DNA of 64,000 bases from Deltaproteobacteria bacterium. Lineage in GTDB: Bacteria; Bdellovibrionota_B; Oligoflexia; Oligoflexales; CAIYRB01. Each line of letters starts with the position of its first letter. The first letter of the stretch is position 1. Below, in pieces: positions 1 to 64,000 of this stretch. The stretch spans positions 1-64,000 of the forward strand of contig VGTI01000005.1 of NCBI GenBank assembly GCA_016874735.1, in the 5' to 3' direction. A program made the position numbers and the translations under genes. The notes under the pieces are model-generated. The model was not told the DNA's origin, did no database searches, and saw nothing but the letters and a program-made list of their open reading frames with translations.

Positions 1-1
1 T

Positions 2-2797
2 GGCAGTAAGGGAGCGGTCCCTGGACCGGCCGCGACAGACAACGTGAAGTTTTTGCGCGGCGACGGCACATGGGCAACGCCGGATGCGACGGCTGCGGGG
101 TCTAGCAACCAGATACAGTACAACAGCTCTGGTTTGCTTTCTGGTAGCGCGAGTTTTGTTTACGATGGTGGCAATGTTGGGATCGCAACAACGTCGCCTG
201 GATCCAAACTTCAGGTGAACGGTAATGCTGCAATTGGCTATTCAGCCGCGACCGCAGGTCCAGCTAATGGCCTCGCAGTGAGTGGCAACGTCGGGATTGG
301 TACACAAAACCCTGCCGGCAATCTTGATGTCGCAGGCTCTATCTGCCTTAACGGCACTAACTGCATCACGTCGTGGCCTAACGCCGGCGGTTACTGGGCG
401 ACGTCAGGAAGTGATTCATACGTCGCATCCGGTAAATTGGGCGTTGGCACTGCTACTCCCGACGCAGATTTGAGCTTTGGTGGAACGCTTGCACGAACTA
501 TACAAGTCGATCGCAATACCGGAGCAGGTACCAACGGCGGCAGTTTAACAGTGCAAGCCGGTGGTGCCGTCAGCGGCGGCAGTAATTACAACGGTGGCAA
601 CTTGACGCTCGCATCTGGTGTGGCTACGGGTACCGGGACTTCATCAATTGAATTCAAAACAGCTAGTGCCGGTGCGAGCGGAGTGAGCGATGCAGCTCCG
701 ACGACGAAGATGACGATACTCGGAAGTGGAAATGTCGGGATTGGGACGACGGCTCCGGTCGCTCCGCTCCACATCGTTTCTTCAGGAACTGCAACTATGC
801 CGGAGCGCGGCATAGCGAATTTCTACTTTCCTGGGAACAACAATCTTGGTGGGGGGGTCAGTGCCTACAAAGCGCGAGGTAACTCCGCAGCCCCGACAGC
901 TGTGGCAGACGGGGATTTTTTGGGCGGTCTAGTGCTCGGTGGACACGACGGCTCTGGATATCTCAATACGGCCGCGGTCTTATCTAGGGTATCAGGCAAT
1001 GTTGCGACTGGTTCGATTCCCACCGATATTGTGTTTACGGCGGGATCGACTACTAACAACTGGTCAGAGCGCATGCGTATCACATCGAGCGGCAACATCG
1101 GTATCGGCACCACCTCCCCAGCCGGTAAACTGGACGTCGCTGGCTCTATCTGCCTAAACGGCGCCAACTGCATCACCTCCTGGCCAAGTGGTGGCAGCGG
1201 CAACTGGGCGACAACTGGCAGCGACTCGTATTTAGCCTCGGGCAAACTAGGCCTCGGCACTTCAACACCAGCAGCCGATCTGAGCTTTGGTGGTAGTCTC
1301 GCAAGAACCATCCAGGTTGATAGAAACACAGGTGCTGGCACAACTGGTGGTGGCCTCACTTTGCAAGCTGGCGGCGCCATCAGTGGCGGTAGCAACTATA
1401 ACGGTGGCACTTTGACACTAGCCTCTGGTGTAGCCACGGGTACGGGTACTTCGAAAATTGAGTTTAAAACAGCAACCGGTGGTTCGACTGGTGCGACGGA
1501 TTCCTCACCTTCGACCAAGATGACGATCCTTGGTAACGGGAATGTTGGGATTGGTACCACCGCGCCAGGCGCACCGATGGAGATCAAGGCCACCGGCAAC
1601 ACGGCGCCTAATAACAACGGTCTCTACGTCTATAACCCAACCAACTCAGCTAATAACAACGCTATACTGGCTGCCAGAGTGGCTGGATCCTCTGCCGGTA
1701 GCCCATTCGTGTCTTACGATGTTGCTGGTGTTGCCGGATGGTCTGCTGGTTTGGATAACGCTGATAGTCAGAAGTATAAAATTGCAAATTCTTGGAGCTC
1801 GCTCGGCACTAATACACGGATGACCATCACTACAGGAGGATTGGTTGGTGTCGGAACGACTGCTCCAGGCGATTTGATGCATATCTATAACTCTGGCGCT
1901 ACCGCAAACTTAGGGTACATTTCACAGAACGCCACGCGGCAGTGGCGTGCAGGGGTACGGGGTGACACGAGCAGTAACTACGCCATCCAAGATGATACTG
2001 CCGGCGCGATTCGCATGGCCATCAATTCAAATGGTAACGTCGGGATCGGAACGACATCACCACTCGGCAAATTACAAGTCGCAGTTCCGGGGTACTGGGA
2101 CTATCCTGTCGCAAACTTTAATGCATCCGATGCTACCGCTGGCAACGGAAGCTGGATCGATCTTGCGGCCAACGGTGTTTCGCGGGCGTCTCTGACGTGG
2201 GGACACGATAATGCAAATGGTGGCGGCGGTTTCGTCACCCTCGGAACTCTGGACAGGAGCAACGGAGCAGTGCTCGATAGAATTTTTGTTGCTTCGAATG
2301 GTGCCGTCGGTATCGGATCAGGAGATCCCGTCGCTAAACTCGATGTAGATGGCCCCATATACGCCAAAGGCCACGCTTTCCCCTGGCACTGGATAGCGAC
2401 TGGTACGACTTCAGTTTCGTTTGCTACCACTTCATGGATTGACCTCGGTGTATCGATAACTTACACCTTGCCTGCTAAAGCTGACGTGCGCTTCCAATTC
2501 GATGCATCGATGCAAGCTAGCCAGGACAGCGTCCTCTGCAACATAGCCTTTGTTCTTGATGGAATCAATCAAGGGCATGGCACCTACGGCAACATCATTC
2601 AAATGGGCACGACTGGCAGTCATTGGAATTCTGTGTCCCGTACACTTTGGATCAGACCACAAGCTGCTGGCACTTATACGATCAAGATACAAGGACGCAG
2701 CCAACCGGCCGGCTCAACTTCAAGTGTATGCTTCATCGATGGCGCACAGGCATATTCACGCCCCAACCTTGAAGTCGTGGCGTTCCCCGTTAATTAG
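2..2797 (+). CDS. Tail-fibre-like repetitive surface protein (5' end outside window)
   Basis: The frame is open to the left window edge. Residues encoded before the GTG at 44 continue a typical tail-fibre motif (GAVPGPAATDNVKFLRGDGTW-like), so GTG 44 is probably internal. The protein is rich in Gly, Ala, Ser and Thr and carries many copies of a GNVGIGTTSP/GKLDVAGSI motif, as in long bacterial tail-fibre-domain and adhesin-like surface proteins. A block of about 147 residues occurs twice, near 318-757 and 1125-1565, with high identity. The last ~140 residues (GHAFPWHWIATG onward) form a non-repetitive, probably beta-rich terminal domain. No S74 intramolecular chaperone domain is visible. There are no phage structural genes next to it, so a surface-exposed fibre or adhesin is more likely than a prophage gene. 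Export route and binding partner cannot be read here. Confidence 0.75.
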   Translation, partial: GSKGAVPGPAATDNVKFLRGDGTWATPDATAAGSSNQIQYNSSGLLSGSASFVYDGGNVGIATTSPGSKLQVNGNAAIGYSAATAGPANGLAVSGNVGIGTQNPAGNLDVAGSICLNGTNCITSWPNAGGYWATSGSDSYVASGKLGVGTATPDADLSFGGTLARTIQVDRNTGAGTNGGSLTVQAGGAVSGGSNYNGGNLTLASGVATGTGTSSIEFKTASAGASGVSDAAPTTKMTILGSGNVGIGTTAPVAPLHIVSSGTATMPERGIANFYFPGNNNLGGGVSAYKARGNSAAPTAVADGDFLGGLVLGGHDGSGYLNTAAVLSRVSGNVATGSIPTDIVFTAGSTTNNWSERMRITSSGNIGIGTTSPAGKLDVAGSICLNGANCITSWPSGGSGNWATTGSDSYLASGKLGLGTSTPAADLSFGGSLARTIQVDRNTGAGTTGGGLTLQAGGAISGGSNYNGGTLTLASGVATGTGTSKIEFKTATGGSTGATDSSPSTKMTILGNGNVGIGTTAPGAPMEIKATGNTAPNNNGLYVYNPTNSANNNAILAARVAGSSAGSPFVSYDVAGVAGWSAGLDNADSQKYKIANSWSSLGTNTRMTITTGGLVGVGTTAPGDLMHIYNSGATANLGYISQNATRQWRAGVRGDTSSNYAIQDDTAGAIRMAINSNGNVGIGTTSPLGKLQVAVPGYWDYPVANFNASDATAGNGSWIDLAANGVSRASLTWGHDNANGGGGFVTLGTLDRSNGAVLDRIFVASNGAVGIGSGDPVAKLDVDGPIYAKGHAFPWHWIATGTTSVSFATTSWIDLGVSITYTLPAKADVRFQFDASMQASQDSVLCNIAFVLDGINQGHGTYGNIIQMGTTGSHWNSVSRTLWIRPQAAGTYTIKIQGRSQPAGSTSSVCFIDGAQAYSRPNLEVVAFPVN

Positions 2798-2835
2798 CAC
2801 GATCCAAGCGGTTTGCGATCTACCATCTGCAACAT

Positions 2836-4266
2836 TCACCTCTGCGCCCGATGCAGCCGCTCCCAAATCACTGGACCGTAGCGATTTGGGTCACACCCTC
2901 GATGTTGCAGCCGCTCATAAATGAGCCGTTCTAGGGCCGCATCATGAATCTGAGCTAAGGGACGCGCATCAGGTATCGGCATCGCTGACACTAAAGCAGT
3001 AGCAAGGCTAGCCTTGCGTCCGGGGTCGCTAATCTGACCGGGTAGTATGGCACCGATGCGGACCAATCGTTGCAGAGCTGTACCGCTGAGCCTCGACAAC
3101 ATCGCAGATACACCCTCGGTAGAGCCATGCATCACCCACCGCAAGTGGGCATGCCAGATAGTAAGACGCAGCGGCAGCGGGATCTCGCTCGTCTCCCGGT
3201 AGCTGAACCACTGCGATGGAGGCGCTTTCAGCATATAAGGCCATAGCCAACTCTTGGGCCTAGGCCTCTTGATCGCGCTGGTCCCCGCACCTTCATCGCG
3301 CCGCCGCACAAGAAAGAGCTCCAAATTATTCTCAAACCGTCGATCCGCAAGACGCGCCTCAAGCTCCTCCGTTGTAGGTGGGTGCCATAGCGGATTAGCG
3401 AGATCATCGAGCTCGGCGTAACGATCAAAAAGACCAACGACCTCAAGTCCAGCGCGCGCAATAGCCTGATACCACGTAGCGATAGGAAGACGCGCCTCGC
3501 GCGGATGCAAAAAAGTATCGGCAAAACGCGCGCGGTTACTCATCGTGCCCATACCCATTTGGCCTAGCCTATCTGCTACTGCAGGCAGCTTAGCTGCCGC
3601 CAATCTGAGTATGTGCAGGGCAAAAGCGATATCCGCGTTTGAAGCGGGATCGATGCCTAGCAGCTGAAACACACGTTGCAATTCGTGAATCCAAGATCGC
3701 GCCGCAGTGTTGTAGACCATTAACCGCACCGTGCCACCCGGCAGTAGCGACTCACCGAGCAGCTTCAGGGTCTCACTGGGATTAGCCATGTGATGGAGCA
3801 CGCCGTATACATCGATATGACTAAAGGCCTCCGCACTGCAGGGCTGACTGCAGCGCTTTAGATACTGATCTAGGTCGCCATGTTCAAAACGGATGGAGCG
3901 GGGATACCATTTGCACCGCCACCGGGCTCGTCTCAAACTGGATGCCGATAGATCTACGGTCACGATCCGGTGATCCTGTGACTCCCATTTCCGCATGATA
4001 TAGGGCAGGATTTCGCCGCCTCCACCGATCAGGACATTGGTCGCCGGCAAGCTAAACTGCGCGGGATCAACTCCCGCAGCTCCCCCGAGCAGGTCCCCGG
4101 CTAAACGTGCAGCAAAATGCGAATGTGTCAGGTATCCATCTTGCCAGCGCGGTTTGGCAAAGAGAGGATAATGCGGATAGGGGTGAACCTCATAGAGGGC
4201 GCGCACCGCCTTGACGATGTGTGCACCCAGAGCTCCGGACCTAGCGTCGATCGCATTCATAAGCAC
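2836..4266 (-). CDS. SAM-dependent class I methyltransferase
   Basis: A 476-aa cytoplasmic protein without signal peptide or membrane segments. It has a class I Rossmann methyltransferase core at residues ~80-220: a glycine-rich motif I (VLIGGGGEILPY), an acidic strand end (IVTVDLSASSL) and a later IDVYGVLHHM segment resembling the methyltransferase motif that precedes the catalytic pocket. The N-terminal YEVHPYPHYPLF segment recalls bacterial methyltransferases that carry a short leader before the SAM fold. The C-terminal ~200 residues are helical and match nothing I recognise. It starts 73 bases after the sigma-54 activator stop on the same strand, so it could be a distal member of the sulfide operon, but spacing and function do not require that. 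The substrate is unknown. It converges with the fibre gene, with 38 bases between stops. Confidence 0.7.
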   Translation of the reverse strand: MLMNAIDARSGALGAHIVKAVRALYEVHPYPHYPLFAKPRWQDGYLTHSHFAARLAGDLLGGAAGVDPAQFSLPATNVLIGGGGEILPYIMRKWESQDHRIVTVDLSASSLRRARWRCKWYPRSIRFEHGDLDQYLKRCSQPCSAEAFSHIDVYGVLHHMANPSETLKLLGESLLPGGTVRLMVYNTAARSWIHELQRVFQLLGIDPASNADIAFALHILRLAAAKLPAVADRLGQMGMGTMSNRARFADTFLHPREARLPIATWYQAIARAGLEVVGLFDRYAELDDLANPLWHPPTTEELEARLADRRFENNLELFLVRRRDEGAGTSAIKRPRPKSWLWPYMLKAPPSQWFSYRETSEIPLPLRLTIWHAHLRWVMHGSTEGVSAMLSRLSGTALQRLVRIGAILPGQISDPGRKASLATALVSAMPIPDARPLAQIHDAALERLIYERLQHRGCDPNRYGPVIWERLHRAQR

Positions 4267-4339
4267 CTCCGCTCACCCAATCGTACACAAAACCAATCAT
4301 ACACGAACCCATTGATATACAAGCCCAACATACTATGGG

Positions 4340-5308
4340 TCACTGGATCGCGTATTCTCGAATCTTGCGCCAAAGTTTTGCGCGGCTATAGCCTAGTTTT
4401 TTAGCCGCCTCACCTTTGTGAAAGCCTGTCGCTCTCAACGCTTCCAAGATCAGATTAATTTCCTGCTGTTTAACGCTGAGGCCGGTTTGAGCCTCATGCT
4501 GAGGACTTGGGGCTCCCTGCACCTCAGGCGTCAACTCGCTTAACCGCAGGATTTCACCCTCACCCATTACCGACGCATACTCGATATTATTACGTAATTC
4601 CCGAATATTACCTGGCCATGAATATTTCAGCAGCGCAGCCATCGCATCGTCATCAATGGCGGTGATGATGCGTTGCCGGTGACGATTAAACTCATCTATG
4701 AATAACCAAGTCAGCACCTCTATATCCCGACCTCGTGCCGCCAATCTCGGGAGAAACAGTGGCACTACACGGACCCGGTACATTAAATCAGCACGAAACT
4801 CTCCGTCGTCCACCATCTTGCGCAGAGACCTATGAGTGGCGGAGACTAATCTCGTGTTGGCATTGATCAATTTAAAAGATCCAACTGGTGAAAACTGACG
4901 CTCTTGCAATACGCGCAACAGACGTGGCTGCAGGTCACGGGGCAGTTCGGCAATCTCATCTAAGAATAGCGTGCCATGATGAGCAATTTCAAAGACACCT
5001 TTTTTATCTGCATGAGCGCCAGTGAACGCCCCCTTAACATGACCAAAAAGCTCTGAGAGCATCAGCTCTGCCGTCAGCGTGGCACAATTGAGAGCCTGGA
5101 AAGGTCCTTTCGACCGCGGACTCAGATCATGGATAGCGCGTGCCACGAGCTCCTTACCCGTACCCGATTCACCGCGAATGAGAATGTTAGCCTCGCATTT
5201 GGCCGCGCGCTCTAAGAGCTTTACAAATGCGATCATGTTCTCAGATACAGTGACCATGCCATGGAATACGGTAGGCTGGATCTTTGGACGCTTGTGTAAT
5301 TTTGCCAT
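4340..5308 (-). CDS. Sigma-54-dependent activator lacking a sensor domain (FisR-like)
   Basis: A bacterial enhancer-binding protein of 322 aa: AAA+ domain at residues ~15-255 and a Fis-type helix-turn-helix at ~280-322. Visible motifs are Walker A GESGTGKE (46-53), the sigma-54 contact loop GAFTGA (93-98), Walker B FLDEIAE (115-121) and the FRADLMYR arginine-finger region. The usual N-terminal receiver or sensor domain is missing; only ~15 residues precede the AAA+ fold. Its start overlaps the sqr stop as TAATG, so it is translated with the sulfide:quinone oxidoreductase. In Cupriavidus, FisR activates sqr and pdo genes in response to sulfane sulfur through cysteines in an N-terminal domain. 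Here that domain is absent and I see only two cysteines (C38 and C75, the latter in the conserved NCA segment). By inference it drives the -24/-12 promoters at 7458-7472 and 7669-7683. Confidence 0.88.
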   Translation of the reverse strand: MAKLHKRPKIQPTVFHGMVTVSENMIAFVKLLERAAKCEANILIRGESGTGKELVARAIHDLSPRSKGPFQALNCATLTAELMLSELFGHVKGAFTGAHADKKGVFEIAHHGTLFLDEIAELPRDLQPRLLRVLQERQFSPVGSFKLINANTRLVSATHRSLRKMVDDGEFRADLMYRVRVVPLFLPRLAARGRDIEVLTWLFIDEFNRHRQRIITAIDDDAMAALLKYSWPGNIRELRNNIEYASVMGEGEILRLSELTPEVQGAPSPQHEAQTGLSVKQQEINLILEALRATGFHKGEAAKKLGYSRAKLWRKIREYAIQ

Positions 5309-6516
5309 TACATCCGTCCCTTCATCATGCCCTGCCAGTATAGAGTCGGGAGCAGATCCTTCTTAAGATGCCAGTAAAGGCGGCGCTCTTTTGTAGGGTC
5401 CAGTGGAAATGATGGCATCAACTTACCGTCATAACCGAACTCGGCCAGTATCACCTTGCCGATATCTGTAATCAAAGGACATGACGAATATCCGTCATAG
5501 CGTAGGAAGTCGCTCTGGCCGGCCAGGTGCTTCGCTATATTGGCTGCCACAACGGGTGCCTGCTTCCTAATGGCGGCACCCGTCTTACTGTTTGGCACTC
5601 CTGTAACATCACCGACACCAAAGACGTTGGGGAACTTCAGATGCTGCAAGGTATGCTTATCAACAGCTAGCCAGCCACGTTGTGCATCTTCGTCAGAAGC
5701 CAGCGGCGAATCCTTGATAACGCGCGGAGCGCTCATGGGCGGCACAACGTGTAACAGGTCAAACTTGACCTCTTCTTTAATAACCTCGCCATTGGTGACT
5801 CGTTCAAAAACCGCCACCTGATCACTGGCTCTCACGCCAACCAGTTTAGTCTGGAACCAAGTTTCAATCTCTTTGCGCGCGATGACTTTACTTAGTGAGG
5901 CTGCAAACTCCGGAATGCCAAAGATTGCTGCACCGGCACTAGCAAAAATAATGCGTGATTTCGCCCGCACACCTCGACGCCGCCAAATATCATCCGCGAG
6001 ATACATGACCTTTTGTGGGGCTCCAGCGCATTTGATAGGTACCGGTGGCATTGTGAAGATCGCCGTGCCACCGCTAAAGTTCTCGATCGCCTCTCTAGCT
6101 GCATCTAACTGATCAAATTGGTAAACGGAGATCACTCCCTGTTTCCCCAAAGACTCCTGAGCACCGGCCATATGATCGTAGTTTAGTGTAAGACCGAGAG
6201 CAACCACGAGGATATCGTAGCTAAACCTCTGACCATCGGCAGATACAACCTCACGGTTATCGGGGTCGATGGACTTAACGGAGGCCTTGATCCATGTGAC
6301 TCCAGGCGGAACGACGGAGGTCATGGAACGACGACTTGAATTTTTTGATACGAGGCCAACGCCAGCTAAAGTCCAGTAAGGCTGGTAATCATGAAACTCA
6401 CTTGGGTCGATGATTGCAATGTGACCACCTAGCCCGTCACGCATTAAGCGCGCCGCTACCGCAATGCCACCAGTGCCGCCGCCTAGAATGAGGACCTTAA
6501 ATTTTTGCTGCATCAT
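5308..6516 (-). CDS. sqr: Sulfide:quinone oxidoreductase, type II
   Basis: An FAD-dependent oxidoreductase of 402 aa that oxidises sulfide to sulfane sulfur and passes electrons to membrane quinone. The N-terminal dinucleotide fold LILGGGTGGIAVAARL starts at residue 9. Both redox cysteines expected for type II (SQRDL/SQOR-like) enzymes are present: C163 in PVPIKCAGAPQK and C346 in YDGYSSCPLIT. The VFGVGDVTGVPNSKTGAA segment (298-314) matches the FAD-proximal motif of the family. The C-terminal ~30 residues contain the amphipathic YWHLKKDLLPTLYW segment typical of monotopic membrane attachment. The start ATG at 6516 is preceded by GAGGA at 6-base spacing. It sits 9 bases after the persulfide dioxygenase gene and overlaps the activator gene by one base, so the three form one operon for sulfide detoxification. 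Confidence 0.92.
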   Translation of the reverse strand: MMQQKFKVLILGGGTGGIAVAARLMRDGLGGHIAIIDPSEFHDYQPYWTLAGVGLVSKNSSRRSMTSVVPPGVTWIKASVKSIDPDNREVVSADGQRFSYDILVVALGLTLNYDHMAGAQESLGKQGVISVYQFDQLDAAREAIENFSGGTAIFTMPPVPIKCAGAPQKVMYLADDIWRRRGVRAKSRIIFASAGAAIFGIPEFAASLSKVIARKEIETWFQTKLVGVRASDQVAVFERVTNGEVIKEEVKFDLLHVVPPMSAPRVIKDSPLASDEDAQRGWLAVDKHTLQHLKFPNVFGVGDVTGVPNSKTGAAIRKQAPVVAANIAKHLAGQSDFLRYDGYSSCPLITDIGKVILAEFGYDGKLMPSFPLDPTKERRLYWHLKKDLLPTLYWQGMMKGRM

Positions 6517-6525
6517 GCGGAATCC

Positions 6526-7404
6526 TCACTTTGCTTTTTTAACGGGTAGCTTCAAGTATACCGTTCCGTTCGATTCTGGCTCTGGAAATTTACCTGCGGC
6601 AATGTTTACCTGCACACTTGGGAAGAGAAGCCTAGGAGCCGCGAGAGTCGCATCCCTCTTATCTCGGAACGCGACAAATTCAGATTCCGTTGTTGTTGCC
6701 CTGAGCTGGACATTGGTGTTTTTAGAGGCTCCAATAGTAGTCTCATAAGCCAACTCTCGCCCATTGGGCTGATAGTCATGGCCGACGAATACACGCGTCG
6801 ACTCGGGGAGTTTGTAAAGTCGTTCTGTTATGGAGTGGAACAGAGCTTTGGAGTCACCATTGGGGAAATCACATCGTCCTGTACCGTAGTCAGGCATAAA
6901 GAGGGCATCACCTGTAAACACAGCGTCGCCGCATAGGTAACTAACACAAGCCGGTGTATGACCTGGTGTGAATAATACGAGAAATGCAAGAGAACCTGCT
7001 CTTACAGTCTCGCCATCCTTCCAGAGGCGGTCAAACTGACTTCCGTCCGCATGAAATGACTCAGGGAAGTTAAAAACGGATTTGAAAGTTTTTTGTACCC
7101 TCGTGATACGCTCGCCAATAGCTATCTTCGCATCGTTGACGTAGCGATTCTTAAGCTCAAGGGCCCCAGACAAATGATCGGCGTGAGCATGGGTTTCCAG
7201 TATGTAATGAACACGCAACTGATGCGCATCAATAAACGCGTACAGTTTTTCCAGTGAGGCAGTTGACGTGGATACTGACGCCGGATCGTAATCCAATACG
7301 GGGTCGATAATGACCGCGTCCCTCGTTGCAGGATCAAACACCACATAAGTTAGGGTGAATGTAGTCGGATCGTAAAATGCCTTGATTTCCATGGTGCCCC
7401 CCAT
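6526..7404 (-). CDS. Persulfide dioxygenase, metallo-beta-lactamase fold (Blh/ETHE1 type)
   Basis: A 292-aa MBL-fold protein expected to oxidise the glutathione persulfide produced after SQR to sulfite. The iron/metal ligands are visible: THAHADH at residues 71-77 (H72, H74, D76, H77), H149 in [12 protein letters not shown] and D166 in FTGDALF. The segment [14 protein letters not shown] is characteristic of the Blh/CstB-type persulfide dioxygenase branch rather than generic glyoxalase II. It is the first gene of the operon, about 40 bases downstream of the inferred sigma-54 transcription start. Two in-frame ATGs (7404 and 7392) are possible: the first has AAAGGA just upstream, the second a run of G at better spacing. 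The length is normal for the family and no fused rhodanese is present. The rhodanese is encoded separately and divergently at 7726. Confidence 0.88.
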
Positions 7405-7457
7405 TTTCCTTTGGCCCTAAGCCTTCAGACCCCACACCAAGTCCTACGTACATCCAA

Positions 7458-7472
7458 CCACAATCCGTGCCA
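7458..7472 (-). promoter_or_regulatory. Sigma-54 (-24/-12) promoter of the pdo-sqr-activator operon
   Basis: Read on the minus strand from 7472 the sequence is TGGCACGGATTGTGG. This is a perfect TGGCACG -24 block, with a -12 block of GTGG at the correct distance (consensus TGGCACG-N4-TTGC). Transcription should start near 7445, about 40 bases before the persulfide dioxygenase start. Co-occurrence with an operon-encoded sigma-54 activator makes a chance match unlikely. Confidence 0.75.
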
Positions 7473-7566
7473 GCCCTTACTGAACGTCAACCTCCAGTGA
7501 CTACGGCGAAATTTTGCCGAGACTGCGCCTGACCGCCCAGGCATTGTTTCAATATGTATTAACATT

Positions 7567-7606
7567 GTATCATCATTTCGATACCAACATAGGCGTCTGG
7601 ATACCA
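7567..7606. promoter_or_regulatory. Candidate shared upstream activator site (UAS) between the divergent sulfide promoters
   Basis: The 321-base gap between the divergent genes contains GTATC (7567-7571) facing GATAC (7580-7584) as an inverted repeat with an 8-base spacer. A second GATACCA lies exactly 20 bases (about two helical turns) after the first (7580-7586 and 7600-7606). The cluster lies ~90-125 bases upstream of both inferred sigma-54 start points, the usual place for activator hexamer binding. Binding by the locus activator is inference; no footprint information is available. The rest of the gap shows nothing else I can identify. Confidence 0.4.
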
Positions 7607-7668
7607 CTCCCCGCACGTTTCTTTTGCTAACTATCAATCATGAATAGCCAAGTTCCAGAGAGCCGGAC

Positions 7669-7683
7669 TGGCACAGCTTTTGG
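7669..7683 (+). promoter_or_regulatory. Sigma-54 (-24/-12) promoter of the rhodanese gene
   Basis: TGGCACAGCTTTTGG differs from the TGGCACG-N4-TTGC consensus at only two positions, with the correct spacing between the GG and TG elements. The predicted start is near 7695, about 30 bases before the rhodanese ATG. It faces the minus-strand sigma-54 promoter at 7458-7472, so one activator bound between them could serve both directions. Confidence 0.8.
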
Positions 7684-7725
7684 AATGTTAGTGGCTGTAG
7701 GCTGAACCAAAAGGAGACTCAAACA

Positions 7726-8052
7726 ATGGCAGTCAAAAACATCACACCCACGGAACTTTACCGACTCCAGCAAGAATCAGGGGCCATCGGCGTGATCGAT
7801 GTGCGGGAGCCAGAGGAGTTCGCCGCGCTGAGCTCCACGATCGCTCGCAACATGCCGCTGAGCTCATTTACTCCCACTGCCGTCGCAAAATTAATCGATC
7901 GCAAATCACCCGTGTACCTGCTCTGCAGATCAGGCTCGCGGTCCATGTACGCAGCGCAAATGCTCGCGAGTAGCGGATTTGAGGCGGTATACAACGTCAC
8001 AGGTGGCATGAACGAATGGCAGGCTAAAGGCCTACCTACCGTGAGTGGTTAA
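7726..8052 (+). CDS. Single-domain rhodanese (sulfurtransferase)
   Basis: A 108-aa single rhodanese domain, cytoplasmic (no signal peptide). The active-site loop LLCRSGSRS places the persulfide-forming cysteine at C67. The CH2A-like VIDVREPEEFAAL segment (residues ~24-36) and the final GGMNEWQAKGLP are typical of GlpE/PspE-like proteins. A clear AAAGGAG precedes the ATG. Rhodaneses move sulfane sulfur between glutathione persulfide, sulfite and thiosulfate, which complements the SQR and persulfide dioxygenase encoded divergently. The shared sigma-54 control region supports one sulfide-responsive regulon. The protein is short and complete, with nothing missing. Confidence 0.9.
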   Translation: MAVKNITPTELYRLQQESGAIGVIDVREPEEFAALSSTIARNMPLSSFTPTAVAKLIDRKSPVYLLCRSGSRSMYAAQMLASSGFEAVYNVTGGMNEWQAKGLPTVSG

Positions 8053-8151
8053 GCCTGGAAAAAATAGGAGTAATACGATAAAAAACGACACTCCCAAGGC
8101 GGCGCCATGAGGCGAGACCGCCTTACCTGATCACCAAAATCGGAGTGCCTT

Positions 8152-10140
8152 GTGACACTTTTCGTAGCGCCTTTTACTGTACTGGGCAGGCTTGCCTCAT
8201 GTATCGCGATGTGTCTAAGCGCCGCCGCGGTTGCTCCCGCCGCCACCGATGCGGTTCAGCGTCGCGAGAGCGGCAATCTGGTGATGGAAGAGATCCCAGA
8301 GATACCGGAATCTCTAAAGGAGCGTTTAGCCCAGTATGAGAACGTCCGTGCAGCTGGCGTGGTCGGCTGGTTACCGGCAAGCGAAGGACTCGTTGTCTCG
8401 ACTAGATTTGGTGAGACCTCGCAGCTGCATAGCGTCCAGGCGCCGCTATTTTATCGGCGTCAGTTGACCTTTTTCAACGAACCCGTTGCCGGGGCTGAAG
8501 TTCACCCAGAGAGGCCTCTGATCCTCTTTTTACGTGATAGTGGCGGCAATGAAAATCTGCAGATCCATTTGCTCGATTTGAGATCGGGCCAAACGCGCCT
8601 ACTCAGTGACGGCAAATCACGCCATCAAGCGGCACACTGGGATCACCAGGGTCGCCGCATCGCTTTCGCCAGCAATCAACGCAACGGTCGCGACGTCGAT
8701 GTTTACGTCCAGGATCTCATGCGCGACGACGCCAAGGCTGAGCTGATCTTGCAAGAGGGCGGCAACTGGGTGCCACTTGAGTTTAGCTGGAGTGGCGACA
8801 AACTATTGGCCCTCAAGGAGATCTCGGCCAATGAATCGCAGCTTTATCTGGTTGATGTAAAAACAAAGCAGTTTAGAGAGATAACTGCAGGACCAAAAGT
8901 CGCCTTTGGCGCAGCCACTTTTGCCCGTGACGACAGCCGGATTTTTGTCACTCATGACGGCACGGGCGAATTTCAATCGCTCTATGAGATCGATGTAGCT
9001 AGTTTCAAAGCCAAGCCACTAACCGCTGCTATCCCCTGGGATGTGGAGAGTGTGCGACTCTCGGGCGATGGTAAAAATCTCGCATTTCTCGTCAATGCCG
9101 ACGGCTATAGCAAACTTTACCTCCTAGACACGAAGTCGCGGCGTCATCGTGAGGTGGCCGAGCTACCGTTTGGACAAATCCACGGCCTCGAGTTCCACCC
9201 GAAAAAGCCAGAACTCCTCGCCCTGACCTACGGCAGCGCCAAGTCGTCTAGCGATGCCTATGTGCTCGATCTAAAGCACAAAAAGTTGGCTGCTTGGACG
9301 CAGAGTGAAATGGGTGGACTAGACGCGAGTCGTTTAGTGGAGCCATCGCTTATCCACTTCCCTACTTTTGATGAAATCGCCGGTAAGCGTCGTCTGATCC
9401 CAGCATTTCTCTACCGTGACCTAAAGCGGACTGGCAAATTACCTGTCATCATCAATATCCATGGGGGCCCAGAGGCCCAGTTTAGACCTGGATTTTCCGC
9501 CAATATTCAATACTTCGCCAGTGACCTTGGCGTTGCGGTGATCGCTCCAAACGTGCGTGGCTCTTCTGGCTACGGCAAGACCTACCTAACTCTTGATAAC
9601 GGAACGTTGCGCGAGGACTCCGTGCGCGATATTGGCGCCCTGCTTGACTGGATTGCCACGCAGCCGGACCTCGATAGCTCACGCGTGATGGTGATGGGCG
9701 GATCCTACGGTGGCTACATGACACTTGCGAGTCTCACCCACTACAGTGATCGACTCGCTGGCGGTGTTGACGTGGTTGGTATCAGCCACTTCCTGAGTTT
9801 TCTAAAAAATACAAAATCCTACCGTCAAGATCTGCGCCGCGTGGAATACGGTGACGAGCGTGATCCAGAAATGGAGGCGTACTTGGAGCGCATATCTCCC
9901 CTGACTAATGTCGCTAAGATCGTCAAACCACTATTCGTGATTCAAGGACTCAACGACCCTAGAGTTCCCGTGAGTGAGGCCGAGCAGATCGTCAAGGCCG
10001 TCCGCGACAATGGTCATGAGGCTTGGTACCTGCTGGCCAAGGACGAGGGGCACGGCTTCCGCAAGAAGGCCAATCAATCGGTGTACTTGCAATCGGTGGC
10101 CTTATTTGTCGAAAATGTGTTGTTTCCCCGTCGCAGCTAA
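8152..10140 (+). CDS. Secreted S9 prolyl-oligopeptidase family peptidase
   Basis: 662 aa with a GTG start at 8152, supported by CGGAG six bases upstream. The N-terminus (VLGRLASCIAMCLSAAAVAPAATDA) looks like a signal peptide, so the enzyme is probably periplasmic. Residues ~60-380 are beta-propeller-like WD/PD40 repeats (for example HWDHQGRRIAFASN, FARDDSRIFVTHDG). The C-terminal alpha/beta-hydrolase domain has the S9 catalytic triad: S518 in GGSYGGYM, D602 in GLNDPRVP and H634 in DEGHGF. The composition matches the acylaminoacyl-peptidase/dipeptidyl-peptidase branch that cleaves short peptides. The gene stands alone, about 100 bases after the rhodanese gene and 41 before ligA. Specific substrate preference cannot be read. 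Confidence 0.88.
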   Translation: MTLFVAPFTVLGRLASCIAMCLSAAAVAPAATDAVQRRESGNLVMEEIPEIPESLKERLAQYENVRAAGVVGWLPASEGLVVSTRFGETSQLHSVQAPLFYRRQLTFFNEPVAGAEVHPERPLILFLRDSGGNENLQIHLLDLRSGQTRLLSDGKSRHQAAHWDHQGRRIAFASNQRNGRDVDVYVQDLMRDDAKAELILQEGGNWVPLEFSWSGDKLLALKEISANESQLYLVDVKTKQFREITAGPKVAFGAATFARDDSRIFVTHDGTGEFQSLYEIDVASFKAKPLTAAIPWDVESVRLSGDGKNLAFLVNADGYSKLYLLDTKSRRHREVAELPFGQIHGLEFHPKKPELLALTYGSAKSSSDAYVLDLKHKKLAAWTQSEMGGLDASRLVEPSLIHFPTFDEIAGKRRLIPAFLYRDLKRTGKLPVIINIHGGPEAQFRPGFSANIQYFASDLGVAVIAPNVRGSSGYGKTYLTLDNGTLREDSVRDIGALLDWIATQPDLDSSRVMVMGGSYGGYMTLASLTHYSDRLAGGVDVVGISHFLSFLKNTKSYRQDLRRVEYGDERDPEMEAYLERISPLTNVAKIVKPLFVIQGLNDPRVPVSEAEQIVKAVRDNGHEAWYLLAKDEGHGFRKKANQSVYLQSVALFVENVLFPRRS

Positions 10141-10181
10141 ATGCATCATGCTCGGATCTTGAGATCATCGAGAGGTCAAAT

Positions 10182-12107
10182 ATGGCATCACGTTCTCCCT
10201 ATGCGGCAGACCGCATCGCTGCGCTTGCTGAGTCTATAGTCCACCACAAAAGAGCCTATTATGCCGGTAAGCCGGAGATCGCTGATGCTGCATACGACCG
10301 CCTCGAAGACGAGCTGCGCACGCTAGCGCCAAATCACCCAGCGCTAAGCTTAGTGGGTGGCGCGCTAACGTCGGACCTACCTAAAGTGAAGCACGCGCAG
10401 CCTATGCTGAGCTTGCAAAAGACCTACGATGTCGCTGAGCTCCTGCGCTGGGCCGACGCCGATTGGGTGGTCGGTACGCTCAAAATTGACGGTGTGAGTA
10501 TGAGCCTTATCTACGAGGATGGTTCGCTCACGCAGGCCAAGACTCGCGGCAACGGTCTGGTCGGTGAAGATGTCACAGTTAAGGTGCGCTGGGTAAGCGA
10601 CGTTGTCCCTCAGGTACCACTCAAGGGGACCGTTGAGATACGTGGGGAGCTCTACTGCAGCGAGACCAACTTTATCCGTCTGGCCGAGGAGATGACCGCA
10701 CTGGGTCTCGACCGGCCGACGAGCCCACGCAATATTGTGGCGGGACTTCTTGGGCGCAAGACACACAGTGAGCTCGCGCGACACTTCAATTTTTTCGGCT
10801 TCAACCTCTCCGGCATTGAGCAGGATCTCGGTCTTAAGAGCGAGATGGAGCAATTGACATGGCTAGGTAACAATGGCTTTAGGCTGCCGCTGCCTGAGCG
10901 CCTCCAGGGCGAGGCCGCTGTCAGCAGGTATCTTGAGCAGGTGCGGGAAGCGATGAACGAGGGCGAAGTCCCGGCCGATGGCGCCGTCTTCAGCTACGAC
11001 AACCTAGCTAAGCAGCACGCGCTCGGTAATACGGCGCATCACCCCCGCTACAAAATCTCCTTCAAGTGGCAAGGCGAGACGGCAGTCAGTCGCATCAGCG
11101 ATGTCACATGGGCCACGTCGCGCCTGGGCATTGTCACTCCCGTGGCGGTGATTGAGCCAGTCTCCTTAAGTGGCGCCATGATCACCAATGTGACCTTGCA
11201 CAATGCTGCGCATGTCAATACTTTCGGCATCAAAGCCGGAGATCAGATCGAAATTGTGCGCTCGGGCGAGGTGATCCCCAAGTTTCTACAAATAATCGAA
11301 GCCGCCAGTGGCGCGCCTCAGCTACCAACGCACTGCCCCTCGTGTGGTGCAGGTCTCTTGTTTGATGATGTGAGGCTGATTTGCCCCAATACTGAGGGAT
11401 GTCCCGCACAGCAGCTTGGTAGCATCCTCAACTGGATCAAAGTAGCTGAGATCGACGACCTGAGCGAAAAGCGCCTAAGCGCCCTGATGCAGGCTGATTT
11501 GGTCCGCTCCATCCCGGACCTTTACCGTTTGCAACTTGAGGACTTCTTCAAGATTCCACAAACTAAAGATAAGATGGCCTCCAAGTTACACGCCAACATC
11601 GACCGTAGCCGCAAGTTACCTCTGGCGCGGTTCCTTAGTGGCCTCGGTATCGAAGGCGCTGGCGTTACCACCTGGGAAAAATTAATCGCTGAGGCGCCGA
11701 CGCTCAAAAACCTACGCGCACTCACGGCTGAGCAGATTGCCGCCATCGAAGGTTTTGCCGCTAAATCTGCCGTTCAATTAGTCGACGGCTTAAAGGCCAA
11801 AGCAGCCCTCATTGACGAGCTGCTCGCGGTCGGTATCACCGTAGAAGAGGGCGCCACGTTTTCCGGTGACGGCCCACTCTCGGGCAAGCAGCTGGTGATC
11901 ACAGGAGCGCTCAGTCGCCCTCGTGCTGAGATCGAAAAAGCGATCAAGGCGGCCGGCGGTAAAGTTGGTAGTTCGGTGTCGTCAGCGACGCATGCCGTCA
12001 TCACCGAAGATACCGACTCAACCTCAAGCAAGATGGTCAAAGCCAAAAAACTTGGTATCCCCATCTGGAACGAGGCTGATTTGCAAAAGGCACTCGCAGG
12101 CACCTAA
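10182..12107 (+). CDS. ligA: NAD-dependent DNA ligase
   Basis: LigA seals nicks in DNA using NAD+ as AMP donor. The ATG at 10182 (AGAGG six bases upstream) gives 641 aa, near the family norm; the longer open frame from 10023 overlaps the peptidase gene and is not needed. The adenylation lysine is K101 in LKIDGVSMSL. The N-terminal Ia domain contains YYAGKPEIADAAYDRLEDEL. The OB fold follows, then a four-cysteine zinc finger (CPSCGAGLLFDD...CPNTEGCPAQ), helix-hairpin-helix repeats (LSGLGIEGAG) and a C-terminal BRCT domain (GKQLVITGAL). The usual MLSLDNAF motif is MLSLQKTYDV here and the KxDG flank is unusual, so this is a divergent member, but all essential modules are present. Confidence 0.92.
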   Translation: MASRSPYAADRIAALAESIVHHKRAYYAGKPEIADAAYDRLEDELRTLAPNHPALSLVGGALTSDLPKVKHAQPMLSLQKTYDVAELLRWADADWVVGTLKIDGVSMSLIYEDGSLTQAKTRGNGLVGEDVTVKVRWVSDVVPQVPLKGTVEIRGELYCSETNFIRLAEEMTALGLDRPTSPRNIVAGLLGRKTHSELARHFNFFGFNLSGIEQDLGLKSEMEQLTWLGNNGFRLPLPERLQGEAAVSRYLEQVREAMNEGEVPADGAVFSYDNLAKQHALGNTAHHPRYKISFKWQGETAVSRISDVTWATSRLGIVTPVAVIEPVSLSGAMITNVTLHNAAHVNTFGIKAGDQIEIVRSGEVIPKFLQIIEAASGAPQLPTHCPSCGAGLLFDDVRLICPNTEGCPAQQLGSILNWIKVAEIDDLSEKRLSALMQADLVRSIPDLYRLQLEDFFKIPQTKDKMASKLHANIDRSRKLPLARFLSGLGIEGAGVTTWEKLIAEAPTLKNLRALTAEQIAAIEGFAAKSAVQLVDGLKAKAALIDELLAVGITVEEGATFSGDGPLSGKQLVITGALSRPRAEIEKAIKAAGGKVGSSVSSATHAVITEDTDSTSSKMVKAKKLGIPIWNEADLQKALAGT

Positions 12108-12141
12108 CGTCGCCGGAGGTGCCTTCAATCCTCTGGGATCC

Positions 12142-12537
12142 TCAGGGGCGCTGCCACGCCACTTCGCCCTGCAGCACATCGCGGTAGCAAAGCTTCTTGT
12201 CATCTGTGCAGACAAAAGCCGTCAGCGTATAAGGCAGAGTGCCTTTGGCAGCCTTAGGTTTGGTCACGGTTTGGACACTGAATCCTGGCAGCGCCTCGTC
12301 CAACTCAGTCCGGCCGAGTTTATTTTGCTTAAACTCGATATCTACCGCTGGCTGCAACTTGAGGGACCACGGCGCATCTTTATTGAGATGCAGTCCGTCG
12401 GCCACATTCACTTTGAAGGAAAATTTCACCAGGTCACCAGCAACCTCGGCCCGGGCATCGACTTGGCTGTGCGTTTTTTTATCCGCCGCCTGGGCGGTCG
12501 CGAGTGTGGCTGCGAGTAGTAAGGTAGCTATGCTCAT
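12142..12537 (-). CDS. Small secreted DsbD-alpha-like protein
   Basis: 131 aa with an N-terminal signal peptide (MSIATLLLAATLATAQAADK), hence periplasmic. The mature part is beta-rich, with VNVADGLHLNKDAPWSLKL and FVCTDDKKLCYRDV. The two cysteines separated by six residues near the C-terminus, in a segment of the form FxCxxxxxxCYRD, resemble the N-terminal (alpha) domain of DsbD-type thiol:disulfide interchange proteins. No membrane DsbD beta domain or thioredoxin domain is attached. It lies 10 bases downstream of the rel/spoT stop on the same strand and may be co-transcribed. The DsbD-alpha relationship is a weak pattern match. The alternative is a general secreted immunoglobulin-like protein. 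Confidence 0.65.
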   Translation of the reverse strand: MSIATLLLAATLATAQAADKKTHSQVDARAEVAGDLVKFSFKVNVADGLHLNKDAPWSLKLQPAVDIEFKQNKLGRTELDEALPGFSVQTVTKPKAAKGTLPYTLTAFVCTDDKKLCYRDVLQGEVAWQRP

Positions 12538-12547
12538 AGTTTAAATC

Positions 12548-14833
12548 CTAGTTGCGGTTAATGCGATGCGTACTCATCCGCTCGACCTTCTGCACAAACG
12601 GTATCGCTTCAACCTTGCGGATGATGGCCTGCAGCTGTGTCAGACTCTGCAGCGTCATCTCGAATTCAAGGATACCGGAGAGGTCAGGGGTCACCCGTAT
12701 CTGAGCACGCTGGATATTGGCTCCGCAAGATGAAATTGCACTCGTTACTTCGGCCAATACGCCTTGCCGGTCCTTGGCAGTCACGCGCAAAAAAGCTGCG
12801 TGCTGGCCATGACTAGACTCGGCCTCACTCGCCCACTGCACATCAACGCGTCGCTGCGGATCTAAATCAAGGGCCCGCGGACAGCTACCGCGATGCACCG
12901 TCACGCCACGACCACGGGTGATGAATCCAACAATGGATTCACCCGGAAGCGGATGGCAGCAACGAGCGAAATTGATCAGTACATTCTCGATACCGTGGAC
13001 TAAAATACCGCCATTTGGTGCGGCTTTTTTATCGCCACCGGCAGCTTTTTGTTTATCACTCGCTGATGACTTGACCGTCTCCAGTTTATCGACGGCGACC
13101 TTCGGCTGTTTACTAGGATAAACGCGGGTCAGGAGCTCCTTAGGGTTCACCTTCCCGTAGCCGATAGCGACCAGTACATCCTCGAGCGTGCTCTCCTTGC
13201 CAAACTTGCAGAGCAACTCAACATCAGCGCTTTTGAGCTTATCAAATTCAAGGCCTAGCGCCTCCAGCTCCTGCGCAAGCATTTCACGCCCAAGAGCACG
13301 ACTGCGGTCGCGCTGCTCCGAGCGTAAATAAGACCTGATTTTGTTACGAGCCTTCGAGGTGGTAACAAAGCTCAGCCAGTCTTTACCCGGTTTTTGTTGT
13401 GGCGACGTTAAAATCTCGACGATATCGCCATTCTTCAAATTCTTTTTGATCGGCACCATGCGCCCATTAACCTTGGCGCCGACGGTGGTGATGCCGATCT
13501 TGGTGTGCACATTAAACGCAAAATCCAGCGCCGTTGCCCCGGCGGGCAACTGAATGACATCACCCTTGGGAGTGAAAACAAAAATCTCCTCCTCAAAGAG
13601 GTCGACCTTGACCGCCTCGAGGAACTCGTCAGGGTCCTTGATTTCCTTTTGCCATTCCATGATCTGGCGCAGCCAGGAAAACTTCTTAAGGTCAGCGTTT
13701 GCACCTTGAGGCGGTGCATTACGCTCCTTGTAAACCCAGTGCGCGGCCACACCCAGCTCGCAGGTTTGATTCATTTCGTGCGTGCGAATCTGAATCTCGG
13801 CCGGTTCACCATTAGGTCGGATCACCGTGGTGTGTAAGGACTGATAGAGGTTGGCCTTGGGCATGGCGATATAGTCTTTGAACCGCCCAGGCATCGGCTT
13901 CCACATGGCGTGAACCACACCAAGGGCCTCGTAGCAGTCCTTGACGTTGTCGACAATGATGCGGAAAGCGAAGAGATCGTGGATATCCTCAAACTCAAGA
14001 CCTCGGTCGGCCATCTTCTTATAAATCGAGTAGAAATGCTTAGGTCGCCCGTAAACGACTAAATTGGTGAAGCCATATTTAGCAAGCTCATTGGCGAGGA
14101 TATTCCTAACTTCAGCAATATAGGCTTCGCGCTCAGCTTTCTTAATCGCGACCTTTTTGCTGATTTCGCGGTAGATGTCATACTTGAGCTCCCGCATACA
14201 CAAATCTTCCATCTCGCTCTTAAGCCCGTAAAGGCCAAGGCGATTGGCGAGAGGCGCGTAAATCTCAAGGGTCTCCTCGGCAATACGCTGCCGCTTAACT
14301 TCTGGCAGATTATCCAAGGTCCGCATGTTGTGCAGACGATCAGCTAGCTTGACCAAAATGACACGGAGATCCTGTGCCATCGCCAAGACCATTTTGCGGA
14401 AGTTTTCCGCCAGACGCTCCTGACTCGAGCGAAACTTGATCTTGCTGATTTTGGTCAAACCATCGACCAGATTGCTGACATCGGCCCCAAACTCGCGTTC
14501 GATATCCTCAAGCGTGGCATCCGTATCCTCAACGGTGTCATGCAAGATAGCAGCTACTATCGAGGCAAGATCGATGCGCAAGGTAGTCAGAATATTCGCA
14601 ACAGCTAAGGGATGCGTGATGTAAGGCTCACCCGACCGCCGCTTCTGATCGCGGTGATGAGCGGCGGCAAACTGGTAGGCCTTTTGGATAATGTCGAGCT
14701 TTTCGTCCCGCATGTAGGACTGCAGGTTACTGACCAACTCGCGATAGATGACGTCGGGATCATGCTCGGCGGCGACAAAACTCACCGGTTCTTTGGTTTT
14801 GCTGGGGCTGTCACTGGGGCTATTTGAGTTCAT
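12548..14833 (-). CDS. spoT: Bifunctional (p)ppGpp synthetase/hydrolase (Rel/SpoT)
   Basis: 761 aa with all Rel/SpoT modules in order. The HD hydrolase domain contains SGEPYITHPLAVA and an intact HDTVEDT. The synthetase domain contains RFKDYIAMPKANLYQSLHTT and ELGVAAHWVYKE. A TGS domain follows (FVFTPKGDVIQLPAGATALDFAF), then a conserved zinc-finger/CC region (FARCCHPLPGESIVGFITRGRGVTVH), and a C-terminal ACT domain (LRVTAKDRQGVLAEVTSAIS). The RFKD form of the synthetase motif and the intact HD residues indicate both activities, as in single Rel enzymes. It controls the stringent response. The downstream small secreted protein is only 10 bases away; gmk lies ahead on the same strand, a pairing often seen near spoT. 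Confidence 0.95.
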   Translation of the reverse strand: MNSNSPSDSPSKTKEPVSFVAAEHDPDVIYRELVSNLQSYMRDEKLDIIQKAYQFAAAHHRDQKRRSGEPYITHPLAVANILTTLRIDLASIVAAILHDTVEDTDATLEDIEREFGADVSNLVDGLTKISKIKFRSSQERLAENFRKMVLAMAQDLRVILVKLADRLHNMRTLDNLPEVKRQRIAEETLEIYAPLANRLGLYGLKSEMEDLCMRELKYDIYREISKKVAIKKAEREAYIAEVRNILANELAKYGFTNLVVYGRPKHFYSIYKKMADRGLEFEDIHDLFAFRIIVDNVKDCYEALGVVHAMWKPMPGRFKDYIAMPKANLYQSLHTTVIRPNGEPAEIQIRTHEMNQTCELGVAAHWVYKERNAPPQGANADLKKFSWLRQIMEWQKEIKDPDEFLEAVKVDLFEEEIFVFTPKGDVIQLPAGATALDFAFNVHTKIGITTVGAKVNGRMVPIKKNLKNGDIVEILTSPQQKPGKDWLSFVTTSKARNKIRSYLRSEQRDRSRALGREMLAQELEALGLEFDKLKSADVELLCKFGKESTLEDVLVAIGYGKVNPKELLTRVYPSKQPKVAVDKLETVKSSASDKQKAAGGDKKAAPNGGILVHGIENVLINFARCCHPLPGESIVGFITRGRGVTVHRGSCPRALDLDPQRRVDVQWASEAESSHGQHAAFLRVTAKDRQGVLAEVTSAISSCGANIQRAQIRVTPDLSGILEFEMTLQSLTQLQAIIRKVEAIPFVQKVERMSTHRINRN

Positions 14834-14931
14834 GCTGTCTGGATCCCGCCTGGTATCTGCAGTTTAACTCTAGAACCCGCACTAAGTCGCTACATTTGCA
14901 CCGTTCTCGTTACCAAAATAAAAGCATCGGC

Positions 14932-15612
14932 TTACGTCGCCTTACTTAATTCCGCACGGAGAGCATCGATCCATGGCGCCGTCGCAAATTCACGGAGCAG
15001 GTCCTGGCACAGGGCGGCTCCGTTGGCGGCACTCATCTTTGATTTTTCACCATTTATTATAATACCTTGAAGCTCACTGTAGGCACCCTCGAGGGAGTGG
15101 TTCACGATAAAGTGGTCGTAGTTGCCGCCACTTTCGATCTCGGCCTTGGCCGCCATGAGACGGCGCCAACGCACGGCAAGTGGTTCCGTGCCACGGCCCT
15201 CGAGGCGTTGCCAAAGGGTCTCAACCGAGGGCGGCAAAATGAAGATCGACACGGCACCGGGCAGAAGTCCCTTAGCCTGCTTCCACCCTTGAACATCAAT
15301 CTCAAGTAGCGCCTTCTTGCCGGCCTGCGCCAGACGTCTCAACTCATCCTTAGGCGTCCCGTACAAGGTGCCAAACACTTCGGCATACTCGAGCATCTCA
15401 CCACGGTCGATTAACCCCTGAAAATACTCGCGCGTCACAAAGTGATAATGAACACCCTCAATCTCGCCTTGCCGCTTGGCGCGCGTCGTATAGCTGACAG
15501 AGAGCTCGACCTCTGGATGTTCCTTAACAAGACGGCGATTAAGCGTGGTCTTGCCTGTTCCAGAAGGAGCTGAAACGACGAATACAGGGGGAATTGGTGC
15601 TGGAGTGATCAA
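14932..15612 (-). CDS. gmk: Guanylate kinase
   Basis: 226 aa. It phosphorylates GMP to GDP with ATP. The Walker A motif VVSAPSGTGKTTL lies at residues ~12-24; GMP-binding residues are in SVSYTTRAKRQGEIEGVHYHFV, and LLEIDVQGWKQAK is the Walker B-like segment of the family. The C-terminal helix region (YDHFIVNHSLEGAYSELQGII) is also typical. Length is slightly above the ~207-aa norm because of a longer C-terminus. It precedes the rel/spoT gene by ~98 bases on the same strand, which links the GTP pool to (p)ppGpp synthesis. Confidence 0.93.
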   Translation of the reverse strand: MITPAPIPPVFVVSAPSGTGKTTLNRRLVKEHPEVELSVSYTTRAKRQGEIEGVHYHFVTREYFQGLIDRGEMLEYAEVFGTLYGTPKDELRRLAQAGKKALLEIDVQGWKQAKGLLPGAVSIFILPPSVETLWQRLEGRGTEPLAVRWRRLMAAKAEIESGGNYDHFIVNHSLEGAYSELQGIIINGEKSKMSAANGAALCQDLLREFATAPWIDALRAELSKAT

Positions 15613-15751
15613 TGACTACTACCCAATGACTGCTAGCTAATAACAACTACATGCGGATCTAGGACAAGCACTGGGCAAGACCGCCCAGCAGAGCTGAAGT
15701 GCATAGCAGTATTGTCTCACATCAGCCAGAAAAAAACAGGATAGGAGCCTG

Positions 15752-16096
15752 TTATTCGGCCTGCAGGACAGCGCTAAGCAATGCAACTTCTCGCTCAAGA
15801 CATTGCACAGCGCGATGGATCGCGGCAATTTTTGCCTGGGCCAGCTCGTCCGCGAATCGGTAGCCCGATGTCAAAGCTTTGACACTCAGATCGAGAGTCC
15901 GAAGTGAAGCCCTTACGTCATGCTGCCTCCGGGCGAGGATTTGCCCATTTTCAGGACTATCCTCATGCAAAACCAGAGTCGAACGAAACCCAAGAGCTTT
16001 GGCCTCAGCAAACATGGACGCTACAGAGGACATCGTCCGAGGAGCGTCCTCTGGTTGGCGCACGATAATCTGCTTCTTTGCGTTGCTTACGCTCAT
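15752..16096 (-). CDS. Small protein with an orphan histidine-kinase H-box-like helix pair
   Basis: 114 aa, start ATG 16096 with GAGGGT upstream. No signal peptide. The middle of the protein reads ARRQHDVRASLRTLDLSVKAL, followed ~20 residues later by a second helix (AIHRAVQCLEREVALLSAVL). This has the shape of a histidine-kinase DHp domain, where HDIRSPLSAL-type H-boxes carry the phospho-accepting histidine and a second helix follows. No ATP-binding domain follows, and no kinase or response regulator gene is adjacent. The N-terminal half has a short beta/alpha-like stretch (FRSTLVLHEDSPENG). This could be a phosphotransfer protein or a remnant of a kinase; the H-box reading is inference from motif shape. 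The family is not one I can name. Confidence 0.6.
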   Translation of the reverse strand: MSVSNAKKQIIVRQPEDAPRTMSSVASMFAEAKALGFRSTLVLHEDSPENGQILARRQHDVRASLRTLDLSVKALTSGYRFADELAQAKIAAIHRAVQCLEREVALLSAVLQAE

Positions 16097-16170
16097 GATT
16101 GCGACACCCTCATGTGACCTGTACTGCTTAGACTCGCTTTTGCTCCACGCCGATCGTATGATCGTACAAT

Positions 16171-17964
16171 ATGAATACTGTGACCCATAGCATCATAGTC
16201 TCGTTGGGTTGGTGCCTAGCGGCATGCGGCCAATTGAGAGACCCATGGCACGAGGCTGACTCCTCCCCTGCACCGGTTGTCAGAATGGCAACCCCGACCG
16301 AGGTCAAATCAGGGCAGGTCGTGCCCCACAGCTATATCGTGACGTTCCGCTCCCAGGTCGGAGCCACACTCTTAAAGTTTGCCTCGTTTAGAGACGAATA
16401 TAGCCATCATTACAGTTATTTGTCATCCGACTTTCGGGGCGACACGAGGGTCCGCGATCTACGCTACCTGGCGACCGTAGACCTTGCTAATCCCGCCAAG
16501 CGCGGGATCACCTCCGGATTAGCCAAGATACCCAGCCCACTGCGTCTAGCTTGGGATCAGTCCTCGTTGGCCGAGATGCCGGCAGCAATCACAGCTGTGG
16601 ATTTTGCCTCTCACGAGGATGCCCAGTCGATGCTCGCGGCATGGGAGGCCGAGGGAGCCATCTGGTTTGCTGAACCCAACTACACTAACCGCCTTATGGA
16701 TAATCCTTTCACCGAAGAGTTGGCCGAACGATACAAGAGCGCAGGCATTTGGTGGCACGAGAAGATCAACTTACCTGAGGCCCTCTCGAAGCTGTCGACC
16801 GCTAACATCAACCCGAGTCAGACCCCTGTCATCGCCGTTCTCGACAGCGGTGTCGATATCGAGCACCCGGCGCTCAAGGATAAGATCTTCACCAATCCAA
16901 CACCAGGCGTCTCCGGCTGCGTCGATGACGTACACGGCTGCGATACGACACAAGCAACGCGTGGCAATTTGGGCGTCGGTACGGTGATTCCTTACGGGTT
17001 GGCCGGATACAATCAAAATTGTCTGTCTGGACCCAATCCAGCCGACGCTTCGGTCTGCGAACACGGCACCCATGTTTCGGGCATCATTGCTGCTGAGTTG
17101 GGAATAAACACCGCGGAAAAATCTACACTCGGTCTTAGTACCTTTGTCGGTGGCGTGTGTCCCGTGTGCAAAATACTACCGGTCAAAATTATTTCGAACA
17201 TCGAAGGTCAGGGCTCAGCGTCTGACGAATCGATTATCAACGCGATGCAGTATGTGGCGCTATTTCGCAACGCCGGTCGCGGCGCGGTCAGGGTTGTCAA
17301 CTCGTCGTTTGGTAAATACACCTCCAACCGTGCCGTAGAACTCCTGGTCAACGTGCTGAGTCAGTCAGCCAGCCAAATTCTAGTCGTCGCCGCAGCAAGT
17401 AACGAAGACTCTATGCTGCGCTCATATCCGGCGGCCTACCCCGGCGTTGTGGGCGTTTCGGCTACCGGACCCGAAGATGAGAAGGCCACTTATTCCAACT
17501 TTGGGCCCTGGGTTAAAGTGTCGGCTCCAGGTGGAAATAACGGCACCGACATCGATTCGACCGTTCCGGGTGGCACTACTAAACTGAAAAAAGGCACCTC
17601 GATGGCATCACCTGTGGTGGCTGGTGTTGCTGGACTTGTCTTAGCTTACGATCCCGACCGGTCGGTTGATGCCCTTCGTAACAGCATCATCGCTACCGCC
17701 GACAAGCGCGTCTATGATCCAGACATAAATAACGGCATCAACTATCTGTACTACGACCCCCTGGTGGCAGGTTCGCCCCAGCGCTGGCCGCTCCTTGGAT
17801 CAGGAATTGTCAATGCGGCAGCGGCCCTTGACGGCAAGTCGGCCTCCTACTCGGGCGGTGTTTACGACCGCGTACAGCCTGGCTGTGGAACGGTGGGCGC
17901 ACAGCGTAGTGAGTCAAAAGCATGGTGGCTCATCCTTTTACCGCTAGTTCTGGTGCTCTTATGA
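16171..17964 (+). CDS. Lipoprotein subtilisin-like serine protease (S8)
   Basis: 597 aa. The N-terminus SIIVSLGWCLAACGQ carries a lipobox (LAAC), so the protein is probably a lipid-anchored protease. A propeptide-like region (residues ~45-180) precedes the catalytic domain. The triad is D225 in IAVLDSGVDIEHPAL, H298 in HGTHVSGII and S477 in GTSMASPVVAGVAGL. Extra cysteine pairs (SGCVDDVHGCDTT, GGVCPVCKILP) suggest disulfides. The C-terminus ends in a charged stretch and a hydrophobic tail (ESKAWWLILLPLVLVLL) preceded by CGTVG, resembling a C-terminal sorting or anchor segment without the usual terminal arginines. The stop overlaps the next gene's ATG (ATGA), so the two are translationally coupled. 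No ribosome-binding site is obvious before the chosen ATG. Confidence 0.85.
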   Translation: MNTVTHSIIVSLGWCLAACGQLRDPWHEADSSPAPVVRMATPTEVKSGQVVPHSYIVTFRSQVGATLLKFASFRDEYSHHYSYLSSDFRGDTRVRDLRYLATVDLANPAKRGITSGLAKIPSPLRLAWDQSSLAEMPAAITAVDFASHEDAQSMLAAWEAEGAIWFAEPNYTNRLMDNPFTEELAERYKSAGIWWHEKINLPEALSKLSTANINPSQTPVIAVLDSGVDIEHPALKDKIFTNPTPGVSGCVDDVHGCDTTQATRGNLGVGTVIPYGLAGYNQNCLSGPNPADASVCEHGTHVSGIIAAELGINTAEKSTLGLSTFVGGVCPVCKILPVKIISNIEGQGSASDESIINAMQYVALFRNAGRGAVRVVNSSFGKYTSNRAVELLVNVLSQSASQILVVAAASNEDSMLRSYPAAYPGVVGVSATGPEDEKATYSNFGPWVKVSAPGGNNGTDIDSTVPGGTTKLKKGTSMASPVVAGVAGLVLAYDPDRSVDALRNSIIATADKRVYDPDINNGINYLYYDPLVAGSPQRWPLLGSGIVNAAAALDGKSASYSGGVYDRVQPGCGTVGAQRSESKAWWLILLPLVLVLL

Positions 17965-18398
17965 ATGCTGTCATCCATTTCTTTGCTGCGGTAGCGTCCA
18001 TCGTGCTAGTGATCTTCATCTTGCGCCTGCAAAAGCGGCTAGGCTTCGTTACCGACCTTTTAAAAAACCAAAGCCAGCAGTCCGGACCTGAACGGATCCG
18101 ACTAGTCGATCCAAGCCAATTCCTCACCGAGTTTAGCCGTGTGTTGCATATCCCATTTGAAAATGAATTGGGTGTGCATCTACCAATGTCCCGCATCAGT
18201 AGTCGGATCTGGACGGAAACCTTTTTGCGCTGCGGCATCCGCCTGATACGATGCGAGATGGAACCCGGGGGAGCAACGGTCGAGGTTAGACTTAGTGTTC
18301 CAGATAGTGCCACCAACGAGCTCGAGAGAGCTCTGTCACAAGCCCTTGGCAACCAAATCCGCGTCATCATAAGCACCATGAAGTCTGGCGCGTCGTAA
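17961..18398 (+). CDS. Small single-pass membrane protein, unknown function
   Basis: The start at 17961 forms an ATGA overlap with the subtilase stop and gives 145 aa; the alternative ATG at 17922 would lie deep in the protease gene. One N-terminal membrane helix (AVIHFFAAVASIVLVIFIL) is followed by a basic RLQKR stretch, so the rest (~120 residues) probably lies in the cytoplasm. The soluble part (for example SQFLTEFSRVLHIPFENELG and VEVRLSVPDSATNELERAL) looks alpha/beta but matches no family I recognise. Coupling to the lipoprotein protease suggests a joint function, such as a membrane partner or regulator; this is inference only. Confidence 0.65.
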   Translation: MNAVIHFFAAVASIVLVIFILRLQKRLGFVTDLLKNQSQQSGPERIRLVDPSQFLTEFSRVLHIPFENELGVHLPMSRISSRIWTETFLRCGIRLIRCEMEPGGATVEVRLSVPDSATNELERALSQALGNQIRVIISTMKSGAS

Positions 18399-18434
18399 GC
18401 GAATTTCCGCTCAAAAATGACCTGGGAGTAAACG

Positions 18435-19463
18435 ATGAAGTATGCCTCTATGTTACTACTTGCCGTAGCTTTGACAGCCCTCCCCACCGCCTGCAAGACA
18501 ACGGACAGTCAGACGCAGGAAACGGAGCGGAAGCCACTACCGCCACCACCAGCTATTAACGACAAAATTCCGCTGGACCAGGCCCTCAAGGCGGCTGTCG
18601 ATTACGGTGGCGATACACTTGTGCAAGTAAAGAAAGAGGTTAAAAGGCGTGAGCAGGGTGTCGCTGCGGCAGATATAGTGCGAGACATGCTGCACAAAAA
18701 TCTCGCCACTTATGACCATACCCAGCTCATTAACGCCGGTCACCTGTACGTAGCCATGCCAGTGCCCCTGGCGCCCGACTTCTTTCGTGAACTCATCGGA
18801 TCGGGGCGTAATTTAGCACAGCAGCTTGGGTGGCAACTAGCTGCCGTAAAACCGTCTGCAGCACTTGCTAAGGTTATCGATATCGAGTTGTCCCGAGCCG
18901 TGGCGGAGGGTGAAGAGCAGAATATCATGATCCCGCAAATGGCTAATGCCGTGCGCGCTAACCACCTCTACAGTGCATACACCATGATGCGCGTCGGTCT
19001 CATGTCTAAGGGCGACGAAGAGTTTGCCCAGGCCATGATTCATCTCGATCCCAAACGGGCATCCGACGACTTCCTCCTCTACTTATCAATCCCTAAAGCA
19101 GAGGAACTCAGACAGCTCACGCTCTCAAGCATCAATCTCTATACGGCCATGGCCATTCTGAAACACATGAAATCCTACCCGCCAACGGCCGGCGCCGTGG
19201 GTTTTGAGCACCTTTTCTACTTCGCCGTCTCGCGCAATCTGACCTTAGCGGAGCAGGCCCAGGGCGTTGTGGAGGAATACATCCCAGCAAATACCGACTT
19301 GCTGGCAGCATTGCTGGCCAAACAAGCTAGCTGGGTACAGATCGCTTATCTTGAGGCGGCTCGGCGCCATATGACGCCTAAACAAGGTATTTTGGTTGGT
19401 GAGCTGCAAAGGACCACCGCTGAGACTGACGTCGTAGACGAAATTAAAGAAATGAAGTTTTAG
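18435..19463 (+). CDS. Large helical lipoprotein, unknown function
   Basis: 342 aa. The N-terminus MKYASMLLLAVALTALPTAC ends in a lipobox (PTAC), so the protein is probably lipid-anchored. A Pro-rich linker (RKPLPPPPAINDK) follows. The remainder is almost entirely helical with no visible enzyme motif; repeated amphipathic helices (e.g. EELRQLTLSSINLYTAMAIL, LLAALLAKQASWVQIAYLEA) suggest a helical-repeat scaffold. It starts 36 bases after the small membrane protein and GGGAG precedes the ATG, so the subtilase, membrane protein and lipoprotein may form one operon. I cannot assign a family. Confidence 0.7.
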   Translation: MKYASMLLLAVALTALPTACKTTDSQTQETERKPLPPPPAINDKIPLDQALKAAVDYGGDTLVQVKKEVKRREQGVAAADIVRDMLHKNLATYDHTQLINAGHLYVAMPVPLAPDFFRELIGSGRNLAQQLGWQLAAVKPSAALAKVIDIELSRAVAEGEEQNIMIPQMANAVRANHLYSAYTMMRVGLMSKGDEEFAQAMIHLDPKRASDDFLLYLSIPKAEELRQLTLSSINLYTAMAILKHMKSYPPTAGAVGFEHLFYFAVSRNLTLAEQAQGVVEEYIPANTDLLAALLAKQASWVQIAYLEAARRHMTPKQGILVGELQRTTAETDVVDEIKEMKF

Positions 19464-19547
19464 TCGAAACCGTGCTCTGTCGTTGACCAGCGCTCGCCAA
19501 ACAGTTAGCGTTTAGAGATTATCAATCTTCTTCACGGGCGGCTGGGG

Positions 19548-19985
19548 ATGCAACAACTTACCGCACAAGATTTTGAGTCAATGCTACAAGACTATGGCTG
19601 GTCTTATGAGAAGGTTGACGAGCAGCAGTGGCATACGGGATTTCAGGGCGGTCAGCGCTATTTCCCGCTGAGCATTCGACTAAGTCAAACCTGCGTGTCG
19701 TTCGAGGTGCGCCCGCTGATCGATCTCTTGGTCGACTCACCTCGGGACCATGGGCTTAGTCGTGAGCTCTTAGAACTTAACAGTCGTCTACAGCTAGCCA
19801 AAATCGCAGTCTCTGAGCTAGGCGAAGTCAGTCTGTCGTGCCAGGTGTTAACCAATAATTTCGGCCTGGAGACATTAGGGCGTGTTCTTGGAATTTTGGG
19901 CTACTATGCCGACGAGATCGCCCCTGAAATCTATGAAAAATTGGCTACCGGGGGACTAGACGACATCCCGACAATGCTATCGTAA
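19548..19985 (+). CDS. YbjN-like / secretion-chaperone-fold protein
   Basis: 145 aa, soluble, without signal peptide. The pattern of an N-terminal helix (AQDFESMLQDYGWSYEKVD), a central beta sheet (FPLSIRLSQTCVSFEVRPL), then LELNSRLQLAKIAVSELGEVSLSCQVL and a C-terminal helix matches the YbjN/type III secretion chaperone-like fold. In that family the LNxxLxLAKI... segment is the best-conserved part. The role is unknown in most members. It lies 84 bases after the lipoprotein and 148 before the kinase, on the same strand. The assignment rests on motif shape, not on a catalytic residue. Confidence 0.65.
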   Translation: MQQLTAQDFESMLQDYGWSYEKVDEQQWHTGFQGGQRYFPLSIRLSQTCVSFEVRPLIDLLVDSPRDHGLSRELLELNSRLQLAKIAVSELGEVSLSCQVLTNNFGLETLGRVLGILGYYADEIAPEIYEKLATGGLDDIPTMLS

Positions 19986-20091
19986 ACACCCGCATTAATT
20001 GAGATCTGTGTCTGTGTTTGGGCATGTTACCAAATAAAATTCGGCAGTGAGCGCTCATTAGCTGGCTGAATCTCCCGATAAATCGGTTGCC

Positions 20092-20097
20092 AGGAGG
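20092..20097 (+). promoter_or_regulatory. Perfect AGGAGG ribosome-binding site with no standard start codon at normal spacing
   Basis: AGGAGG lies 36 bases before the TTG start of the kinase gene. No ATG, GTG or TTG begins 5-10 bases after it. The kinase frame is open back through here, with ATC at 20101 and ATA at 20119 in frame. Either translation uses a rare start codon, or this is a coincidental or regulatory SD. Confidence 0.4.
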
Positions 20098-20133
20098 ATC
20101 ATCCTTCCGGCGACAACCATAGGTTTACCGGAA

Positions 20134-21087
20134 TTGTCGCAAGCCAACAGCAAAATGCCGCAGAAACTCGGAAACTACCGCATCATCGAAGAAGTCGGTG
20201 TAGGCGGCCTCGGACGCGTGTTTCGTGCCATTGATGAGAGAACTGGCGGGACCGTCGCAGTCAAGGTCTTGCACGATAAATACGCGCAGAACAGGCGATT
20301 TCTCGGTATTTTTCACCGTGAGCTCCTAATCATGGCTGGCATGCATCACAAGCACGTGGTTGGGTATTTAGATAGCTACTTCGAACCGCCAAACTGTTTT
20401 ATCGTGACGGAGTTTGTCGAAGGCTGGTCTGGACACTCCTTCATCAAACAAGCCGGTTTAGTGCCACCGCTCATCGCCCTGAGTATCATTATCGATATGA
20501 TGAAGGGTATCGATCACCTTCATCTTCACGACACCATTCACTCAGATCTGTCGGCGTCAAATATTCTGATCGATCGCAGCGGGCGCGTGATGGTGACGGA
20601 CTTTGGGCTCTCTTGTCAGGTAGAAATCGAGGACTACAAAAACTACATGATTGGGACGCCAGGCTACTACTCGCCCGAGCATATATCCGAAGCAGCGATT
20701 TGCCCGCAAACGGATATCTACTGCGCTGGATTGATCTTGTATGAAATGATTGCTGGACGCAAAGCGGTGCCGGGTTTGACTGACCGCCAAAAAATCCTTC
20801 AGTCGATGCGAAAAATTAGTTTCGACCGACTCAACATCACCGATCGCGCGCTGAACGCCATGATGGTTAAGTTACTGAAACAGTGCTTGCAATTTAACGC
20901 CTCCAAACGCCTTCAAACTGCAGAACACATGATGTTTGGCTGCTACGAAATACTCAAGCGCCATAACATTCGCTACGCGAGACACGCCATCAAGAAATTC
21001 CTCATCGACCGTAAACTGGTACGCGGGCCTTTCACAGGCCAGGAGCAAGATATCTACCTTGGGTCGATCTTAGCGCCCAAACCCTAA
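20134..21087 (+). CDS. Serine/threonine protein kinase, Hanks type, atypical catalytic loop
   Basis: 317 aa from TTG 20134; ATG 20155 is an alternative start and would still include the whole domain. The glycine loop VGVGGLGRVF (21-30) and the ATP-binding lysine K44 (VAVKVL) are present, as is DFG at 156-158 (VTDFGLSC). The catalytic loop reads HSDLSASN (136-143): catalytic aspartate and asparagine are retained, but the usual HRDLKPxN Arg and Lys are both Ser. The activation and P+1 region (GTPGYYSPEH) and QTDIYCAGLILYEMIAG follow the family. There is no membrane segment or sensor domain, so it is a soluble kinase. It is convergent with the minus-strand operon downstream. Activity is plausible, but with altered regulation as a non-RD kinase. 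Confidence 0.88.
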   Translation: MSQANSKMPQKLGNYRIIEEVGVGGLGRVFRAIDERTGGTVAVKVLHDKYAQNRRFLGIFHRELLIMAGMHHKHVVGYLDSYFEPPNCFIVTEFVEGWSGHSFIKQAGLVPPLIALSIIIDMMKGIDHLHLHDTIHSDLSASNILIDRSGRVMVTDFGLSCQVEIEDYKNYMIGTPGYYSPEHISEAAICPQTDIYCAGLILYEMIAGRKAVPGLTDRQKILQSMRKISFDRLNITDRALNAMMVKLLKQCLQFNASKRLQTAEHMMFGCYEILKRHNIRYARHAIKKFLIDRKLVRGPFTGQEQDIYLGSILAPKP

Positions 21088-21112
21088 AACCTGCTCCCGC
21101 TTGGCTGCTACG

Positions 21113-21244
21113 CTAGTTGGAGTCGTACGTTCTGGCCGGACGGCGCGTACGCTGCGAATTGCGCATGAAGCGCTTGCCGCGCGCCATTTCGTTAATCGAA
21201 AATCCTAGGGTCAAAACCAGCACCAGCACCTTCGCGATCGTCAC
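21113..21244 (-). CDS. 43-aa basic membrane peptide coupled to the upstream gene
   Basis: A short gene read on the minus strand from GTG 21244, which overlaps the stop of the 158-aa gene as GTGA, to TAG at 21115-21113. It encodes 43 residues: a hydrophobic N-terminal helix (TIAKVLVLVLTLGFSI), then a strongly basic tail (ARGKRFMRNSQRTRRPAR). The 4-base overlap, TM-plus-basic-tail design and position as last gene of a compact minus-strand operon support a real peptide over a chance frame. It ends 26 bases from the convergent kinase stop. Function is unknown. Candidates include a small membrane accessory for the glycosyltransferase operon. Confidence 0.5.
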   Translation of the reverse strand: MTIAKVLVLVLTLGFSINEMARGKRFMRNSQRTRRPARTYDSN

Positions 21245-21717
21245 ACTTCCCATGGAGGTAGCTCCCGGTCCGAAAAGAGCGCTTGGTAAAGACGCACCTT
21301 GTGTCTATCCGTATTATACAACGTCATGGGCATTTCGACGTTGAGTTCTTCGGTGGTCATAAGCTTGATGCCAGCAGAGCGTAGCATCTCGAGTAACTTG
21401 ACTTCAAACCCGGTCAAATCAAAGCGGCCGGGGTAAAGGAAGTCATCACCGGTCACCCGCGCCTTGACGCGGACGAAAATGCCAAAGGGGCCAACGATCG
21501 AAAGATCCAGGCGCCACATGGCGTTTTGTCCACGCACGAGATAGCTGAAGCAGACGTCATCTTCGGCCTCAACCAATTCTTCGATCACGGCAAAATCACG
21601 GAGCCGCTTGATCATGGGGTCGTAAGGACGTGAGCCGAAGGCTCGCTTGACGAAGCTGAAATCAGGCTGTTCGAGAGATTTGTAAGTACTGCAGATAATC
21701 TGACGGTAGTTCTGCAA
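21241..21717 (-). CDS. Conserved-looking soluble protein, unknown function
   Basis: 158 aa, cytoplasmic (no signal peptide or TM). It is rich in aromatic and charged residues. Visible segments include FSFVKRAFGSRPYDPMIKRL, a beta-like stretch (MWRLDLSIVGPFGIFVRVK) and a C-terminal EELNVEMPMTLYNTDRHKV. No motif points to an enzyme. It begins 18 bases after the glycosyltransferase stop and overlaps the 43-aa peptide by 4 bases, so it is in the recD2-GT39 operon. I do not recognise the family. Confidence 0.65.
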   Translation of the reverse strand: MQNYRQIICSTYKSLEQPDFSFVKRAFGSRPYDPMIKRLRDFAVIEELVEAEDDVCFSYLVRGQNAMWRLDLSIVGPFGIFVRVKARVTGDDFLYPGRFDLTGFEVKLLEMLRSAGIKLMTTEELNVEMPMTLYNTDRHKVRLYQALFSDRELPPWEV

Positions 21718-21735
21718 CGCTGCTAGCTCCCAAAG

Positions 21736-23391
21736 TTACCCGCGATGCAGGGCCACATCGTATCGCACTAGGTACCACTGATGGACCGGCCTAGCGCAGC
21801 GATCGGCTGACTCACGGGGTTCAGACGAGCTGATTACCTGAAGCTCACCGTCCTTGCAATCCCTAAGCTGCATCATTTCCTTGGCCACGTAGCCAGTTAC
21901 GGTGCGTGGCAGGTCGGTTGTGACTAACCAAAAACCACCTGCTTTTTGTAACGACACATCCTGGCCGCCAGCCATTTCAGGCCGCCGGACAAACTCCGAA
22001 TCTCGTGTAATACCCGGCCATTGCTTAAGCGTCCGAGAATGGCCATAGAAGTTGGCCATAGCCGTGATCTGATAGCTGTCAGCGTAGACTGGACGCTCGA
22101 GCTGATCCAATCGCGCCGCTAGCGCTGCATAGCCATGGGTCTCGGCCAATAACCGGTCACGGTCTGGTCTGACTGGTAATAACCCGGTCAGGGCATGAAC
22201 GAGCAAAAGTAAGATCACAGCTAAGTTGGCCATCAGGCCAAAATAAACAAATTTAGATTTATATTTCAAGTGAGGGGTCAACAGCCCAGCGGCAGTTAAA
22301 AGGTACATGGCAGACCAGTTAGCTTCCACCTTCGATCCCAAACTAATCAAGCCGAACACGATGAGAGGTACAGCCGTTGCCGCGATCATGAGAGACTTGA
22401 GCTCGGGATAAATCGTCTCGCCAGTGTGCGCATCTTTATCCCCGTCACGGCGGCGCATAGATACGTAGACAGCTCCTAGGAGCCCCCCCCACGCAGCAAT
22501 CTGACTCCCGTAATAACCCACATAGCGATTAAGAGACTTCAATACATCGTCATACGGTTTGGGCGCGGCATCGATCTTCTTCTCACTCTCGCGGAGATCA
22601 CCCCAATATTTGCCCAATTCCCACTCGGCACTACCCGGTTTTGCCGCCTGCGGCACTGGCAAGTGAGTCGCAGCACCTACACCAAGGTGTTCGCTCGCAA
22701 AACCATGCCGTGCCTGAAAACGAATGGTTATCCAGTCATGTTGCGCGTTCCAATAGAGATGCGGCGCGATGACCAAGGCGGCAACGAGACCGCCAGCATA
22801 GGGCCACGGTCCACGCAGCCCCCGACGAGTGCCCCCTTGTTGACGCAACTGCGCCACCAGAGCCCACAAAAATACGGGACCAATCAGGAGCATCATATAT
22901 TTGGACCAAAGACCAAGTCCGGTGACCAGACCCGCTGTTAGCCAGCGCCACTCCGCGCCGCGTAGCGCAAGTGCGGCTTCCGACACAGCTAAAACCCAGG
23001 CCAGCAGTAGTGCCGTGTCCGGCGTAGTAATAAAGCCGTAAGCCAAACCCATCAGATTGCCAAACGCGAGCAGCAAACCCGTGGCCTGTGCCCATCCAGC
23101 GCTTAAGCCGACGATACGGAGGAGGCGGCGCGTAGCGCATAGAGTCAGCACGCTCGTAACCAGAGTACCGAGTCGCGCAATGAGGAACGAACGCGCTGCG
23201 AAATTAGCAGGCCACCCGATCCAAGCCACCACGGGCGGATGATCGAAATAGCCGAGATCGAGGTATTTTGCCCATGCAAAATAATAGGCCTCATCCTGCA
23301 CGACCGGTAAAAGCGTCGCTGCTAGAGTCCAAAAGGCAGCAATTCCGCCGATAACTTTCGCCGCGGGACTGAGGCTAACTTGGCTGGTCAC
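21736..23391 (-). CDS. GT39/ArnT-type membrane glycosyltransferase
   Basis: 551 aa with about ten membrane segments spread through the first ~420 residues, and a soluble C-terminal part. The first periplasmic loop carries the PMT/ArnT acidic motif QDEAYYFAWAKYLDLGYFDHPP: a DE pair for catalysis, then the DHPP of the family. Such enzymes transfer a sugar from a polyprenyl-phosphate donor to protein or lipid A in the periplasm. The gene overlaps the recD2 stop by 4 bases (ATGA) and is followed closely by the 158-aa gene. Acceptor and donor cannot be read; ArnT itself is not claimed, because no other arn genes are present. Confidence 0.85.
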   Translation of the reverse strand: MTSQVSLSPAAKVIGGIAAFWTLAATLLPVVQDEAYYFAWAKYLDLGYFDHPPVVAWIGWPANFAARSFLIARLGTLVTSVLTLCATRRLLRIVGLSAGWAQATGLLLAFGNLMGLAYGFITTPDTALLLAWVLAVSEAALALRGAEWRWLTAGLVTGLGLWSKYMMLLIGPVFLWALVAQLRQQGGTRRGLRGPWPYAGGLVAALVIAPHLYWNAQHDWITIRFQARHGFASEHLGVGAATHLPVPQAAKPGSAEWELGKYWGDLRESEKKIDAAPKPYDDVLKSLNRYVGYYGSQIAAWGGLLGAVYVSMRRRDGDKDAHTGETIYPELKSLMIAATAVPLIVFGLISLGSKVEANWSAMYLLTAAGLLTPHLKYKSKFVYFGLMANLAVILLLLVHALTGLLPVRPDRDRLLAETHGYAALAARLDQLERPVYADSYQITAMANFYGHSRTLKQWPGITRDSEFVRRPEMAGGQDVSLQKAGGFWLVTTDLPRTVTGYVAKEMMQLRDCKDGELQVISSSEPRESADRCARPVHQWYLVRYDVALHRG

Positions 23392-25622
23392 GGAGTCTCT
23401 CTAAGTTTAGCACTGAGTCCTGTCTGCCGCTGACCACTCGTCTGATTACCAATGGCATGCTGTAATGCCTTGCTTGAACCGACAAAAATGGCCAGCTTCT
23501 TCGCTCGCGTCAGCGCTGTGTACATTAAATTACGTTGCAGCATGACGTAATGCTGCATGGTGCAAGGAATGACGACAACAGGAAATTCGCTACCCTGTGA
23601 TTTATGCACCGTGATGGCATAGGCCAGTCGCAGTTCCTGCGCTTGTTCATCATCGTAGGCCACCACCTTATCGTCGCCAAACTCAACGAGAAGCCGTCCA
23701 CCATCGACCCGCGTATCAACGACGTAGCCAATGTCTCCATTAAAAACGCCGAGATCGTAGTTGTTGGCGCTTTGGATTACTTTGTCACCCTGACGCAGCA
23801 TGAGACCGCCACGCCTATATTCACGCTTACCCTGCCCCTCTGGGTTAAGCGATTTTTGCAGAGCCTCATTCAACGATACGGTACCTAGTTCACCACGATT
23901 CATCGGCGTGAGTATTTGGACGTCACTTATGGGATTGAAACCATAAACCCGCGGCAACTGACGCTCCACCAGGTCCAGAATGGTGGTCCTAATATCTTCG
24001 CCGCTCTCGACCTCGACAAACTGACAGTCACTGTCGCGTCCTAAACTGGCGACATGCAGAACACCACCACTGTTGATAGCATGGGCCGTCTGAATAATGC
24101 GTGAACACTGCGCCTGGCGAAACACCTTTTGCAAGCGCACACATGGTATGTCGCCGCAGTCTATTAGATCGCGCAACACATTACCTGGTCCCACCGAAGG
24201 CAACTGATCCACGTCACCGATCAGAATCAGCTGTGCCGTCGGTGGCACGGCCCTGATCAGCGCGTCAGCAAGACGGATATCGAGCATCGACGCCTCGTCG
24301 ACGATCACCGCCTGGACAGGCAGGGGATTAGATTCGTCTCGTGCAAAGCTGTGCAAATGGGGCAGCCACTCAAGGAGGCGATGAATCGTTCGCGCCGGCG
24401 TCGCCGCGACTTCGGTCAACCGCTGTGCGGCCCTGCCGGTCGGTGCTGCCAAAGCGACCGTCTTGCCCATAGCTTTGAGCAGTCTGATGATCGTATTGGC
24501 CGTGGTCGTCTTGCCCACACCTGGGCCACCGGTCAAAATGAATAACCGCTGCGACGCTGCCTTGCGCACCGCTTCTAGCTGTTCATCGGCAAGGACGGTG
24601 CCTGAGGCTTCGCCGTACCGCGACAACCAGGCGTCGATGCGATCCATGTCATGGGGGAGATCACTGGCGAGTAGCTTCCGAGCTACACGGGTCACATTCC
24701 ACTCTGCAACCAGGAGTTCAGTCCGGTAGTAAACGAGTTCTTTTTTGGGGCCATTATCGTCGTCATTATCGATAGTCATCGTCTCTGGCGCAATAGCACC
24801 AAGATCCGCAAGATCCGCCAATGCCACGGAAAAACGTTGAAGCACCTGAGCTTCCGTCAAATTGAGCGTGGTGACTAAGGCCCTTATCAGCTGAGCTGTC
24901 GTCAAATAACAATGACCGCGCTCTTCCCCTTGTTGTAGCTGATAAATAACTGCCGCGCGCAATCGCTCAACCGAGTCACCGGCGATGCCCATACTTTGCG
25001 CTATGCGATCGGCAGCAATAAATCCGATGCCTTGAATGTCATTAGCCAGCCGGTAGGGATCGGCCGATACAATTTTAATCGCATCGCCACCGTAGTGCCG
25101 CCGTATCCGCGCGGCAAAAAGGGGCGAAATACCGTGCGTACTGAGAAACAGCATGACATCCGCAACGGATTTCTGCTCGCGCCAAGATTCGATAATCTGC
25201 AGCCGCTTTTTGGTACCCAGGGACTGAATCTCGCTGAGTCTTTGCGGTTCATGATCAAGCACGTGTAACGTGTCACTGCCAAACTTAGCGACGATCTTGG
25301 TCGCGGTCTTGGGCCCTATGCCCTTGATCAATCCGGAAGCTAAATAGCGCTCGAGCGCCTCCGCAGTATCAGGTCGCACTGGGACCATGCGCTCAATCTT
25401 AAACTGCAACCCGTACTGGGGATGCCGCGACCAATTACCGACAAACTCAAACTGAGCCCCAGGGTGGGCAGCGGCAAAAAACCCCGTAGCCGTGACCTGA
25501 GATTGGTCATTGCAATTACGGATGCGGAGCACCGTCCAGCCGTTCTCATCGTTACGATAAGAGATGTGCTCGATCTCGGCCCGCAGCTGTGTAGACTTGT
25601 CGCGACTAGGCTCCAGATTCAT
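23388..25622 (-). CDS. recD2: RecD2-type ATP-dependent DNA helicase
   Basis: A 744-aa SF1B helicase that unwinds DNA 5'-3' independently of RecBC. An N-terminal OB-like region (residues ~10-90) and helix-hairpin-helix repeats (GLIKGIGPKTATKIVAKFG, LANDIQGIGFIAADRIAQ) are characteristic of RecD2. Helicase motifs follow: Walker A LTGGPGVGKTTT, motif II VDEASMLD, motif III LIGDVDQLPSVGPG, and the C-terminal UvrD-like AYAITVHKSQGSEFPVVVIP and NLMYTALTRAKKL. The length matches the family. It heads a minus-strand operon that overlaps the GT39 gene by 4 bases. No recB or recC is nearby, consistent with RecD2. Confidence 0.93.
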   Translation of the reverse strand: MNLEPSRDKSTQLRAEIEHISYRNDENGWTVLRIRNCNDQSQVTATGFFAAAHPGAQFEFVGNWSRHPQYGLQFKIERMVPVRPDTAEALERYLASGLIKGIGPKTATKIVAKFGSDTLHVLDHEPQRLSEIQSLGTKKRLQIIESWREQKSVADVMLFLSTHGISPLFAARIRRHYGGDAIKIVSADPYRLANDIQGIGFIAADRIAQSMGIAGDSVERLRAAVIYQLQQGEERGHCYLTTAQLIRALVTTLNLTEAQVLQRFSVALADLADLGAIAPETMTIDNDDDNGPKKELVYYRTELLVAEWNVTRVARKLLASDLPHDMDRIDAWLSRYGEASGTVLADEQLEAVRKAASQRLFILTGGPGVGKTTTANTIIRLLKAMGKTVALAAPTGRAAQRLTEVAATPARTIHRLLEWLPHLHSFARDESNPLPVQAVIVDEASMLDIRLADALIRAVPPTAQLILIGDVDQLPSVGPGNVLRDLIDCGDIPCVRLQKVFRQAQCSRIIQTAHAINSGGVLHVASLGRDSDCQFVEVESGEDIRTTILDLVERQLPRVYGFNPISDVQILTPMNRGELGTVSLNEALQKSLNPEGQGKREYRRGGLMLRQGDKVIQSANNYDLGVFNGDIGYVVDTRVDGGRLLVEFGDDKVVAYDDEQAQELRLAYAITVHKSQGSEFPVVVIPCTMQHYVMLQRNLMYTALTRAKKLAIFVGSSKALQHAIGNQTSGQRQTGLSAKLRETP

Positions 25623-26002
25623 CCTCTCAACTCACTCACAGACAACGCGCCGATGCGGCTTCTCATCCCACCGAAAATTGGCATCCCCTCAAATAGCAGA
25701 CCAACACGCTGAAGCCTAGGCAGCCACCTTAGATGTCCGCATGAAAAATCGTAACGCACTGATTTGTATCAAATTAACGTGATGGTCGCGACATTTAGAT
25801 GGCTCTCATCAAAGGCGGAGTAAATTTTTTATTAAAGGCCCCGGCTGATTCAGCCGATGACTGAGATGGAAGTGCAAGTGGTGCTGTGCATGGCGAGCTC
25901 TAACATGTCAAGATCAGTAGTCAAAATTAAATCCTATGCGAGAAATACCCGGCGCGGTGCGACCGGGTATTTTGTTTCTTGAACCCGATCGGAGGTTGAA
26001 CG
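25623..26002. other. 380-base gene-free stretch before hpf: possible small RNA or leader
   Basis: No convincing ORF. It holds a perfect short palindrome (CGGCTGA-T-TCAGCCG, 25842-25856) just after an AT-rich run (TAAATTTTTTATTAAAG), and ends in a strong terminator hairpin at 25943-25980. A transcript running rightwards to that terminator would be a small RNA of up to ~200 nt, or an attenuated leader for hpf, which starts 22 bases later. No promoter of consensus quality is visible. Confidence 0.35.
25943..25980 (+). terminator. Intrinsic terminator just upstream of hpf
   Basis: AAATACCCGG (25943-25952) and CCGGGTATTT (25963-25972) form a perfect 10-bp stem with a 10-base loop, followed by TGTTTCTT. 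It sits only 22 bases before the hpf ATG, so it either ends an upstream small RNA or acts as an attenuator in the hpf leader. Confidence 0.75.
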
Positions 26003-26413
26003 ATGCAATTTCTCTATTCTTTCAAGCACATGGAAACTTCAGAGGCATTACAGAACTACACCGAGCAGAAACTGACGGAGCGCATTCACAAGTTCGTGAC
26101 CAAGCCTATCGCAGCCCATGTGACCTTTTCAGTAATCCGCCACCAGCACACAGTGCACGTGAGTCTGGATGCGGGCGATGGCTTTGGCATCGAGGTCGAA
26201 CACACTTCGATTGACATGTATGCCTCGATCGATCAACTGTCCGACAAGCTGGCCACACAGTTGAAAAAACACAAAGAGAAGCTGAAAGATCATAAGGGTG
26301 ACCGGATGTTCCGCAGCTTAACGCTGATTGCCGAGGCCGATGGTGACGGTGAGAGCGTTGATGCAGACGACATCCTTAAGTATGAGGCGGCACGCCGCCG
26401 GATGGCACGGTAA
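26003..26413 (+). CDS. hpf: Ribosome hibernation-promoting factor, short form
   Basis: 136 aa, of the RaiA/HPF fold. The N-terminal beta-strand MQFLYSFKHMETSEALQNY and the helix KLTERIHKFV are typical; DAGDGFGIEVEHTSIDMYASIDQLSDKL matches the family core, followed by a lysine-rich helix (KKHKEKLKDHK) that binds rRNA. The C-terminal dimerisation domain of long HPF is absent, so this is the short type. CGGAGG precedes the ATG by 7 bases. It binds idle 30S/70S ribosomes in stationary phase. A strong terminator sits before the gene (25943) and another after it (26445), so it may be made as a monocistronic, attenuated transcript. No rpoN is next to it, unlike the common arrangement. Confidence 0.9.
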   Translation: MQFLYSFKHMETSEALQNYTEQKLTERIHKFVTKPIAAHVTFSVIRHQHTVHVSLDAGDGFGIEVEHTSIDMYASIDQLSDKLATQLKKHKEKLKDHKGDRMFRSLTLIAEADGDGESVDADDILKYEAARRRMAR

Positions 26414-26444
26414 CAAAGTTTTTTTCCCTTAATGCGTTTTTTAG

Positions 26445-26475
26445 AAGCCGGCGTTACAGCCGGCTTTTTGTTTTC
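26445..26475 (+). terminator. Intrinsic terminator after hpf
   Basis: AAGCCGGC (26445-26452) pairs with GCCGGCTT (26459-26466) around a 6-base loop and is followed by TTTGTTTTCTT. A clear rho-independent terminator about 30 bases after the hpf stop. Confidence 0.88.
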
Positions 26476-26591
26476 TTAGCGCTTAAATACAAAACATCTC
26501 GACCCCAATTTCGGGCGTGCCAAGGTGGCCATGCGGCCATGAGCGGTTTATACTTTAGCTACACCTAAAGATGTTTATTAAGGGGATGACT

Positions 26592-28709
26592 ATGGCACGA
26601 TGGGTCAGTCGCGGCTTATTCGTTTTGGTTGGTTGCATCCTGAACGCAACCATTAGCATGGCAAAGCCGGCCAACCTCGATAAAGAACATATACCCGGAC
26701 AACTCATCGTCAAGTTTAAACCCAGCTTTGACTTCACAGCTCAATCGCAGTTTCTTGGCTCCATGGGCGCCCACGCACTGCACACCTTCAAGTCTAACGG
26801 TGCCCAACTCATAGAGTTCTACGAGGAGCCCACAGAGGCTATGCTCATCGACCGCGCCGCGTCGCTGCTCGAGAGCCCTGAGGTCGAGTACGTGGAAGCC
26901 AATACAATCCTGCGTGCTTATGAGGTCCTACCAAACGATCCCCGCTTTGGTGATCTTTATGGCTTGAAAAACACCGGCAGCGGTGGCGGCATCGCCGGAG
27001 CTGACATTAAAGCCACGGAAGCTTGGGAAAAGACCACCGGCTCATCGAAGGTCCTCGTTGGTATCATCGACACGGGGGTCGATTACAATCATCCCGACAT
27101 CAAGCCCAATTATTGGACAAATTCGGGTGAAACCGGTGTCGACGCTAACGGCAAAGACAAAGCTAGTAACGGCATCGACGATGATCACAACGGCTATATC
27201 GACGACTTCCGCGGCTGGAACTTCGTTGACGGTAACAATAACCCCATGGACGACAACGAGCACGGTACCCATGTAGCAGGGACCATTGGCGCTCGTGGCA
27301 ACGACGGTGTCGGTGTCGTCGGTGTGAACTGGAACGTATCCATAGTAGGCATTAAGTTCCTTGATGCCAGCGGCTCGGGCTCACTAGCTGACGCCACGAA
27401 AGCGATCGAATACGGCACAGCTCTAGGTGTCACGATGACCAGCAACAGCTGGGGCGGAGGCGGCTTTTCTGAGACGATGAAAGCGGCCATCCAAGCTGCT
27501 AACGCTAAAGGCGTGCTATTCATCGCCGCTGCCGGCAACGACGGCGTCAATAACGATAACTCTCCCCACTACCCGTCTTCCTACAACCTCGACAACGTCA
27601 TCGCCGTAGCAGCTACTGATAACCGCGATCAACTTGCTGGATTCTCGTGCTACGGCCTAAGCTCGGTCCATCTAGCGGCACCCGGCGTCAATATCGTGTC
27701 CTCCATACCAAGCGGTGGTTACACTCGCTTGAGCGGAACCTCCATGGCCACACCCCATGTCTCTGGCGCCGCTGCTCTGATCAAAGCAGCATATCCCAAC
27801 GCAACAGCCGCTGAGATCAAGTCGCGTCTAGTGAATACCGCCGATCTAGTTCCCGCACTCACGGGCAAAACCATAAGCGGCGGCCGCCTTAATGTTGCAG
27901 CTGCTTTAGTTGACGATCCATACCCGCCCACAGCCGTCGACGACCTAGCCGTTAACGCGGCTGGTATCACCACCGTTAAACTAACGTGGATCGCAGCCCA
28001 AGACGAGGGCACCAAAGCACCGGCCAAACGCTACGAAGTAAGGTTCTCCGATCGTCCCATCCTGACAGAAGACGACTGGAAGGCGGCCCGCCGCGTCAGC
28101 CACCGCCAAAACATGACCAGCAGCTCAGTAGTAACAGCGGAGATCAGTGGACTAGGCCTCAACAGCCACGGTTACGCAGCAGTTAAAGCGGTTAACCTGA
28201 TCGGTATCGTCGGTCCTATATCTGAGTCGATTGCCTACGCTACACAGCCGGTCAAAGCTGTCTACTTCAACGACGCCAAAAACCTAGACAAGGTCAAAAC
28301 AGAGGGTAATTGGAATCTGGCAACTGACCCTAGCAAAAACAAGAAAGTTTTTGCCTCGAACAGCATCGACAGTAAATACAAAGAAAACACCAACGCTGCA
28401 TTGACGTTAGATCCAGTGGTAGTCAAAGGCGGCAAAGCCCTCCTAACCTTCGACACCTGGAACGAAATCGAGAAGGGCTTTGACTTTGGCTACGTCGAGG
28501 TAAGTAAAGACGGCTCCACCTGGCAGCTTGTCGATAAGATCTCAGGTCAAAGCGCTTGGACCACCAAGATGTACGACGTGTCTGAGTTCCTTGCCGGAGG
28601 CGAATCGCTACAAGTGCGCTTCCGTCTGGTTTCAGATTACTCCGTCAATGCCGCCGGATGGCGTCTAGATCAGATTGCCGTATACGCGCCACAAGCGACT
28701 CTGGACTGA
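26592..28709 (+). CDS. Secreted subtilisin-like serine protease (S8)
   Basis: The ATG at 26592 has AAGGGG six bases upstream and gives 705 aa. The signal peptide (WVSRGLFVLVGCILNATISMA) is followed by an I9-like prodomain (PGQLIVKFKPSF... VEYVEANTILRA). Catalytic residues are D160 (GIIDTGVDYNHPD), H224 (HGTHVAGTI), the oxyanion Asn in NSWGGGG and S384 (GTSMATPHVSG). After residue ~450 come a fibronectin-III-like domain (PPTAVDDLAVNAAG...) and a C-terminal beta-sandwich (LTFDTWNEIEKGFDFGYVEV) of the kind found in secreted metallo- and serine proteases. Calcium-like acidic segments (GIDDDHNGYIDD) occur in the catalytic domain. It is monocistronic, with a terminator at 28746. Probably a secreted, nutrient-scavenging or predatory protease. 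Confidence 0.92.
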   Translation: MARWVSRGLFVLVGCILNATISMAKPANLDKEHIPGQLIVKFKPSFDFTAQSQFLGSMGAHALHTFKSNGAQLIEFYEEPTEAMLIDRAASLLESPEVEYVEANTILRAYEVLPNDPRFGDLYGLKNTGSGGGIAGADIKATEAWEKTTGSSKVLVGIIDTGVDYNHPDIKPNYWTNSGETGVDANGKDKASNGIDDDHNGYIDDFRGWNFVDGNNNPMDDNEHGTHVAGTIGARGNDGVGVVGVNWNVSIVGIKFLDASGSGSLADATKAIEYGTALGVTMTSNSWGGGGFSETMKAAIQAANAKGVLFIAAAGNDGVNNDNSPHYPSSYNLDNVIAVAATDNRDQLAGFSCYGLSSVHLAAPGVNIVSSIPSGGYTRLSGTSMATPHVSGAAALIKAAYPNATAAEIKSRLVNTADLVPALTGKTISGGRLNVAAALVDDPYPPTAVDDLAVNAAGITTVKLTWIAAQDEGTKAPAKRYEVRFSDRPILTEDDWKAARRVSHRQNMTSSSVVTAEISGLGLNSHGYAAVKAVNLIGIVGPISESIAYATQPVKAVYFNDAKNLDKVKTEGNWNLATDPSKNKKVFASNSIDSKYKENTNAALTLDPVVVKGGKALLTFDTWNEIEKGFDFGYVEVSKDGSTWQLVDKISGQSAWTTKMYDVSEFLAGGESLQVRFRLVSDYSVNAAGWRLDQIAVYAPQATLD

Positions 28710-28745
28710 TCGACTGCATTTAGAATCGAAGTTTAGCTATCAGTT

Positions 28746-28780
28746 GCCGTGATCCTCTGAATGGGATCACGGCATTTTTT
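28746..28780 (+). terminator. Intrinsic terminator after the secreted subtilase
   Basis: GCCGTGATCC (28746-28755) pairs perfectly with GGATCACGGC (28764-28773) around an 8-base loop and is followed by ATTTTTTAC. This ends the protease transcript before the exopolysaccharide operon. Confidence 0.88.
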
Positions 28781-28911
28781 ACAATCAGAATAGGGCAAAA
28801 CTTGCCCATCCTTTCCGGAACATGAATCCAGTATAATTGGAAGAACTAGCCATAGCCGATCTTTAGCCCCAGTATGAATCCGCCAGTATCTCCACTCCTT
28901 TGGATCACAAC

Positions 28912-30873
28912 ATGAGCCAAGAAGACGCCCAGGGAATTCTCCACCCGAGCCCTCAAAAACTAAATAGTGTCGCCCCCAATCGCAGTGACTATGCGCGAAA
29001 ATTTTGGCAACGCCAGCGTTCCTTCATGATGCTGATCGTCGCTATCTTACTACCCATAGCCATCTTTATCGCATGGGTTCAATCAGCGAGCTATACATCA
29101 AGTGTTGTGGCATTTTATGACGATCGCGGGAGCTTTGAGGGGGGACAAAGGGATCCTCTGTTCCCACGATTTGGTCAGGTTGCTGAAGCATTCCGCACCA
29201 GGCTCGCTGATAGCGATTTCCTCTGGCAAGTAGCGCAGGAGGTTGGCCTGCCAGCGCGCCTCATGGCACCGGCTCCGTGGCGAAAAACGCTAGCCGATTT
29301 AGTACCACCACTCGGACGGATGTTAACGCCAGAGCCAGTGGCTGTACCAACCGACGACATGACGCTCCGCGAAGAAGTAGTGCACCGACTCAAAGAAACG
29401 GCCAAAATAACGGTTGATGATCGCAAGAATTTCCTCCAAATCACTACAACTGCTCGCGATCCCTTACATGCGCGGCAGCTAGCCGACACTCTGATGGAAG
29501 AGTTTATACAGAGCCAATTACGCTTTGAAGCCGAGTCATACAGACGTCAGCATGAGCTTTTTGCAAGTTATCTCCATGATGTCAGTCGAGCCCTTGATGA
29601 CAACATGCGTATTGATGTCGAGAAAAAAGCCACAGAAAATGCTCAGACCAGGTCTGAACAAGATCTGCTGCGCGACCAAGAGGCGGAGATCATCGACAAA
29701 ATTCAGATCGTAAAGGCAGAGATTGACCAGGAAAAGGCACGTGTATCTGCATCAAGAGCGACACTGGAGTCAGAGCTGGCACGTCTTATTACGCGACTCC
29801 AACCATCGCACCCTGATGTGATCGCAAAGCAAGAAGAGATACGAGCTCTAGGACGTGGCCTTGACGATCGCGTGCTGCGCTCACGGCTGGTCGCACTTCG
29901 TCAACAACTCAGTGACGTGCGCTCTGCGCAACGCAAACTAGGCATGAAGGTAGACATCGGCGAGGGTAAAGAGGACGAGATGGGCCTACGGGGTGGTGTC
30001 TTTGTTCCTAACCTTTCTGATCGCGTCAACGAACTGAATCTTCAAGAAATGGACTTGTCGCGACAGGCTGAATCACCAGCACTAAGGACTCGCCTGCGCA
30101 CGGTCCTGCCAGCTAGTTATGATCTCACATCTGACCTGCGCAAGCTGCGTCAATACGCCGCCGTATTTTTTGTGATCGCTCTAATTTTTGCGCTCTGCGC
30201 AGGAATCATCCGAGAACTTTCAAGCCCTTTGGTGCGTGACGGGTGGCGCGCATTCATAGCGACCGGTGTACCTGTTGTAGCTGAGATCACGGTAAAAAAA
30301 GATGGGGTAGAGATTTCTGACTGCCGCTATGCCGTGGGCTCAATGCAAAAGTTGCTGCACGGCAGGACGGTCCTTTTACTTGACGCTTCAATAAGTGATT
30401 CACTCAATAAATTTCATCTCAATCTTGCTAACGTGCAGGCATCAGACTCAGCCGTACCCACCCTGTTTTTTGACTGCAATCAAACTAAACCTATCGGAGA
30501 TGTCATGCGCGAGTCGTTACCGACTTGCAAACTTAGCGATTTCCTGAACGGCAAGGTTGCCTGGAAGGATGTGCGCATTTCACGAAATTCACAGCGTCTT
30601 TTCGATCTCGTATTAAGTGACGACAAAACCAATGGCCCCTACACCGGGGAGCAGCTCTCACGATTCTTTGCAGCACTAGGCAAAAACTACCCACACATTT
30701 TGGTCCGCGGCCGTGAGCCAGAGCAGGTAGTCATCAACAATTCCCTCATTTACGAAGCGTCTGACGTGTTTATCTGTGTTGACTGCAATCTGACCACATA
30801 TACCTCCTTACGAACCTTAATGAACGCTACGGATCTATCGCGACTACGCGGCCTCATTTTGGTTGGCAGCTGA
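28912..30873 (+). CDS. Wzz/GumC-like polysaccharide co-polymerase with degenerate tyrosine-kinase domain
   Basis: The ATG at 28912 gives 653 aa; a TTG four codons earlier is an alternative. Two membrane helices flank a long periplasmic part: the first near residues 38-58 (FMMLIVAILLPIAIFIAWV), the second near 410-432 (YAAVFFVIALIFALCAGII). Between them lies heptad-like coiled coil (IVKAEIDQEKARVSASRATL). This is the Wzz/GumC arrangement that sets polysaccharide chain length. The cytoplasmic C-terminus (~220 aa) resembles a BY-kinase fold (VLLLDASISDSLNKF, PTLFFDCNQTKP, VFICVDCNLTTYTSLR) but lacks a Walker A GKS/T and a tyrosine-rich tail, so it should not be an active kinase. It heads the 28.9-35.1 kb exopolysaccharide operon. 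Confidence 0.78.
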   Translation: MSQEDAQGILHPSPQKLNSVAPNRSDYARKFWQRQRSFMMLIVAILLPIAIFIAWVQSASYTSSVVAFYDDRGSFEGGQRDPLFPRFGQVAEAFRTRLADSDFLWQVAQEVGLPARLMAPAPWRKTLADLVPPLGRMLTPEPVAVPTDDMTLREEVVHRLKETAKITVDDRKNFLQITTTARDPLHARQLADTLMEEFIQSQLRFEAESYRRQHELFASYLHDVSRALDDNMRIDVEKKATENAQTRSEQDLLRDQEAEIIDKIQIVKAEIDQEKARVSASRATLESELARLITRLQPSHPDVIAKQEEIRALGRGLDDRVLRSRLVALRQQLSDVRSAQRKLGMKVDIGEGKEDEMGLRGGVFVPNLSDRVNELNLQEMDLSRQAESPALRTRLRTVLPASYDLTSDLRKLRQYAAVFFVIALIFALCAGIIRELSSPLVRDGWRAFIATGVPVVAEITVKKDGVEISDCRYAVGSMQKLLHGRTVLLLDASISDSLNKFHLNLANVQASDSAVPTLFFDCNQTKPIGDVMRESLPTCKLSDFLNGKVAWKDVRISRNSQRLFDLVLSDDKTNGPYTGEQLSRFFAALGKNYPHILVRGREPEQVVINNSLIYEASDVFICVDCNLTTYTSLRTLMNATDLSRLRGLILVGS

Positions 30874-30877
30874 AACC

Positions 30878-32377
30878 ATGGCAATTTTTGGACGAGACCT
30901 AGTTCTAGCATTGGCAGCTGTCTTAACCGCAGCGGTGTCGATGATTAGCTATAGTTTTGGTCCCATGGGCACCGCTCAGGCATGCATTCCGCTCTTGCTG
31001 CTTCTCATTTTTTCTCTGTTGCCCAATCTTTTGCAGCTGAGGTCTTTTGCCGTCATCAGTGCCTTTGCTGTGTGCACTATTTTTTTTGATGAAAGCTACA
31101 ATAATCCCTTTTACGAGGGCGCGCCTTTAAGTGAGCTCCTCGGTCCTCTACTCTTTGACCGGTGGCAAAGTCTACTTGAGATTCCAGGGCTCCAGTTTAC
31201 GACCTTTGAGATACTGACTATTGCGACGGCTGGCGTCCTCTTTGTCTATCGACGGATGACTAAAGCAGACCATGCGACCGTAAAACATGCTGGGCTCATG
31301 CCCGCAATGGTTTTCATGCTCCCACTCACTTGCCTGGCGTCCGTTAGCTATGGACTTTGGCATAGCCAAGACCTGTCTATGGCTCTCACCCAAAACAGAT
31401 TCATACCAGTACTGGGGGCATGGCTTTATCTAGGCTACTGCGTCTATGACCTTCCTGAACAGGCGACGCGTCTTTTTACATTACTTACCGTTGCCGTGGT
31501 CTTTAAATGTCTTGAGGCCTGGTACGTATTTATTTTCGACTTTGGACTTAAACTGGAAACACGCGAATATTTGATGGAACACATCACCTCCGAGTCCATA
31601 GCCATGGCCATGGTTTTTATCAGTTATACATGGTGGCACAAGAGGCGCCACCTCGGTGATGACATGGTGGCACTCCTAACCGCTCTGATGATGATCGGTC
31701 CCTATGTCTTAAATTTACGAAGGACCTCATATATCGGACTTGGCTTGACTGTTCTGCTGATTCCGCTTTTATATCGGAAAGCAGTGAAGTTTCGTCACTT
31801 AGTGGTAGCCATAGCTCTCGGCGCTGCCGCAGCTAGTGTGGTGTTCGTTACCTGGGATACACCTGGACCACTAGGTGCTCTCTCACGGCCAGTGAAGCGC
31901 TTTATAAATCCTCCGCCCCCGGGGGAGTTTGACTATCGTGACGTCGAAAACTATAACAATTATCGCTCGATTATGGATCAACCGCTATTAGGACGGGGCT
32001 TCGGCGTGTCGTTGGCTCGCTACATGCCGTTACTCGATATTTCTACCGTCTATCCTCTCTACGAAATCGTGCCTCATAACAATATTTTGTTTTTATGGTC
32101 CCATGGCGGTCCCCTGACTCTTGCAGCTTTTGCAACCACTGCAGCCATCGGGATTGGGGTGTGTCTGCGCCTCAGTCGGAAGGGGCAAGCCTACGGCGCG
32201 CGTCTCCTGGGGTTTATTGGCTGGGGGATGATCGTACGCTGGTTAATCTATTGCTGGGCGGACTTAGGGCTAGCATTCTTTCGCCTGCCAGCAATCACCG
32301 GACTCATCATAGGCATGTCGATACGAGCATTGTCTCAAACGGAGAGAGGGGTAAGCCATGCGCAGCTTAAAACCTAG
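30878..32377 (+). CDS. Wzy/WaaL-like O-antigen polymerase or ligase
   Basis: 499 aa from ATG 30878, four bases after the Wzz-like stop (a TTG at 30863 would overlap it). It is polytopic with about a dozen hydrophobic segments, beginning at VLALAAVLTAAVSMISYSF. The periplasmic loop near residues ~350-400 contains YRDVENYNNYRSIMDQPLLG and PHNNILFLWSHGGPLTL; the HNxxL...GG pattern is the Wzy_C signature of O-antigen ligases and polymerases, which join undecaprenyl-linked repeat units. It sits between the co-polymerase and the Wza-like exporter, in keeping with a Wzy-dependent export pathway. No flippase (Wzx) or initiating transferase is encoded beside it, so the rest must lie elsewhere. Confidence 0.75.
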   Translation: MAIFGRDLVLALAAVLTAAVSMISYSFGPMGTAQACIPLLLLLIFSLLPNLLQLRSFAVISAFAVCTIFFDESYNNPFYEGAPLSELLGPLLFDRWQSLLEIPGLQFTTFEILTIATAGVLFVYRRMTKADHATVKHAGLMPAMVFMLPLTCLASVSYGLWHSQDLSMALTQNRFIPVLGAWLYLGYCVYDLPEQATRLFTLLTVAVVFKCLEAWYVFIFDFGLKLETREYLMEHITSESIAMAMVFISYTWWHKRRHLGDDMVALLTALMMIGPYVLNLRRTSYIGLGLTVLLIPLLYRKAVKFRHLVVAIALGAAAASVVFVTWDTPGPLGALSRPVKRFINPPPPGEFDYRDVENYNNYRSIMDQPLLGRGFGVSLARYMPLLDISTVYPLYEIVPHNNILFLWSHGGPLTLAAFATTAAIGIGVCLRLSRKGQAYGARLLGFIGWGMIVRWLIYCWADLGLAFFRLPAITGLIIGMSIRALSQTERGVSHAQLKT

Positions 32378-32990
32378 GCATCGGACCTCGTGCAATTTAG
32401 GCTTGCTGGTTCTAGGCATCGCAGTACAACTCATAGTTAGTTGCACTGCCGCAGTGCCAGCCCAGGATCTCTCTAAGGCGCTGTCGGGATCTACATTCAA
32501 TCGCGTCGGAGATTACGTCATCAGCGCCAATGACCAGATTAATGTAAAGGTCTTTGGCCAGGATAATCTCACCGGAACCTATGTCGTCTCGCCCACGGGC
32601 ATGCTGACCATGCCGTTAGTGGGGTTTGTCACTGCAGCCGGCCGGACCAGCATGCAGCTTACAGACTCTTTACAGAAAGCTCTCAAGCCATTTGTTAAAA
32701 ATCCAATCGTCACGGTCAATGTTGCTGGCCGTGACAGTTTCCAAGTTTATTTTTCGGGCGAAGTTGGGCGCCCCGGCGAGATAAATTTGCAGCGCAGCAC
32801 CACGTTACTTCAAGGCTTAGCCATCGCTGGGGGTCTAACACGCTTTGCCAGTGGGCGCGTGGTTTTGCTGAGATCAAGTAGCAATGGCGTAGTCCAGCGC
32901 TATGCAACGACCTTTTACAAACTACTTAGCGGCAAAGATCAATTAGATCGCTTTCTGCTCGAACGCGGTGACTATATCCACGTCGAGTGA
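32358..32990 (+). CDS. Wza-like polysaccharide export lipoprotein
   Basis: 210 aa. The N-terminus (LGLLVLGIAVQLIVSCTAA) has a lipobox-like VSC, so it is probably an outer-membrane lipoprotein. The poly-export domain appears as VGDYVISANDQINVKVFGQDNL (given in shortened form) and VVSPTGMLTMPLVGFV; an SLBB-like domain follows (YFSGEVGRPGEINLQ, LLQGLAIAGGLTRFA). It lacks the C-terminal amphipathic helix of E. coli Wza and is about half its length, as in GumB-type exporters. It overlaps the polymerase gene by 20 bases and is followed 15 bases later by a small membrane protein. It should form the outer-membrane portal for the exopolysaccharide. Confidence 0.88.
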   Translation: MRSLKPRHRTSCNLGLLVLGIAVQLIVSCTAAVPAQDLSKALSGSTFNRVGDYVISANDQINVKVFGQDNLTGTYVVSPTGMLTMPLVGFVTAAGRTSMQLTDSLQKALKPFVKNPIVTVNVAGRDSFQVYFSGEVGRPGEINLQRSTTLLQGLAIAGGLTRFASGRVVLLRSSSNGVVQRYATTFYKLLSGKDQLDRFLLERGDYIHVE

Positions 32991-33005
32991 CGAGAGGTTA
33001 CTACT

Positions 33006-33191
33006 ATGGCAAAGCTGATTGCACTCATAATACTTGGGAATATCATCGTCACAGGAATCTATCTTGGACAGCGGCAAAGCACCATTTCAGGGACAACATG
33101 CCTCAAAGTGGGCAGCTATTTCTTCCTGAGCTTTGTGGCGCTCGCATATTTTTTACGCCTAGTCCCAGAGTGGATTGAGCCACGGTTATAA
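33006..33191 (+). CDS. Small two-helix membrane protein of the exopolysaccharide operon
   Basis: 61 aa, start ATG 33006 after GAGAGG. It is almost wholly hydrophobic, with two likely membrane helices (LIALIILGNIIVTGIYLG and VGSYFFLSFVALAYFL) and a short tail (PEWIEPRL). It lies 15 bases after the Wza-like gene and one base before the ATG of the TMTC-like gene, so it is co-transcribed and probably functional. No homology is claimed; an accessory of the polymer export complex is one reading. Confidence 0.6.
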   Translation: MAKLIALIILGNIIVTGIYLGQRQSTISGTTCLKVGSYFFLSFVALAYFLRLVPEWIEPRL

Positions 33192-33192
33192 C

Positions 33193-35139
33193 ATGCAGCG
33201 CCAATCCACAGTTCTATGGCTACTATTGGTGGGCGGCGCCCTCATGATGCTCGTCGGCTTTTGGCCTGTGCTCGGGAACGGTTTTGTTAACTGGGACGAT
33301 CCCTATAATTTCATCAACAACTACTTCTTTCGGGGCCTAAACCAGGAACATTTGGTTTGGGCATTGAGCACGCGGCATTTAGGTGTTTATCAGCCAATTG
33401 CGTGGCTCATGCTTGAACTAGAGTATGTAATGTTTGGTCTTAAGGCTGAAGCTTTTCATCTCGTCAGTTTGGTCATACATGGGACAAATACGCTGCTCCT
33501 CGGATTATTTGCCCTCAGAGTCCAGACTCTATTCCGGGCACGGGAATTGACCCCAGTTGAGGTCTCATACATTGGCGCTGGCACGTTATTTTTCGCTTTG
33601 CATCCCCTACGCGTAGAGGCAGTGGCCTGGGCCTCCTGCCAACCCTATCTGGTCTGCCTCTTCTTCCTTCTGGCAAGCCTTGTTTGTTTTATGGAGAGCA
33701 AGCGATGCCAGAAGCATCAAGGACAGCACAATGCCGCGTCGATCTCGCGCAAGTGGTCCGTAGGCTCGCATGCTGCGTGGTCTGGAGGCACGCTGGTGTT
33801 TTACGTCGCAGCCTGCCTCAGCAAAGCTACTGCTGTTTTTTTCCCGGTGCTTTTGATCACCGTAGATTATCTCTGGCATAAGTCCCAGTCGCAGACTTTT
33901 AAAGTTCCAGAAGTTCTGTTGCGCCGGACCCCTTATTTTTTGGTGTCGATGCTCACTGCTGGATTTGCCATCTGGGCACGATCAGAAATTCATCAGAGTC
34001 CTTATGTATTGCGGTTGCCGCTAATAAATAGACTGGCCATGAGCTCTTATGCGATGGGTGTTTACCTTAGCAAAACTTGCCTTCCCGTGAATATTTCCCA
34101 CTACTATCCTCCGCCTGATTTGCTCCAACCATCGAACATGGTAGTGGCTCTCCTGCCGCTAGTCTGCCTGATGGTCGTTGTTCGGAAGCGCAAAAGTGCC
34201 CCTGCCCTAATGCTTGCCTTTGGTGTATTCACGGCAGCCTTGGCGGCAAATCTCGGTATCTTTCAGATCGGATCCACAGTGGCTTCTGACCGCTATACTT
34301 ATGTTGCGACTGCAGCAGCGATTTGCGTCCTTGCCTGCGGCACTCAGGTATCGGCGCAACGTCGTTTCAGAACCATATTGATTCTACCAATTTTGCTCGC
34401 ACTCACGTGGGCTGCAAGATCGCAGAGCCAAATTTGGCGCGACTCCATCACGCTCTGGCGCCATGCGCTCGCCAAGGGTGGCGACGTAGCCGAAGATGTA
34501 CACAACAATTTGGGCCTGGCCCTTGACGAAAGCGGCAACGCCGCAGAGGCTGAGACTGCCTATAAACGCGCCGTAGCGATCAATCCTGCGTATGGCCTAG
34601 CGCATACCAACTTGGGCATTCTATATGTGAAGCAGGCTAAATTTGACGATGCGTCGAGGCATTTTGCTACTGCCATCGAACTTGATCCCGAAGCTAACGA
34701 GGCGCTGAATGGCCTCGCCTATATCAAATTCCTCCAAAACGATCTCGCCGATGCGGCCAAGCTAAACGACATAGCTCTCAGCCTGCGCCCGAGCGACCTG
34801 AGTAACTTAGAACTGAAAGCTCAACTCGAGAGCCGGCGTGGACATTTTGATCTAGCTCTTGAAACAGCCAAGCGCGGCCTCGCATTTGAACCGAATCACG
34901 CCTCGCTACTCAATACTCTAGGCGCGATTCAAATGATGGTCGGGCAATTCGATCAAGCCAAAATATCATTCGAACGTGCTATCGCGGTGAGACCAGAGTT
35001 TGTTGAACCTATCGTCAACTTAGCCGACATTCTAGTGATGATGGGTGACCCAGGGGGCGCCCAGGACAAGTACCGGACGGCTCTCAAGATCGATCCCAAC
35101 CATGCCAAAGCTCGCCGCGCGATCGGCGGGAATCCCTAG
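33193..35139 (+). CDS. TMTC-like membrane protein with C-terminal TPR repeats
   Basis: ATG 33193 starts one base after the small membrane gene's stop and gives 648 aa (an earlier in-frame TTG is less likely). The first ~420 residues contain about ten membrane helices. The first loop reads FVNWDDPYNFINNYFFRG, with the WDD acidic motif of GT-C fold glycosyltransferases and TMTC proteins. HPLRVEAVAWASCQPYL is also typical of the TMTC (DUF1736-bearing) family. The C-terminal ~220 residues are at least five TPR units (DVHNNLGLALDESGNAAEAE, GLAHTNLGILYVKQAKFDDA). Bacterial members of this type are thought to be O-glycosyl or mannosyl transferases using lipid-linked sugars. Placement in an exopolysaccharide operon suggests glycan modification. 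Confidence 0.8.
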   Translation: MQRQSTVLWLLLVGGALMMLVGFWPVLGNGFVNWDDPYNFINNYFFRGLNQEHLVWALSTRHLGVYQPIAWLMLELEYVMFGLKAEAFHLVSLVIHGTNTLLLGLFALRVQTLFRARELTPVEVSYIGAGTLFFALHPLRVEAVAWASCQPYLVCLFFLLASLVCFMESKRCQKHQGQHNAASISRKWSVGSHAAWSGGTLVFYVAACLSKATAVFFPVLLITVDYLWHKSQSQTFKVPEVLLRRTPYFLVSMLTAGFAIWARSEIHQSPYVLRLPLINRLAMSSYAMGVYLSKTCLPVNISHYYPPPDLLQPSNMVVALLPLVCLMVVVRKRKSAPALMLAFGVFTAALAANLGIFQIGSTVASDRYTYVATAAAICVLACGTQVSAQRRFRTILILPILLALTWAARSQSQIWRDSITLWRHALAKGGDVAEDVHNNLGLALDESGNAAEAETAYKRAVAINPAYGLAHTNLGILYVKQAKFDDASRHFATAIELDPEANEALNGLAYIKFLQNDLADAAKLNDIALSLRPSDLSNLELKAQLESRRGHFDLALETAKRGLAFEPNHASLLNTLGAIQMMVGQFDQAKISFERAIAVRPEFVEPIVNLADILVMMGDPGGAQDKYRTALKIDPNHAKARRAIGGNP

Positions 35140-35146
35140 AGACCAC

Positions 35147-35935
35147 CTACCAATTCGTTGGATCTGACTCAAACCCGTTCACCAGGAAGCCACCGTCAAC
35201 AGCGAGACATTGGCCGGTAATATAGGAAGCCGCAGGCAGGCAAAAGAAGGCAATCGCTGCCGCCACCTCTTGGGCGTCACCGACGCGACGCATGGGTGTA
35301 CGTGCAACGATGGCATTAGTTTTTACTGGATTAGAGAGTAATGCGGCGGTTAACGGAGTGGTGATGTACCACGGCGCAACGCAGTTCACCCGGATACCAT
35401 CCCTAGCCCAATCGCAAGCCAAATTTTGCGTTAATTGACCGAGGGCGGCCTTCGTCATAGCGTACGGAGCACCAGTCCCCAGAGATGTTTGTCCTGCCAC
35501 CGACGACACATTGACTACCGCACCAGCACCCGATGCCTTGAGTTGTGGGTATAACGCGCGGCAAAGTTCTACTGCTGCCATCAGATTGGTGCGGAATATG
35601 GTGTCAATTTCTGTGCGTGTGTAGTCTGTGAAAGGTTTGCGCAGATTGGTACCCACATTATTGATCAGGATATCTAAAGGCGCATCGCTGTCCCCAACTT
35701 GAGCTCTGACATACTCGATGCCTTGAGCTTCTGTAAGATCCGCCTGCAGTGTCGTGATCTGTAATCCAAGATTTGCGGCCTCTGCCTCTAAAGTTGCCAG
35801 ATCCGCGGCACCTCTAGCTACGGCGTGCACAGCGGCACCAAACTCTGCCAAAAGCAAGGCCGTGGCACGGCCTATGCCTTTACTGCCGCCAGTGACCAGC
35901 GCCCTCTTGCCGTCGAGTCGCCAGCCCTCAAGCAT
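35147..35935 (-). CDS. Short-chain dehydrogenase/reductase (tropinone reductase-like)
   Basis: ATG 35935 overlaps the galE stop by 8 bases and gives 262 aa (a longer frame to 35974 runs into galE). Classical SDR features are visible: the NAD(P) loop [20 protein letters not shown], the catalytic serine in NVSSVAGQ and the YAMTKAAL Tyr-x-x-x-Lys pair. GGFLVNGF lies near the C-terminus. The spacing and [11 protein letters not shown] ending resemble 3-oxoacyl-ACP or tropinone reductase-like enzymes. The substrate is unknown. It is the last gene of the ftsY-mtnC-galE-SDR run, convergent with the TMTC-like gene, with only 7 bases between stops. Confidence 0.85.
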
Positions 35936-36938
35936 GCTTTTGCCCACGCAGCTTCCGCTCCCATTCGTAGGCATGCTTCACAATCGTATCGAGATGATCG
36001 TAGCGTGGCTGCCAAGAGAGTAGGCGTCGAATTTTACTGGCGTCGGCGACGATACTGGCGACATCACCTGGACGCCGCGGCGCTAAATCTACGGGAAAGT
36101 CTCTACCGCTCACACGTTTGACGGCCGCCACGACATCGAGTACCGACGAGCCATGACCGTAGCCACAATTGAGTAGTTGGCTATCTCCGCCACGCAGCAA
36201 ATGTTCAAGTGCCAAGATATGGGCACTGGCTAAATCTTCGACATGAATATAATCGCGCACACAAGTGCCATCGGGAGTTGGGTAGTCGGTACCAAACACC
36301 TTAAGCCGCTCGCGTTTACCTACGGCAACCTCGCAGGCCACCTTGATTAAATGCGATGCTTCGGGCGTCCTTTGGCCCATGCGTAGTTCCGGATCGGCTC
36401 CTGCAACATTAAAATAGCGGAGTATGACATGACGTAAGGCGTGAGCTGCACTCATATCCCGCAGCATCTGCTCACTCATCAACTTGGACCATCCATACGG
36501 ACTTTCGGGGGATGTGGGAGCCGTCTCATCCACAGGCACCATGCGCGGTTGGCCGTAGGCAGCTGCCGTGGAGGAAAAGATGATATTTTTAACGCCCAGC
36601 TCAGCGGCCGTAGTGACAAGACGCAGCGTATTGACGGTGTTGTTGCTGTAATACTTTTCCGGTTGCGCCACCGACTCATCAACACGGATCGCCGCCGCAA
36701 AATGAATGATCGCGGATATCTTGTGCTTACCAAAGATCTGCTTGAGTAAGGCAGTGTCACCGACATCGCCCTGATAAAAGATCTCGTTATGGACTAAGGC
36801 ATCACGAAATCCCGTGGAAAGGTTGTCGATCACTATGACCTGAAAGTCCCGCTCTGACAGCATGCGAGCCACATGGCTGCCGATGTAACCACAGGCTCCG
36901 GTAACCAGGATATTGGGCTTGGTGCCAGTAAGACTCAT
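35928..36938 (-). CDS. galE: UDP-glucose 4-epimerase
   Basis: 336 aa, extended SDR. The dinucleotide-binding [15 protein letters not shown] at residues ~14-28, the catalytic Thr/Ser region ([10 protein letters not shown]) and the YGWSKLMSE Tyr-x-x-x-Lys are all present, and the product length matches GalE. It interconverts UDP-glucose and UDP-galactose, feeding surface polysaccharides such as the one made by the 28.9-35.1 kb operon. It overlaps mtnC by 4 bases and SDR by 8 bases, so it is translationally coupled in a tight minus-strand operon. Related epimerases (UDP-GlcNAc, UDP-xylose) cannot be excluded by sequence alone. Confidence 0.88.
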
Positions 36939-37660
36939 GAGATTCTCCTACTCTTGGTGCTAATGATCGCGTCAGCAGCGTAAAAATCGGTGGCATGGGA
37001 TATACCAGGGGCTGGCTCGGTGCCGTGTCGCACGACTTGAAGTGTATTGAGACCGGCCTCGGAGGCTGCGTGTAGCTCTGCCGCAACATCCGAGAGAAAC
37101 CACATTTGCGCTGGCTTCACTTGCAATGTATTCGCGATGACAGCATAGGACTCTGGCAATTTTTTGCCTCCGACGCCGGTGTCGAAGTGGTGGCTAAAAT
37201 AATGCCGCAAATCACCGTGATTCGTGTGCTCAAAAAGTAAACGCTGCGCCTGGACGGAACCAGATGAATAAATTCCTAAGGGATGCCCCCGCTGGACCCA
37301 GCCTTTGAGCTGCGGCGGCACATCGTCGTAGACCGCACCACAGTAATCCCCCCGGCGGTAACCGGCCTCCCACATGATGCCTTGGATAGTCTTTAATGCA
37401 GGATGCTTGCGATCCTCGTCGATCCAACTCTGGAGACATACAACGAGATCATCAGTGACGACTGCGCGCGACTGCTGCTGAGAAATTTCCCGGCGCACCA
37501 CATCCAAAGCCTCTGCCACCTCAGGGTGGCCTTGGTTTGTGGCCAGAAACTCGGTCAAATATTGCCTGGCGTAGGGAAATAGCACCTCATGGACGAAGCT
37601 GACAGGAGTCGTAGTGCCTTCGATATCGAGTAGTATAAAAGGACAATCCCCGCTCTGCAT
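36935..37660 (-). CDS. mtnC: Enolase-phosphatase E1 (acireductone synthase)
   Basis: ATG 37660 gives 241 aa, with GGGG ahead; a GTG at 37672, overlapping the ftsY stop, is also possible. A HAD-superfamily enzyme of the methionine salvage pathway. The first HAD motif is written LLDIEGTTTPVSFV, the second appears as GIYSSGSVQAQ, and later motifs as FDTGVGGKKLPESY and WFLSDVAAELHAA. These match MtnC, which converts the diketone phosphate to acireductone. No other methionine salvage genes are in the window. It sits between ftsY and galE and overlaps galE by 4 bases, an unexpected grouping. Confidence 0.92.
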   Translation of the reverse strand: MQSGDCPFILLDIEGTTTPVSFVHEVLFPYARQYLTEFLATNQGHPEVAEALDVVRREISQQQSRAVVTDDLVVCLQSWIDEDRKHPALKTIQGIMWEAGYRRGDYCGAVYDDVPPQLKGWVQRGHPLGIYSSGSVQAQRLLFEHTNHGDLRHYFSHHFDTGVGGKKLPESYAVIANTLQVKPAQMWFLSDVAAELHAASEAGLNTLQVVRHGTEPAPGISHATDFYAADAIISTKSRRIS

Positions 37661-37671
37661 ATTACCCCGCA

Positions 37672-38943
37672 CTAGAACAAAGAATCGGCAAAATCAGCTG
37701 GATTAAAAGGCCGCAAGTCCGCGGCTGATTCTCCAACCCCGACGTAACGGATTGGCAATTTAAACTGCTCGGCAATGCTCAGGAGCACGCCGCCCTTGGC
37801 CGTGCCGTCTAACTTGGTGACTATGAGACCGCTCAGCTTGACCACTTGACTGAATGCCTTAACCTGCTGCAGCGCATTCTGTCCCGTCGTGGCGTCTATC
37901 ACTAGCCAAGTCTCGTGCGGCGCTCCTGGCAAATCACGGCCGATAATCCGATTGATCTTACCGAGCTCGTCCATCAATTCTTGCTTGGCGTGTAATCGAC
38001 CTGCGGTGTCGATCATCAACACATCGATGCCTCGCGCCACGGCAGCTTTGACCCCGTCATAGGCGACTGCCGCAGGATCTGCACCCTGCTTGTGCTTGAC
38101 CACATCGACACCGAGACGCTCGCCCCATACCGATAGTTGCTCAATCGCAGCGGCGCGGAACGTATCAGCTGCGGCAAGGAGCACTTTCTTCTCGGCGGCG
38201 AGAAAATGCGCCGCAAGTTTACCAATCGTAGTTGTCTTGCCTACTCCATTGACACCGACCACCAAAATGACCCAGGGACCACTAGTTGGTTGATTGAGCG
38301 GATGAGTAGCACTCTGCGACAATATGGCAGCAGCACGCTCCTTCAGGGCCCTAGTGACAGCCTCAGGGTCTGCAGCCTGCTGATTGGCTAAGCTGCGTCG
38401 CACGTGATCGACCAAGGAATCAGCAGCGGCGACACCAATGTCGGCACGATAGAGGGCAGCATGAAGCTCTTCCAGCAACTGCTCGTCAATCTTAGCGCGA
38501 CCACCGAAAATTTGACCAAGATTCTGCTGCAGACTCTGCCGACTGCGACTAAGTCCTGCCTTTAAACGCTCGAGCCACGAGGCCCGGTCCGTGGCGCGCA
38601 CTGCCTTAACTTCAGCTGCTTCAGCTGCAGTTTCGCTCGCCTCAACGGCAGTGACCTCTACCACCTCGTTAAGGGTGACCTCGCCCTCCTGCTCCCCTAG
38701 TGGAAACTCGTCCTCCGGAACTTCCGGTAGTCCCTTAGAGAGAAGGTCAGCCTCCTGGCGGAGTTCCTGCTCCTCGCGGCGATTGCGCATCCATACCACT
38801 ACCGCGTAGAAGGCGACAAACGCCAATACAACGAGGAGGGGGCCGCCGATCAGAATCCACGTATCTGGATCACTGCCCGCATGCATCAGGATGTCATAGG
38901 GGTCTTTAGTGGTGGTGCTATCCATAGGTTGCGTCGGGTCCAT
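37672..38943 (-). CDS. ftsY: SRP receptor GTPase FtsY, membrane-anchored form
   Basis: 423 aa. A true N-terminal membrane helix (ILIGGPLLVVLAFVAFYAVVV, residues ~31-51) is followed by a short acidic A-like region (EVPEDEFPLGEQEGEVTLNE), shorter than that of E. coli. The NG domain has the N-helix bundle, G1 GVNGVGKTTTIGKLA, G2/IBD DTFRAAAIEQL, G3 DTAGR, G4 TKLDGTAKGG and the closing GVGESAADLRPFNP. It receives SRP-ribosome complexes for membrane-protein insertion. It heads the minus-strand operon with mtnC, galE and SDR, and is divergent from trpF with 61 bases between starts. Confidence 0.94.
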   Translation of the reverse strand: MDPTQPMDSTTTKDPYDILMHAGSDPDTWILIGGPLLVVLAFVAFYAVVVWMRNRREEQELRQEADLLSKGLPEVPEDEFPLGEQEGEVTLNEVVEVTAVEASETAAEAAEVKAVRATDRASWLERLKAGLSRSRQSLQQNLGQIFGGRAKIDEQLLEELHAALYRADIGVAAADSLVDHVRRSLANQQAADPEAVTRALKERAAAILSQSATHPLNQPTSGPWVILVVGVNGVGKTTTIGKLAAHFLAAEKKVLLAAADTFRAAAIEQLSVWGERLGVDVVKHKQGADPAAVAYDGVKAAVARGIDVLMIDTAGRLHAKQELMDELGKINRIIGRDLPGAPHETWLVIDATTGQNALQQVKAFSQVVKLSGLIVTKLDGTAKGGVLLSIAEQFKLPIRYVGVGESAADLRPFNPADFADSLF

Positions 38944-39004
38944 AAAGGTTTACCACGTCTGCGCATTGGCCGATGATTCAATTTACGGTAAAACAGATAC
39001 TACT

Positions 39005-39700
39005 ATGACCCAGCAATTAAAAACCAAAAAACCACTCTTAAAAATCTGTGGGGTCACAGTCGCTAGCGACGTCGCCACCTGCTTACAACTAGGCGTCGAC
39101 TATGTTGGCTTCAACCTTTACTCGGGCTCAAAGCGCTACATCGCTCCGGCCCAGGCGAGGCTCATCTGGCTGCAAGCCAGAGATCAACACCAAGCCTCGA
39201 CATTGGCCACTCTAGTTATTGTGGACCATACACCCGAACAACTAGCGACCGCATTAGTTGATTTCCCCGAGGCTCGCGTCGTCCAGGTGCACAACGTAAG
39301 AACCACTACGCAGCTAGGGTCCCTGCGTGCCGTCATTGGCGACCGCGAGCTGTGGGCTGGCGTGGCCGTTCACGAGGCGCAAGATATGGACCTGGCCGCT
39401 GCACTGCAAACACATGCCGCTCTGGTGCTGCTCGATGCGGCGGTGATCCCTATGGGAAGTACGGTCGCAGGAGGAAGCGGTCATACTTTTGACTGGAGTC
39501 TGCTGGCGAAGACTGCGGCGTTGGGTAAGTTGCCTAGGTTCGGTATAGCTGGCGGCCTCAACGATTCAAATCTGCCGGCATTAGCGGCTATTTGTAACCC
39601 GCAATTATTGGACGTTTGCTCAGGCGTTGAGACCGCACCTGGGAAAAAAGATCCCACCAAAATTGCCACACTCATACAAACAATGAGGTCCCAATGGTGA
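39005..39700 (+). CDS. trpF: Phosphoribosylanthranilate isomerase
   Basis: ATG 39005 gives 231 aa; upstream in-frame starts lie in the divergent promoter region. A TIM barrel enzyme of tryptophan synthesis that isomerises N-(5-phosphoribosyl)anthranilate. The first strand reads LLKICGVT (catalytic Cys in the KICG motif); the VGFNLYSGSKRYI segment corresponds to the GFxFxxxSxRxV element, and the phosphate loops are FGIAGGLNDSN and LDVCSGVETAPGKKD (catalytic Asp in the DxxSGVE motif). No other trp gene is near, so it is an isolated copy. It overlaps the following gene by 7 bases. Confidence 0.9.
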   Translation: MTQQLKTKKPLLKICGVTVASDVATCLQLGVDYVGFNLYSGSKRYIAPAQARLIWLQARDQHQASTLATLVIVDHTPEQLATALVDFPEARVVQVHNVRTTTQLGSLRAVIGDRELWAGVAVHEAQDMDLAAALQTHAALVLLDAAVIPMGSTVAGGSGHTFDWSLLAKTAALGKLPRFGIAGGLNDSNLPALAAICNPQLLDVCSGVETAPGKKDPTKIATLIQTMRSQW

Positions 39701-40461
39701 GGATATTGAGAAGGGTCTATCCGGCCCTGGCTGTGGCGCCATGGCTCATGACAACTGGTATCGCATCGGCTGACACGATGGCGCGCCTGCCCAGCGACGA
39801 ACTCGAAATCACTGATGACAGCGAAACTAACGAACAGCTGCGCCAGCACCCATGGATCAGATACGTGCGTCGTTTTCGCGCCGATCATAATTTTGCTCTG
39901 GTAGCCGGTGGGGGCAGAGGCACTTATTTGATCGAAAGTTTCGGTGCACTCAAGGGTGCCAGAATTGATTCAGGCTCAGCTTGGGCCAAGCTACAATACA
40001 GCTACCACGTGCCACTTTACCGTGGCTTTGGCTACATACTTGGATCATCCCTGGGATACCAGTACTCACCGCGAGAGGCTCTCCGCCCGTTTCAACCGGT
40101 GCCGATGGTGATGTTTCCGGGTATCCTTGCCGGCCTCGTGCTCAACCTAAACCCGCTGTGGCGCACAGTCGTCGCCGCCGACGTCTACATGGCCCGCGCT
40201 AACGGCATCACCTATTACGATGCCGTAGATGCGACGAAAACAGAGCATATCTCGGTGACTTTAGTGGCCTACGATAGCCTCGTTGCCATCGACTACTTTT
40301 ATGATCTCAATTGGGGTCTGCGTTTGGAGGCTCATCAGCGTGCTGTTTATTATTACCGTCCCCTACAGCAGCCGGGCGATACTGCCGTCTACGCCGCAGA
40401 TGCGCTATTTCGCCTCGAGGATCGGTGGTACGGCATTGGCGTTGTTTACCACCTGCTCTGA
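39694..40461 (+). CDS. Probable outer-membrane beta-barrel protein
   Basis: 255 aa. The ATG at 39694 overlaps the trpF stop by 7 bases, so the two are coupled. Signal peptide: VYPALAVAPWLMTTGIASA. The rest alternates hydrophobic and polar residues with many aromatics (YILGSSLGYQYSPREAL, GILAGLVLNLNPLWRTVVAADVYMARA, LEAHQRAVYYYRPL) and ends with a C-terminal YGIGVVYHLL, the pattern of a small beta-barrel. No family can be named. Coupling with trpF has no obvious functional explanation. A hairpin overlaps the stop codon (40459-40486). Confidence 0.65.
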   Translation: MVRILRRVYPALAVAPWLMTTGIASADTMARLPSDELEITDDSETNEQLRQHPWIRYVRRFRADHNFALVAGGGRGTYLIESFGALKGARIDSGSAWAKLQYSYHVPLYRGFGYILGSSLGYQYSPREALRPFQPVPMVMFPGILAGLVLNLNPLWRTVVAADVYMARANGITYYDAVDATKTEHISVTLVAYDSLVAIDYFYDLNWGLRLEAHQRAVYYYRPLQQPGDTAVYAADALFRLEDRWYGIGVVYHLL

Positions 40462-40486
40462 CCCCTGAGCCAAACAACAGGGGTCA
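40459..40486 (+). other. Perfect 9-bp hairpin overlapping a stop codon, no T-tract
   Basis: TGACCCCTG (40459-40467) pairs with CAGGGGTCA (40478-40486) around a 10-base loop. The first three bases are the stop codon of the barrel gene. No T-run follows, so it is not a standard intrinsic terminator; it may protect the 3' end of the trpF-barrel mRNA. Confidence 0.55.
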
Positions 40487-40583
40487 AGCGCCTAAAAATA
40501 CTGGCATTTAATCCAAGCACAGGACCCGAGAGGCTAAGGTATTTGCGGCTTTGTGACGATAGTCTGGTCATGGGGGTGTAACC

Positions 40584-40811
40584 ATGACAGCAAAATCCGC
40601 AACTAATGCTGGAGAAAATACCGGCGCTAAGGGCAAACTGAAAAACGCAGACAGATCAGTCAGTGACGATCTCGAATTGCTGCGGATGATCATTCAGGAG
40701 TCTCCATCGCTAAGGAATGTCGTCATGGACAAACTGCAGCAGGCCAAGACTCGTATAGACAAAGAGGCAAAAAGCCCTGGTGCAAAATTGGCGGCAAACA
40801 AGAGTAAATAG
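40584..40811 (+). CDS. Small lysine-rich protein, unknown function
   Basis: 75 aa. Basic and low-complexity at both ends (ENTGAKGKLKNADRS, KEAKSPGAKLAANKSK), with a predicted helix between (DDLELLRMIIQESPSLRNVVMDKLQQAK). No signal peptide. GGGGGTGT is upstream, but the ribosome-binding site is weak. It overlaps the following lipoprotein gene by 32 bases, which supports both being real. I cannot name a family; an anti-sigma-like or regulatory helix is possible but unsupported. Confidence 0.5.
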   Translation: MTAKSATNAGENTGAKGKLKNADRSVSDDLELLRMIIQESPSLRNVVMDKLQQAKTRIDKEAKSPGAKLAANKSK

Positions 40812-41442
40812 CATCGCGCAGCGTGCTTTAAGCACGTGCTTCGTGGCGACGACGTTAGTACTTAGCCTGACAAGCTGCACGCAGCAAATGTCCAATCAGC
40901 CCGCTACTGCGGAAGAGCCTCTTGAGGTTGTCGTCGAGCGCAGCAAGGCTGTGCGCCCTCAATGGATGACGGCAAGCCCAGGGCAGCTGTTCGCAGCCGG
41001 GGGCGAGATTAGGATGCTGACCACGCGCAGTCGGCTCAGCAATCTCATCTTGGGACTCAACCAAACAGAAATTGCCGCACTGGATGCGACAAAGCTGGCT
41101 GTTGCCACCAGAATTCAGGCTCAATTAATCGATTTCACTCCCAATTCGACACCACTACTCAAACAGCGGTGGCAGAGAATGGTGCTCGAGAGCACGGCCA
41201 AGGTAGCGACATCGGTGATCAAAGTTAGTGACATCTACTACGAAGGCATCACCCGGCAGGTGGCAAACGCTCAAGACCCCATACGGCAATATTACCTAGT
41301 TGCCGTTCTGGTTAGCCTACCAAAGGAAACAATTACGGGGATTTATAACGATCTCGCGCGTCGCCTAGTCAATGAGCCTGAGTCCGATTGGCAGGCCCTA
41401 GTCGCCCGCCTAAAGCAGGTGTTGGCACTAGGAACAAAATGA
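40780..41442 (+). CDS. Lipoprotein, unknown function
   Basis: 220 aa from GTG 40780. The N-terminus carries a positively charged stretch, then FVATTLVLSLTSCTQQM with a lipobox (LTSC). The mature part contains an LPP20/LpoB-like layout: GGEIRMLTTRSRL, QTEIAALDATKLAVATRIQ, LVAVLVSLPKETITGIYNDL, a mix of helices and a beta sheet that resembles small peptidoglycan-synthase lipoproteins. That likeness is only by shape. It overlaps the preceding small gene by 32 bases. Confidence 0.65.
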   Translation: MQNWRQTRVNSIAQRALSTCFVATTLVLSLTSCTQQMSNQPATAEEPLEVVVERSKAVRPQWMTASPGQLFAAGGEIRMLTTRSRLSNLILGLNQTEIAALDATKLAVATRIQAQLIDFTPNSTPLLKQRWQRMVLESTAKVATSVIKVSDIYYEGITRQVANAQDPIRQYYLVAVLVSLPKETITGIYNDLARRLVNEPESDWQALVARLKQVLALGTK

Positions 41443-41506
41443 ATACCGATGGTCGGTCCGATTAAGTCGTCGACCTGGGGCTTACGACTATAGTATTTCA
41501 CCAGCC

Positions 41507-43294
41507 GTGAGCGACCATAGCCTAAATTTCAACGCAACGCATTTACACCTGCCAGGTTGGTGGGTGCACGCCTTTGAGGTAGCTCATCGGGCCGAGGGTG
41601 AGAGCTTATCTGCGATGCAGCAAGCTTATGCAGCCGGCTTAGCTCCAGCACTGGGGTCGCTCGAATTAAATTCCCTCGCCATGGTACTGGCCAGTTTACA
41701 AGAGCAGATTTTACGCGGTGACTACCAAAACTTGTGGGTTCGGGCCGAGGAGCATCTGAAACATGCCGGCACGATCATGCGCACCCGACGCTTCATCTTC
41801 GAAAAGATCGTACAGCTACTTGTCGGCCTGCGCCTGCTCACTCCCACAAGTGATGCGAGTATGCGATCTTTTTCCCCAGTTGCGGCCGATCGCTGGCGCC
41901 GGCTTAGCGACGATGACGCATTTGAGCTTGGGGTATCTCTAAACCCACTTGGAGCCGAACTTCTCCTTGGCCTGTCAGATGCACATAGTGACCTGGTGCG
42001 CTTTGCCTCAGGTCAAACTGAGGCGCATACCTTGCTCCGCGGGCTGGCGCCACTGACCGTCTGGCGGAGTATCTGGCTCGAACTCGCTGGCATGGAGCAG
42101 CTCCTTTACTTGCGCCTAGAGCGTGGCATGCAGTGGGAGTTCCGGTGGTTACAACTTGAAGGTATTTTCGGTATCCCGCTGGGCGAACTTTTTGCCTCCA
42201 TGAGCATTCCAGAACAGCGGGGCGTCGAGCTTGCTAGCGAGCTGGCAAAGCGCTTGCGCGTTATTAACAAACTCGGGCGCAAACTCGTCGATCAAGGATT
42301 TATGGCCTCGACCGTCCAGGATCAGTACTTAGCGTTTGGTGGACCGAGTGAGCATAGACCTACGGGTCCCATGATGGTTTGGCAGGCCTCGCGTGAGCGT
42401 TTAGCCTCCGATGCCACGCATGCCTACCGGCGTGCTGCAGCGCATGCCATCGTGCAAGGTTGGTTTGGCGATAGCGAACCATTATTGCTTCAACTTTGCT
42501 TTGACGATGCCACGGTTGGCAGTGTTGCCCCCATTGCCTCAGGGATGTGGCGCGAGTTAGCCAAAATCCCTGCTGATAGACAGCCCATGCCACTCGACGT
42601 GCAACCAGGCCAAATATTGCTGCCACAGGCCCTCTTTTATGAATACTGCCTGCGTTCCCATCCCGCCTGCCTATGGCCTTTGCCATCAGGAGTCGCCGGA
42701 GGGCCGCTGGGCGAGCTCATTCGCGATCCCCGTGCGCCTGATCTTGTTGTGCGCTTTGAAAAGTTTTGGGCCTATGTGGAAAGCGATCTTGAACTCCAAC
42801 AAGCCTTAAATGACGAGCCGATGATGACTCTGTCATCTGCGGCGACAAGAGGGGTCATCGAGGTCGCCACCGCATTAAGGCAGCGGCTGACTACCAGGCC
42901 TGATACCACCACCATGATGGTATCGCCGTCTGAGGCAAAACCACGGCTTATCGCACAGGTTCCCGCAGCGTCGTCAAGGGAACCGACCGCGCAGGTCAAC
43001 GACAAGCCGCTGCGTCCAGCGGCGGTGTCCGGCGCCCTCGCTGCGCGCATGATGAAAACAGCATCGGAGGAGCTTGCCAAAATGCGTGCCAGCGATCTCA
43101 CCCGATACGAGCAACTCAAAAAAGCCTTTTTTGCAAGCCTGGACGACACCAGTCGCAAACTTCTACTAGATGTGCAAAAACGCATTCAGCCAAACTTGTT
43201 TGATGAGCAACTACGCCAGCGTCTTGTGCGTTTTATGGTGGAAAACCCGGGTTCTTGGCGATCCGCAGATGTGAGCAGGACTAGCAACAATTGA
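41507..43294 (+). CDS. Large soluble protein, unknown function
   Basis: 595 aa starting at GTG 41507. It has no signal peptide or membrane helices. It is helical and acidic-to-neutral for most of its length, with repeated Leu-rich helices (RRFIFEKIVQLLVGLRLL, LGAELLLGLSDAHSDLVRFA, GVELASELAKRLRVINKLG), a Pro-rich stretch near residue 480 and a helical C-terminus (DLTRYEQLKKAFFASLDDTSRKLLLDV, given in part). No catalytic motif is visible. The gene stands alone between the lipoprotein and the HU-like gene. I do not recognise the family. Confidence 0.65.
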   Translation: MSDHSLNFNATHLHLPGWWVHAFEVAHRAEGESLSAMQQAYAAGLAPALGSLELNSLAMVLASLQEQILRGDYQNLWVRAEEHLKHAGTIMRTRRFIFEKIVQLLVGLRLLTPTSDASMRSFSPVAADRWRRLSDDDAFELGVSLNPLGAELLLGLSDAHSDLVRFASGQTEAHTLLRGLAPLTVWRSIWLELAGMEQLLYLRLERGMQWEFRWLQLEGIFGIPLGELFASMSIPEQRGVELASELAKRLRVINKLGRKLVDQGFMASTVQDQYLAFGGPSEHRPTGPMMVWQASRERLASDATHAYRRAAAHAIVQGWFGDSEPLLLQLCFDDATVGSVAPIASGMWRELAKIPADRQPMPLDVQPGQILLPQALFYEYCLRSHPACLWPLPSGVAGGPLGELIRDPRAPDLVVRFEKFWAYVESDLELQQALNDEPMMTLSSAATRGVIEVATALRQRLTTRPDTTTMMVSPSEAKPRLIAQVPAASSREPTAQVNDKPLRPAAVSGALAARMMKTASEELAKMRASDLTRYEQLKKAFFASLDDTSRKLLLDVQKRIQPNLFDEQLRQRLVRFMVENPGSWRSADVSRTSNN

Positions 43295-43422
43295 AAAATT
43301 AAGCCGTGAGCAAAGCAAAATACGGATGATTTTTCCGTTTGAGGCTTGATTTTTAGTATGACGCCGCCTAATGTGAAATGACGGAGTTGTTGATTTCCTG
43401 ACATTACGGAGGGCCATCTCAC

Positions 43423-43851
43423 ATGGCAAAGAAGACGAAGAAGCCTACCAAGGCACATGCGAAGAAGAAAACCAACGTCGCTGCTAGCGCTGCAAAAGTT
43501 GCTAAGCCTGCAAAAGTGGTAGTTCCACTGAGCAAGATCCAACCAGCTGGCACCCCTCGCACCAAGAGCGAAATCCTCGGCGTTTTGGCTGAGACCACTG
43601 GTCTTAGCAAAAAAGACGTCAGCTCGGTTTTCGCTTCCTTGAGTGACCTCATCGGCAAAGATGTGGGCAAAAAAGGCTGCGGTCTTTTCACCGTCCCTGG
43701 CCTGCTCAAAATCCGCCGCATCAACAAGCCAGCTACCAAAGCTCGTAAAGGCATCAACCCCTTTACTGGCGAAGAGACCACGTTCAAAGCTAAACCAGCT
43801 CGTAACGTTGTCAAAGTCCGCCCCCTCAAAGCTCTGAAAGACATGGTCTAA
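43423..43851 (+). CDS. HU-like DNA-binding protein with a lysine/alanine-rich N-terminal tail
   Basis: 142 aa. The first ~50 residues are a Lys/Ala/Pro-rich tail (AKKTKKPTKAHAKKK, VAKPAKVVVPLSK). The rest follows the HU/IHF fold: SEILGVLAETTGLSKKDVSSVFASL for the helical body, KGCGLFTVPGLLKIRRI and a beta-arm GINPFTGEETTFKAKPARNV that would bend DNA. The tail makes it longer than canonical HU (~90 aa) and recalls tailed, histone-like HU proteins. An ACGGAGG-type site precedes the ATG. The upstream 128 bases contain several inverted repeats, and a strong terminator follows at 43897, so the gene is probably monocistronic and well expressed. Expected role: nucleoid compaction. Confidence 0.85.
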   Translation: MAKKTKKPTKAHAKKKTNVAASAAKVAKPAKVVVPLSKIQPAGTPRTKSEILGVLAETTGLSKKDVSSVFASLSDLIGKDVGKKGCGLFTVPGLLKIRRINKPATKARKGINPFTGEETTFKAKPARNVVKVRPLKALKDMV

Positions 43852-43896
43852 TCCATTGGTCTAATCCAGTCGCTTTGATGGTGTTATGACACCTTA

Positions 43897-43930
43897 GCCG
43901 GATCCATTTTGGATCCGGTTTTTTGTTTTT
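43897..43930 (+). terminator. Intrinsic terminator after the HU-like gene
   Basis: CCGGATCC (43898-43905) pairs with GGATCCGG (43911-43918) around ATTTT, followed by TTTTTTGTTTTT. It separates the plus-strand HU gene from the convergent ABC permease gene. Confidence 0.9.
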
Positions 43931-43940
43931 GGGCGCTTTT

Positions 43941-44774
43941 TCACTGCTTCCTGGGATCTAGTAGATCGCGCATCGCGTCTCCCACGAAGTTCAGTGCCAA
44001 CACTAAAAGCGCTATGGCGATGCCTGGGACTATACTTAAATAAGGTGCTTCAACCAGCACCGTTCGCCCCTGGGCGAGTAGAGCCCCCCATGACGGAGCG
44101 CCGTCCTGAGCACCTAGTCCGAGGAAGCTGAGACTTGCCTCAACCACAATCACGCCCGATAGGGAAAATGTGGCATGGACCAAAAGCGGTGTTAAGGTAG
44201 CAGGGAAGATGTGGCGCCAAAGCAAACGGGCATCTTTGGCCCCAAGCGCCCGGCTGGCGGTGACGTACTCGCGCTCCCTAATCGACAATGTTTGGGCGCG
44301 CATCAGCCGTGCAGCACTAGTCCAACCGGTTGCTGAAATAGCCAAGATCACGTTGCTGCGACTGGGACCGAGCATGGCGGCTAGAGCCATAGCAAGGAGT
44401 ATCCCTGGGAATGCCATGAGTAGGTCTACTAACCTCATGAGCATGGTGTCGATCCATCCGCGCTTGTACCCAGCCACAAGTCCCACCCAGGTGCCCACGC
44501 TGACCGAAAGAGCTACCGTAAGCACAGAGATATATAAGGAGGTCCGACCTCCGTACAGCATCGCTGTCAGGACGCTACCTCCTGTCAAATCCCGGCCCAA
44601 AAGGCCGCCGGGTCCTGGCGGCATGAGGCGCATGGCGATATCAATCTCATCTGGGGCTGTCGGCGCCAGCCACGGCGCTAGCAACGCTGCTACCGTGAAC
44701 GTCACGATCACGGCCATACCAAATAGCAAACGTGGATTAGTCACCCACTTGGATCCGCGGATCGACGAGCGCAT
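43941..44774 (-). CDS. Peptide ABC transporter permease (DppC-like)
   Basis: ATG 44774 overlaps the DppB-like gene by 38 bases and gives 277 aa; GTG 44744, with an 8-base overlap, is the other possible start. It has about six membrane helices (for example LLFGMAVIVTFTVAALLAPWL, LLMAFPGILLAMALAAML). The permease EAA loop lies near TASRALGAKDARLLWRHIFP, and the upstream LLGRDLTGGSVLTAMLYGGR is typical of the DppC/OppC second permease. It pairs with the DppB-like subunit to import peptides or similar solutes. The two ATPase genes usually found with dpp operons are not in the window. Confidence 0.85.
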   Translation of the reverse strand: MRSSIRGSKWVTNPRLLFGMAVIVTFTVAALLAPWLAPTAPDEIDIAMRLMPPGPGGLLGRDLTGGSVLTAMLYGGRTSLYISVLTVALSVSVGTWVGLVAGYKRGWIDTMLMRLVDLLMAFPGILLAMALAAMLGPSRSNVILAISATGWTSAARLMRAQTLSIREREYVTASRALGAKDARLLWRHIFPATLTPLLVHATFSLSGVIVVEASLSFLGLGAQDGAPSWGALLAQGRTVLVEAPYLSIVPGIAIALLVLALNFVGDAMRDLLDPRKQ

Positions 44775-45660
44775 AGGTAAGGTCCGTAAGTAAATTAACC
44801 AGTAGATACGTGCAGGAGAATACCAGGACACATCCTTGGACCAAGGGGTAGTCCCGGTTGTTGATGCCGTCGAGGATGAGGGTACCGAGGCCTGGCCAGT
44901 CAAAAATGCGCTCCGTGATAATAGCACCTGTAAGGAGTACCCCAAATTGTAAACCAACAACTGTGATCAGTGGTAGCGCTGCGTTGCGTAACACATGTTT
45001 GAGCACTACGGCCGATGCGCTAACGCCTTTGGCCCTAGCTGTGCGCGCGTAGTCCTCGCGCAAATGATCGAGCATCGAGTTACGGGTCATGCGACTAAGT
45101 ATGGCTGCGAGCGCTATCCCAAGTGTCAGGGCTGGTAGGACGTAAGAGCTGAGACCACTGCGCTCCGATACGGGTAGCCATCCTAGATGCAGCGAAAATA
45201 GTAGAACCATCATCGGACCGAGCCAGAAGTTTGGAATTGCAATACCGGTCATAGCGAGCGCCATTGCCGCATAATCTAGCGGTCGTCCAGCCTTAACCGC
45301 ACTGATAGTACCTAGGGGTAAACTCACCATCATGGCAACGATGAGGGCCAATACAGCTAGTTGCGCCGTCGCCAGCCAACGGTCAGCTATGAGCGCGGTC
45401 ACGGGCTTTGTGTATATCAGCGATGTCCCCAAGTCTCCGCGCAAGACTCCTTTAAAGTAATCCAGGAGCTGCTCCAAAAAAGGTTTATCAAGACCAAGAG
45501 ATGCGTGTAACTGAGCCTTATCTGCGGCCGTCGCATAAGGGCCCAATATGGCATCCGCCGGATCTCCAGGCACAACATGAATCAGTAGCGCCACGATAGT
45601 CAGCACGCCCAGCGCCACTGGTAGTAGTGAGAGTAGTCGTCTTGCGATAAATACGATCAT
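44737..45660 (-). CDS. Peptide ABC transporter permease (DppB-like)
   Basis: 307 aa. The start IVFIARRLLSLLPVALGVLTIV and the periplasmic loop HVVPGDPADAILG with ASLGLDKPFLEQLLDYFKGV (the P-G-D-P and LGLDxP signals of DppB/OppB) identify this as the first permease subunit. Six membrane helices are visible. The EAA loop is near TARAKGVSASAVVLKHVLRNA. It starts 17 bases after the substrate-binding protein gene and overlaps the DppC-like gene, forming a three-gene importer operon. Confidence 0.87.
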   Translation of the reverse strand: MIVFIARRLLSLLPVALGVLTIVALLIHVVPGDPADAILGPYATAADKAQLHASLGLDKPFLEQLLDYFKGVLRGDLGTSLIYTKPVTALIADRWLATAQLAVLALIVAMMVSLPLGTISAVKAGRPLDYAAMALAMTGIAIPNFWLGPMMVLLFSLHLGWLPVSERSGLSSYVLPALTLGIALAAILSRMTRNSMLDHLREDYARTARAKGVSASAVVLKHVLRNAALPLITVVGLQFGVLLTGAIITERIFDWPGLGTLILDGINNRDYPLVQGCVLVFSCTYLLVNLLTDLTYALVDPRIQVGD

Positions 45661-45677
45661 TCTGTTGGCCCTAGATA

Positions 45678-47207
45678 CTAATGCTTCTGCACATGAGCTA
45701 ATGAACTCAAGCGACCATCAGCGTAAAGCTCGAATCCGGACACCTTGTTACTGACAACGGCAAAAACATCTTCATGCCAGAGAAACACATACGGCGATTG
45801 CTCACCAACGATCTTCTGAACTTCATTATAAATAGACTGCCGCTTAGCTTGTTCCGTCTCTATCATGCCAGCCGTCAAAAGCGCGTCTAGCGGTGGCAAG
45901 GAGAACCACCCTCGGTTGCCTCCATTTGGCGGGATACTGCTCGTAGCGAAGGCAAACCTGTAAATATCGGGATCTTTGAAGCCCACCCAAGAAAGCCCCC
46001 ACAACTCCACACGCCCATGGTCCACGTCAGCCTTGAATCGGCCCCACTCCAGGGTCTCCACTTTAGTAGCAATACCAACGCGGCGCAGATCGGCGGCTAT
46101 CGCCTTAGCCACAACAATCCGCGTCTGATCCGTTGTGGTTTTGTAGCTGAGCGTTAGGCGTGGTTTTTCCCCCGTTTGGGTAAAACCCGCTTGATCCAGT
46201 AGGAGTCGCGCCTGGACTGGATCGTAAGACGGGACTGAGAGACCTGATGCATGAAAGGGACTCGAGTCGGTAATCAAGGTGTCAGCATTCAGCGCCATGC
46301 CGTTTAGTACGTATTTTATGATTTTCTCCTTATCGATCGCATGAGCAATGGCGCGTCTGACTAGCCGATTTGCGAGCGTCGCGTTCCTCACATTGAAACC
46401 TAAATAAGAGGTACTGAGACCTGGCCGATGGTAGACCTTTAGATCTGGTCGCTCCCGCGCCAGAACTTTTAATTTGTCGCGACTGATACTGTTTTGGACT
46501 AAGTCTAGCTCGCCCGCGATAAGCTTGGCGTACCGCGTATTTTCGTCCTTGACGATTTTGATCACGACAGCTGAGAGGCTGGGTGGCGGTCCAAAGCCCC
46601 AGTGCGGATTTGGCTTGAGCACGGTAGCCTGTGAGTTGGCGCTCACTAGCTGAAAGGGACCGCATCCACCCACGGGAGTTTTCTCTGTGATCACTGGCCC
46701 ATCGGCAAAGGCGGCCGGCAACACACCGACCGCTAGGTTTGCGACAAAACTCGCGTCTGGACTGTCCAGCGTCATCGTCACAGTCCGCTCCGAGGTGGCT
46801 GTAACGCTCTGTAGATTCTTAAACGCGGCGCGTCGCGGAGCCTTGCTGTCATGCTTCAAAAAATGCTGAAACGTAGCCACCACATCTTTGGGGCCAACCT
46901 CCTGACCATCGGCAAATCGGATGTGTTCGCGCAAATGCAACTGCAAAGTCGTAGGGGTCGTCCACTGCCAGGACGCGGCTAATCCTGGGGTGATTTGCCC
47001 ATCGCGGTCAAAGTTTATGAGCGCACAATGGAGTAGGTCCTCTAAATACTGGCTATTAGCATCGACCGCATACCTTGGGTCTAGACTGCGGGGTTCAGCT
47101 TCCCAGGCCAGCACGAGCTCCGTCCCGGCGCGGGCATGGGTGCCAAGGCCGGAAATTACCGCTGCTAGCAGCCACTGGAGAGCTTTGCCAGTATCCCGAG
47201 GAACCAC
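45678..47207 (-). CDS. Peptide ABC transporter substrate-binding protein (family 5)
   Basis: 509 aa with an N-terminal signal peptide (LQWLLAAVISGLGTHARA), so it is periplasmic. The family 5 (OppA/DppA/NikA-like) features are LVLAWEAEPRSLDPRYAVD near the mature start, HLREHIRFADGQEVGPKDVVATF and RLVRRAIAHAIDKEKIIKYV with the usual Y/F-rich lobes (LSTSYLGFN). It delivers peptide or another small ligand to the DppB/C permeases encoded just downstream. No ATPase gene follows the permeases, so the ATPases must be encoded elsewhere. The ligand is unknown. Confidence 0.88.
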   Translation of the reverse strand: MVPRDTGKALQWLLAAVISGLGTHARAGTELVLAWEAEPRSLDPRYAVDANSQYLEDLLHCALINFDRDGQITPGLAASWQWTTPTTLQLHLREHIRFADGQEVGPKDVVATFQHFLKHDSKAPRRAAFKNLQSVTATSERTVTMTLDSPDASFVANLAVGVLPAAFADGPVITEKTPVGGCGPFQLVSANSQATVLKPNPHWGFGPPPSLSAVVIKIVKDENTRYAKLIAGELDLVQNSISRDKLKVLARERPDLKVYHRPGLSTSYLGFNVRNATLANRLVRRAIAHAIDKEKIIKYVLNGMALNADTLITDSSPFHASGLSVPSYDPVQARLLLDQAGFTQTGEKPRLTLSYKTTTDQTRIVVAKAIAADLRRVGIATKVETLEWGRFKADVDHGRVELWGLSWVGFKDPDIYRFAFATSSIPPNGGNRGWFSLPPLDALLTAGMIETEQAKRQSIYNEVQKIVGEQSPYVFLWHEDVFAVVSNKVSGFELYADGRLSSLAHVQKH

Positions 47208-47383
47208 GCGAACCTCTTAATATTGGTGCGTTTTTAACGAGAATAGCAGTCTAACCGGGGAGAGTCCACGCTGCAAATCGCCTTGACTCTCATGGGGGAG
47301 TTGAGGCAGATCATCTCTTCAAACTACACACCCGCGTAGTCACGTTTAATCGTCTGACCTAACCGCACGAGAGATCGGCATTC

Positions 47384-47944
47384 ATGGAACGAGTGAAGAA
47401 GCCGCGCCGCAGCACTTCGGTAGCTGCGCGCAAAGACACTAGCGAAGCCCCTGTGAGCGAACAACCCACGGTTGACCCGGATCAATTAGCCGATGAACAG
47501 GCCGTTGCCCTAGCCCAGGGCGCCCCGTTAGTGCCACGCGATCTGACCTTAACCGTGAAACTTTCGCGCCAGCTTCATTCGAAGCTCCTGCATTCAGCTC
47601 AAGACGAAGGTGTGCCGCTAGAGGCCCTGGTTCAAGAGCTCCTGGCAGAAGGGGCGACTTTACGAGCCTGGGAAATTATCGAGCGCAAATCCGCTATGCG
47701 CGGTCAGGCTTCGCCCAATAGTAGTAACAACGGTAACGGCGGTCATCGCAACTTTAACGCCCAGTTCTCCAACCCCAGACATGGTCAGGGCGGGGGGCGC
47801 AATGGTGCTCATGGTGGTGGCCGCCCCGGAGGCGGAAACGGCCGTGGACAAGGCGGTGGCAGACTGCAGACTGGGACTGCCTGGATGGATGACAAGGCTG
47901 CCTTCCTTGAATACGTACGCAATCAAGAGAAGCGGCGCCGTTAA
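47384..47944 (+). CDS. Ribbon-helix-helix-like protein with Gly/Arg-rich tail
   Basis: 186 aa. The central part LTLTVKLSRQLHSKLLHSAQ with EGVPLEALVQELLAEGA is shaped like a ribbon-helix-helix (HicB/Arc-type) DNA-binding unit. The C-terminal ~70 residues are Gly/Asn/Arg-rich (RHGQGGGRNGAHGGGRPGG), resembling RGG tails of RNA-binding proteins. The N-terminus is basic. No signal peptide. The gene stands between the peptide transporter operon and the convergent M14 carboxypeptidase. A nucleic-acid-binding role is inferred from composition. The partner and target are unknown, and no toxin gene is beside it. Confidence 0.65.
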   Translation: MERVKKPRRSTSVAARKDTSEAPVSEQPTVDPDQLADEQAVALAQGAPLVPRDLTLTVKLSRQLHSKLLHSAQDEGVPLEALVQELLAEGATLRAWEIIERKSAMRGQASPNSSNNGNGGHRNFNAQFSNPRHGQGGGRNGAHGGGRPGGGNGRGQGGGRLQTGTAWMDDKAAFLEYVRNQEKRRR

Positions 47945-47965
47945 GGCACGAAAGCTCCTGATCCG

Positions 47966-48898
47966 TTATCGCCCTTGTTTGGCTGCGAGTGTCGTGGTCA
48001 AACCTGATTCACGAGCGATGACCACAGCGGCTTTCACACTTTTAGCTATGAATCTTTCATAGCGTTTGAAAAGCTCTTCCCGGGCGGTTTGGGTCGTCGT
48101 TACGGCATCGGGATCTTCGATCTCCAGACAATAAGCAAGCGTACCTTGGCCCCAAAATGCCCAGTCTTCAAAGGCTCCGCCATCACCTAGCTCCGCACCG
48201 GTTTTTACCTCATAGCCTGGTAAAAGCACGCTTTGTGCGAGCAGGGCCTGGCGCCAACCAGCGTAGGCTGCAAGTTTAGCCTGATTGGGCTCGTAACCGG
48301 TTGCCTTCAGCTGACTCGGTGCCGAGGGAGTGACTACCCAATTGATATACCCGTGCACATCGATAGCAACAGTATAAGAACGGTTCTGGAATAGCTTGCG
48401 TATTGCCCTAGTCTCTGGCTCGCTAAAGCTTGCACTACCAGGATTTTCCCGACTCAGGCCCCAAAGCACGCCAAAATTACGATTTAAATTAACACCGCGA
48501 CTGTTACTCCGTTGTCCCTGAACGCCACCATCGGGATTTGCCGCTGGCAACAGATCAAATTGCACACCGTTAGTCAGAAAAGGGATCAATGGCCCTTCGC
48601 CACGTGCTAGCCGCCTTGTGATCCATTGCACAAATTCCGTCGTCGCAGTCTCGTTGCCATGCAGGCCACCTTCGATCAGTACACGTGTCGGTGTATGCTG
48701 CCGCGGGGCATGAGCACGAACGGAGATTAACGAGATATCACGACTCTCAAGGCTTTTCGCGCGAGGATCACCAACGGCTTTAGCTAGAGTTGTCACTTCA
48801 ACCACCGGCAGAGACAACGTCTCGGCACGCGCTAGATTGGCAGTGAACGCAATTGAGATAAAGGCAATAACAGCCGGATACGACAGCTTCAGCGACAT
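47966..48898 (-). CDS. Secreted M14 zinc carboxypeptidase
   Basis: ATG 48898 gives 310 aa; TTG 48901 is also possible. The signal peptide (YPAVIAFISIAFTANLARA) puts it in the periplasm. The M14 zinc motif is HGNE at residues 80-83 (GGLHGNETATTEFV), the third ligand is in AIDVHGYINWV, and CLEIEDPDA near the C-terminus carries the likely catalytic glutamate. NPDGGVQGQRSNSRGVNLNRNFG (seen in part) matches substrate-binding Arg/Asn residues. Such enzymes trim cell-wall peptides or extracellular peptides. The ~200-base leader upstream contains an attenuator-like element (49108-49254), suggesting regulated expression. Confidence 0.87.
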   Translation of the reverse strand: MSLKLSYPAVIAFISIAFTANLARAETLSLPVVEVTTLAKAVGDPRAKSLESRDISLISVRAHAPRQHTPTRVLIEGGLHGNETATTEFVQWITRRLARGEGPLIPFLTNGVQFDLLPAANPDGGVQGQRSNSRGVNLNRNFGVLWGLSRENPGSASFSEPETRAIRKLFQNRSYTVAIDVHGYINWVVTPSAPSQLKATGYEPNQAKLAAYAGWRQALLAQSVLLPGYEVKTGAELGDGGAFEDWAFWGQGTLAYCLEIEDPDAVTTTQTAREELFKRYERFIAKSVKAAVVIARESGLTTTLAAKQGR

Positions 48899-49077
48899 CA
48901 ACTACAACTCCGCAGGGACAGTAGCAGCAGGAAGCACGACCACGAGTCGTCGCTACTACTTGGGACGCTGCAATCTTCGCTCCATGACTTAAGAAGCTAC
49001 GAGAAGTCGCGAGACGCCGAATATCTTTGGTTTTTTAAGATAAACATAAAATGATTAGTTGCGCATAGCAGCGATGA

Positions 49078-49096
49078 CTGTCAAAAGTTTTGACAG
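49078..49096. promoter_or_regulatory. Perfect 19-base palindrome: candidate operator
   Basis: CTGTCAAAA-G-TTTTGACAG is a perfect 9+9 dyad about 180 bases upstream of the carboxypeptidase start and just after the minus-strand terminator. No T-run follows it on the minus strand and only a short GTTTT on the plus strand, so an operator is more likely than a terminator. No recogniser is known. Confidence 0.4.
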
Positions 49097-49107
49097 GTTT
49101 TGGGCGC

Positions 49108-49155
49108 AAAAAAACCGGCACCCTTAATCACATTGTGTCGAAAGGAGGTGCCGGT
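49108..49155 (-). terminator. Intrinsic terminator in the leader of the carboxypeptidase gene
   Basis: On the minus strand, ACCGGCACC (from 49155) pairs with GGTGCCGGT (to 49114) across a 24-base loop and is followed by a run of seven T (49114-49108). It lies ~210 bases before the M14 gene, so it would stop leader transcripts. One arm overlaps the pairing partner of an SD-like segment (see 49140-49255). Confidence 0.75.
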
Positions 49156-49255
49156 CCGCATGAAGATAAATGCTCCGTCAGCAATTGCTAACAGACACTT
49201 ACCTCCGTGCTACTGGGATAATGACTTAACGTATCCAACAGCATCACCTCCTTTC
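49140..49255 (-). promoter_or_regulatory. SD/anti-SD inverted repeat overlapping the terminator: candidate attenuator
   Basis: GAAAGGAGGTG (49140-49150) and CACCTCCTTTC (49245-49255) are perfect 11-base complements about 95 bases apart. Read on the minus strand, the upstream copy is an extended Shine-Dalgarno (AAAGGAGGTGAT, matching the complement of the 16S 3' end) next to an ATG. The downstream copy (CACCTCCTTT) lies in the loop and 5' arm of the terminator at 49155-49108. Pairing of the two would disrupt the terminator; ribosome occupancy of the SD would free it. A short hairpin (CAGAAC/GTTCTG, 49297-49273) lies further upstream. Confidence 0.5.
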
Positions 49256-49267
49256 CTAGGCATCTAG
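49160..49267 (+). CDS. Possible 35-aa peptide (plus strand), low confidence
   Basis: ATG 49160 follows GGAGG by 11 bases and reads 35 codons to TAG 49267, crossing the SD/anti-SD element. The peptide starts MKINAPSAIANRHLP and is Pro-rich with one Cys (HLPPCYWDND). No partner gene is near. Because it overlaps the minus-strand leader, at most one strand is likely to be translated here. It is listed only because of the strong SD. Confidence 0.2.
   Translation: MKINAPSAIANRHLPPCYWDNDLTYPTASPPFLGI
49188..49244 (-). CDS. Possible 18-aa leader peptide of the carboxypeptidase attenuator
   Basis: On the minus strand, ATG 49244 lies two bases after AGGAGG and is followed by 18 codons (MLLDTLSHYPSSTEVSVC) and TAG. 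The SD-to-ATG spacing is short. Its ribosome would cover the SD half of the SD/anti-SD repeat, so translation could decide whether the downstream terminator forms. The peptide has three Ser in a row-like cluster but no obvious repeat of a regulatory amino acid. The coding call is inference. Confidence 0.3.
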   Translation of the reverse strand: MLLDTLSHYPSSTEVSVC

Positions 49268-49462
49268 CCCATCAGAACTGCCACTTGGCCGGTTCTGTAA
49301 CTCTATTCTAACAGAATTTGCATTTGGGTCGCAGAATATTTTTAAAGATTCGGTGAACTTTTAGGCTGTGTCTTGCCTCGGTCGCCTAGTTTACATATGC
49401 TTAAAATAGCAGCCAAAACATATCGTTTGTATGAATCCGCGTCAGAGAAGGAGCGCAAAAGT

Positions 49463-49699
49463 ATGGCCTACTTCCGCGACAGAGATCCCAGTTCCGCCCA
49501 TTGCGGTGCTCGCAAACTTGTACCACTTTGGGACGCCCATAGTTGGCCGTTTGCTAGCTGCCGCCGTTATCTGCCCTGGTACTATTCAGTCTTACTATTA
49601 CAGGGAAGACATCCGGTCATGTCGTTACCAGTACCACCACCTGAGCTTGGTAAAACTCAATTACCGCGACCGATGCTCAATGCCGTTAAGATGAAGTGA
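49463..49699 (+). CDS. Doubtful small ORF between the attenuator and the phosphopantetheinyl transferase
   Basis: ATG 49463 with AAGGAG eight bases upstream opens a 78-aa frame (starting MAYFRDRDPSS), Pro- and Arg-rich, running 43 bases into the 3' end of the convergent transferase gene. A second overlapping plus-strand frame (49431-49694) looks equally plausible in composition, which argues that neither is clearly coding. No signal peptide or motif. I record it so that the 49268-49656 stretch is not left blank. Confidence 0.22.
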   Translation: MAYFRDRDPSSAHCGARKLVPLWDAHSWPFASCRRYLPWYYSVLLLQGRHPVMSLPVPPPELGKTQLPRPMLNAVKMK

Positions 49700-50364
49700 C
49701 GATCACGCTCCTGCAGTAGGCAAAAATCACCTTGCAGCCGCGTGCCCCGCGGCGTGCCCGGTGATGCGTCAATCATTAACTCCGCCGTGATGCGACCTGA
49801 CCAAAGATCACCAGTTGCATTGGCTGCCGTCAAATCTTCGATCCTGGCATCGTGAAAATAGAATGGCTTAAGTCCAAGCGGGTAGATCGCCTTGTAAATA
49901 GACTCTTTAAAACTAAAGCAGCAAGTTAGCGCGAGGTTAAACGCTACTTGAGTTGCGTCGCATCGCTCTCGTAGCCACTGATTCTCACTCGCGCTAAGGA
50001 TCTTGCCAGCAAATTCCGCTTTCATACGTTTGGGATCTTCAACATCGATGCCGACGCTAAGCCATTGAGTGCGCGGCACTATAGCCACTCCAACAAAGCC
50101 ATCCTTATGCGTGATAGACCCAACCCATGGCTCTGGCCACGACGGATTACCGTGCCCATCGGCCGGCAGAGGATCGCGACTGCCAGTAAGTTTGCGCACG
50201 AGATAACGACTACGCAGAAACTCCGATCGTCGTCTCTCAGATTTGAATCCTTGAGCCCGCGCCCATTCATCCGCGATCAGCCATTGGCCCAGTGTGGCAT
50301 CAGTGAGTGCAAAATCCGGTGGCAACCAGTGAACTTCAGTGGTGCCACAGGAGATGATCGTCAC
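49657..50364 (-). CDS. 4'-phosphopantetheinyl transferase (Sfp/EntD type)
   Basis: GTG 50364 starts two bases after the orn stop region and is preceded by GAGGG at 8-base spacing; it gives 235 aa. A longer frame into orn is not needed. The enzyme loads the phosphopantetheine arm of CoA onto carrier proteins. The magnesium and CoA motifs are GIDVEDPKRMK and CFSFKESIYKAIYPL, the latter being the W/F-x-x-K-E-x-x-x-K signature. SITHKDGFVGVAIV precedes them. This is the larger Sfp/EntD type rather than AcpS, and so may serve polyketide or non-ribosomal peptide carriers, none of which lie in the window. Confidence 0.87.
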   Translation of the reverse strand: MTIISCGTTEVHWLPPDFALTDATLGQWLIADEWARAQGFKSERRRSEFLRSRYLVRKLTGSRDPLPADGHGNPSWPEPWVGSITHKDGFVGVAIVPRTQWLSVGIDVEDPKRMKAEFAGKILSASENQWLRERCDATQVAFNLALTCCFSFKESIYKAIYPLGLKPFYFHDARIEDLTAANATGDLWSGRITAELMIDASPGTPRGTRLQGDFCLLQERDRHFILTALSIGRGN

Positions 50365-50368
50365 AGAA

Positions 50369-50950
50369 TCAGCCCTCGACCTTGGGTTTAAAAAGATGAG
50401 TCCTGTAGTAGCGAAGCTCGTCGAGGCTCTCTTTGACATCGTCCAGAGCTCTGTGAGCTCCCTTGGGTTTTTTGAACTTGCTGCCTGGATACCAACGGCT
50501 GGCTAGCTCTTTGATCGTACTGACGTCGAGGATACGGTAATGCAAGTAAGCATCTAACTTGGGCATGTAGCGTACGAGAAAGCGGCGATCCTGCCAAATG
50601 GAGTTACCGCACAGGGGACTCTCGCGCTCACCACAGTGCTTGCGAATAAAATCGAGCGTTGCGACTTCCGCCTGAGCGATAGTCACCGTGGATGCTTGCA
50701 CCTTGGCCCAAAGTCCGGACTTAGTATGGTGTTCCTGATTCCATGCATCCATCCGGGCAAACCGGTCCGCCGGTTGGTGAATGGCCAGTTCAGGTCCCTC
50801 AGCAATGACGTTGAGTTCGCTATCGGTGATTAGAGTAGCAATCTCGATGATACTATCGGTGTCTGGATCGAGACCGGTCATCTCCATGTCCATCCAGACC
50901 AGGCGATTGCTAGTTTTCGGATGCGCGTCGGTATTGTTTGAATCTGCCAA
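50369..50950 (-). CDS. orn: Oligoribonuclease
   Basis: 193 aa, a DEDDh 3'-5' exonuclease that degrades 2-5-nt RNAs and pGpG, essential in many Proteobacteria. Exo I is WMDMEMTGLDPDTDSIIEIA, Exo II is the CGNSIWQDRRFLVRYMPKL stretch, and Exo III with the histidine is GAHRALDDVKESLDELRYY. The length is close to the E. coli enzyme (181 aa). It is co-oriented with the phosphopantetheinyl transferase, starting about 27 bases after the secreted protein gene at 50978-51700, in which direction its promoter must lie. Confidence 0.94.
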   Translation of the reverse strand: MADSNNTDAHPKTSNRLVWMDMEMTGLDPDTDSIIEIATLITDSELNVIAEGPELAIHQPADRFARMDAWNQEHHTKSGLWAKVQASTVTIAQAEVATLDFIRKHCGERESPLCGNSIWQDRRFLVRYMPKLDAYLHYRILDVSTIKELASRWYPGSKFKKPKGAHRALDDVKESLDELRYYRTHLFKPKVEG

Positions 50951-50977
50951 AGTATGCTCCGTGGGTTCCCTATATTT

Positions 50978-51700
50978 TTAAGAGCTTGGCAGGGAAAATG
51001 CAAATGCCCTTTGGCGCATCGCCACCCATTCAACAACCGAGTTGACGCTAATGTTTTTAATCAGCTGCTTGGCTTGCGGGTGGGTTTCAACCGCGCTTTT
51101 AGCATGAAGCTCTAAAAATGGATCCACTTCATAAACGTAGCGATCTTTGCCTAGGGCGCGTGGGTCATCGACACCGTGTTCTGCGAGAAAGTCCACCACC
51201 GCGGCATGCGGAACATCTTCTTGCACGTGGACAAGCAGAGTACCAGGTCGGTGACCATAGCTGCCAGGATAGCGCTGCTCACTGTCCAGTACTGCCACCT
51301 GCCTGTCCGTGAGCTTCCAGCTGTCCGGAACTAAAGGCAGATAGGCTACAACAGCTCCACCGCTCCAATAAAAAGCAGCCCGAGCTTGGGTGGCTGCGGG
51401 ATTGGTCTCTGGAACAGCCAGCCAAAATTCGACCTCACCCTCGGGCGGCAGCGCCAATCCTTTAGACGCGAACCAGTCGTTCAGCACCCGCGCGAGACGC
51501 GCACGATAACTGTCCTTGGCATAACTGGTCTCACGACCGGCCACATTGAAAGTGTAGTGGGTCTCACCTTCGCAGGCTTGGACAACCGGCGCCTCTGCCT
51601 GCTCGGGGAACTGAACGCAACCGCCGGTCGCCTTTGCGTGACCGCTACCGAGACTGAAGGTGATCACAGCTAAGCTCACGAACAACTTAATTTTTTTCAT
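50978..51700 (-). CDS. Secreted protein, unknown function
   Basis: ATG 51700 has GGGAG upstream and gives 240 aa (the ORF opens earlier, at 51742). The signal peptide is IKLFVSLAVITFSLGSGHAKA. Two cysteines near the mature N-terminus (GGCVQFPEQAEAPVVQAC) may form a disulfide. The rest has a beta-like NAGRETSYAKDSYRARLARVL and FYWSGGAVVAYLPLVPDSWK, and a helical C-terminus (SAVETHPQAKQLIKNISVNSV). No family is recognised. Adjacent to orn on the same strand. Confidence 0.65.
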   Translation of the reverse strand: MKKIKLFVSLAVITFSLGSGHAKATGGCVQFPEQAEAPVVQACEGETHYTFNVAGRETSYAKDSYRARLARVLNDWFASKGLALPPEGEVEFWLAVPETNPAATQARAAFYWSGGAVVAYLPLVPDSWKLTDRQVAVLDSEQRYPGSYGHRPGTLLVHVQEDVPHAAVVDFLAEHGVDDPRALGKDRYVYEVDPFLELHAKSAVETHPQAKQLIKNISVNSVVEWVAMRQRAFAFSLPSS

Positions 51701-51937
51701 GCGTCTTGGCTCCCTGCCAATTGTATCGACCAAACGAGTCATCGGCGGATGCCCAGCGAAGTTTAGGAAAAATTCATCAAAAAGTTGTAGTTTGCCATAA
51801 CATCAGCTGGTTAAGGCTGAGCTGATGGTTGCCCTTGCTGCACCGGCTGAATGGTGGACAAAGGTAAAAAATGTGACCTATGATGGATCTTTCCAAGCAC
51901 AAGCCTAATTTGGCTGCACTTTTTCGACGGGAGTAGG

Positions 51938-53056
51938 ATGCTAATGTTGATCAAGATCAAGGCAGGACGCGTAGAGAGAGCGGGTCGGACCGTCGCGACG
52001 TATTTTCTGGCTGGGCTTCTACTGGCCGGATCGGCTGCTCGCGCGGATGACAAGGGCCAAGCGGCTTTCAAAATCAATGGCAAGGTTACGACGCTGGATG
52101 AGCTATATAAACAGGATCAGGCCTCCTTTTACGACCTCGACAAGAAGCGCTACGACCTAGTCGAGCGCTTGGCTAAAGAGCAGTACATCGACCACTTCTG
52201 GCAGCAACGCGCCAAGGAGACGGGCAAGTCGGTTGCCGAATCTAAAAAGGCCTATGAGGACAAGAACCTCAAGGTAAGTGAACGTGAGCTACAGGAGACG
52301 CTAGAGAAATTCAAAGATCACCCGTCACTGGCCAAGCTAGACCGCAAGGAACAAGAGCGTCAGGTGCGTGAGTATTTAATGGATCGGGGGCGCCGTGAAT
52401 TACTCGATACCATCATTGAGACCGGCATCAAAAAGGGTGACTTGGTGATCGTCACACCTCAGCCCGAAGAGCCCATTTACTCAGTGCCAGTGACCGCCGA
52501 TGATGTCATGCGTTACGGCCCGGAGATTAGTGACACCAAGCCGATTAGCTGCAAGGCAGACGACTGCGCTATCACCATCGTTGAATACTCTGAGTTTCAA
52601 TGCCCATTCTGCAGTCGCGTGCAGCCCGACATGAAGCGCATTCTCACTGAGTTCAAGGGTAAGATTCGCTGGACGGTTCGCGACTTTCCCCTCAGCTTCC
52701 ACGACCGCGCACGCCCCGCCGCCATCAGTGCTAAATGCGCTGCAGAGCAGGGCAAGTATTGGAACATGTATGCCATGTTGTTCGATAATCAGCGCAATCT
52801 TGCCGATGCTGACCTTAAGTCCTATGCCGAAAAGATCGGCCTAGATAAGGGTAAATACGACAAATGTGTCGCCAACCCAGCTGCCGTCGAGTCCAAGATC
52901 GAGCGCAACTTCCAATCGGGTGTAGCTCTGGGTGTATCTGGGACACCAGCTTACTTCATCAACGGTAGACGCCTATCTGGTGCCATGCCTTATGCTGAAT
53001 TTAAGCGCGTGATCGACGAAGAATTGGCTGGAAAGAAGCGTAAAGCTAAATCATAA
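51938..53056 (+). CDS. DsbA-family disulfide oxidoreductase with N-terminal helical domain
   Basis: 372 aa; GGGAG is close before ATG 51938 (ATG 51944 also possible). The signal peptide (VATYFLAGLLLAGSAARA) is followed by a SurA-N-like, charged helical region (~90-180: KQDQASFYDLDKKRYDLVER and KFKDHPSLAKLDRKEQERQV). The thioredoxin-fold C-terminus has the CPFC active site (C222, C225) and cis-Pro 337 in GTPAYFING. Such fusions are periplasmic thiol oxidants or isomerases. A 15-bp stem starts 36 bases after the stop codon, so the gene may be terminated or attenuated there. Confidence 0.83.
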   Translation: MLMLIKIKAGRVERAGRTVATYFLAGLLLAGSAARADDKGQAAFKINGKVTTLDELYKQDQASFYDLDKKRYDLVERLAKEQYIDHFWQQRAKETGKSVAESKKAYEDKNLKVSERELQETLEKFKDHPSLAKLDRKEQERQVREYLMDRGRRELLDTIIETGIKKGDLVIVTPQPEEPIYSVPVTADDVMRYGPEISDTKPISCKADDCAITIVEYSEFQCPFCSRVQPDMKRILTEFKGKIRWTVRDFPLSFHDRARPAAISAKCAAEQGKYWNMYAMLFDNQRNLADADLKSYAEKIGLDKGKYDKCVANPAAVESKIERNFQSGVALGVSGTPAYFINGRRLSGAMPYAEFKRVIDEELAGKKRKAKS

Positions 53057-53091
53057 GCAATCAATATTATTAGTTAATTTATTCACTCCCT

Positions 53092-53148
53092 CAACTCCGG
53101 CGCTAGACTTTCCGATGACTCATCGGATGGGCACTAGCGCCGGAGTTG
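53092..53148 (+). promoter_or_regulatory. 15-bp perfect stem sequestering the PilZ-gene ribosome-binding site
   Basis: CAACTCCGGCGCTAG (53092-53106) pairs with CTAGCGCCGGAGTTG (53134-53148). A second, inner stem TCCGATG/CATCGGA (53111-53117/53121-53127) lies in the loop. The outer 3' arm contains GGAG (53142-53145), the likely SD for ATG 53154. No strong T-run follows (TTTCAATG), so it looks more like a translational block or thermosensor than a terminator. Confidence 0.55.
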
Positions 53149-53153
53149 TTTCA

Positions 53154-53561
53154 ATGACCGCTCGCAAAGAAAGTCGTAAAAACGGACGCATCAAATTTTC
53201 TGAACCACTGAAGGTGGTGATGGGATCCATTGGGGCTGAAGTTAAGTACGACATGTCAACGCGTAACATCTCGCACACGGGGTTTTTCCTAGATTTCGAC
53301 AAGCCTGGACGCTTTCCGTTCACTCCAGCCAGTATCATGGAAATCTGGATCGAACTCGAGCCCGGCAACACTATATTTTTTAATGGCAAAATGGCACGGG
53401 TCGTGTTTCCAGGTGACCCTCAGGCCAGCGAAACTGGCCCGGGCATCGCCGTGCGCATTGTGCAGATTGATAACAAAAACGAGCGGGCTCTTTATGAGTT
53501 TATCGAACGCCGGCAGCGTGAAAGAGACGCCAAGAAAGATCCTCATAGCAGCGTCGCCTAG
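53154..53561 (+). CDS. PilZ-domain-like protein (possible c-di-GMP receptor)
   Basis: ATG 53154 with GGAG eight bases upstream gives 135 aa; the upstream in-frame ATG at 53115 lacks an SD. A PilZ fold is suggested by an RxxxR start (RKESRKNGRIKF) and by NISHTGFFLDFDKPG (the N/DxSxxG element), with a beta barrel continuing through WIELEPGNTIFFNGKMARVV. It would bind c-di-GMP or use the fold for another ligand. The upstream 15-bp stem hides the SD (53092-53148), so translation may need unfolding. The dsbA-family gene is just upstream. Confidence 0.72.
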   Translation: MTARKESRKNGRIKFSEPLKVVMGSIGAEVKYDMSTRNISHTGFFLDFDKPGRFPFTPASIMEIWIELEPGNTIFFNGKMARVVFPGDPQASETGPGIAVRIVQIDNKNERALYEFIERRQRERDAKKDPHSSVA

Positions 53562-53698
53562 CCAATTTACCATTAATTTCATAGCTTTAAATTTTTATCT
53601 CAAGTTTTTTGAGGATTTGACGAAAAGCTTCAAGCAACGCAAGCGTGTCGTAGTGGTTAGCTTGCCCACAGCGGGCGTCCGTAACGGGAGACCACACG

Positions 53699-53953
53699 AT
53701 GCGCACTGTCTTTGCCTTGCTTACCGCCTTTCTAGCTCTGATGAGTTCCTCGATAGCTGCCGGAGTCACCCCGGTGAGTGGTGTGACGCGGGCGAGAGCT
53801 GCAGAAGTATCGGTTACCACTAACCCTGCCTCCCGAGCTCAGACTGAAGTGCAGGTGCGACGCTTGCACAGCCTCTTGGTTAGCAAACACGCCGCCGGTG
53901 ATGCTTCCGACCATTACAGACGCCTCCAGCAACGCCTTAGGGTCGTGAAGTAA
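53699..53953 (+). CDS. Small secreted protein
   Basis: 84 aa; GGGAG precedes the ATG. The signal peptide is FALLTAFLALMSSSIAAGV. The remaining ~55 residues are basic and helical (TEVQVRRLHSLLVSKHAAGD). A minus-strand frame covers the same region with no signal peptide or ribosome site. No family is recognised. Confidence 0.5.
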   Translation: MRTVFALLTAFLALMSSSIAAGVTPVSGVTRARAAEVSVTTNPASRAQTEVQVRRLHSLLVSKHAAGDASDHYRRLQQRLRVVK

Positions 53954-54055
53954 ACACCAGTTACATTTGTTAGCAGGCAAATTTGCCGCGATCTGGCATA
54001 CTGGTACGAAACATGGTTTTACTTGTTGGCGATCATTGCGAGGGAGCGCGCGAAG

Positions 54056-54286
54056 ATGAACTGGAAAGCTGTCGTCCGTCCTGAAGGGTCGAAACTATTC
54101 AAGGTCCACACCTTTACCTACGTCTACAAGGGATCTAATTATCACCTTGAAGTTGACGAATTTGCCGACGGCACTTGTACTGGACACGGTGAACACTCGA
54201 CTGACAAGAACACGGTACTTGCCTCAGTTTCGGCTAACAACATCGAAGGTTGTTTGTCGGCACTCATCAAGAACATCAAGATGTGA
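54056..54286 (+). CDS. Small soluble protein, unknown function
   Basis: ATG 54056 gives 76 aa (an earlier in-frame ATG at 54023 is less well supported); GAGGG is upstream. The sequence reads as a small alpha/beta unit: NWKAVVRPEGSKLFKVHTF, YVYKGSNYHLEVDEFADGTC and a C-terminal ASVSANNIEGCLSALIKNIK. No signal peptide. I recognise no family. It lies 20 bases before the NamZ gene on the same strand. Confidence 0.55.
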   Translation: MNWKAVVRPEGSKLFKVHTFTYVYKGSNYHLEVDEFADGTCTGHGEHSTDKNTVLASVSANNIEGCLSALIKNIKM

Positions 54287-54306
54287 ATCTGAACGGGTGA
54301 CCACAC

Positions 54307-55509
54307 ATGACGCTTGGCGGGATATCCTCGGGTCTCGAGGTAATAGCTAGTAATCCCAAGCTAGCGGCCTCCTGGGGCCGTTGCGGCTTACTTTCAAATC
54401 AGGCTTCAGTGACGACGGCTTTTGTACCTGCCTGGCGTGTCCTAAGTGACCTTTTGCAGCGACGCCTCGTCGCTCTATTTGGGCCTCAACACGGCTTCGC
54501 AGGCGTGGTTCAGGACAATATGATTGAAACTGGACACGCCCGTCATCAGCCTACAGGACTGCCCATTTATAGTCTGTACTCTGAAACCAGGCAACCCACC
54601 GCAGACATGATGCGGGACCTTGACACGTTGATCATCGACCTACAGATCGTTGGATGTCGCATTTATACGTGGAAATCGACGATCGCCGCGTGCTTGCGCG
54701 CCGCTAAACGTGACGGCAAACATATCGTCATTCTGGATCGCCCCAACCCAGTGGGTGGCGAACTCGTAGAAGGCCGCGTGCTCGATGATGATGCGCATTC
54801 ATTCGTCGGCGAGTTTCCTATCCCCATGCGGCACGGCCTGACGGCGGCCGAGGCTGCCCGTTTTTTCAATGATGAAATTGGTGCATCTTTAGACGTGGTG
54901 CCCATGACACAGTGGGAACCCCATACTTACTGGTGTCATCTCACCCGACCTTGGGTGCTCACATCACCCAATCTTCCTACACCCGATCCGGTTTATGTCT
55001 ATCCGGGCACGGTGATGCTTGAGGGGACGAATTTGTCCGAGGGACGGGGGACTGGACTGCCGTTCCAATTGATTGGAGCCCCGTACATTTCAAGCAGCAT
55101 CGGTTTTATCAATAGGGTTCATGATCTGATTGGTAACCCTCCGGGCGTTTATCTGCGCGAGGCCAGCTTCCAGCCCACCTCACAAAAATGGCAGGGCAAA
55201 GAATGCCAGGGCCTACAGATTCACGTGATCGATCCAAGCAAAGTACGCAGTTATGAGCTAACCTTAGCGATCATCAAGGCTGCTTGGGACGTGGGCGGTG
55301 GTGGCTTCGCTTGGCAAAAGCCCCCTTACGAGTACGATCATGTGACAACACCGATTAAACTCATTGTAGGATCGCATCAAGTCACTGAACACCTCAGCGC
55401 CGATCGGTTTGACCCCTCAGATTCGTTCTGGAGCCACGGTATCCCAAATTATATAAAGCGGGCTGAGAAACACCTACTATACCGCCGTACTTTACGCGTC
55501 GCTGATTAG
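54307..55509 (+). CDS. NamZ-type exo-beta-N-acetylmuramidase (DUF1343)
   Basis: 400 aa. The family motifs are visible: CGLLSNQASVT, the ALFGPQHGFAGVVQD stretch, the SLYSETRQPTADMM segment, LIIDLQIVGCRIYTW, and ILDRPNPVGG with MRHGLTAAEAARFF. These are the NamZ/DUF1343 signatures; the enzyme releases N-acetylmuramic acid from peptidoglycan fragments. There is no signal peptide, so it would act in the cytoplasm on imported muropeptides, which fits peptidoglycan recycling or digestion of prey wall. The ATG has GGGTGA upstream. It is convergent with the TPR gene, the two overlapping by 4 bases. Confidence 0.8.
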   Translation: MTLGGISSGLEVIASNPKLAASWGRCGLLSNQASVTTAFVPAWRVLSDLLQRRLVALFGPQHGFAGVVQDNMIETGHARHQPTGLPIYSLYSETRQPTADMMRDLDTLIIDLQIVGCRIYTWKSTIAACLRAAKRDGKHIVILDRPNPVGGELVEGRVLDDDAHSFVGEFPIPMRHGLTAAEAARFFNDEIGASLDVVPMTQWEPHTYWCHLTRPWVLTSPNLPTPDPVYVYPGTVMLEGTNLSEGRGTGLPFQLIGAPYISSSIGFINRVHDLIGNPPGVYLREASFQPTSQKWQGKECQGLQIHVIDPSKVRSYELTLAIIKAAWDVGGGGFAWQKPPYEYDHVTTPIKLIVGSHQVTEHLSADRFDPSDSFWSHGIPNYIKRAEKHLLYRRTLRVAD

Positions 55510-56993
55510 TGAGCTACATCGAATGTCGGACCTGGCGTTGTCGTATCGACAACGTGATGAAACTTGTCTGAATGCGCGATGCTGATAAAGTCATGGTCGG
55601 TCTTAGCACTCATGGCCAGCCGCGGATCTAATGCTATGGCCTCAGCTAGAATTTGCAGCGACTCCTCAGCACGCCCCAGAAGAGCAAGAACACAGGCTTG
55701 GTTGTAGCGCGGCACCGCGTCACCAGGATCTAGTTCTGACGCCGTCGTGAAAACTTTTAGTGCCGCCAGATAGGACTTCTTGCGGTACAGCGCAAGCCCC
55801 ATCCCCGTGTAGTAGTCGGAGCGGCTTGGGTCTAGCGTTATGGCATCAGTGTAGGCTTTAATGGCTGCATCGTGCTTACTCAATCTCTCAGATAAAGTCT
55901 CGCCTAGCATGGCGTAGAGTGGACCTGCGCCACCGGCATGCTCGCTTAGCTCCGCAAGAAGCGACGCCAGATTAGCGTGAGCGTTAGCGCTCTTGTAGGT
56001 TTTACCTATGAATTCTGTCAGCTGTTGTTGACGCTCAGTCTCCAAATCCATCGCGCCGATAAAGGAGCGGCGTGCTTTGTCCCAGCTCTTGGCACCAACA
56101 AAAGCTGCGCCAAGATGACTGACTACTGTCGATCGTAGGGACGGTGTGAGATCTGCCAAGGGATCGCTGAGCAACTGCTCCAGCTGAACTACAGCTTTCC
56201 TAGGCTGCTGAAGATCACGGTACAGTAGGATGGCGTTGTTAATTCTGGCCTCAATGTTTTTCGGATTGGTCTTCAGCATAGCCTCGTAGATGGCATGCGC
56301 TTGCTTCACGGCACCCTGTTCGGAATAAGTTATCGCTAAAGTGAGATCGAAAAGCTGTGAAGGATAATGCTTATTCCAGGATTTTAACTGCGCAATCAGT
56401 TCGTCCGGCTGTGCGTCAGCATGCAATACGGCAACTACATAAGGTACGACGATATCCGGCAACGCGTCTTGATAGGATAAAGCCTGGCCGAGTAGATCGA
56501 GTACTTTGGTTGTCGTGCCGCTGTCAGCACTCAGCCTCGCTCTCGTGAACGCAAAGCGCCAGTTAGGTTTGATACCTCGCGATTCCGCGTTTTTCAGTAG
56601 TTTCAGAGCGCCGTCAGTATTCCCCATCAGATCTAAAATATCGGCGAGCGCCGTATAACCAGCCGGATCCTGAGGCGCTAAATCCACCGCCTGCTGCGCG
56701 AGGTCGGCAGCCTGTCTCAACATGTAAATATCACTCGGATCGTTGCTAAAGATGCGGACAAAGATGTGGCTCAACATGTGATGCGCAGGAACTGACTTAG
56801 CATTGACCTGCATCAGGTGGGTAACTTCGCGCTCTAATCCTGGTATTTTTGATTCGTCAGCAGTCCAGACCCGGACCTCTAGATCTCTTATATCCACTAT
56901 CTCTGCAGGTGCGGCCACAACCGGGGAACGAGCATAGCCCGCCAGAAGACCTAGCCCGAGAAGTAGCGATTTCCAGCTGCGACTGATTTGCAC
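55506..56993 (-). CDS. Secreted TPR-repeat protein
   Basis: 495 aa with a signal peptide (WKSLLLGLGLLAGYARS) and at least eight TPR or TPR-like helical units (for example LAQQAVDLAPQDPAGYTALA, AIKAYTDAITLDPSRSDYY, ALKVFTTASELDPGDAVPRY). Probably a periplasmic scaffold for protein-protein interaction. It overlaps the convergent muramidase gene by 4 bases. A candidate extended -10 promoter is at 57139-57147 on the minus strand. No catalytic domain is present. Confidence 0.75.
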   Translation of the reverse strand: MQISRSWKSLLLGLGLLAGYARSPVVAAPAEIVDIRDLEVRVWTADESKIPGLEREVTHLMQVNAKSVPAHHMLSHIFVRIFSNDPSDIYMLRQAADLAQQAVDLAPQDPAGYTALADILDLMGNTDGALKLLKNAESRGIKPNWRFAFTRARLSADSGTTTKVLDLLGQALSYQDALPDIVVPYVVAVLHADAQPDELIAQLKSWNKHYPSQLFDLTLAITYSEQGAVKQAHAIYEAMLKTNPKNIEARINNAILLYRDLQQPRKAVVQLEQLLSDPLADLTPSLRSTVVSHLGAAFVGAKSWDKARRSFIGAMDLETERQQQLTEFIGKTYKSANAHANLASLLAELSEHAGGAGPLYAMLGETLSERLSKHDAAIKAYTDAITLDPSRSDYYTGMGLALYRKKSYLAALKVFTTASELDPGDAVPRYNQACVLALLGRAEESLQILAEAIALDPRLAMSAKTDHDFISIAHSDKFHHVVDTTTPGPTFDVAH

Positions 56994-57138
56994 TGATCAC
57001 CCCGTAGACCATGAAGCCCAATGGTTTCGTGACTTCAAACGGCGCCGTGTGCGCGCCCTTTGTATGCTTTTCGGCAAAAAAATTTAAAAATTTAAAAAAT
57101 GTTTCCTCAGGCGGGGACAATAAACCAAACAATTGTCA

Positions 57139-57147
57139 ATTATATCA
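57139..57147 (-). promoter_or_regulatory. Extended -10 promoter for the TPR gene
   Basis: The minus strand reads TGATATAAT, an extended -10 (TGnTATAAT), about 150 bases before the ATG at 56993. No good -35 is seen, as expected for an extended -10 class. The surrounding ~230 bases are AT-rich and otherwise empty. Confidence 0.4.
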
Positions 57148-57224
57148 GAGCAATGCAAAACCTTTATGAGTTTACCAATATCTGAAAACGCAAACCTGCC
57201 AACGATGAATTTTTTGCCGCGCTA

Positions 57225-59819
57225 ATGCTGCCCACCCATTCTGTCGATAGGCAAACTATGCTTACCAAACCACCACAACTAAACGATCAAAGCCGCCGCA
57301 AACGTCGGGCACCAATTGTGCTTGTCACCGTAACTGCTGCGATTTTTGCTGGCGTAGCGAGTTTAAGCCTGCGTCTTGGCCTAGGCCAATTTGGGGCGCG
57401 CCTGCAGACAAATACCGAGCGCGCTTATCAGCAGTCGCCGCGGTTGCCCTCGGCCGGCGACAAAAATCAAAGCATCATTACCGATTCCATCCTATCCATC
57501 ATTCAGGGTTATTACGTCGACCCTGAACGCGTCGAAAATCGGGAGATCATCGAGCGCGCCCTTAGCGCTATAGCTTCAAGTCCGCGAGTCAAAGTCGGTA
57601 GCAGCCCGGGTGCCGTCTGGTTGCAGGTCGATGATGGCGAGAAACAGTTCTTCCCGCTTAAGAGAGCGACCAGTTATGCGGAAGTAGTTGATGTGCTCGT
57701 AGCCATGGCTCGGATCATCGATGATTCCGGGATCGAATTAACGTACGGAGAAGTTCCAGAGAAAAATCCTCCAGGTGCCGTCGCGCTGCTCAACGCTATG
57801 CTCGCCGAATTGGATGCACACAGTGCGCTACTAGGCCCAGAGGCTTACCGAGAACTTAGGCAGGGCACCGAGGGAACTTTTGGTGGATTAGGAGTGTTAG
57901 TTGGCATTCGTGATCACCTCCTGACGGTTATCAAACCCCTTCCTCATAGCCCCGCACAGCGCGCTGGTATCAAGCGGAACGATCGCATACTCAGCATCGG
58001 TGGTGTTTTCACCTATGGGTTCTCGCTGGACGATCTAGTTGAGTACATGCGTGGTGAACCAGGATCTCGGGTACAGCTCTCACTGCTTAGGCCGGGAGCT
58101 TCGGCGCCGTCTGAGATTTCTCTTAAGCGAGAAGTAATTCACGTCGACTCCGTTTCAGTGAAAGAGATCAACCAACAGGGCCTCAACGTACTCCACCTAA
58201 CGGTGGAAACTTTTGCTAGCCGCACAGCCCGAGAAGTGCTCACGGCGATTAAGAAATTCAAACTCAAGCATAACGGCAATTTACATGGTGTGATTCTCGA
58301 CCTAAGGGCTAATCCGGGCGGGTTACTCGACCAGGCCGTGCAAGTAGCCGACCTATTTCTTGAGTCAGGCGTCATAGTATCCACCAAGGGGCGTCACGAC
58401 GAAGTCGAAACGGCCGGAAGCGGTTTTGATGAGGTCGGGTTCCCGATGGTAGTCCTCATTGACGGCGATTCGGCTTCGGCTAGCGAAATTGTCGCAGGTG
58501 CCTTACAGGATCATCAGCGCGCTATTATCCTGGGCCAACCTAGCTTTGGTAAAGGGTCTGTACAGACCGTATTTGAGTTACCCGGCGAACGTGCTTTGAA
58601 ACTGACCATTGCCCGTTATTACACCCCGGCAGGTAGATCGATTCAGAATGTGGGAATCCTTCCCGATATTTGGTTGCAACCTGTCGCAAAACTGGATCAA
58701 AACGACAACCTCCTCGGCACAGGCCGTTATCGCAACGAACGATTTCTGAAAAACCATTTAGATAAGAGCGAAAATTATTCCCCTCTGACGCAGCGTCAAC
58801 CGGTAAGAAAGTCTTATTATCTATCACCATCAACACCACGGGATGAGTTTGAGCTCACTCCAAAATACCAAGATCGAGAGGCAGAGCTTGCCCTAAAGAT
58901 TTTCGATCGAATTCACGAAACTTACGGTGATCACCTACCAAAGAGTGGAGCTAGAGCCTCGCACTGGATGGGACTCATTGGTCCAGTGATACGTGATGTG
59001 ACGACCCGCAATGACAAAGAGGTGGCCAGCTGGCTGATGGATAAATTTCGTCTTAAATGGTCCAAGCCTGATCATCTAAGCCCGGCTATCGCTCCTAATT
59101 TAAAACTGCTCCTCAGCAACAATAACAGCGGCTCGGTCACGCCGGGAGATACCGTCAATATCGCCTGGTCCGTTTTTAACACGGAAGACGTCCAGGTGGA
59201 CCGCGTTTCGATCTTTGTGCGCTCTGATATTGCCGGCATTGACACGCGTGAGACTTTAATCGGAGATATAGCGCCAAAATCGACCAAAAAAGGCGTCATT
59301 CAAATTACCGTACCCACACAATTCCCAGCCGGGCCGCTAGCCCTCAGGATCGGAGTGGCCACGGATGCCTGGCCGATCAGCGGCGTCAGCTCAGATTTTG
59401 TCGTTCAAGTGGATGAAAAACCAACGGCGCAGGTATCTGTCCTGGCGACTCTTGTTGACGATAAAAACGGGCACATAAGTAGCGTCCTAGAACCAAGAGA
59501 AGCTGCCAGAATTCGCCTTGACGTCCGCAACGAGGGCGCCATCGATGCGGCAAATCTAAACGTGAAATTGGTCAACCTATCAGGCTACCAATTAAGCCTT
59601 ATTAACGATTCCGTTGAAATTGAGGAGCTTGCTTCGGGCGAGGAAAAACACGTTTACTTCAACGTCCGCGCGGGAAAGACGATGTATACATCCGAGCTTA
59701 GCTTTGGTGTTTCCATCGAAAGTTTAGATTTAGGCGCACCATTCAGGCAGAGATTTGCGGTCAAAAGTTTACCTAGCTCAGAGGTTTCAGCAAAACCGGT
59801 TCGTGTCTTGAGTCATTAG
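57225..59819 (+). CDS. S41 carboxyl-terminal processing protease with PDZ and Ig-like C-terminus
   Basis: 864 aa. A TM helix near residues 30-50 (PIVLVTVTAAIFAGVASL) anchors it with the rest in the periplasm. The PDZ domain (~190-270: LGVLVGIRDHLLTVIKPLP, AGIKRNDRILSIGG) is followed by the S41 core. The catalytic Ser is S418 in SASASEIVAG, with K443 in PSFGKGSVQTVF and Q447. The C-terminal ~200 residues hold two Ig/CARDB-like beta-sandwiches (SGSVTPGDTVNIAWSVFN; ARIRLDVRNEGAIDAANLNV), which ordinary CtpA lacks. A myxobacterial-type PDZ-S41 family has a similar layout. The next gene, a glycosyltransferase, starts 12 bases later, so they are co-transcribed. Confidence 0.85.
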   Translation: MLPTHSVDRQTMLTKPPQLNDQSRRKRRAPIVLVTVTAAIFAGVASLSLRLGLGQFGARLQTNTERAYQQSPRLPSAGDKNQSIITDSILSIIQGYYVDPERVENREIIERALSAIASSPRVKVGSSPGAVWLQVDDGEKQFFPLKRATSYAEVVDVLVAMARIIDDSGIELTYGEVPEKNPPGAVALLNAMLAELDAHSALLGPEAYRELRQGTEGTFGGLGVLVGIRDHLLTVIKPLPHSPAQRAGIKRNDRILSIGGVFTYGFSLDDLVEYMRGEPGSRVQLSLLRPGASAPSEISLKREVIHVDSVSVKEINQQGLNVLHLTVETFASRTAREVLTAIKKFKLKHNGNLHGVILDLRANPGGLLDQAVQVADLFLESGVIVSTKGRHDEVETAGSGFDEVGFPMVVLIDGDSASASEIVAGALQDHQRAIILGQPSFGKGSVQTVFELPGERALKLTIARYYTPAGRSIQNVGILPDIWLQPVAKLDQNDNLLGTGRYRNERFLKNHLDKSENYSPLTQRQPVRKSYYLSPSTPRDEFELTPKYQDREAELALKIFDRIHETYGDHLPKSGARASHWMGLIGPVIRDVTTRNDKEVASWLMDKFRLKWSKPDHLSPAIAPNLKLLLSNNNSGSVTPGDTVNIAWSVFNTEDVQVDRVSIFVRSDIAGIDTRETLIGDIAPKSTKKGVIQITVPTQFPAGPLALRIGVATDAWPISGVSSDFVVQVDEKPTAQVSVLATLVDDKNGHISSVLEPREAARIRLDVRNEGAIDAANLNVKLVNLSGYQLSLINDSVEIEELASGEEKHVYFNVRAGKTMYTSELSFGVSIESLDLGAPFRQRFAVKSLPSSEVSAKPVRVLSH

Positions 59820-59831
59820 AGAGATCATTTT

Positions 59832-61598
59832 ATGACGAAAAAAATCCGCGTTGGCATCGTCTATGGGGGGTCCTTCGAACCTCGCTTCCTCAGCATTTTT
59901 GAGCCGCTCAAAGACGCTTTTGACACCTGCATCTACGCTCATCATAGTGAGAGGCTTATTACCCTGCACAGTACGGGGATGCGCCTTAGACTATTTGAAA
60001 ACATAACAGAAATGCCAGGGTTCATGCGCGGCCTTGAGGAAGAGCTCAGTCACATGGACATGATCATTGGCGTGGAAACTTCACGCCTAGCAACCTTTCA
60101 GGCACTACGAGCAGCGCGCAGATACGGCGTCCCGCTGGCTGTGGTAGTCAATGAATATACTCCCTATCTTTACGAGCAATACGCAAACCTCAAAGCCATC
60201 AAATTTGACGTTACGGGTAAGGCATGTCACTTCTGGGCCACAACACAAATGGCACGAAGTACGCTACTGCTTGAACATGTAGCTCCGGAAAAAGTAACGG
60301 TGCTTCCACCAGTCATTGACACCCATAAATTCAGATTTTCTGTGGATGGGCGGCGTAAGTTCCGCGATTACGTCGGACTGAAAGCTGATGATGTGGTCAT
60401 GCTACTGCAGCACGACCTTGTGCCTGAATGCCAAGGTGAACAGCTCATCAAAGCGCTCCACCTACTTCAGGGTCAAATCGGCGGGATAGCCTCACGATTG
60501 AAACTGATTTTTGTTGGCCAAGGGAGCGCCGCTATGGACTACAAATATCTGGCGCACGATCTAGGTTTAGGCAAACAGGTGTTTTTCCTCCACCAGGATC
60601 CGGAACCTTTCCTGCTAGACCTGTACTCAGCGGTCGACCTGATGTTCCATCCTAAGGTCGCCGCTGATGACACGCGTCAGGACTTGCCGCTTGCTTTGCT
60701 CGAAGGTATGGCCGTTGGGATCATGCCACTTGTCGGGGCTGGTACAGTTGCTGCCGAGCTAGTTGCACCACAGGGGTTAAGCTATGCCGATCCATCTGGC
60801 CCTCTGATTGCGGCTCAAATTCAAGAACTTGTGGTAGAACCTAAACTACTCGCAGTAAGGCGCGCGCAACTCATTGAGCATGTGCGGGTGCGCCACCATT
60901 TACAGACCGTCGGTCCACGTTTTATCACCGAAATAGAGGAAATCATCGCCACTTATGGCCGCCAACCGACCGACGCTAGATCGCCACAATCTCTGGTCGC
61001 AGCCATTGAAATGCTGATCAAGAGAGGAGCGCTGATCGAGGCCTTTGTTCAAATAGAAGAGGCACTCCTACTTGATGTTGTGACACCTCATGAACGTGCT
61101 GAAATCTTTAGATTACGCGGAGATGCTCACGTTGCAGCGCGCGATTACGACCGAGCATTGGAATCGTTTCAAGAAGGACTTCTACTGAACGATCACAACT
61201 TTCTCTGTCTCCGCGGCATGGCTCAAACTTATTGGCAGACCCATGACAACGAGGCTGCCTTAACGCATTTCCGCCGCGCACTCACTCACAAAGAGGGTGA
61301 TGCCGATACCATGTTAGGCATCGCTATGGTCTTCAGGCGTCTTGGTCTTCTTGATGAGGCTGTGGTTTGGTTGGAAAAATGCGTCGTACGCCATCAGATA
61401 CCCGCAGCCATCATCGCCCTGGCGCAGACATGCGGTCAACTTGCCAGGCAATCTACGGCCATTGCGGTGCTAAATCGCGCTCTAGAGGTCATTGGTGAAC
61501 ACCAGACCCTAATGATGGCTCTAGGCCAAGCCTATCTCAGCGCCGGCAAGCACGATGAGGGTCAAGAGTTGCTCCGTCGCGCTCTGGCCAGTGCCTAA
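59832..61598 (+). CDS. GT4-type glycosyltransferase fused to TPR repeats
   Basis: 588 aa. The N-terminal ~380 residues form two Rossmann halves (RVGIVYGGSFEPRF; MIIGVETSRLATF) typical of GT-B glycosyltransferases; EGMAVGIMPLVGAGTVAAEL near 290-310 is the donor-binding E-x-F/G-type region. No membrane helix. The C-terminal ~200 residues are TPR-like (AEIFRLRGDAHVAARDYDRA, NDNEAALTHFRRALTHKEGD). It sits 12 bases after the S41 protease and so probably shares a transcript. Such TPR-GTs may glycosylate protein or glycan. Donor and acceptor cannot be told. Confidence 0.75.
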   Translation: MTKKIRVGIVYGGSFEPRFLSIFEPLKDAFDTCIYAHHSERLITLHSTGMRLRLFENITEMPGFMRGLEEELSHMDMIIGVETSRLATFQALRAARRYGVPLAVVVNEYTPYLYEQYANLKAIKFDVTGKACHFWATTQMARSTLLLEHVAPEKVTVLPPVIDTHKFRFSVDGRRKFRDYVGLKADDVVMLLQHDLVPECQGEQLIKALHLLQGQIGGIASRLKLIFVGQGSAAMDYKYLAHDLGLGKQVFFLHQDPEPFLLDLYSAVDLMFHPKVAADDTRQDLPLALLEGMAVGIMPLVGAGTVAAELVAPQGLSYADPSGPLIAAQIQELVVEPKLLAVRRAQLIEHVRVRHHLQTVGPRFITEIEEIIATYGRQPTDARSPQSLVAAIEMLIKRGALIEAFVQIEEALLLDVVTPHERAEIFRLRGDAHVAARDYDRALESFQEGLLLNDHNFLCLRGMAQTYWQTHDNEAALTHFRRALTHKEGDADTMLGIAMVFRRLGLLDEAVVWLEKCVVRHQIPAAIIALAQTCGQLARQSTAIAVLNRALEVIGEHQTLMMALGQAYLSAGKHDEGQELLRRALASA

Positions 61599-62115
61599 TG
61601 CCACGATTGTCTCAGCCGCCGAAATCAGTTTTTGCGTAGCATCGGATCTTCGCGCCGGGCCCGACAAGTCGCCCGCCAGACAAATCCTAAAATATTATTA
61701 TCATTATTTATTGTATGCGTCGTCGCAATTTTTTCTAAAGCTTTTTGGCAAGGTCTCCGAAGCCTTTTTGTCTAAAGCGCAAGGGCCATGGAAAGCGCAG
61801 ACAAAATCGGAAACCTACCCCATGCAAGAATTCATGCACAGCACGACTCAAATGAAGACAAGGACGGAAGTTAGCCTTAGTGGACACTCTTCCTACTTGT
61901 GGTTTGGGCAGGCCGGCATAGTTCTCATGTCCGGATAGACCAACCCCAGTTCCGCAGTAGACAGGTTGCCGTCCGCGGTAACCCCTGCACCCCGCGCCGG
62001 GATCTTCAACGGATCCTGGCGCCCTCCTTTTTTTGGCAGTTACGCTTGACCGTCGCACGGGCTACCCGTAGCCTTTGAAGCATTAGCCACTTTTTACCAG
62101 CACGAGAGAGTTGCG
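61599..62115 (+). ncRNA. Gene-free stretch with candidate structured RNA/leader before uppP
   Basis: 517 bases without a convincing ORF. An AT-rich segment (61688-61715) could hold a promoter. Downstream are hairpins: GGTTGCC/GGTAACC (61964-61982) with a loop GTCCGC, CCGG-type arms near 61912-61934, then a strong terminator at 61992-62037. It could be a small RNA of ~300 nt, or a leader whose terminator controls uppP 79 bases later. I found no match to RNase P, tmRNA, SRP or 6S signature segments by eye. Confidence 0.35.
61992..62037 (+). terminator. Intrinsic terminator before uppP
   Basis: GCGCCGGGATC and GATCCTGGCGC form an 11-bp stem (one G-U pair) around a 7-base loop TTCAACG, followed by a CTCCTTTTTTTT run. 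It ends ~80 bases before the uppP ATG on the same strand. Confidence 0.82.
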
Positions 62116-62994
62116 ATGCAGCCTAGCTTTCTTCAGATTGTCCTTCTAGCTGTAGTACAGGGTCTGGCCGAGCTACTTCCAGTGTCCAGTTCGGCGCACG
62201 TGATCGTTGCCGAAAAACTCATGGGATTAGACCCAAGCGCCCCAGCTATGACCTTCCTTTTGGTTATGCTGCACACGGGAACAATGTTCGCCGTCATTTT
62301 ATTTTTCTGGCCGAAATGGCGCGCACTTTGGCAGGCTGGGCTAAAAACTAGCCTTGATTACCTGCGCTACATCGTCATTGCGACGGGCTTTACCGGAGTC
62401 ATTGGACTCGGGTTAAAGTTCGTGATTGAAAAAATTATACTCAGTGCTCAGCCAGATGCCGAAATTGAGCATCTCTTTAAAAACCTGCCTCTCATCGCTT
62501 GCAGCCTTACCGCTGCTGCATTGATAATCATCATCGCCGGTTTTGCGATTAGGCGACCGAGCATGGCAAACGTCACCCCGCGACCACTATCAGATCGGAG
62601 TGCAGCCGTCATCGGCATCGTCCAAGGTCTGTGCTTGCCTTTTCGCGGATTCTCGCGCTCAGGTGCCACTATTTCTGCCGGACTATTGCAACGACTGGCA
62701 CGCGATCAGGCCGAAACGTTTAGCTTTGCCCTGGCAGTGGTGTTAACGCCACCGGTACTCGCTCTGCAAATTCACCGCCTGCTCAAAGCCAATGCAGCTA
62801 CCGGTGTCGTCCAAGTAGACTTCAGTTTATTCACTCCAGGGATCACCGGTATGTTCTTCAGCTTCCTGGCTGGACTAGCTGCACTGCGTTGGTTATCAAG
62901 CTGGCTTGAGCATGGTCGCTGGCATCTATTCGGCTTTTACTGCCTCGCAGCATCTCTCGGAGTCTGGTCGGTACACTGGTTTATGCCATCGTAA
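62116..62994 (+). CDS. uppP: Undecaprenyl-diphosphatase
   Basis: 292 aa, polytopic (about eight helices). It dephosphorylates undecaprenyl pyrophosphate so that the carrier lipid can be reused for peptidoglycan and surface polymers. The two family motifs are AELLPVSSSAHVIV (E, SSS and H as in LPVSSSAH) and PFRGFSRSGATISAGL (the arginine and SGAT of the RGFSRSG motif). The ATG is preceded by GAGAG. It lies after the candidate structured RNA and its terminator, and before the convergent RhtA-like gene by 19 bases. Confidence 0.93.
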   Translation: MQPSFLQIVLLAVVQGLAELLPVSSSAHVIVAEKLMGLDPSAPAMTFLLVMLHTGTMFAVILFFWPKWRALWQAGLKTSLDYLRYIVIATGFTGVIGLGLKFVIEKIILSAQPDAEIEHLFKNLPLIACSLTAAALIIIIAGFAIRRPSMANVTPRPLSDRSAAVIGIVQGLCLPFRGFSRSGATISAGLLQRLARDQAETFSFALAVVLTPPVLALQIHRLLKANAATGVVQVDFSLFTPGITGMFFSFLAGLAALRWLSSWLEHGRWHLFGFYCLAASLGVWSVHWFMPS

Positions 62995-63013
62995 AGATCG
63001 TGACTAGTGACAA

Positions 63014-63889
63014 TCAGGCAGTGGCAGCCTTAGCGGCGGGTCCCTCAGACACAATACTGCCAATCGATGCCGCTATGATCAGACCAATCGATAGCCATTG
63101 TTGCCAGTGCAGATCCTCGTGCAACATGAAGTGGCCGAGAATTGCAGCAAACGCGGGCTCAAAACTCATCATCACACCAAAAGTCTTGGCCGGCAGGCGC
63201 GTCATGGCCATCATTTCGAGCGAATAGGGTAACGCGCTCGACAGCACCGCGACCAGTGGTGCATAGAGCCAAATCGTTTTGTTGCCTAAATCAGTGCCAG
63301 CGTGGTGAATACCGAATGGGATGATCACGAGAGCCGCAATGACAAGACCCAGGGCTGAAGCGCGTCCATCCGATAAGTGCTTACCTGCACGTTGCCCGAA
63401 GAAAATATAGAGAGCCCAGCACATGGCCGCGAGCAGGGCAAAGGTGACACCTTTCAGATCTAAGTGCTGATGGGGGCCTAAATCACCATTAGCCGAGAGT
63501 AGTAAGAAGATGCCAACGGCAGCGAGTCCTACCCATAGCAAATCCGTCAACCGATGAGACGAGCAGACGGCCACACCGAGTGGTCCCAGGAATTGCAGGG
63601 CCACACTGACGCCTAGTGGAATCCGCGCCAGCGAGAGGTAGAAGAAAAGACTCATCGCCCCTAGGGCACCGCCGTAGAGAGCCAACTCAGAAACAGCGAC
63701 GCGTGTCAGGGGTCCGCCCTTCCACGGTTGGCGCACGGTGATAAGCAGCAGTGCGGCCAAAGTGCTACGCACCATAGCGGTACCGGCTACACCGACTAGC
63801 GGAAAGAGATTCTTAGCCAAGGCTGCTCCGAATTGAATGGAGGCCATCGACATTAGAATCATCGCTATGGCGAGGAGCCGGAAGTTCAC
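63014..63889 (-). CDS. DMT-family exporter, RhtA-like
   Basis: 291 aa with ten likely membrane helices in two EamA repeats (MASIQFGAALAKNLFPLVG; GALGAMSLFFYLSLARIPLG; VTFALLAAMCWALYIFFGQRAG; AAFAAILGHFMLHEDLHW). The motif FYLSLARIPLGVSVALQFLGPL is typical of the RhtA threonine/homoserine exporter branch of the drug/metabolite superfamily. Substrate is inferred only as a small amine or amino acid. The gene is single, convergent with uppP and with ~110 bases to the window end. Confidence 0.82.
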   Translation of the reverse strand: MNFRLLAIAMILMSMASIQFGAALAKNLFPLVGVAGTAMVRSTLAALLLITVRQPWKGGPLTRVAVSELALYGGALGAMSLFFYLSLARIPLGVSVALQFLGPLGVAVCSSHRLTDLLWVGLAAVGIFLLLSANGDLGPHQHLDLKGVTFALLAAMCWALYIFFGQRAGKHLSDGRASALGLVIAALVIIPFGIHHAGTDLGNKTIWLYAPLVAVLSSALPYSLEMMAMTRLPAKTFGVMMSFEPAFAAILGHFMLHEDLHWQQWLSIGLIIAASIGSIVSEGPAAKAATA

Positions 63890-64000
63890 GTGATTCCCCT
63901 AGTGTGAGGGATGGGTCTGACTGTTCAGAATATTACGCAGGATCGGCCACTGCAGTTAAATATTGCAGCGGCAGTAAGTTAAACTCTATAGGGCCCAGTG

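Follow-up and report, generated by a model that had tools for sequence, protein, structure and literature searches.

The 64-kb window (the whole stretch of DNA analyzed) carries on its minus strand a gene for an M14 peptidase (47966-48901), which adjoins a gene for a family 5 solute-binding protein (45678-47207), a pair that recalls murein-peptide recycling pairs. Upstream of the peptidase gene, the minus strand from ~49298 to 49108 is predicted from sequence to be a self-contained transcript of ~190 bases, here called tiny-ORF RNA, whose parts follow in the order extended -10 element, P0, P1, SD1, tiny ORF, P3, and terminator:

49305-49313, minus strand: TGTTAGAAT, an extended -10 promoter element; TGnTAnnnT precedes P0 at this position in 26/29 copies
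49273-49297, minus strand: hairpin P0 at the predicted 5′ end, which folds in the window and in relatives with differing stem sequences
49257-49271, minus strand: hairpin P1, with changes on both sides in 4/5 pairs and 90.9% of cells paired
49245-49255, minus strand: SD1, a Shine-Dalgarno sequence of 11 to 13 nt, here GAAAGGAGGTG, a near-invariant core whose 16S-tail match of 13 nt includes the next two bases
49207-49244, minus strand: hairpin P2 inside the ORF (P2a, 49244-49240 with 49211-49207)
49188-49238, minus strand: tiny ORF MDTLSHYPSSTEVSVC, which starts with TTG and has 16 codons before TAG; the frame is intact in 29/29 copies
49202-49206, minus strand: SD2, GGAGG, 8 nt before the last sense codon, forming the P3 5′ arm
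49162-49206, minus strand: hairpin P3, stop codon near the apex, 11 to 17 pairs around the stop in 29/29 copies
49140-49150, minus strand: anti-SD CACCTCCTTTC, with CACC in the P4 stem and TCCTTTC (49146-49140) in the P4 loop
49108-49155, minus strand: P4 terminator hairpin and T run, both present in the window
48969-48984, minus strand: TGGAGCGAAGATTGCA, a conserved sigma54-type promoter that would serve the M14 gene and lies beyond the RNA and its terminator

The RNA of the window folds with a z score of -5.65 and, as in dual-function small RNAs, has a promoter and a terminator of its own, both recognized as sequence motifs. We infer that it is transcribed and translated.

The first-pass annotation had described an 11-base perfect inverted repeat at this site, one half of which is an extended Shine-Dalgarno sequence matching the 16S 3′ end, and both observations hold. 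GAAAGGAGGTG (49245-49255) and CACCTCCTTTC (49140-49150) are perfectly complementary over 11 bp, and the 16S tail of the window's genome reads GGATCACCTCCTTTCT, so that GAAAGGAGGTGAT complements it across 13 nt. GAAAGGAGGTG occurs a total of four times in the 4.65-Mb genome, namely as both repeat halves, in the 16S 3′ tail, and in one ordinary-looking SD. Simple arithmetic gives ~0.004 11-bp repeats expected by chance within 193 bases. Across 64 kb, by contrast, chance would produce one or two with spacings up to 100, so the repeat by itself is weak proof, and the case for its reality rests on conservation.

BLAST matches in relatives were strong within Oligoflexales and confined to this order. 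When 84,980 species genomes were scanned with a degenerate pattern, 23 stretches matched, 21 of them in Oligoflexales-type bins (assigned by title or common locus); the two actinobacterial matches (L036 and L041) lack the ORF and were dismissed as chance. With a covariance model (strong match, E of 1e-16 or better), 28 genomes from seven families of Oligoflexales gave strong matches, one of them with two copies, for a total of 29 copies, all within this order, and a second pattern search recovered the same distribution. The covariance search gave no strong match in the class's other families. Weak matches in Silvanigrellales-type genomes (L105) and in f11 (L106; f1 to f13 are the family labels of the genome search) lie inside or before genes and were set aside as chance, and the match in G010 was unconvincing. 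The RNA was not found in families f4, f5, f7, and f11, an absence that is uncertain where genomes are incomplete, and none was found directly downstream of orn in f4, f7, and f11. The second copy in G022 (L076) occupies another locus and has a shorter loop. Rfam yielded no match at gathering threshold in the 64 kb (the best weak match, ncr1175, scored 21.7 bits versus a threshold of 60), viral sequences contained no match to the RNA, and a search of open-licence papers retrieved no description of such an RNA. We conclude that these predicted transcripts form a previously undescribed family found only in Oligoflexales; if so, this new RNA family, absent from Rfam, marks an order of mostly uncultured bacteria.

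Judging from the 29 copies, five parts make up the conserved core, which the first-pass annotation did not describe: P1, SD1, the ORF, SD2 (the second GGAGG), and P3, whose apex carries the stop codon. P3 has a mean z of -3.8 across the copies, with a variable stem sequence, and P2a has 91.8% of cells paired, with a both-sided change in one pair only. The terminator is present in the window and many relatives; the T run after P4 is missing in several. The frame annotated earlier, 49244-49188, exists, but its ATG start stands only 2 nt from GGAGG and relatives start elsewhere, which favors the in-frame TTG at 49238, 8 nt from GGAGG. A start codon (ATG, GTG, or TTG) lies 6 to 12 nt past the SD1 GGAGG in every copy and opens an ORF of 16 codons in the window and of 14 to 18 in relatives. 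Since the SD-to-stop length varies modulo 3 between families, the position of the start codon compensates. All 29 ORFs end in GAG-GTN (GGG GTG in one copy), three codons, and TAA or TAG, never TGA. The 26 distinct ORFs are all open with the placed start and ending, whereas shuffles average 3.7 such ORFs and never exceed 11, and the other two real frames are open in 3/26 and 1/26. A 35-amino-acid antisense frame on the plus strand is lost beyond close relatives and was discarded.

The 3′ half of the repeat had been placed within a terminator. This terminator is real, with stem arms ACCGGCACC (49155-49147) and GGTGCCGGT (49122-49114) followed by T's to 49108, but only CACC of the anti-SD belongs to the stem, the remaining TCCTTTC being in the loop; SD1 could therefore pair there with the terminator stem unopened, as a pseudoknot that the folding program does not score. 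Folds with SD/anti-SD pairing and with the terminator are predicted to be nearly isoenergetic (-83.8 versus -80.2 kcal/mol), a near-equality that holds in f1 and f8g9, and forced SD:anti-SD folds are ~2 to 9 kcal/mol better than those leaving SD1 single-stranded (f1, f8g9, and G008). The anti-SD complement spans 10 to 11 nt in f1 (7/7), 11 nt in G008, and 8 to 9 nt in 5/6 f8g9 copies; it is at chance level in f6, f9, G016, and f8g15 and weak or absent in G007 and f10. A competing pairing like the one proposed at first sight may thus form in the window's family and some others, and segments 49140-49150 and 49245-49255 stay complementary in f1, G008, and most of f8g9. Because the complement is missing in f6, f9, f10, and G016, SD/anti-SD pairing falls outside the conserved core.

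The same annotation had this pairing switch transcription into the carboxypeptidase gene. In such a ribosome-dependent attenuator, a ribosome on SD1 would leave P4 to terminate, whereas free SD1 paired to the anti-SD would allow read-through. The similar energies of the two folds in f1 and f8g9 are compatible with this scheme, as is the finding that a strong complement occurs mostly in families with M14 downstream, but G008 has a strong complement despite a convergent next gene, and G022 has M14 downstream and no complement. Furthermore, the RNA core persists where M14 is missing. Of the 28 copies with enough flank, 12 are followed directly by M14, one has M14 as its second gene downstream, and 15 have no M14 on that side. 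It is not next in Oligoflexus-type genomes (f6 except G022), f8g15, f3, f9, and f10, and the downstream gene is convergent at L033, L040, L048, L052, L032, and L102 (six genomes, in f6 and f3). The sigma54-type promoter past the terminator, which would itself drive M14, stands 61 to 69 nt before the M14 start at six of six same-genus loci (the window and five relatives) and also precedes M14 at f8g9 loci. The strict motif is found in 8/12 f1 and f8g9 loci where M14 follows (0.008 expected), a looser one in L094, and another by eye in L093; RpoN is encoded in 41/43 genomes. With convergent or unrelated downstream genes and a separate promoter, control of M14 was rejected as the general function, and we deem an attenuator of this kind improbable. 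In leader-peptide attenuators of the trp and tnaC type, a short ORF overlaps alternative hairpins before a terminator. Tiny-ORF RNA shares this layout of short ORF, alternative hairpins, and terminator, but it has no conserved downstream gene, rare-codon run, or known arrest sequence. Ancestrally, the gene order was apparently orn, (phosphopantetheinyl transferase), RNA, M14, and other genes, with RNA and orn separated in f8g9, f3, and perhaps f9. In f8g15 (L136, L137, and L139), the -10 element of the RNA falls within the final codons of orn. A 9-bp inverted repeat without mismatches (CTGTCAAAA-C-TTTTGACAG) occupies positions 49078-49096, past the RNA terminator and ahead of the M14 promoter. 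Similar TGTCAA...TTGACA sites occur in G004 and, less perfect, in G002 and G005, so this repeat is perhaps an operator.

The 14- to 18-residue peptide might instead be the active product, with the hairpins merely metering its synthesis as in fold-back type I toxin mRNAs. Preservation of the frame and of a C-terminal pattern (S-T/A/M-E-V-x-V-S/C/F) in all copies would agree with a micropeptide mRNA, as would SD sequestration by a 3′ anti-SD like that of AapA mRNAs (PMC6733600). However, the N-terminal half varies freely, the peptides are polar rather than hydrophobic as small hydrophobic toxins are, and no residue-level selection was detected, the synonymous fraction and BLOSUM score being not above those of column-permuted controls, a test that is masked by RNA pairing. 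In Helicobacter, the AapA type I toxin mRNA has a short ORF whose SD is closed by a distant 3′ anti-SD, which renders the full-length RNA translationally inert, and it encodes a toxin countered by an antisense antitoxin (PMC6733600). Tiny-ORF RNA resembles it in having a short ORF and an SD closable by a 3′ anti-SD, but its peptide is non-hydrophobic, its fold-back is lineage specific, and its conserved part is the second SD with the stop in a hairpin. We consider an active micropeptide rather unlikely.

Rather than controlling the neighboring peptidase gene, tiny-ORF RNA appears to be made for loading ribosomes and perhaps for holding them. On balance, it is probably a stand-alone, lineage-specific, ribosome-engaging small mRNA or sRNA, the SD of which would be closed by fold-back in some lineages. 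The spacing from SD2 to the last sense codon is exactly 8 nt in 29/29 copies, whereas that from SD1 to the start varies, and GAG is the codon at SD2 in 25/26 distinct ORFs. As 8 nt is also the commonest SD1-to-start spacing, tied with seven, a terminating ribosome could pair with SD2. The 3′ arm of P3 varies while the 5′ GGAGG is constant, which suggests a binding role beyond pairing; alternatively, pairing or a protein (e.g., CsrA), not the ribosome, could be the reason why GGAGGUG is kept in P3. We tentatively envisage a ribosome-parking RNA that reports or titrates ribosome state. Its unusually strong SD1 would load a ribosome on the 14- to 18-codon ORF, and once this ribosome reaches the stop inside the hairpin, SD2, 8 nt from the P-site codon, would pair with the 16S tail and hold it. 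The held ribosome would keep P3 open; in its absence, P3 would close over SD2 and the stop, after which the 3′ anti-SD of some families, the window's included, would fold back on SD1 and shut initiation. We know of no described RNA with paired SDs at start and stop. At the programmed frameshift site of prfB, an SD-like sequence inside the ORF stands at a short fixed distance from the stop. Tiny-ORF RNA likewise has an SD-like sequence within its ORF at a fixed distance from the stop, but this sequence is 8 nt away from the P-site codon, the stop is never UGA, and no second ORF follows into which a ribosome could shift. If SD2 does hold terminating ribosomes, this would be a minimal natural system in which to study the effect of SD pairing at a stop codon and the switching of RNA folds by an ORF of 16 codons.

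Alternatively, the RNA could act in trans, either as a CsrA decoy via GGA motifs or as an anti-SD sRNA via the UCCUUUC P4 loop. GGA motifs are present at SD1 and SD2, csrA was found in 36/43 genomes, and UCCUUUC lies in the loop in f1, f8g9, and G008. Nevertheless, a Csr/Rsm decoy needs many unpaired GGA motifs, and only two or three conserved sites exist here, one of them paired in P3. As for csrA, it was not detected in RNA-bearing G008 (96% complete) and is present in RNA-less f11 and f5. The decoy was rejected. For an anti-SD sRNA, the loop is missing in f6, f9, and f10. Either form of action in trans leaves the open frame unexplained, and we give this reading little credence. The anti-SD loop recalls the principle of Staphylococcus aureus RNAIII, a dual-function sRNA. 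VcdRP is another dual-function sRNA (PMC8672173). Like both, the ribosome-engaging RNA proposed here would be stand-alone and structured, with a small ORF and a possible anti-SD loop, but its ORF is smaller, its architecture and taxon are different, and no Rfam sequence relation links it to them.

Elsewhere at the locus, the plus strand (47384-47944) encodes a protein without Pfam match that ends in a low-complexity Asn/Gly/Arg-rich tail. This protein is encoded close to the RNA at 14 loci; an RNA-less f11 genome (L149) seems to have it as well, close to orn.
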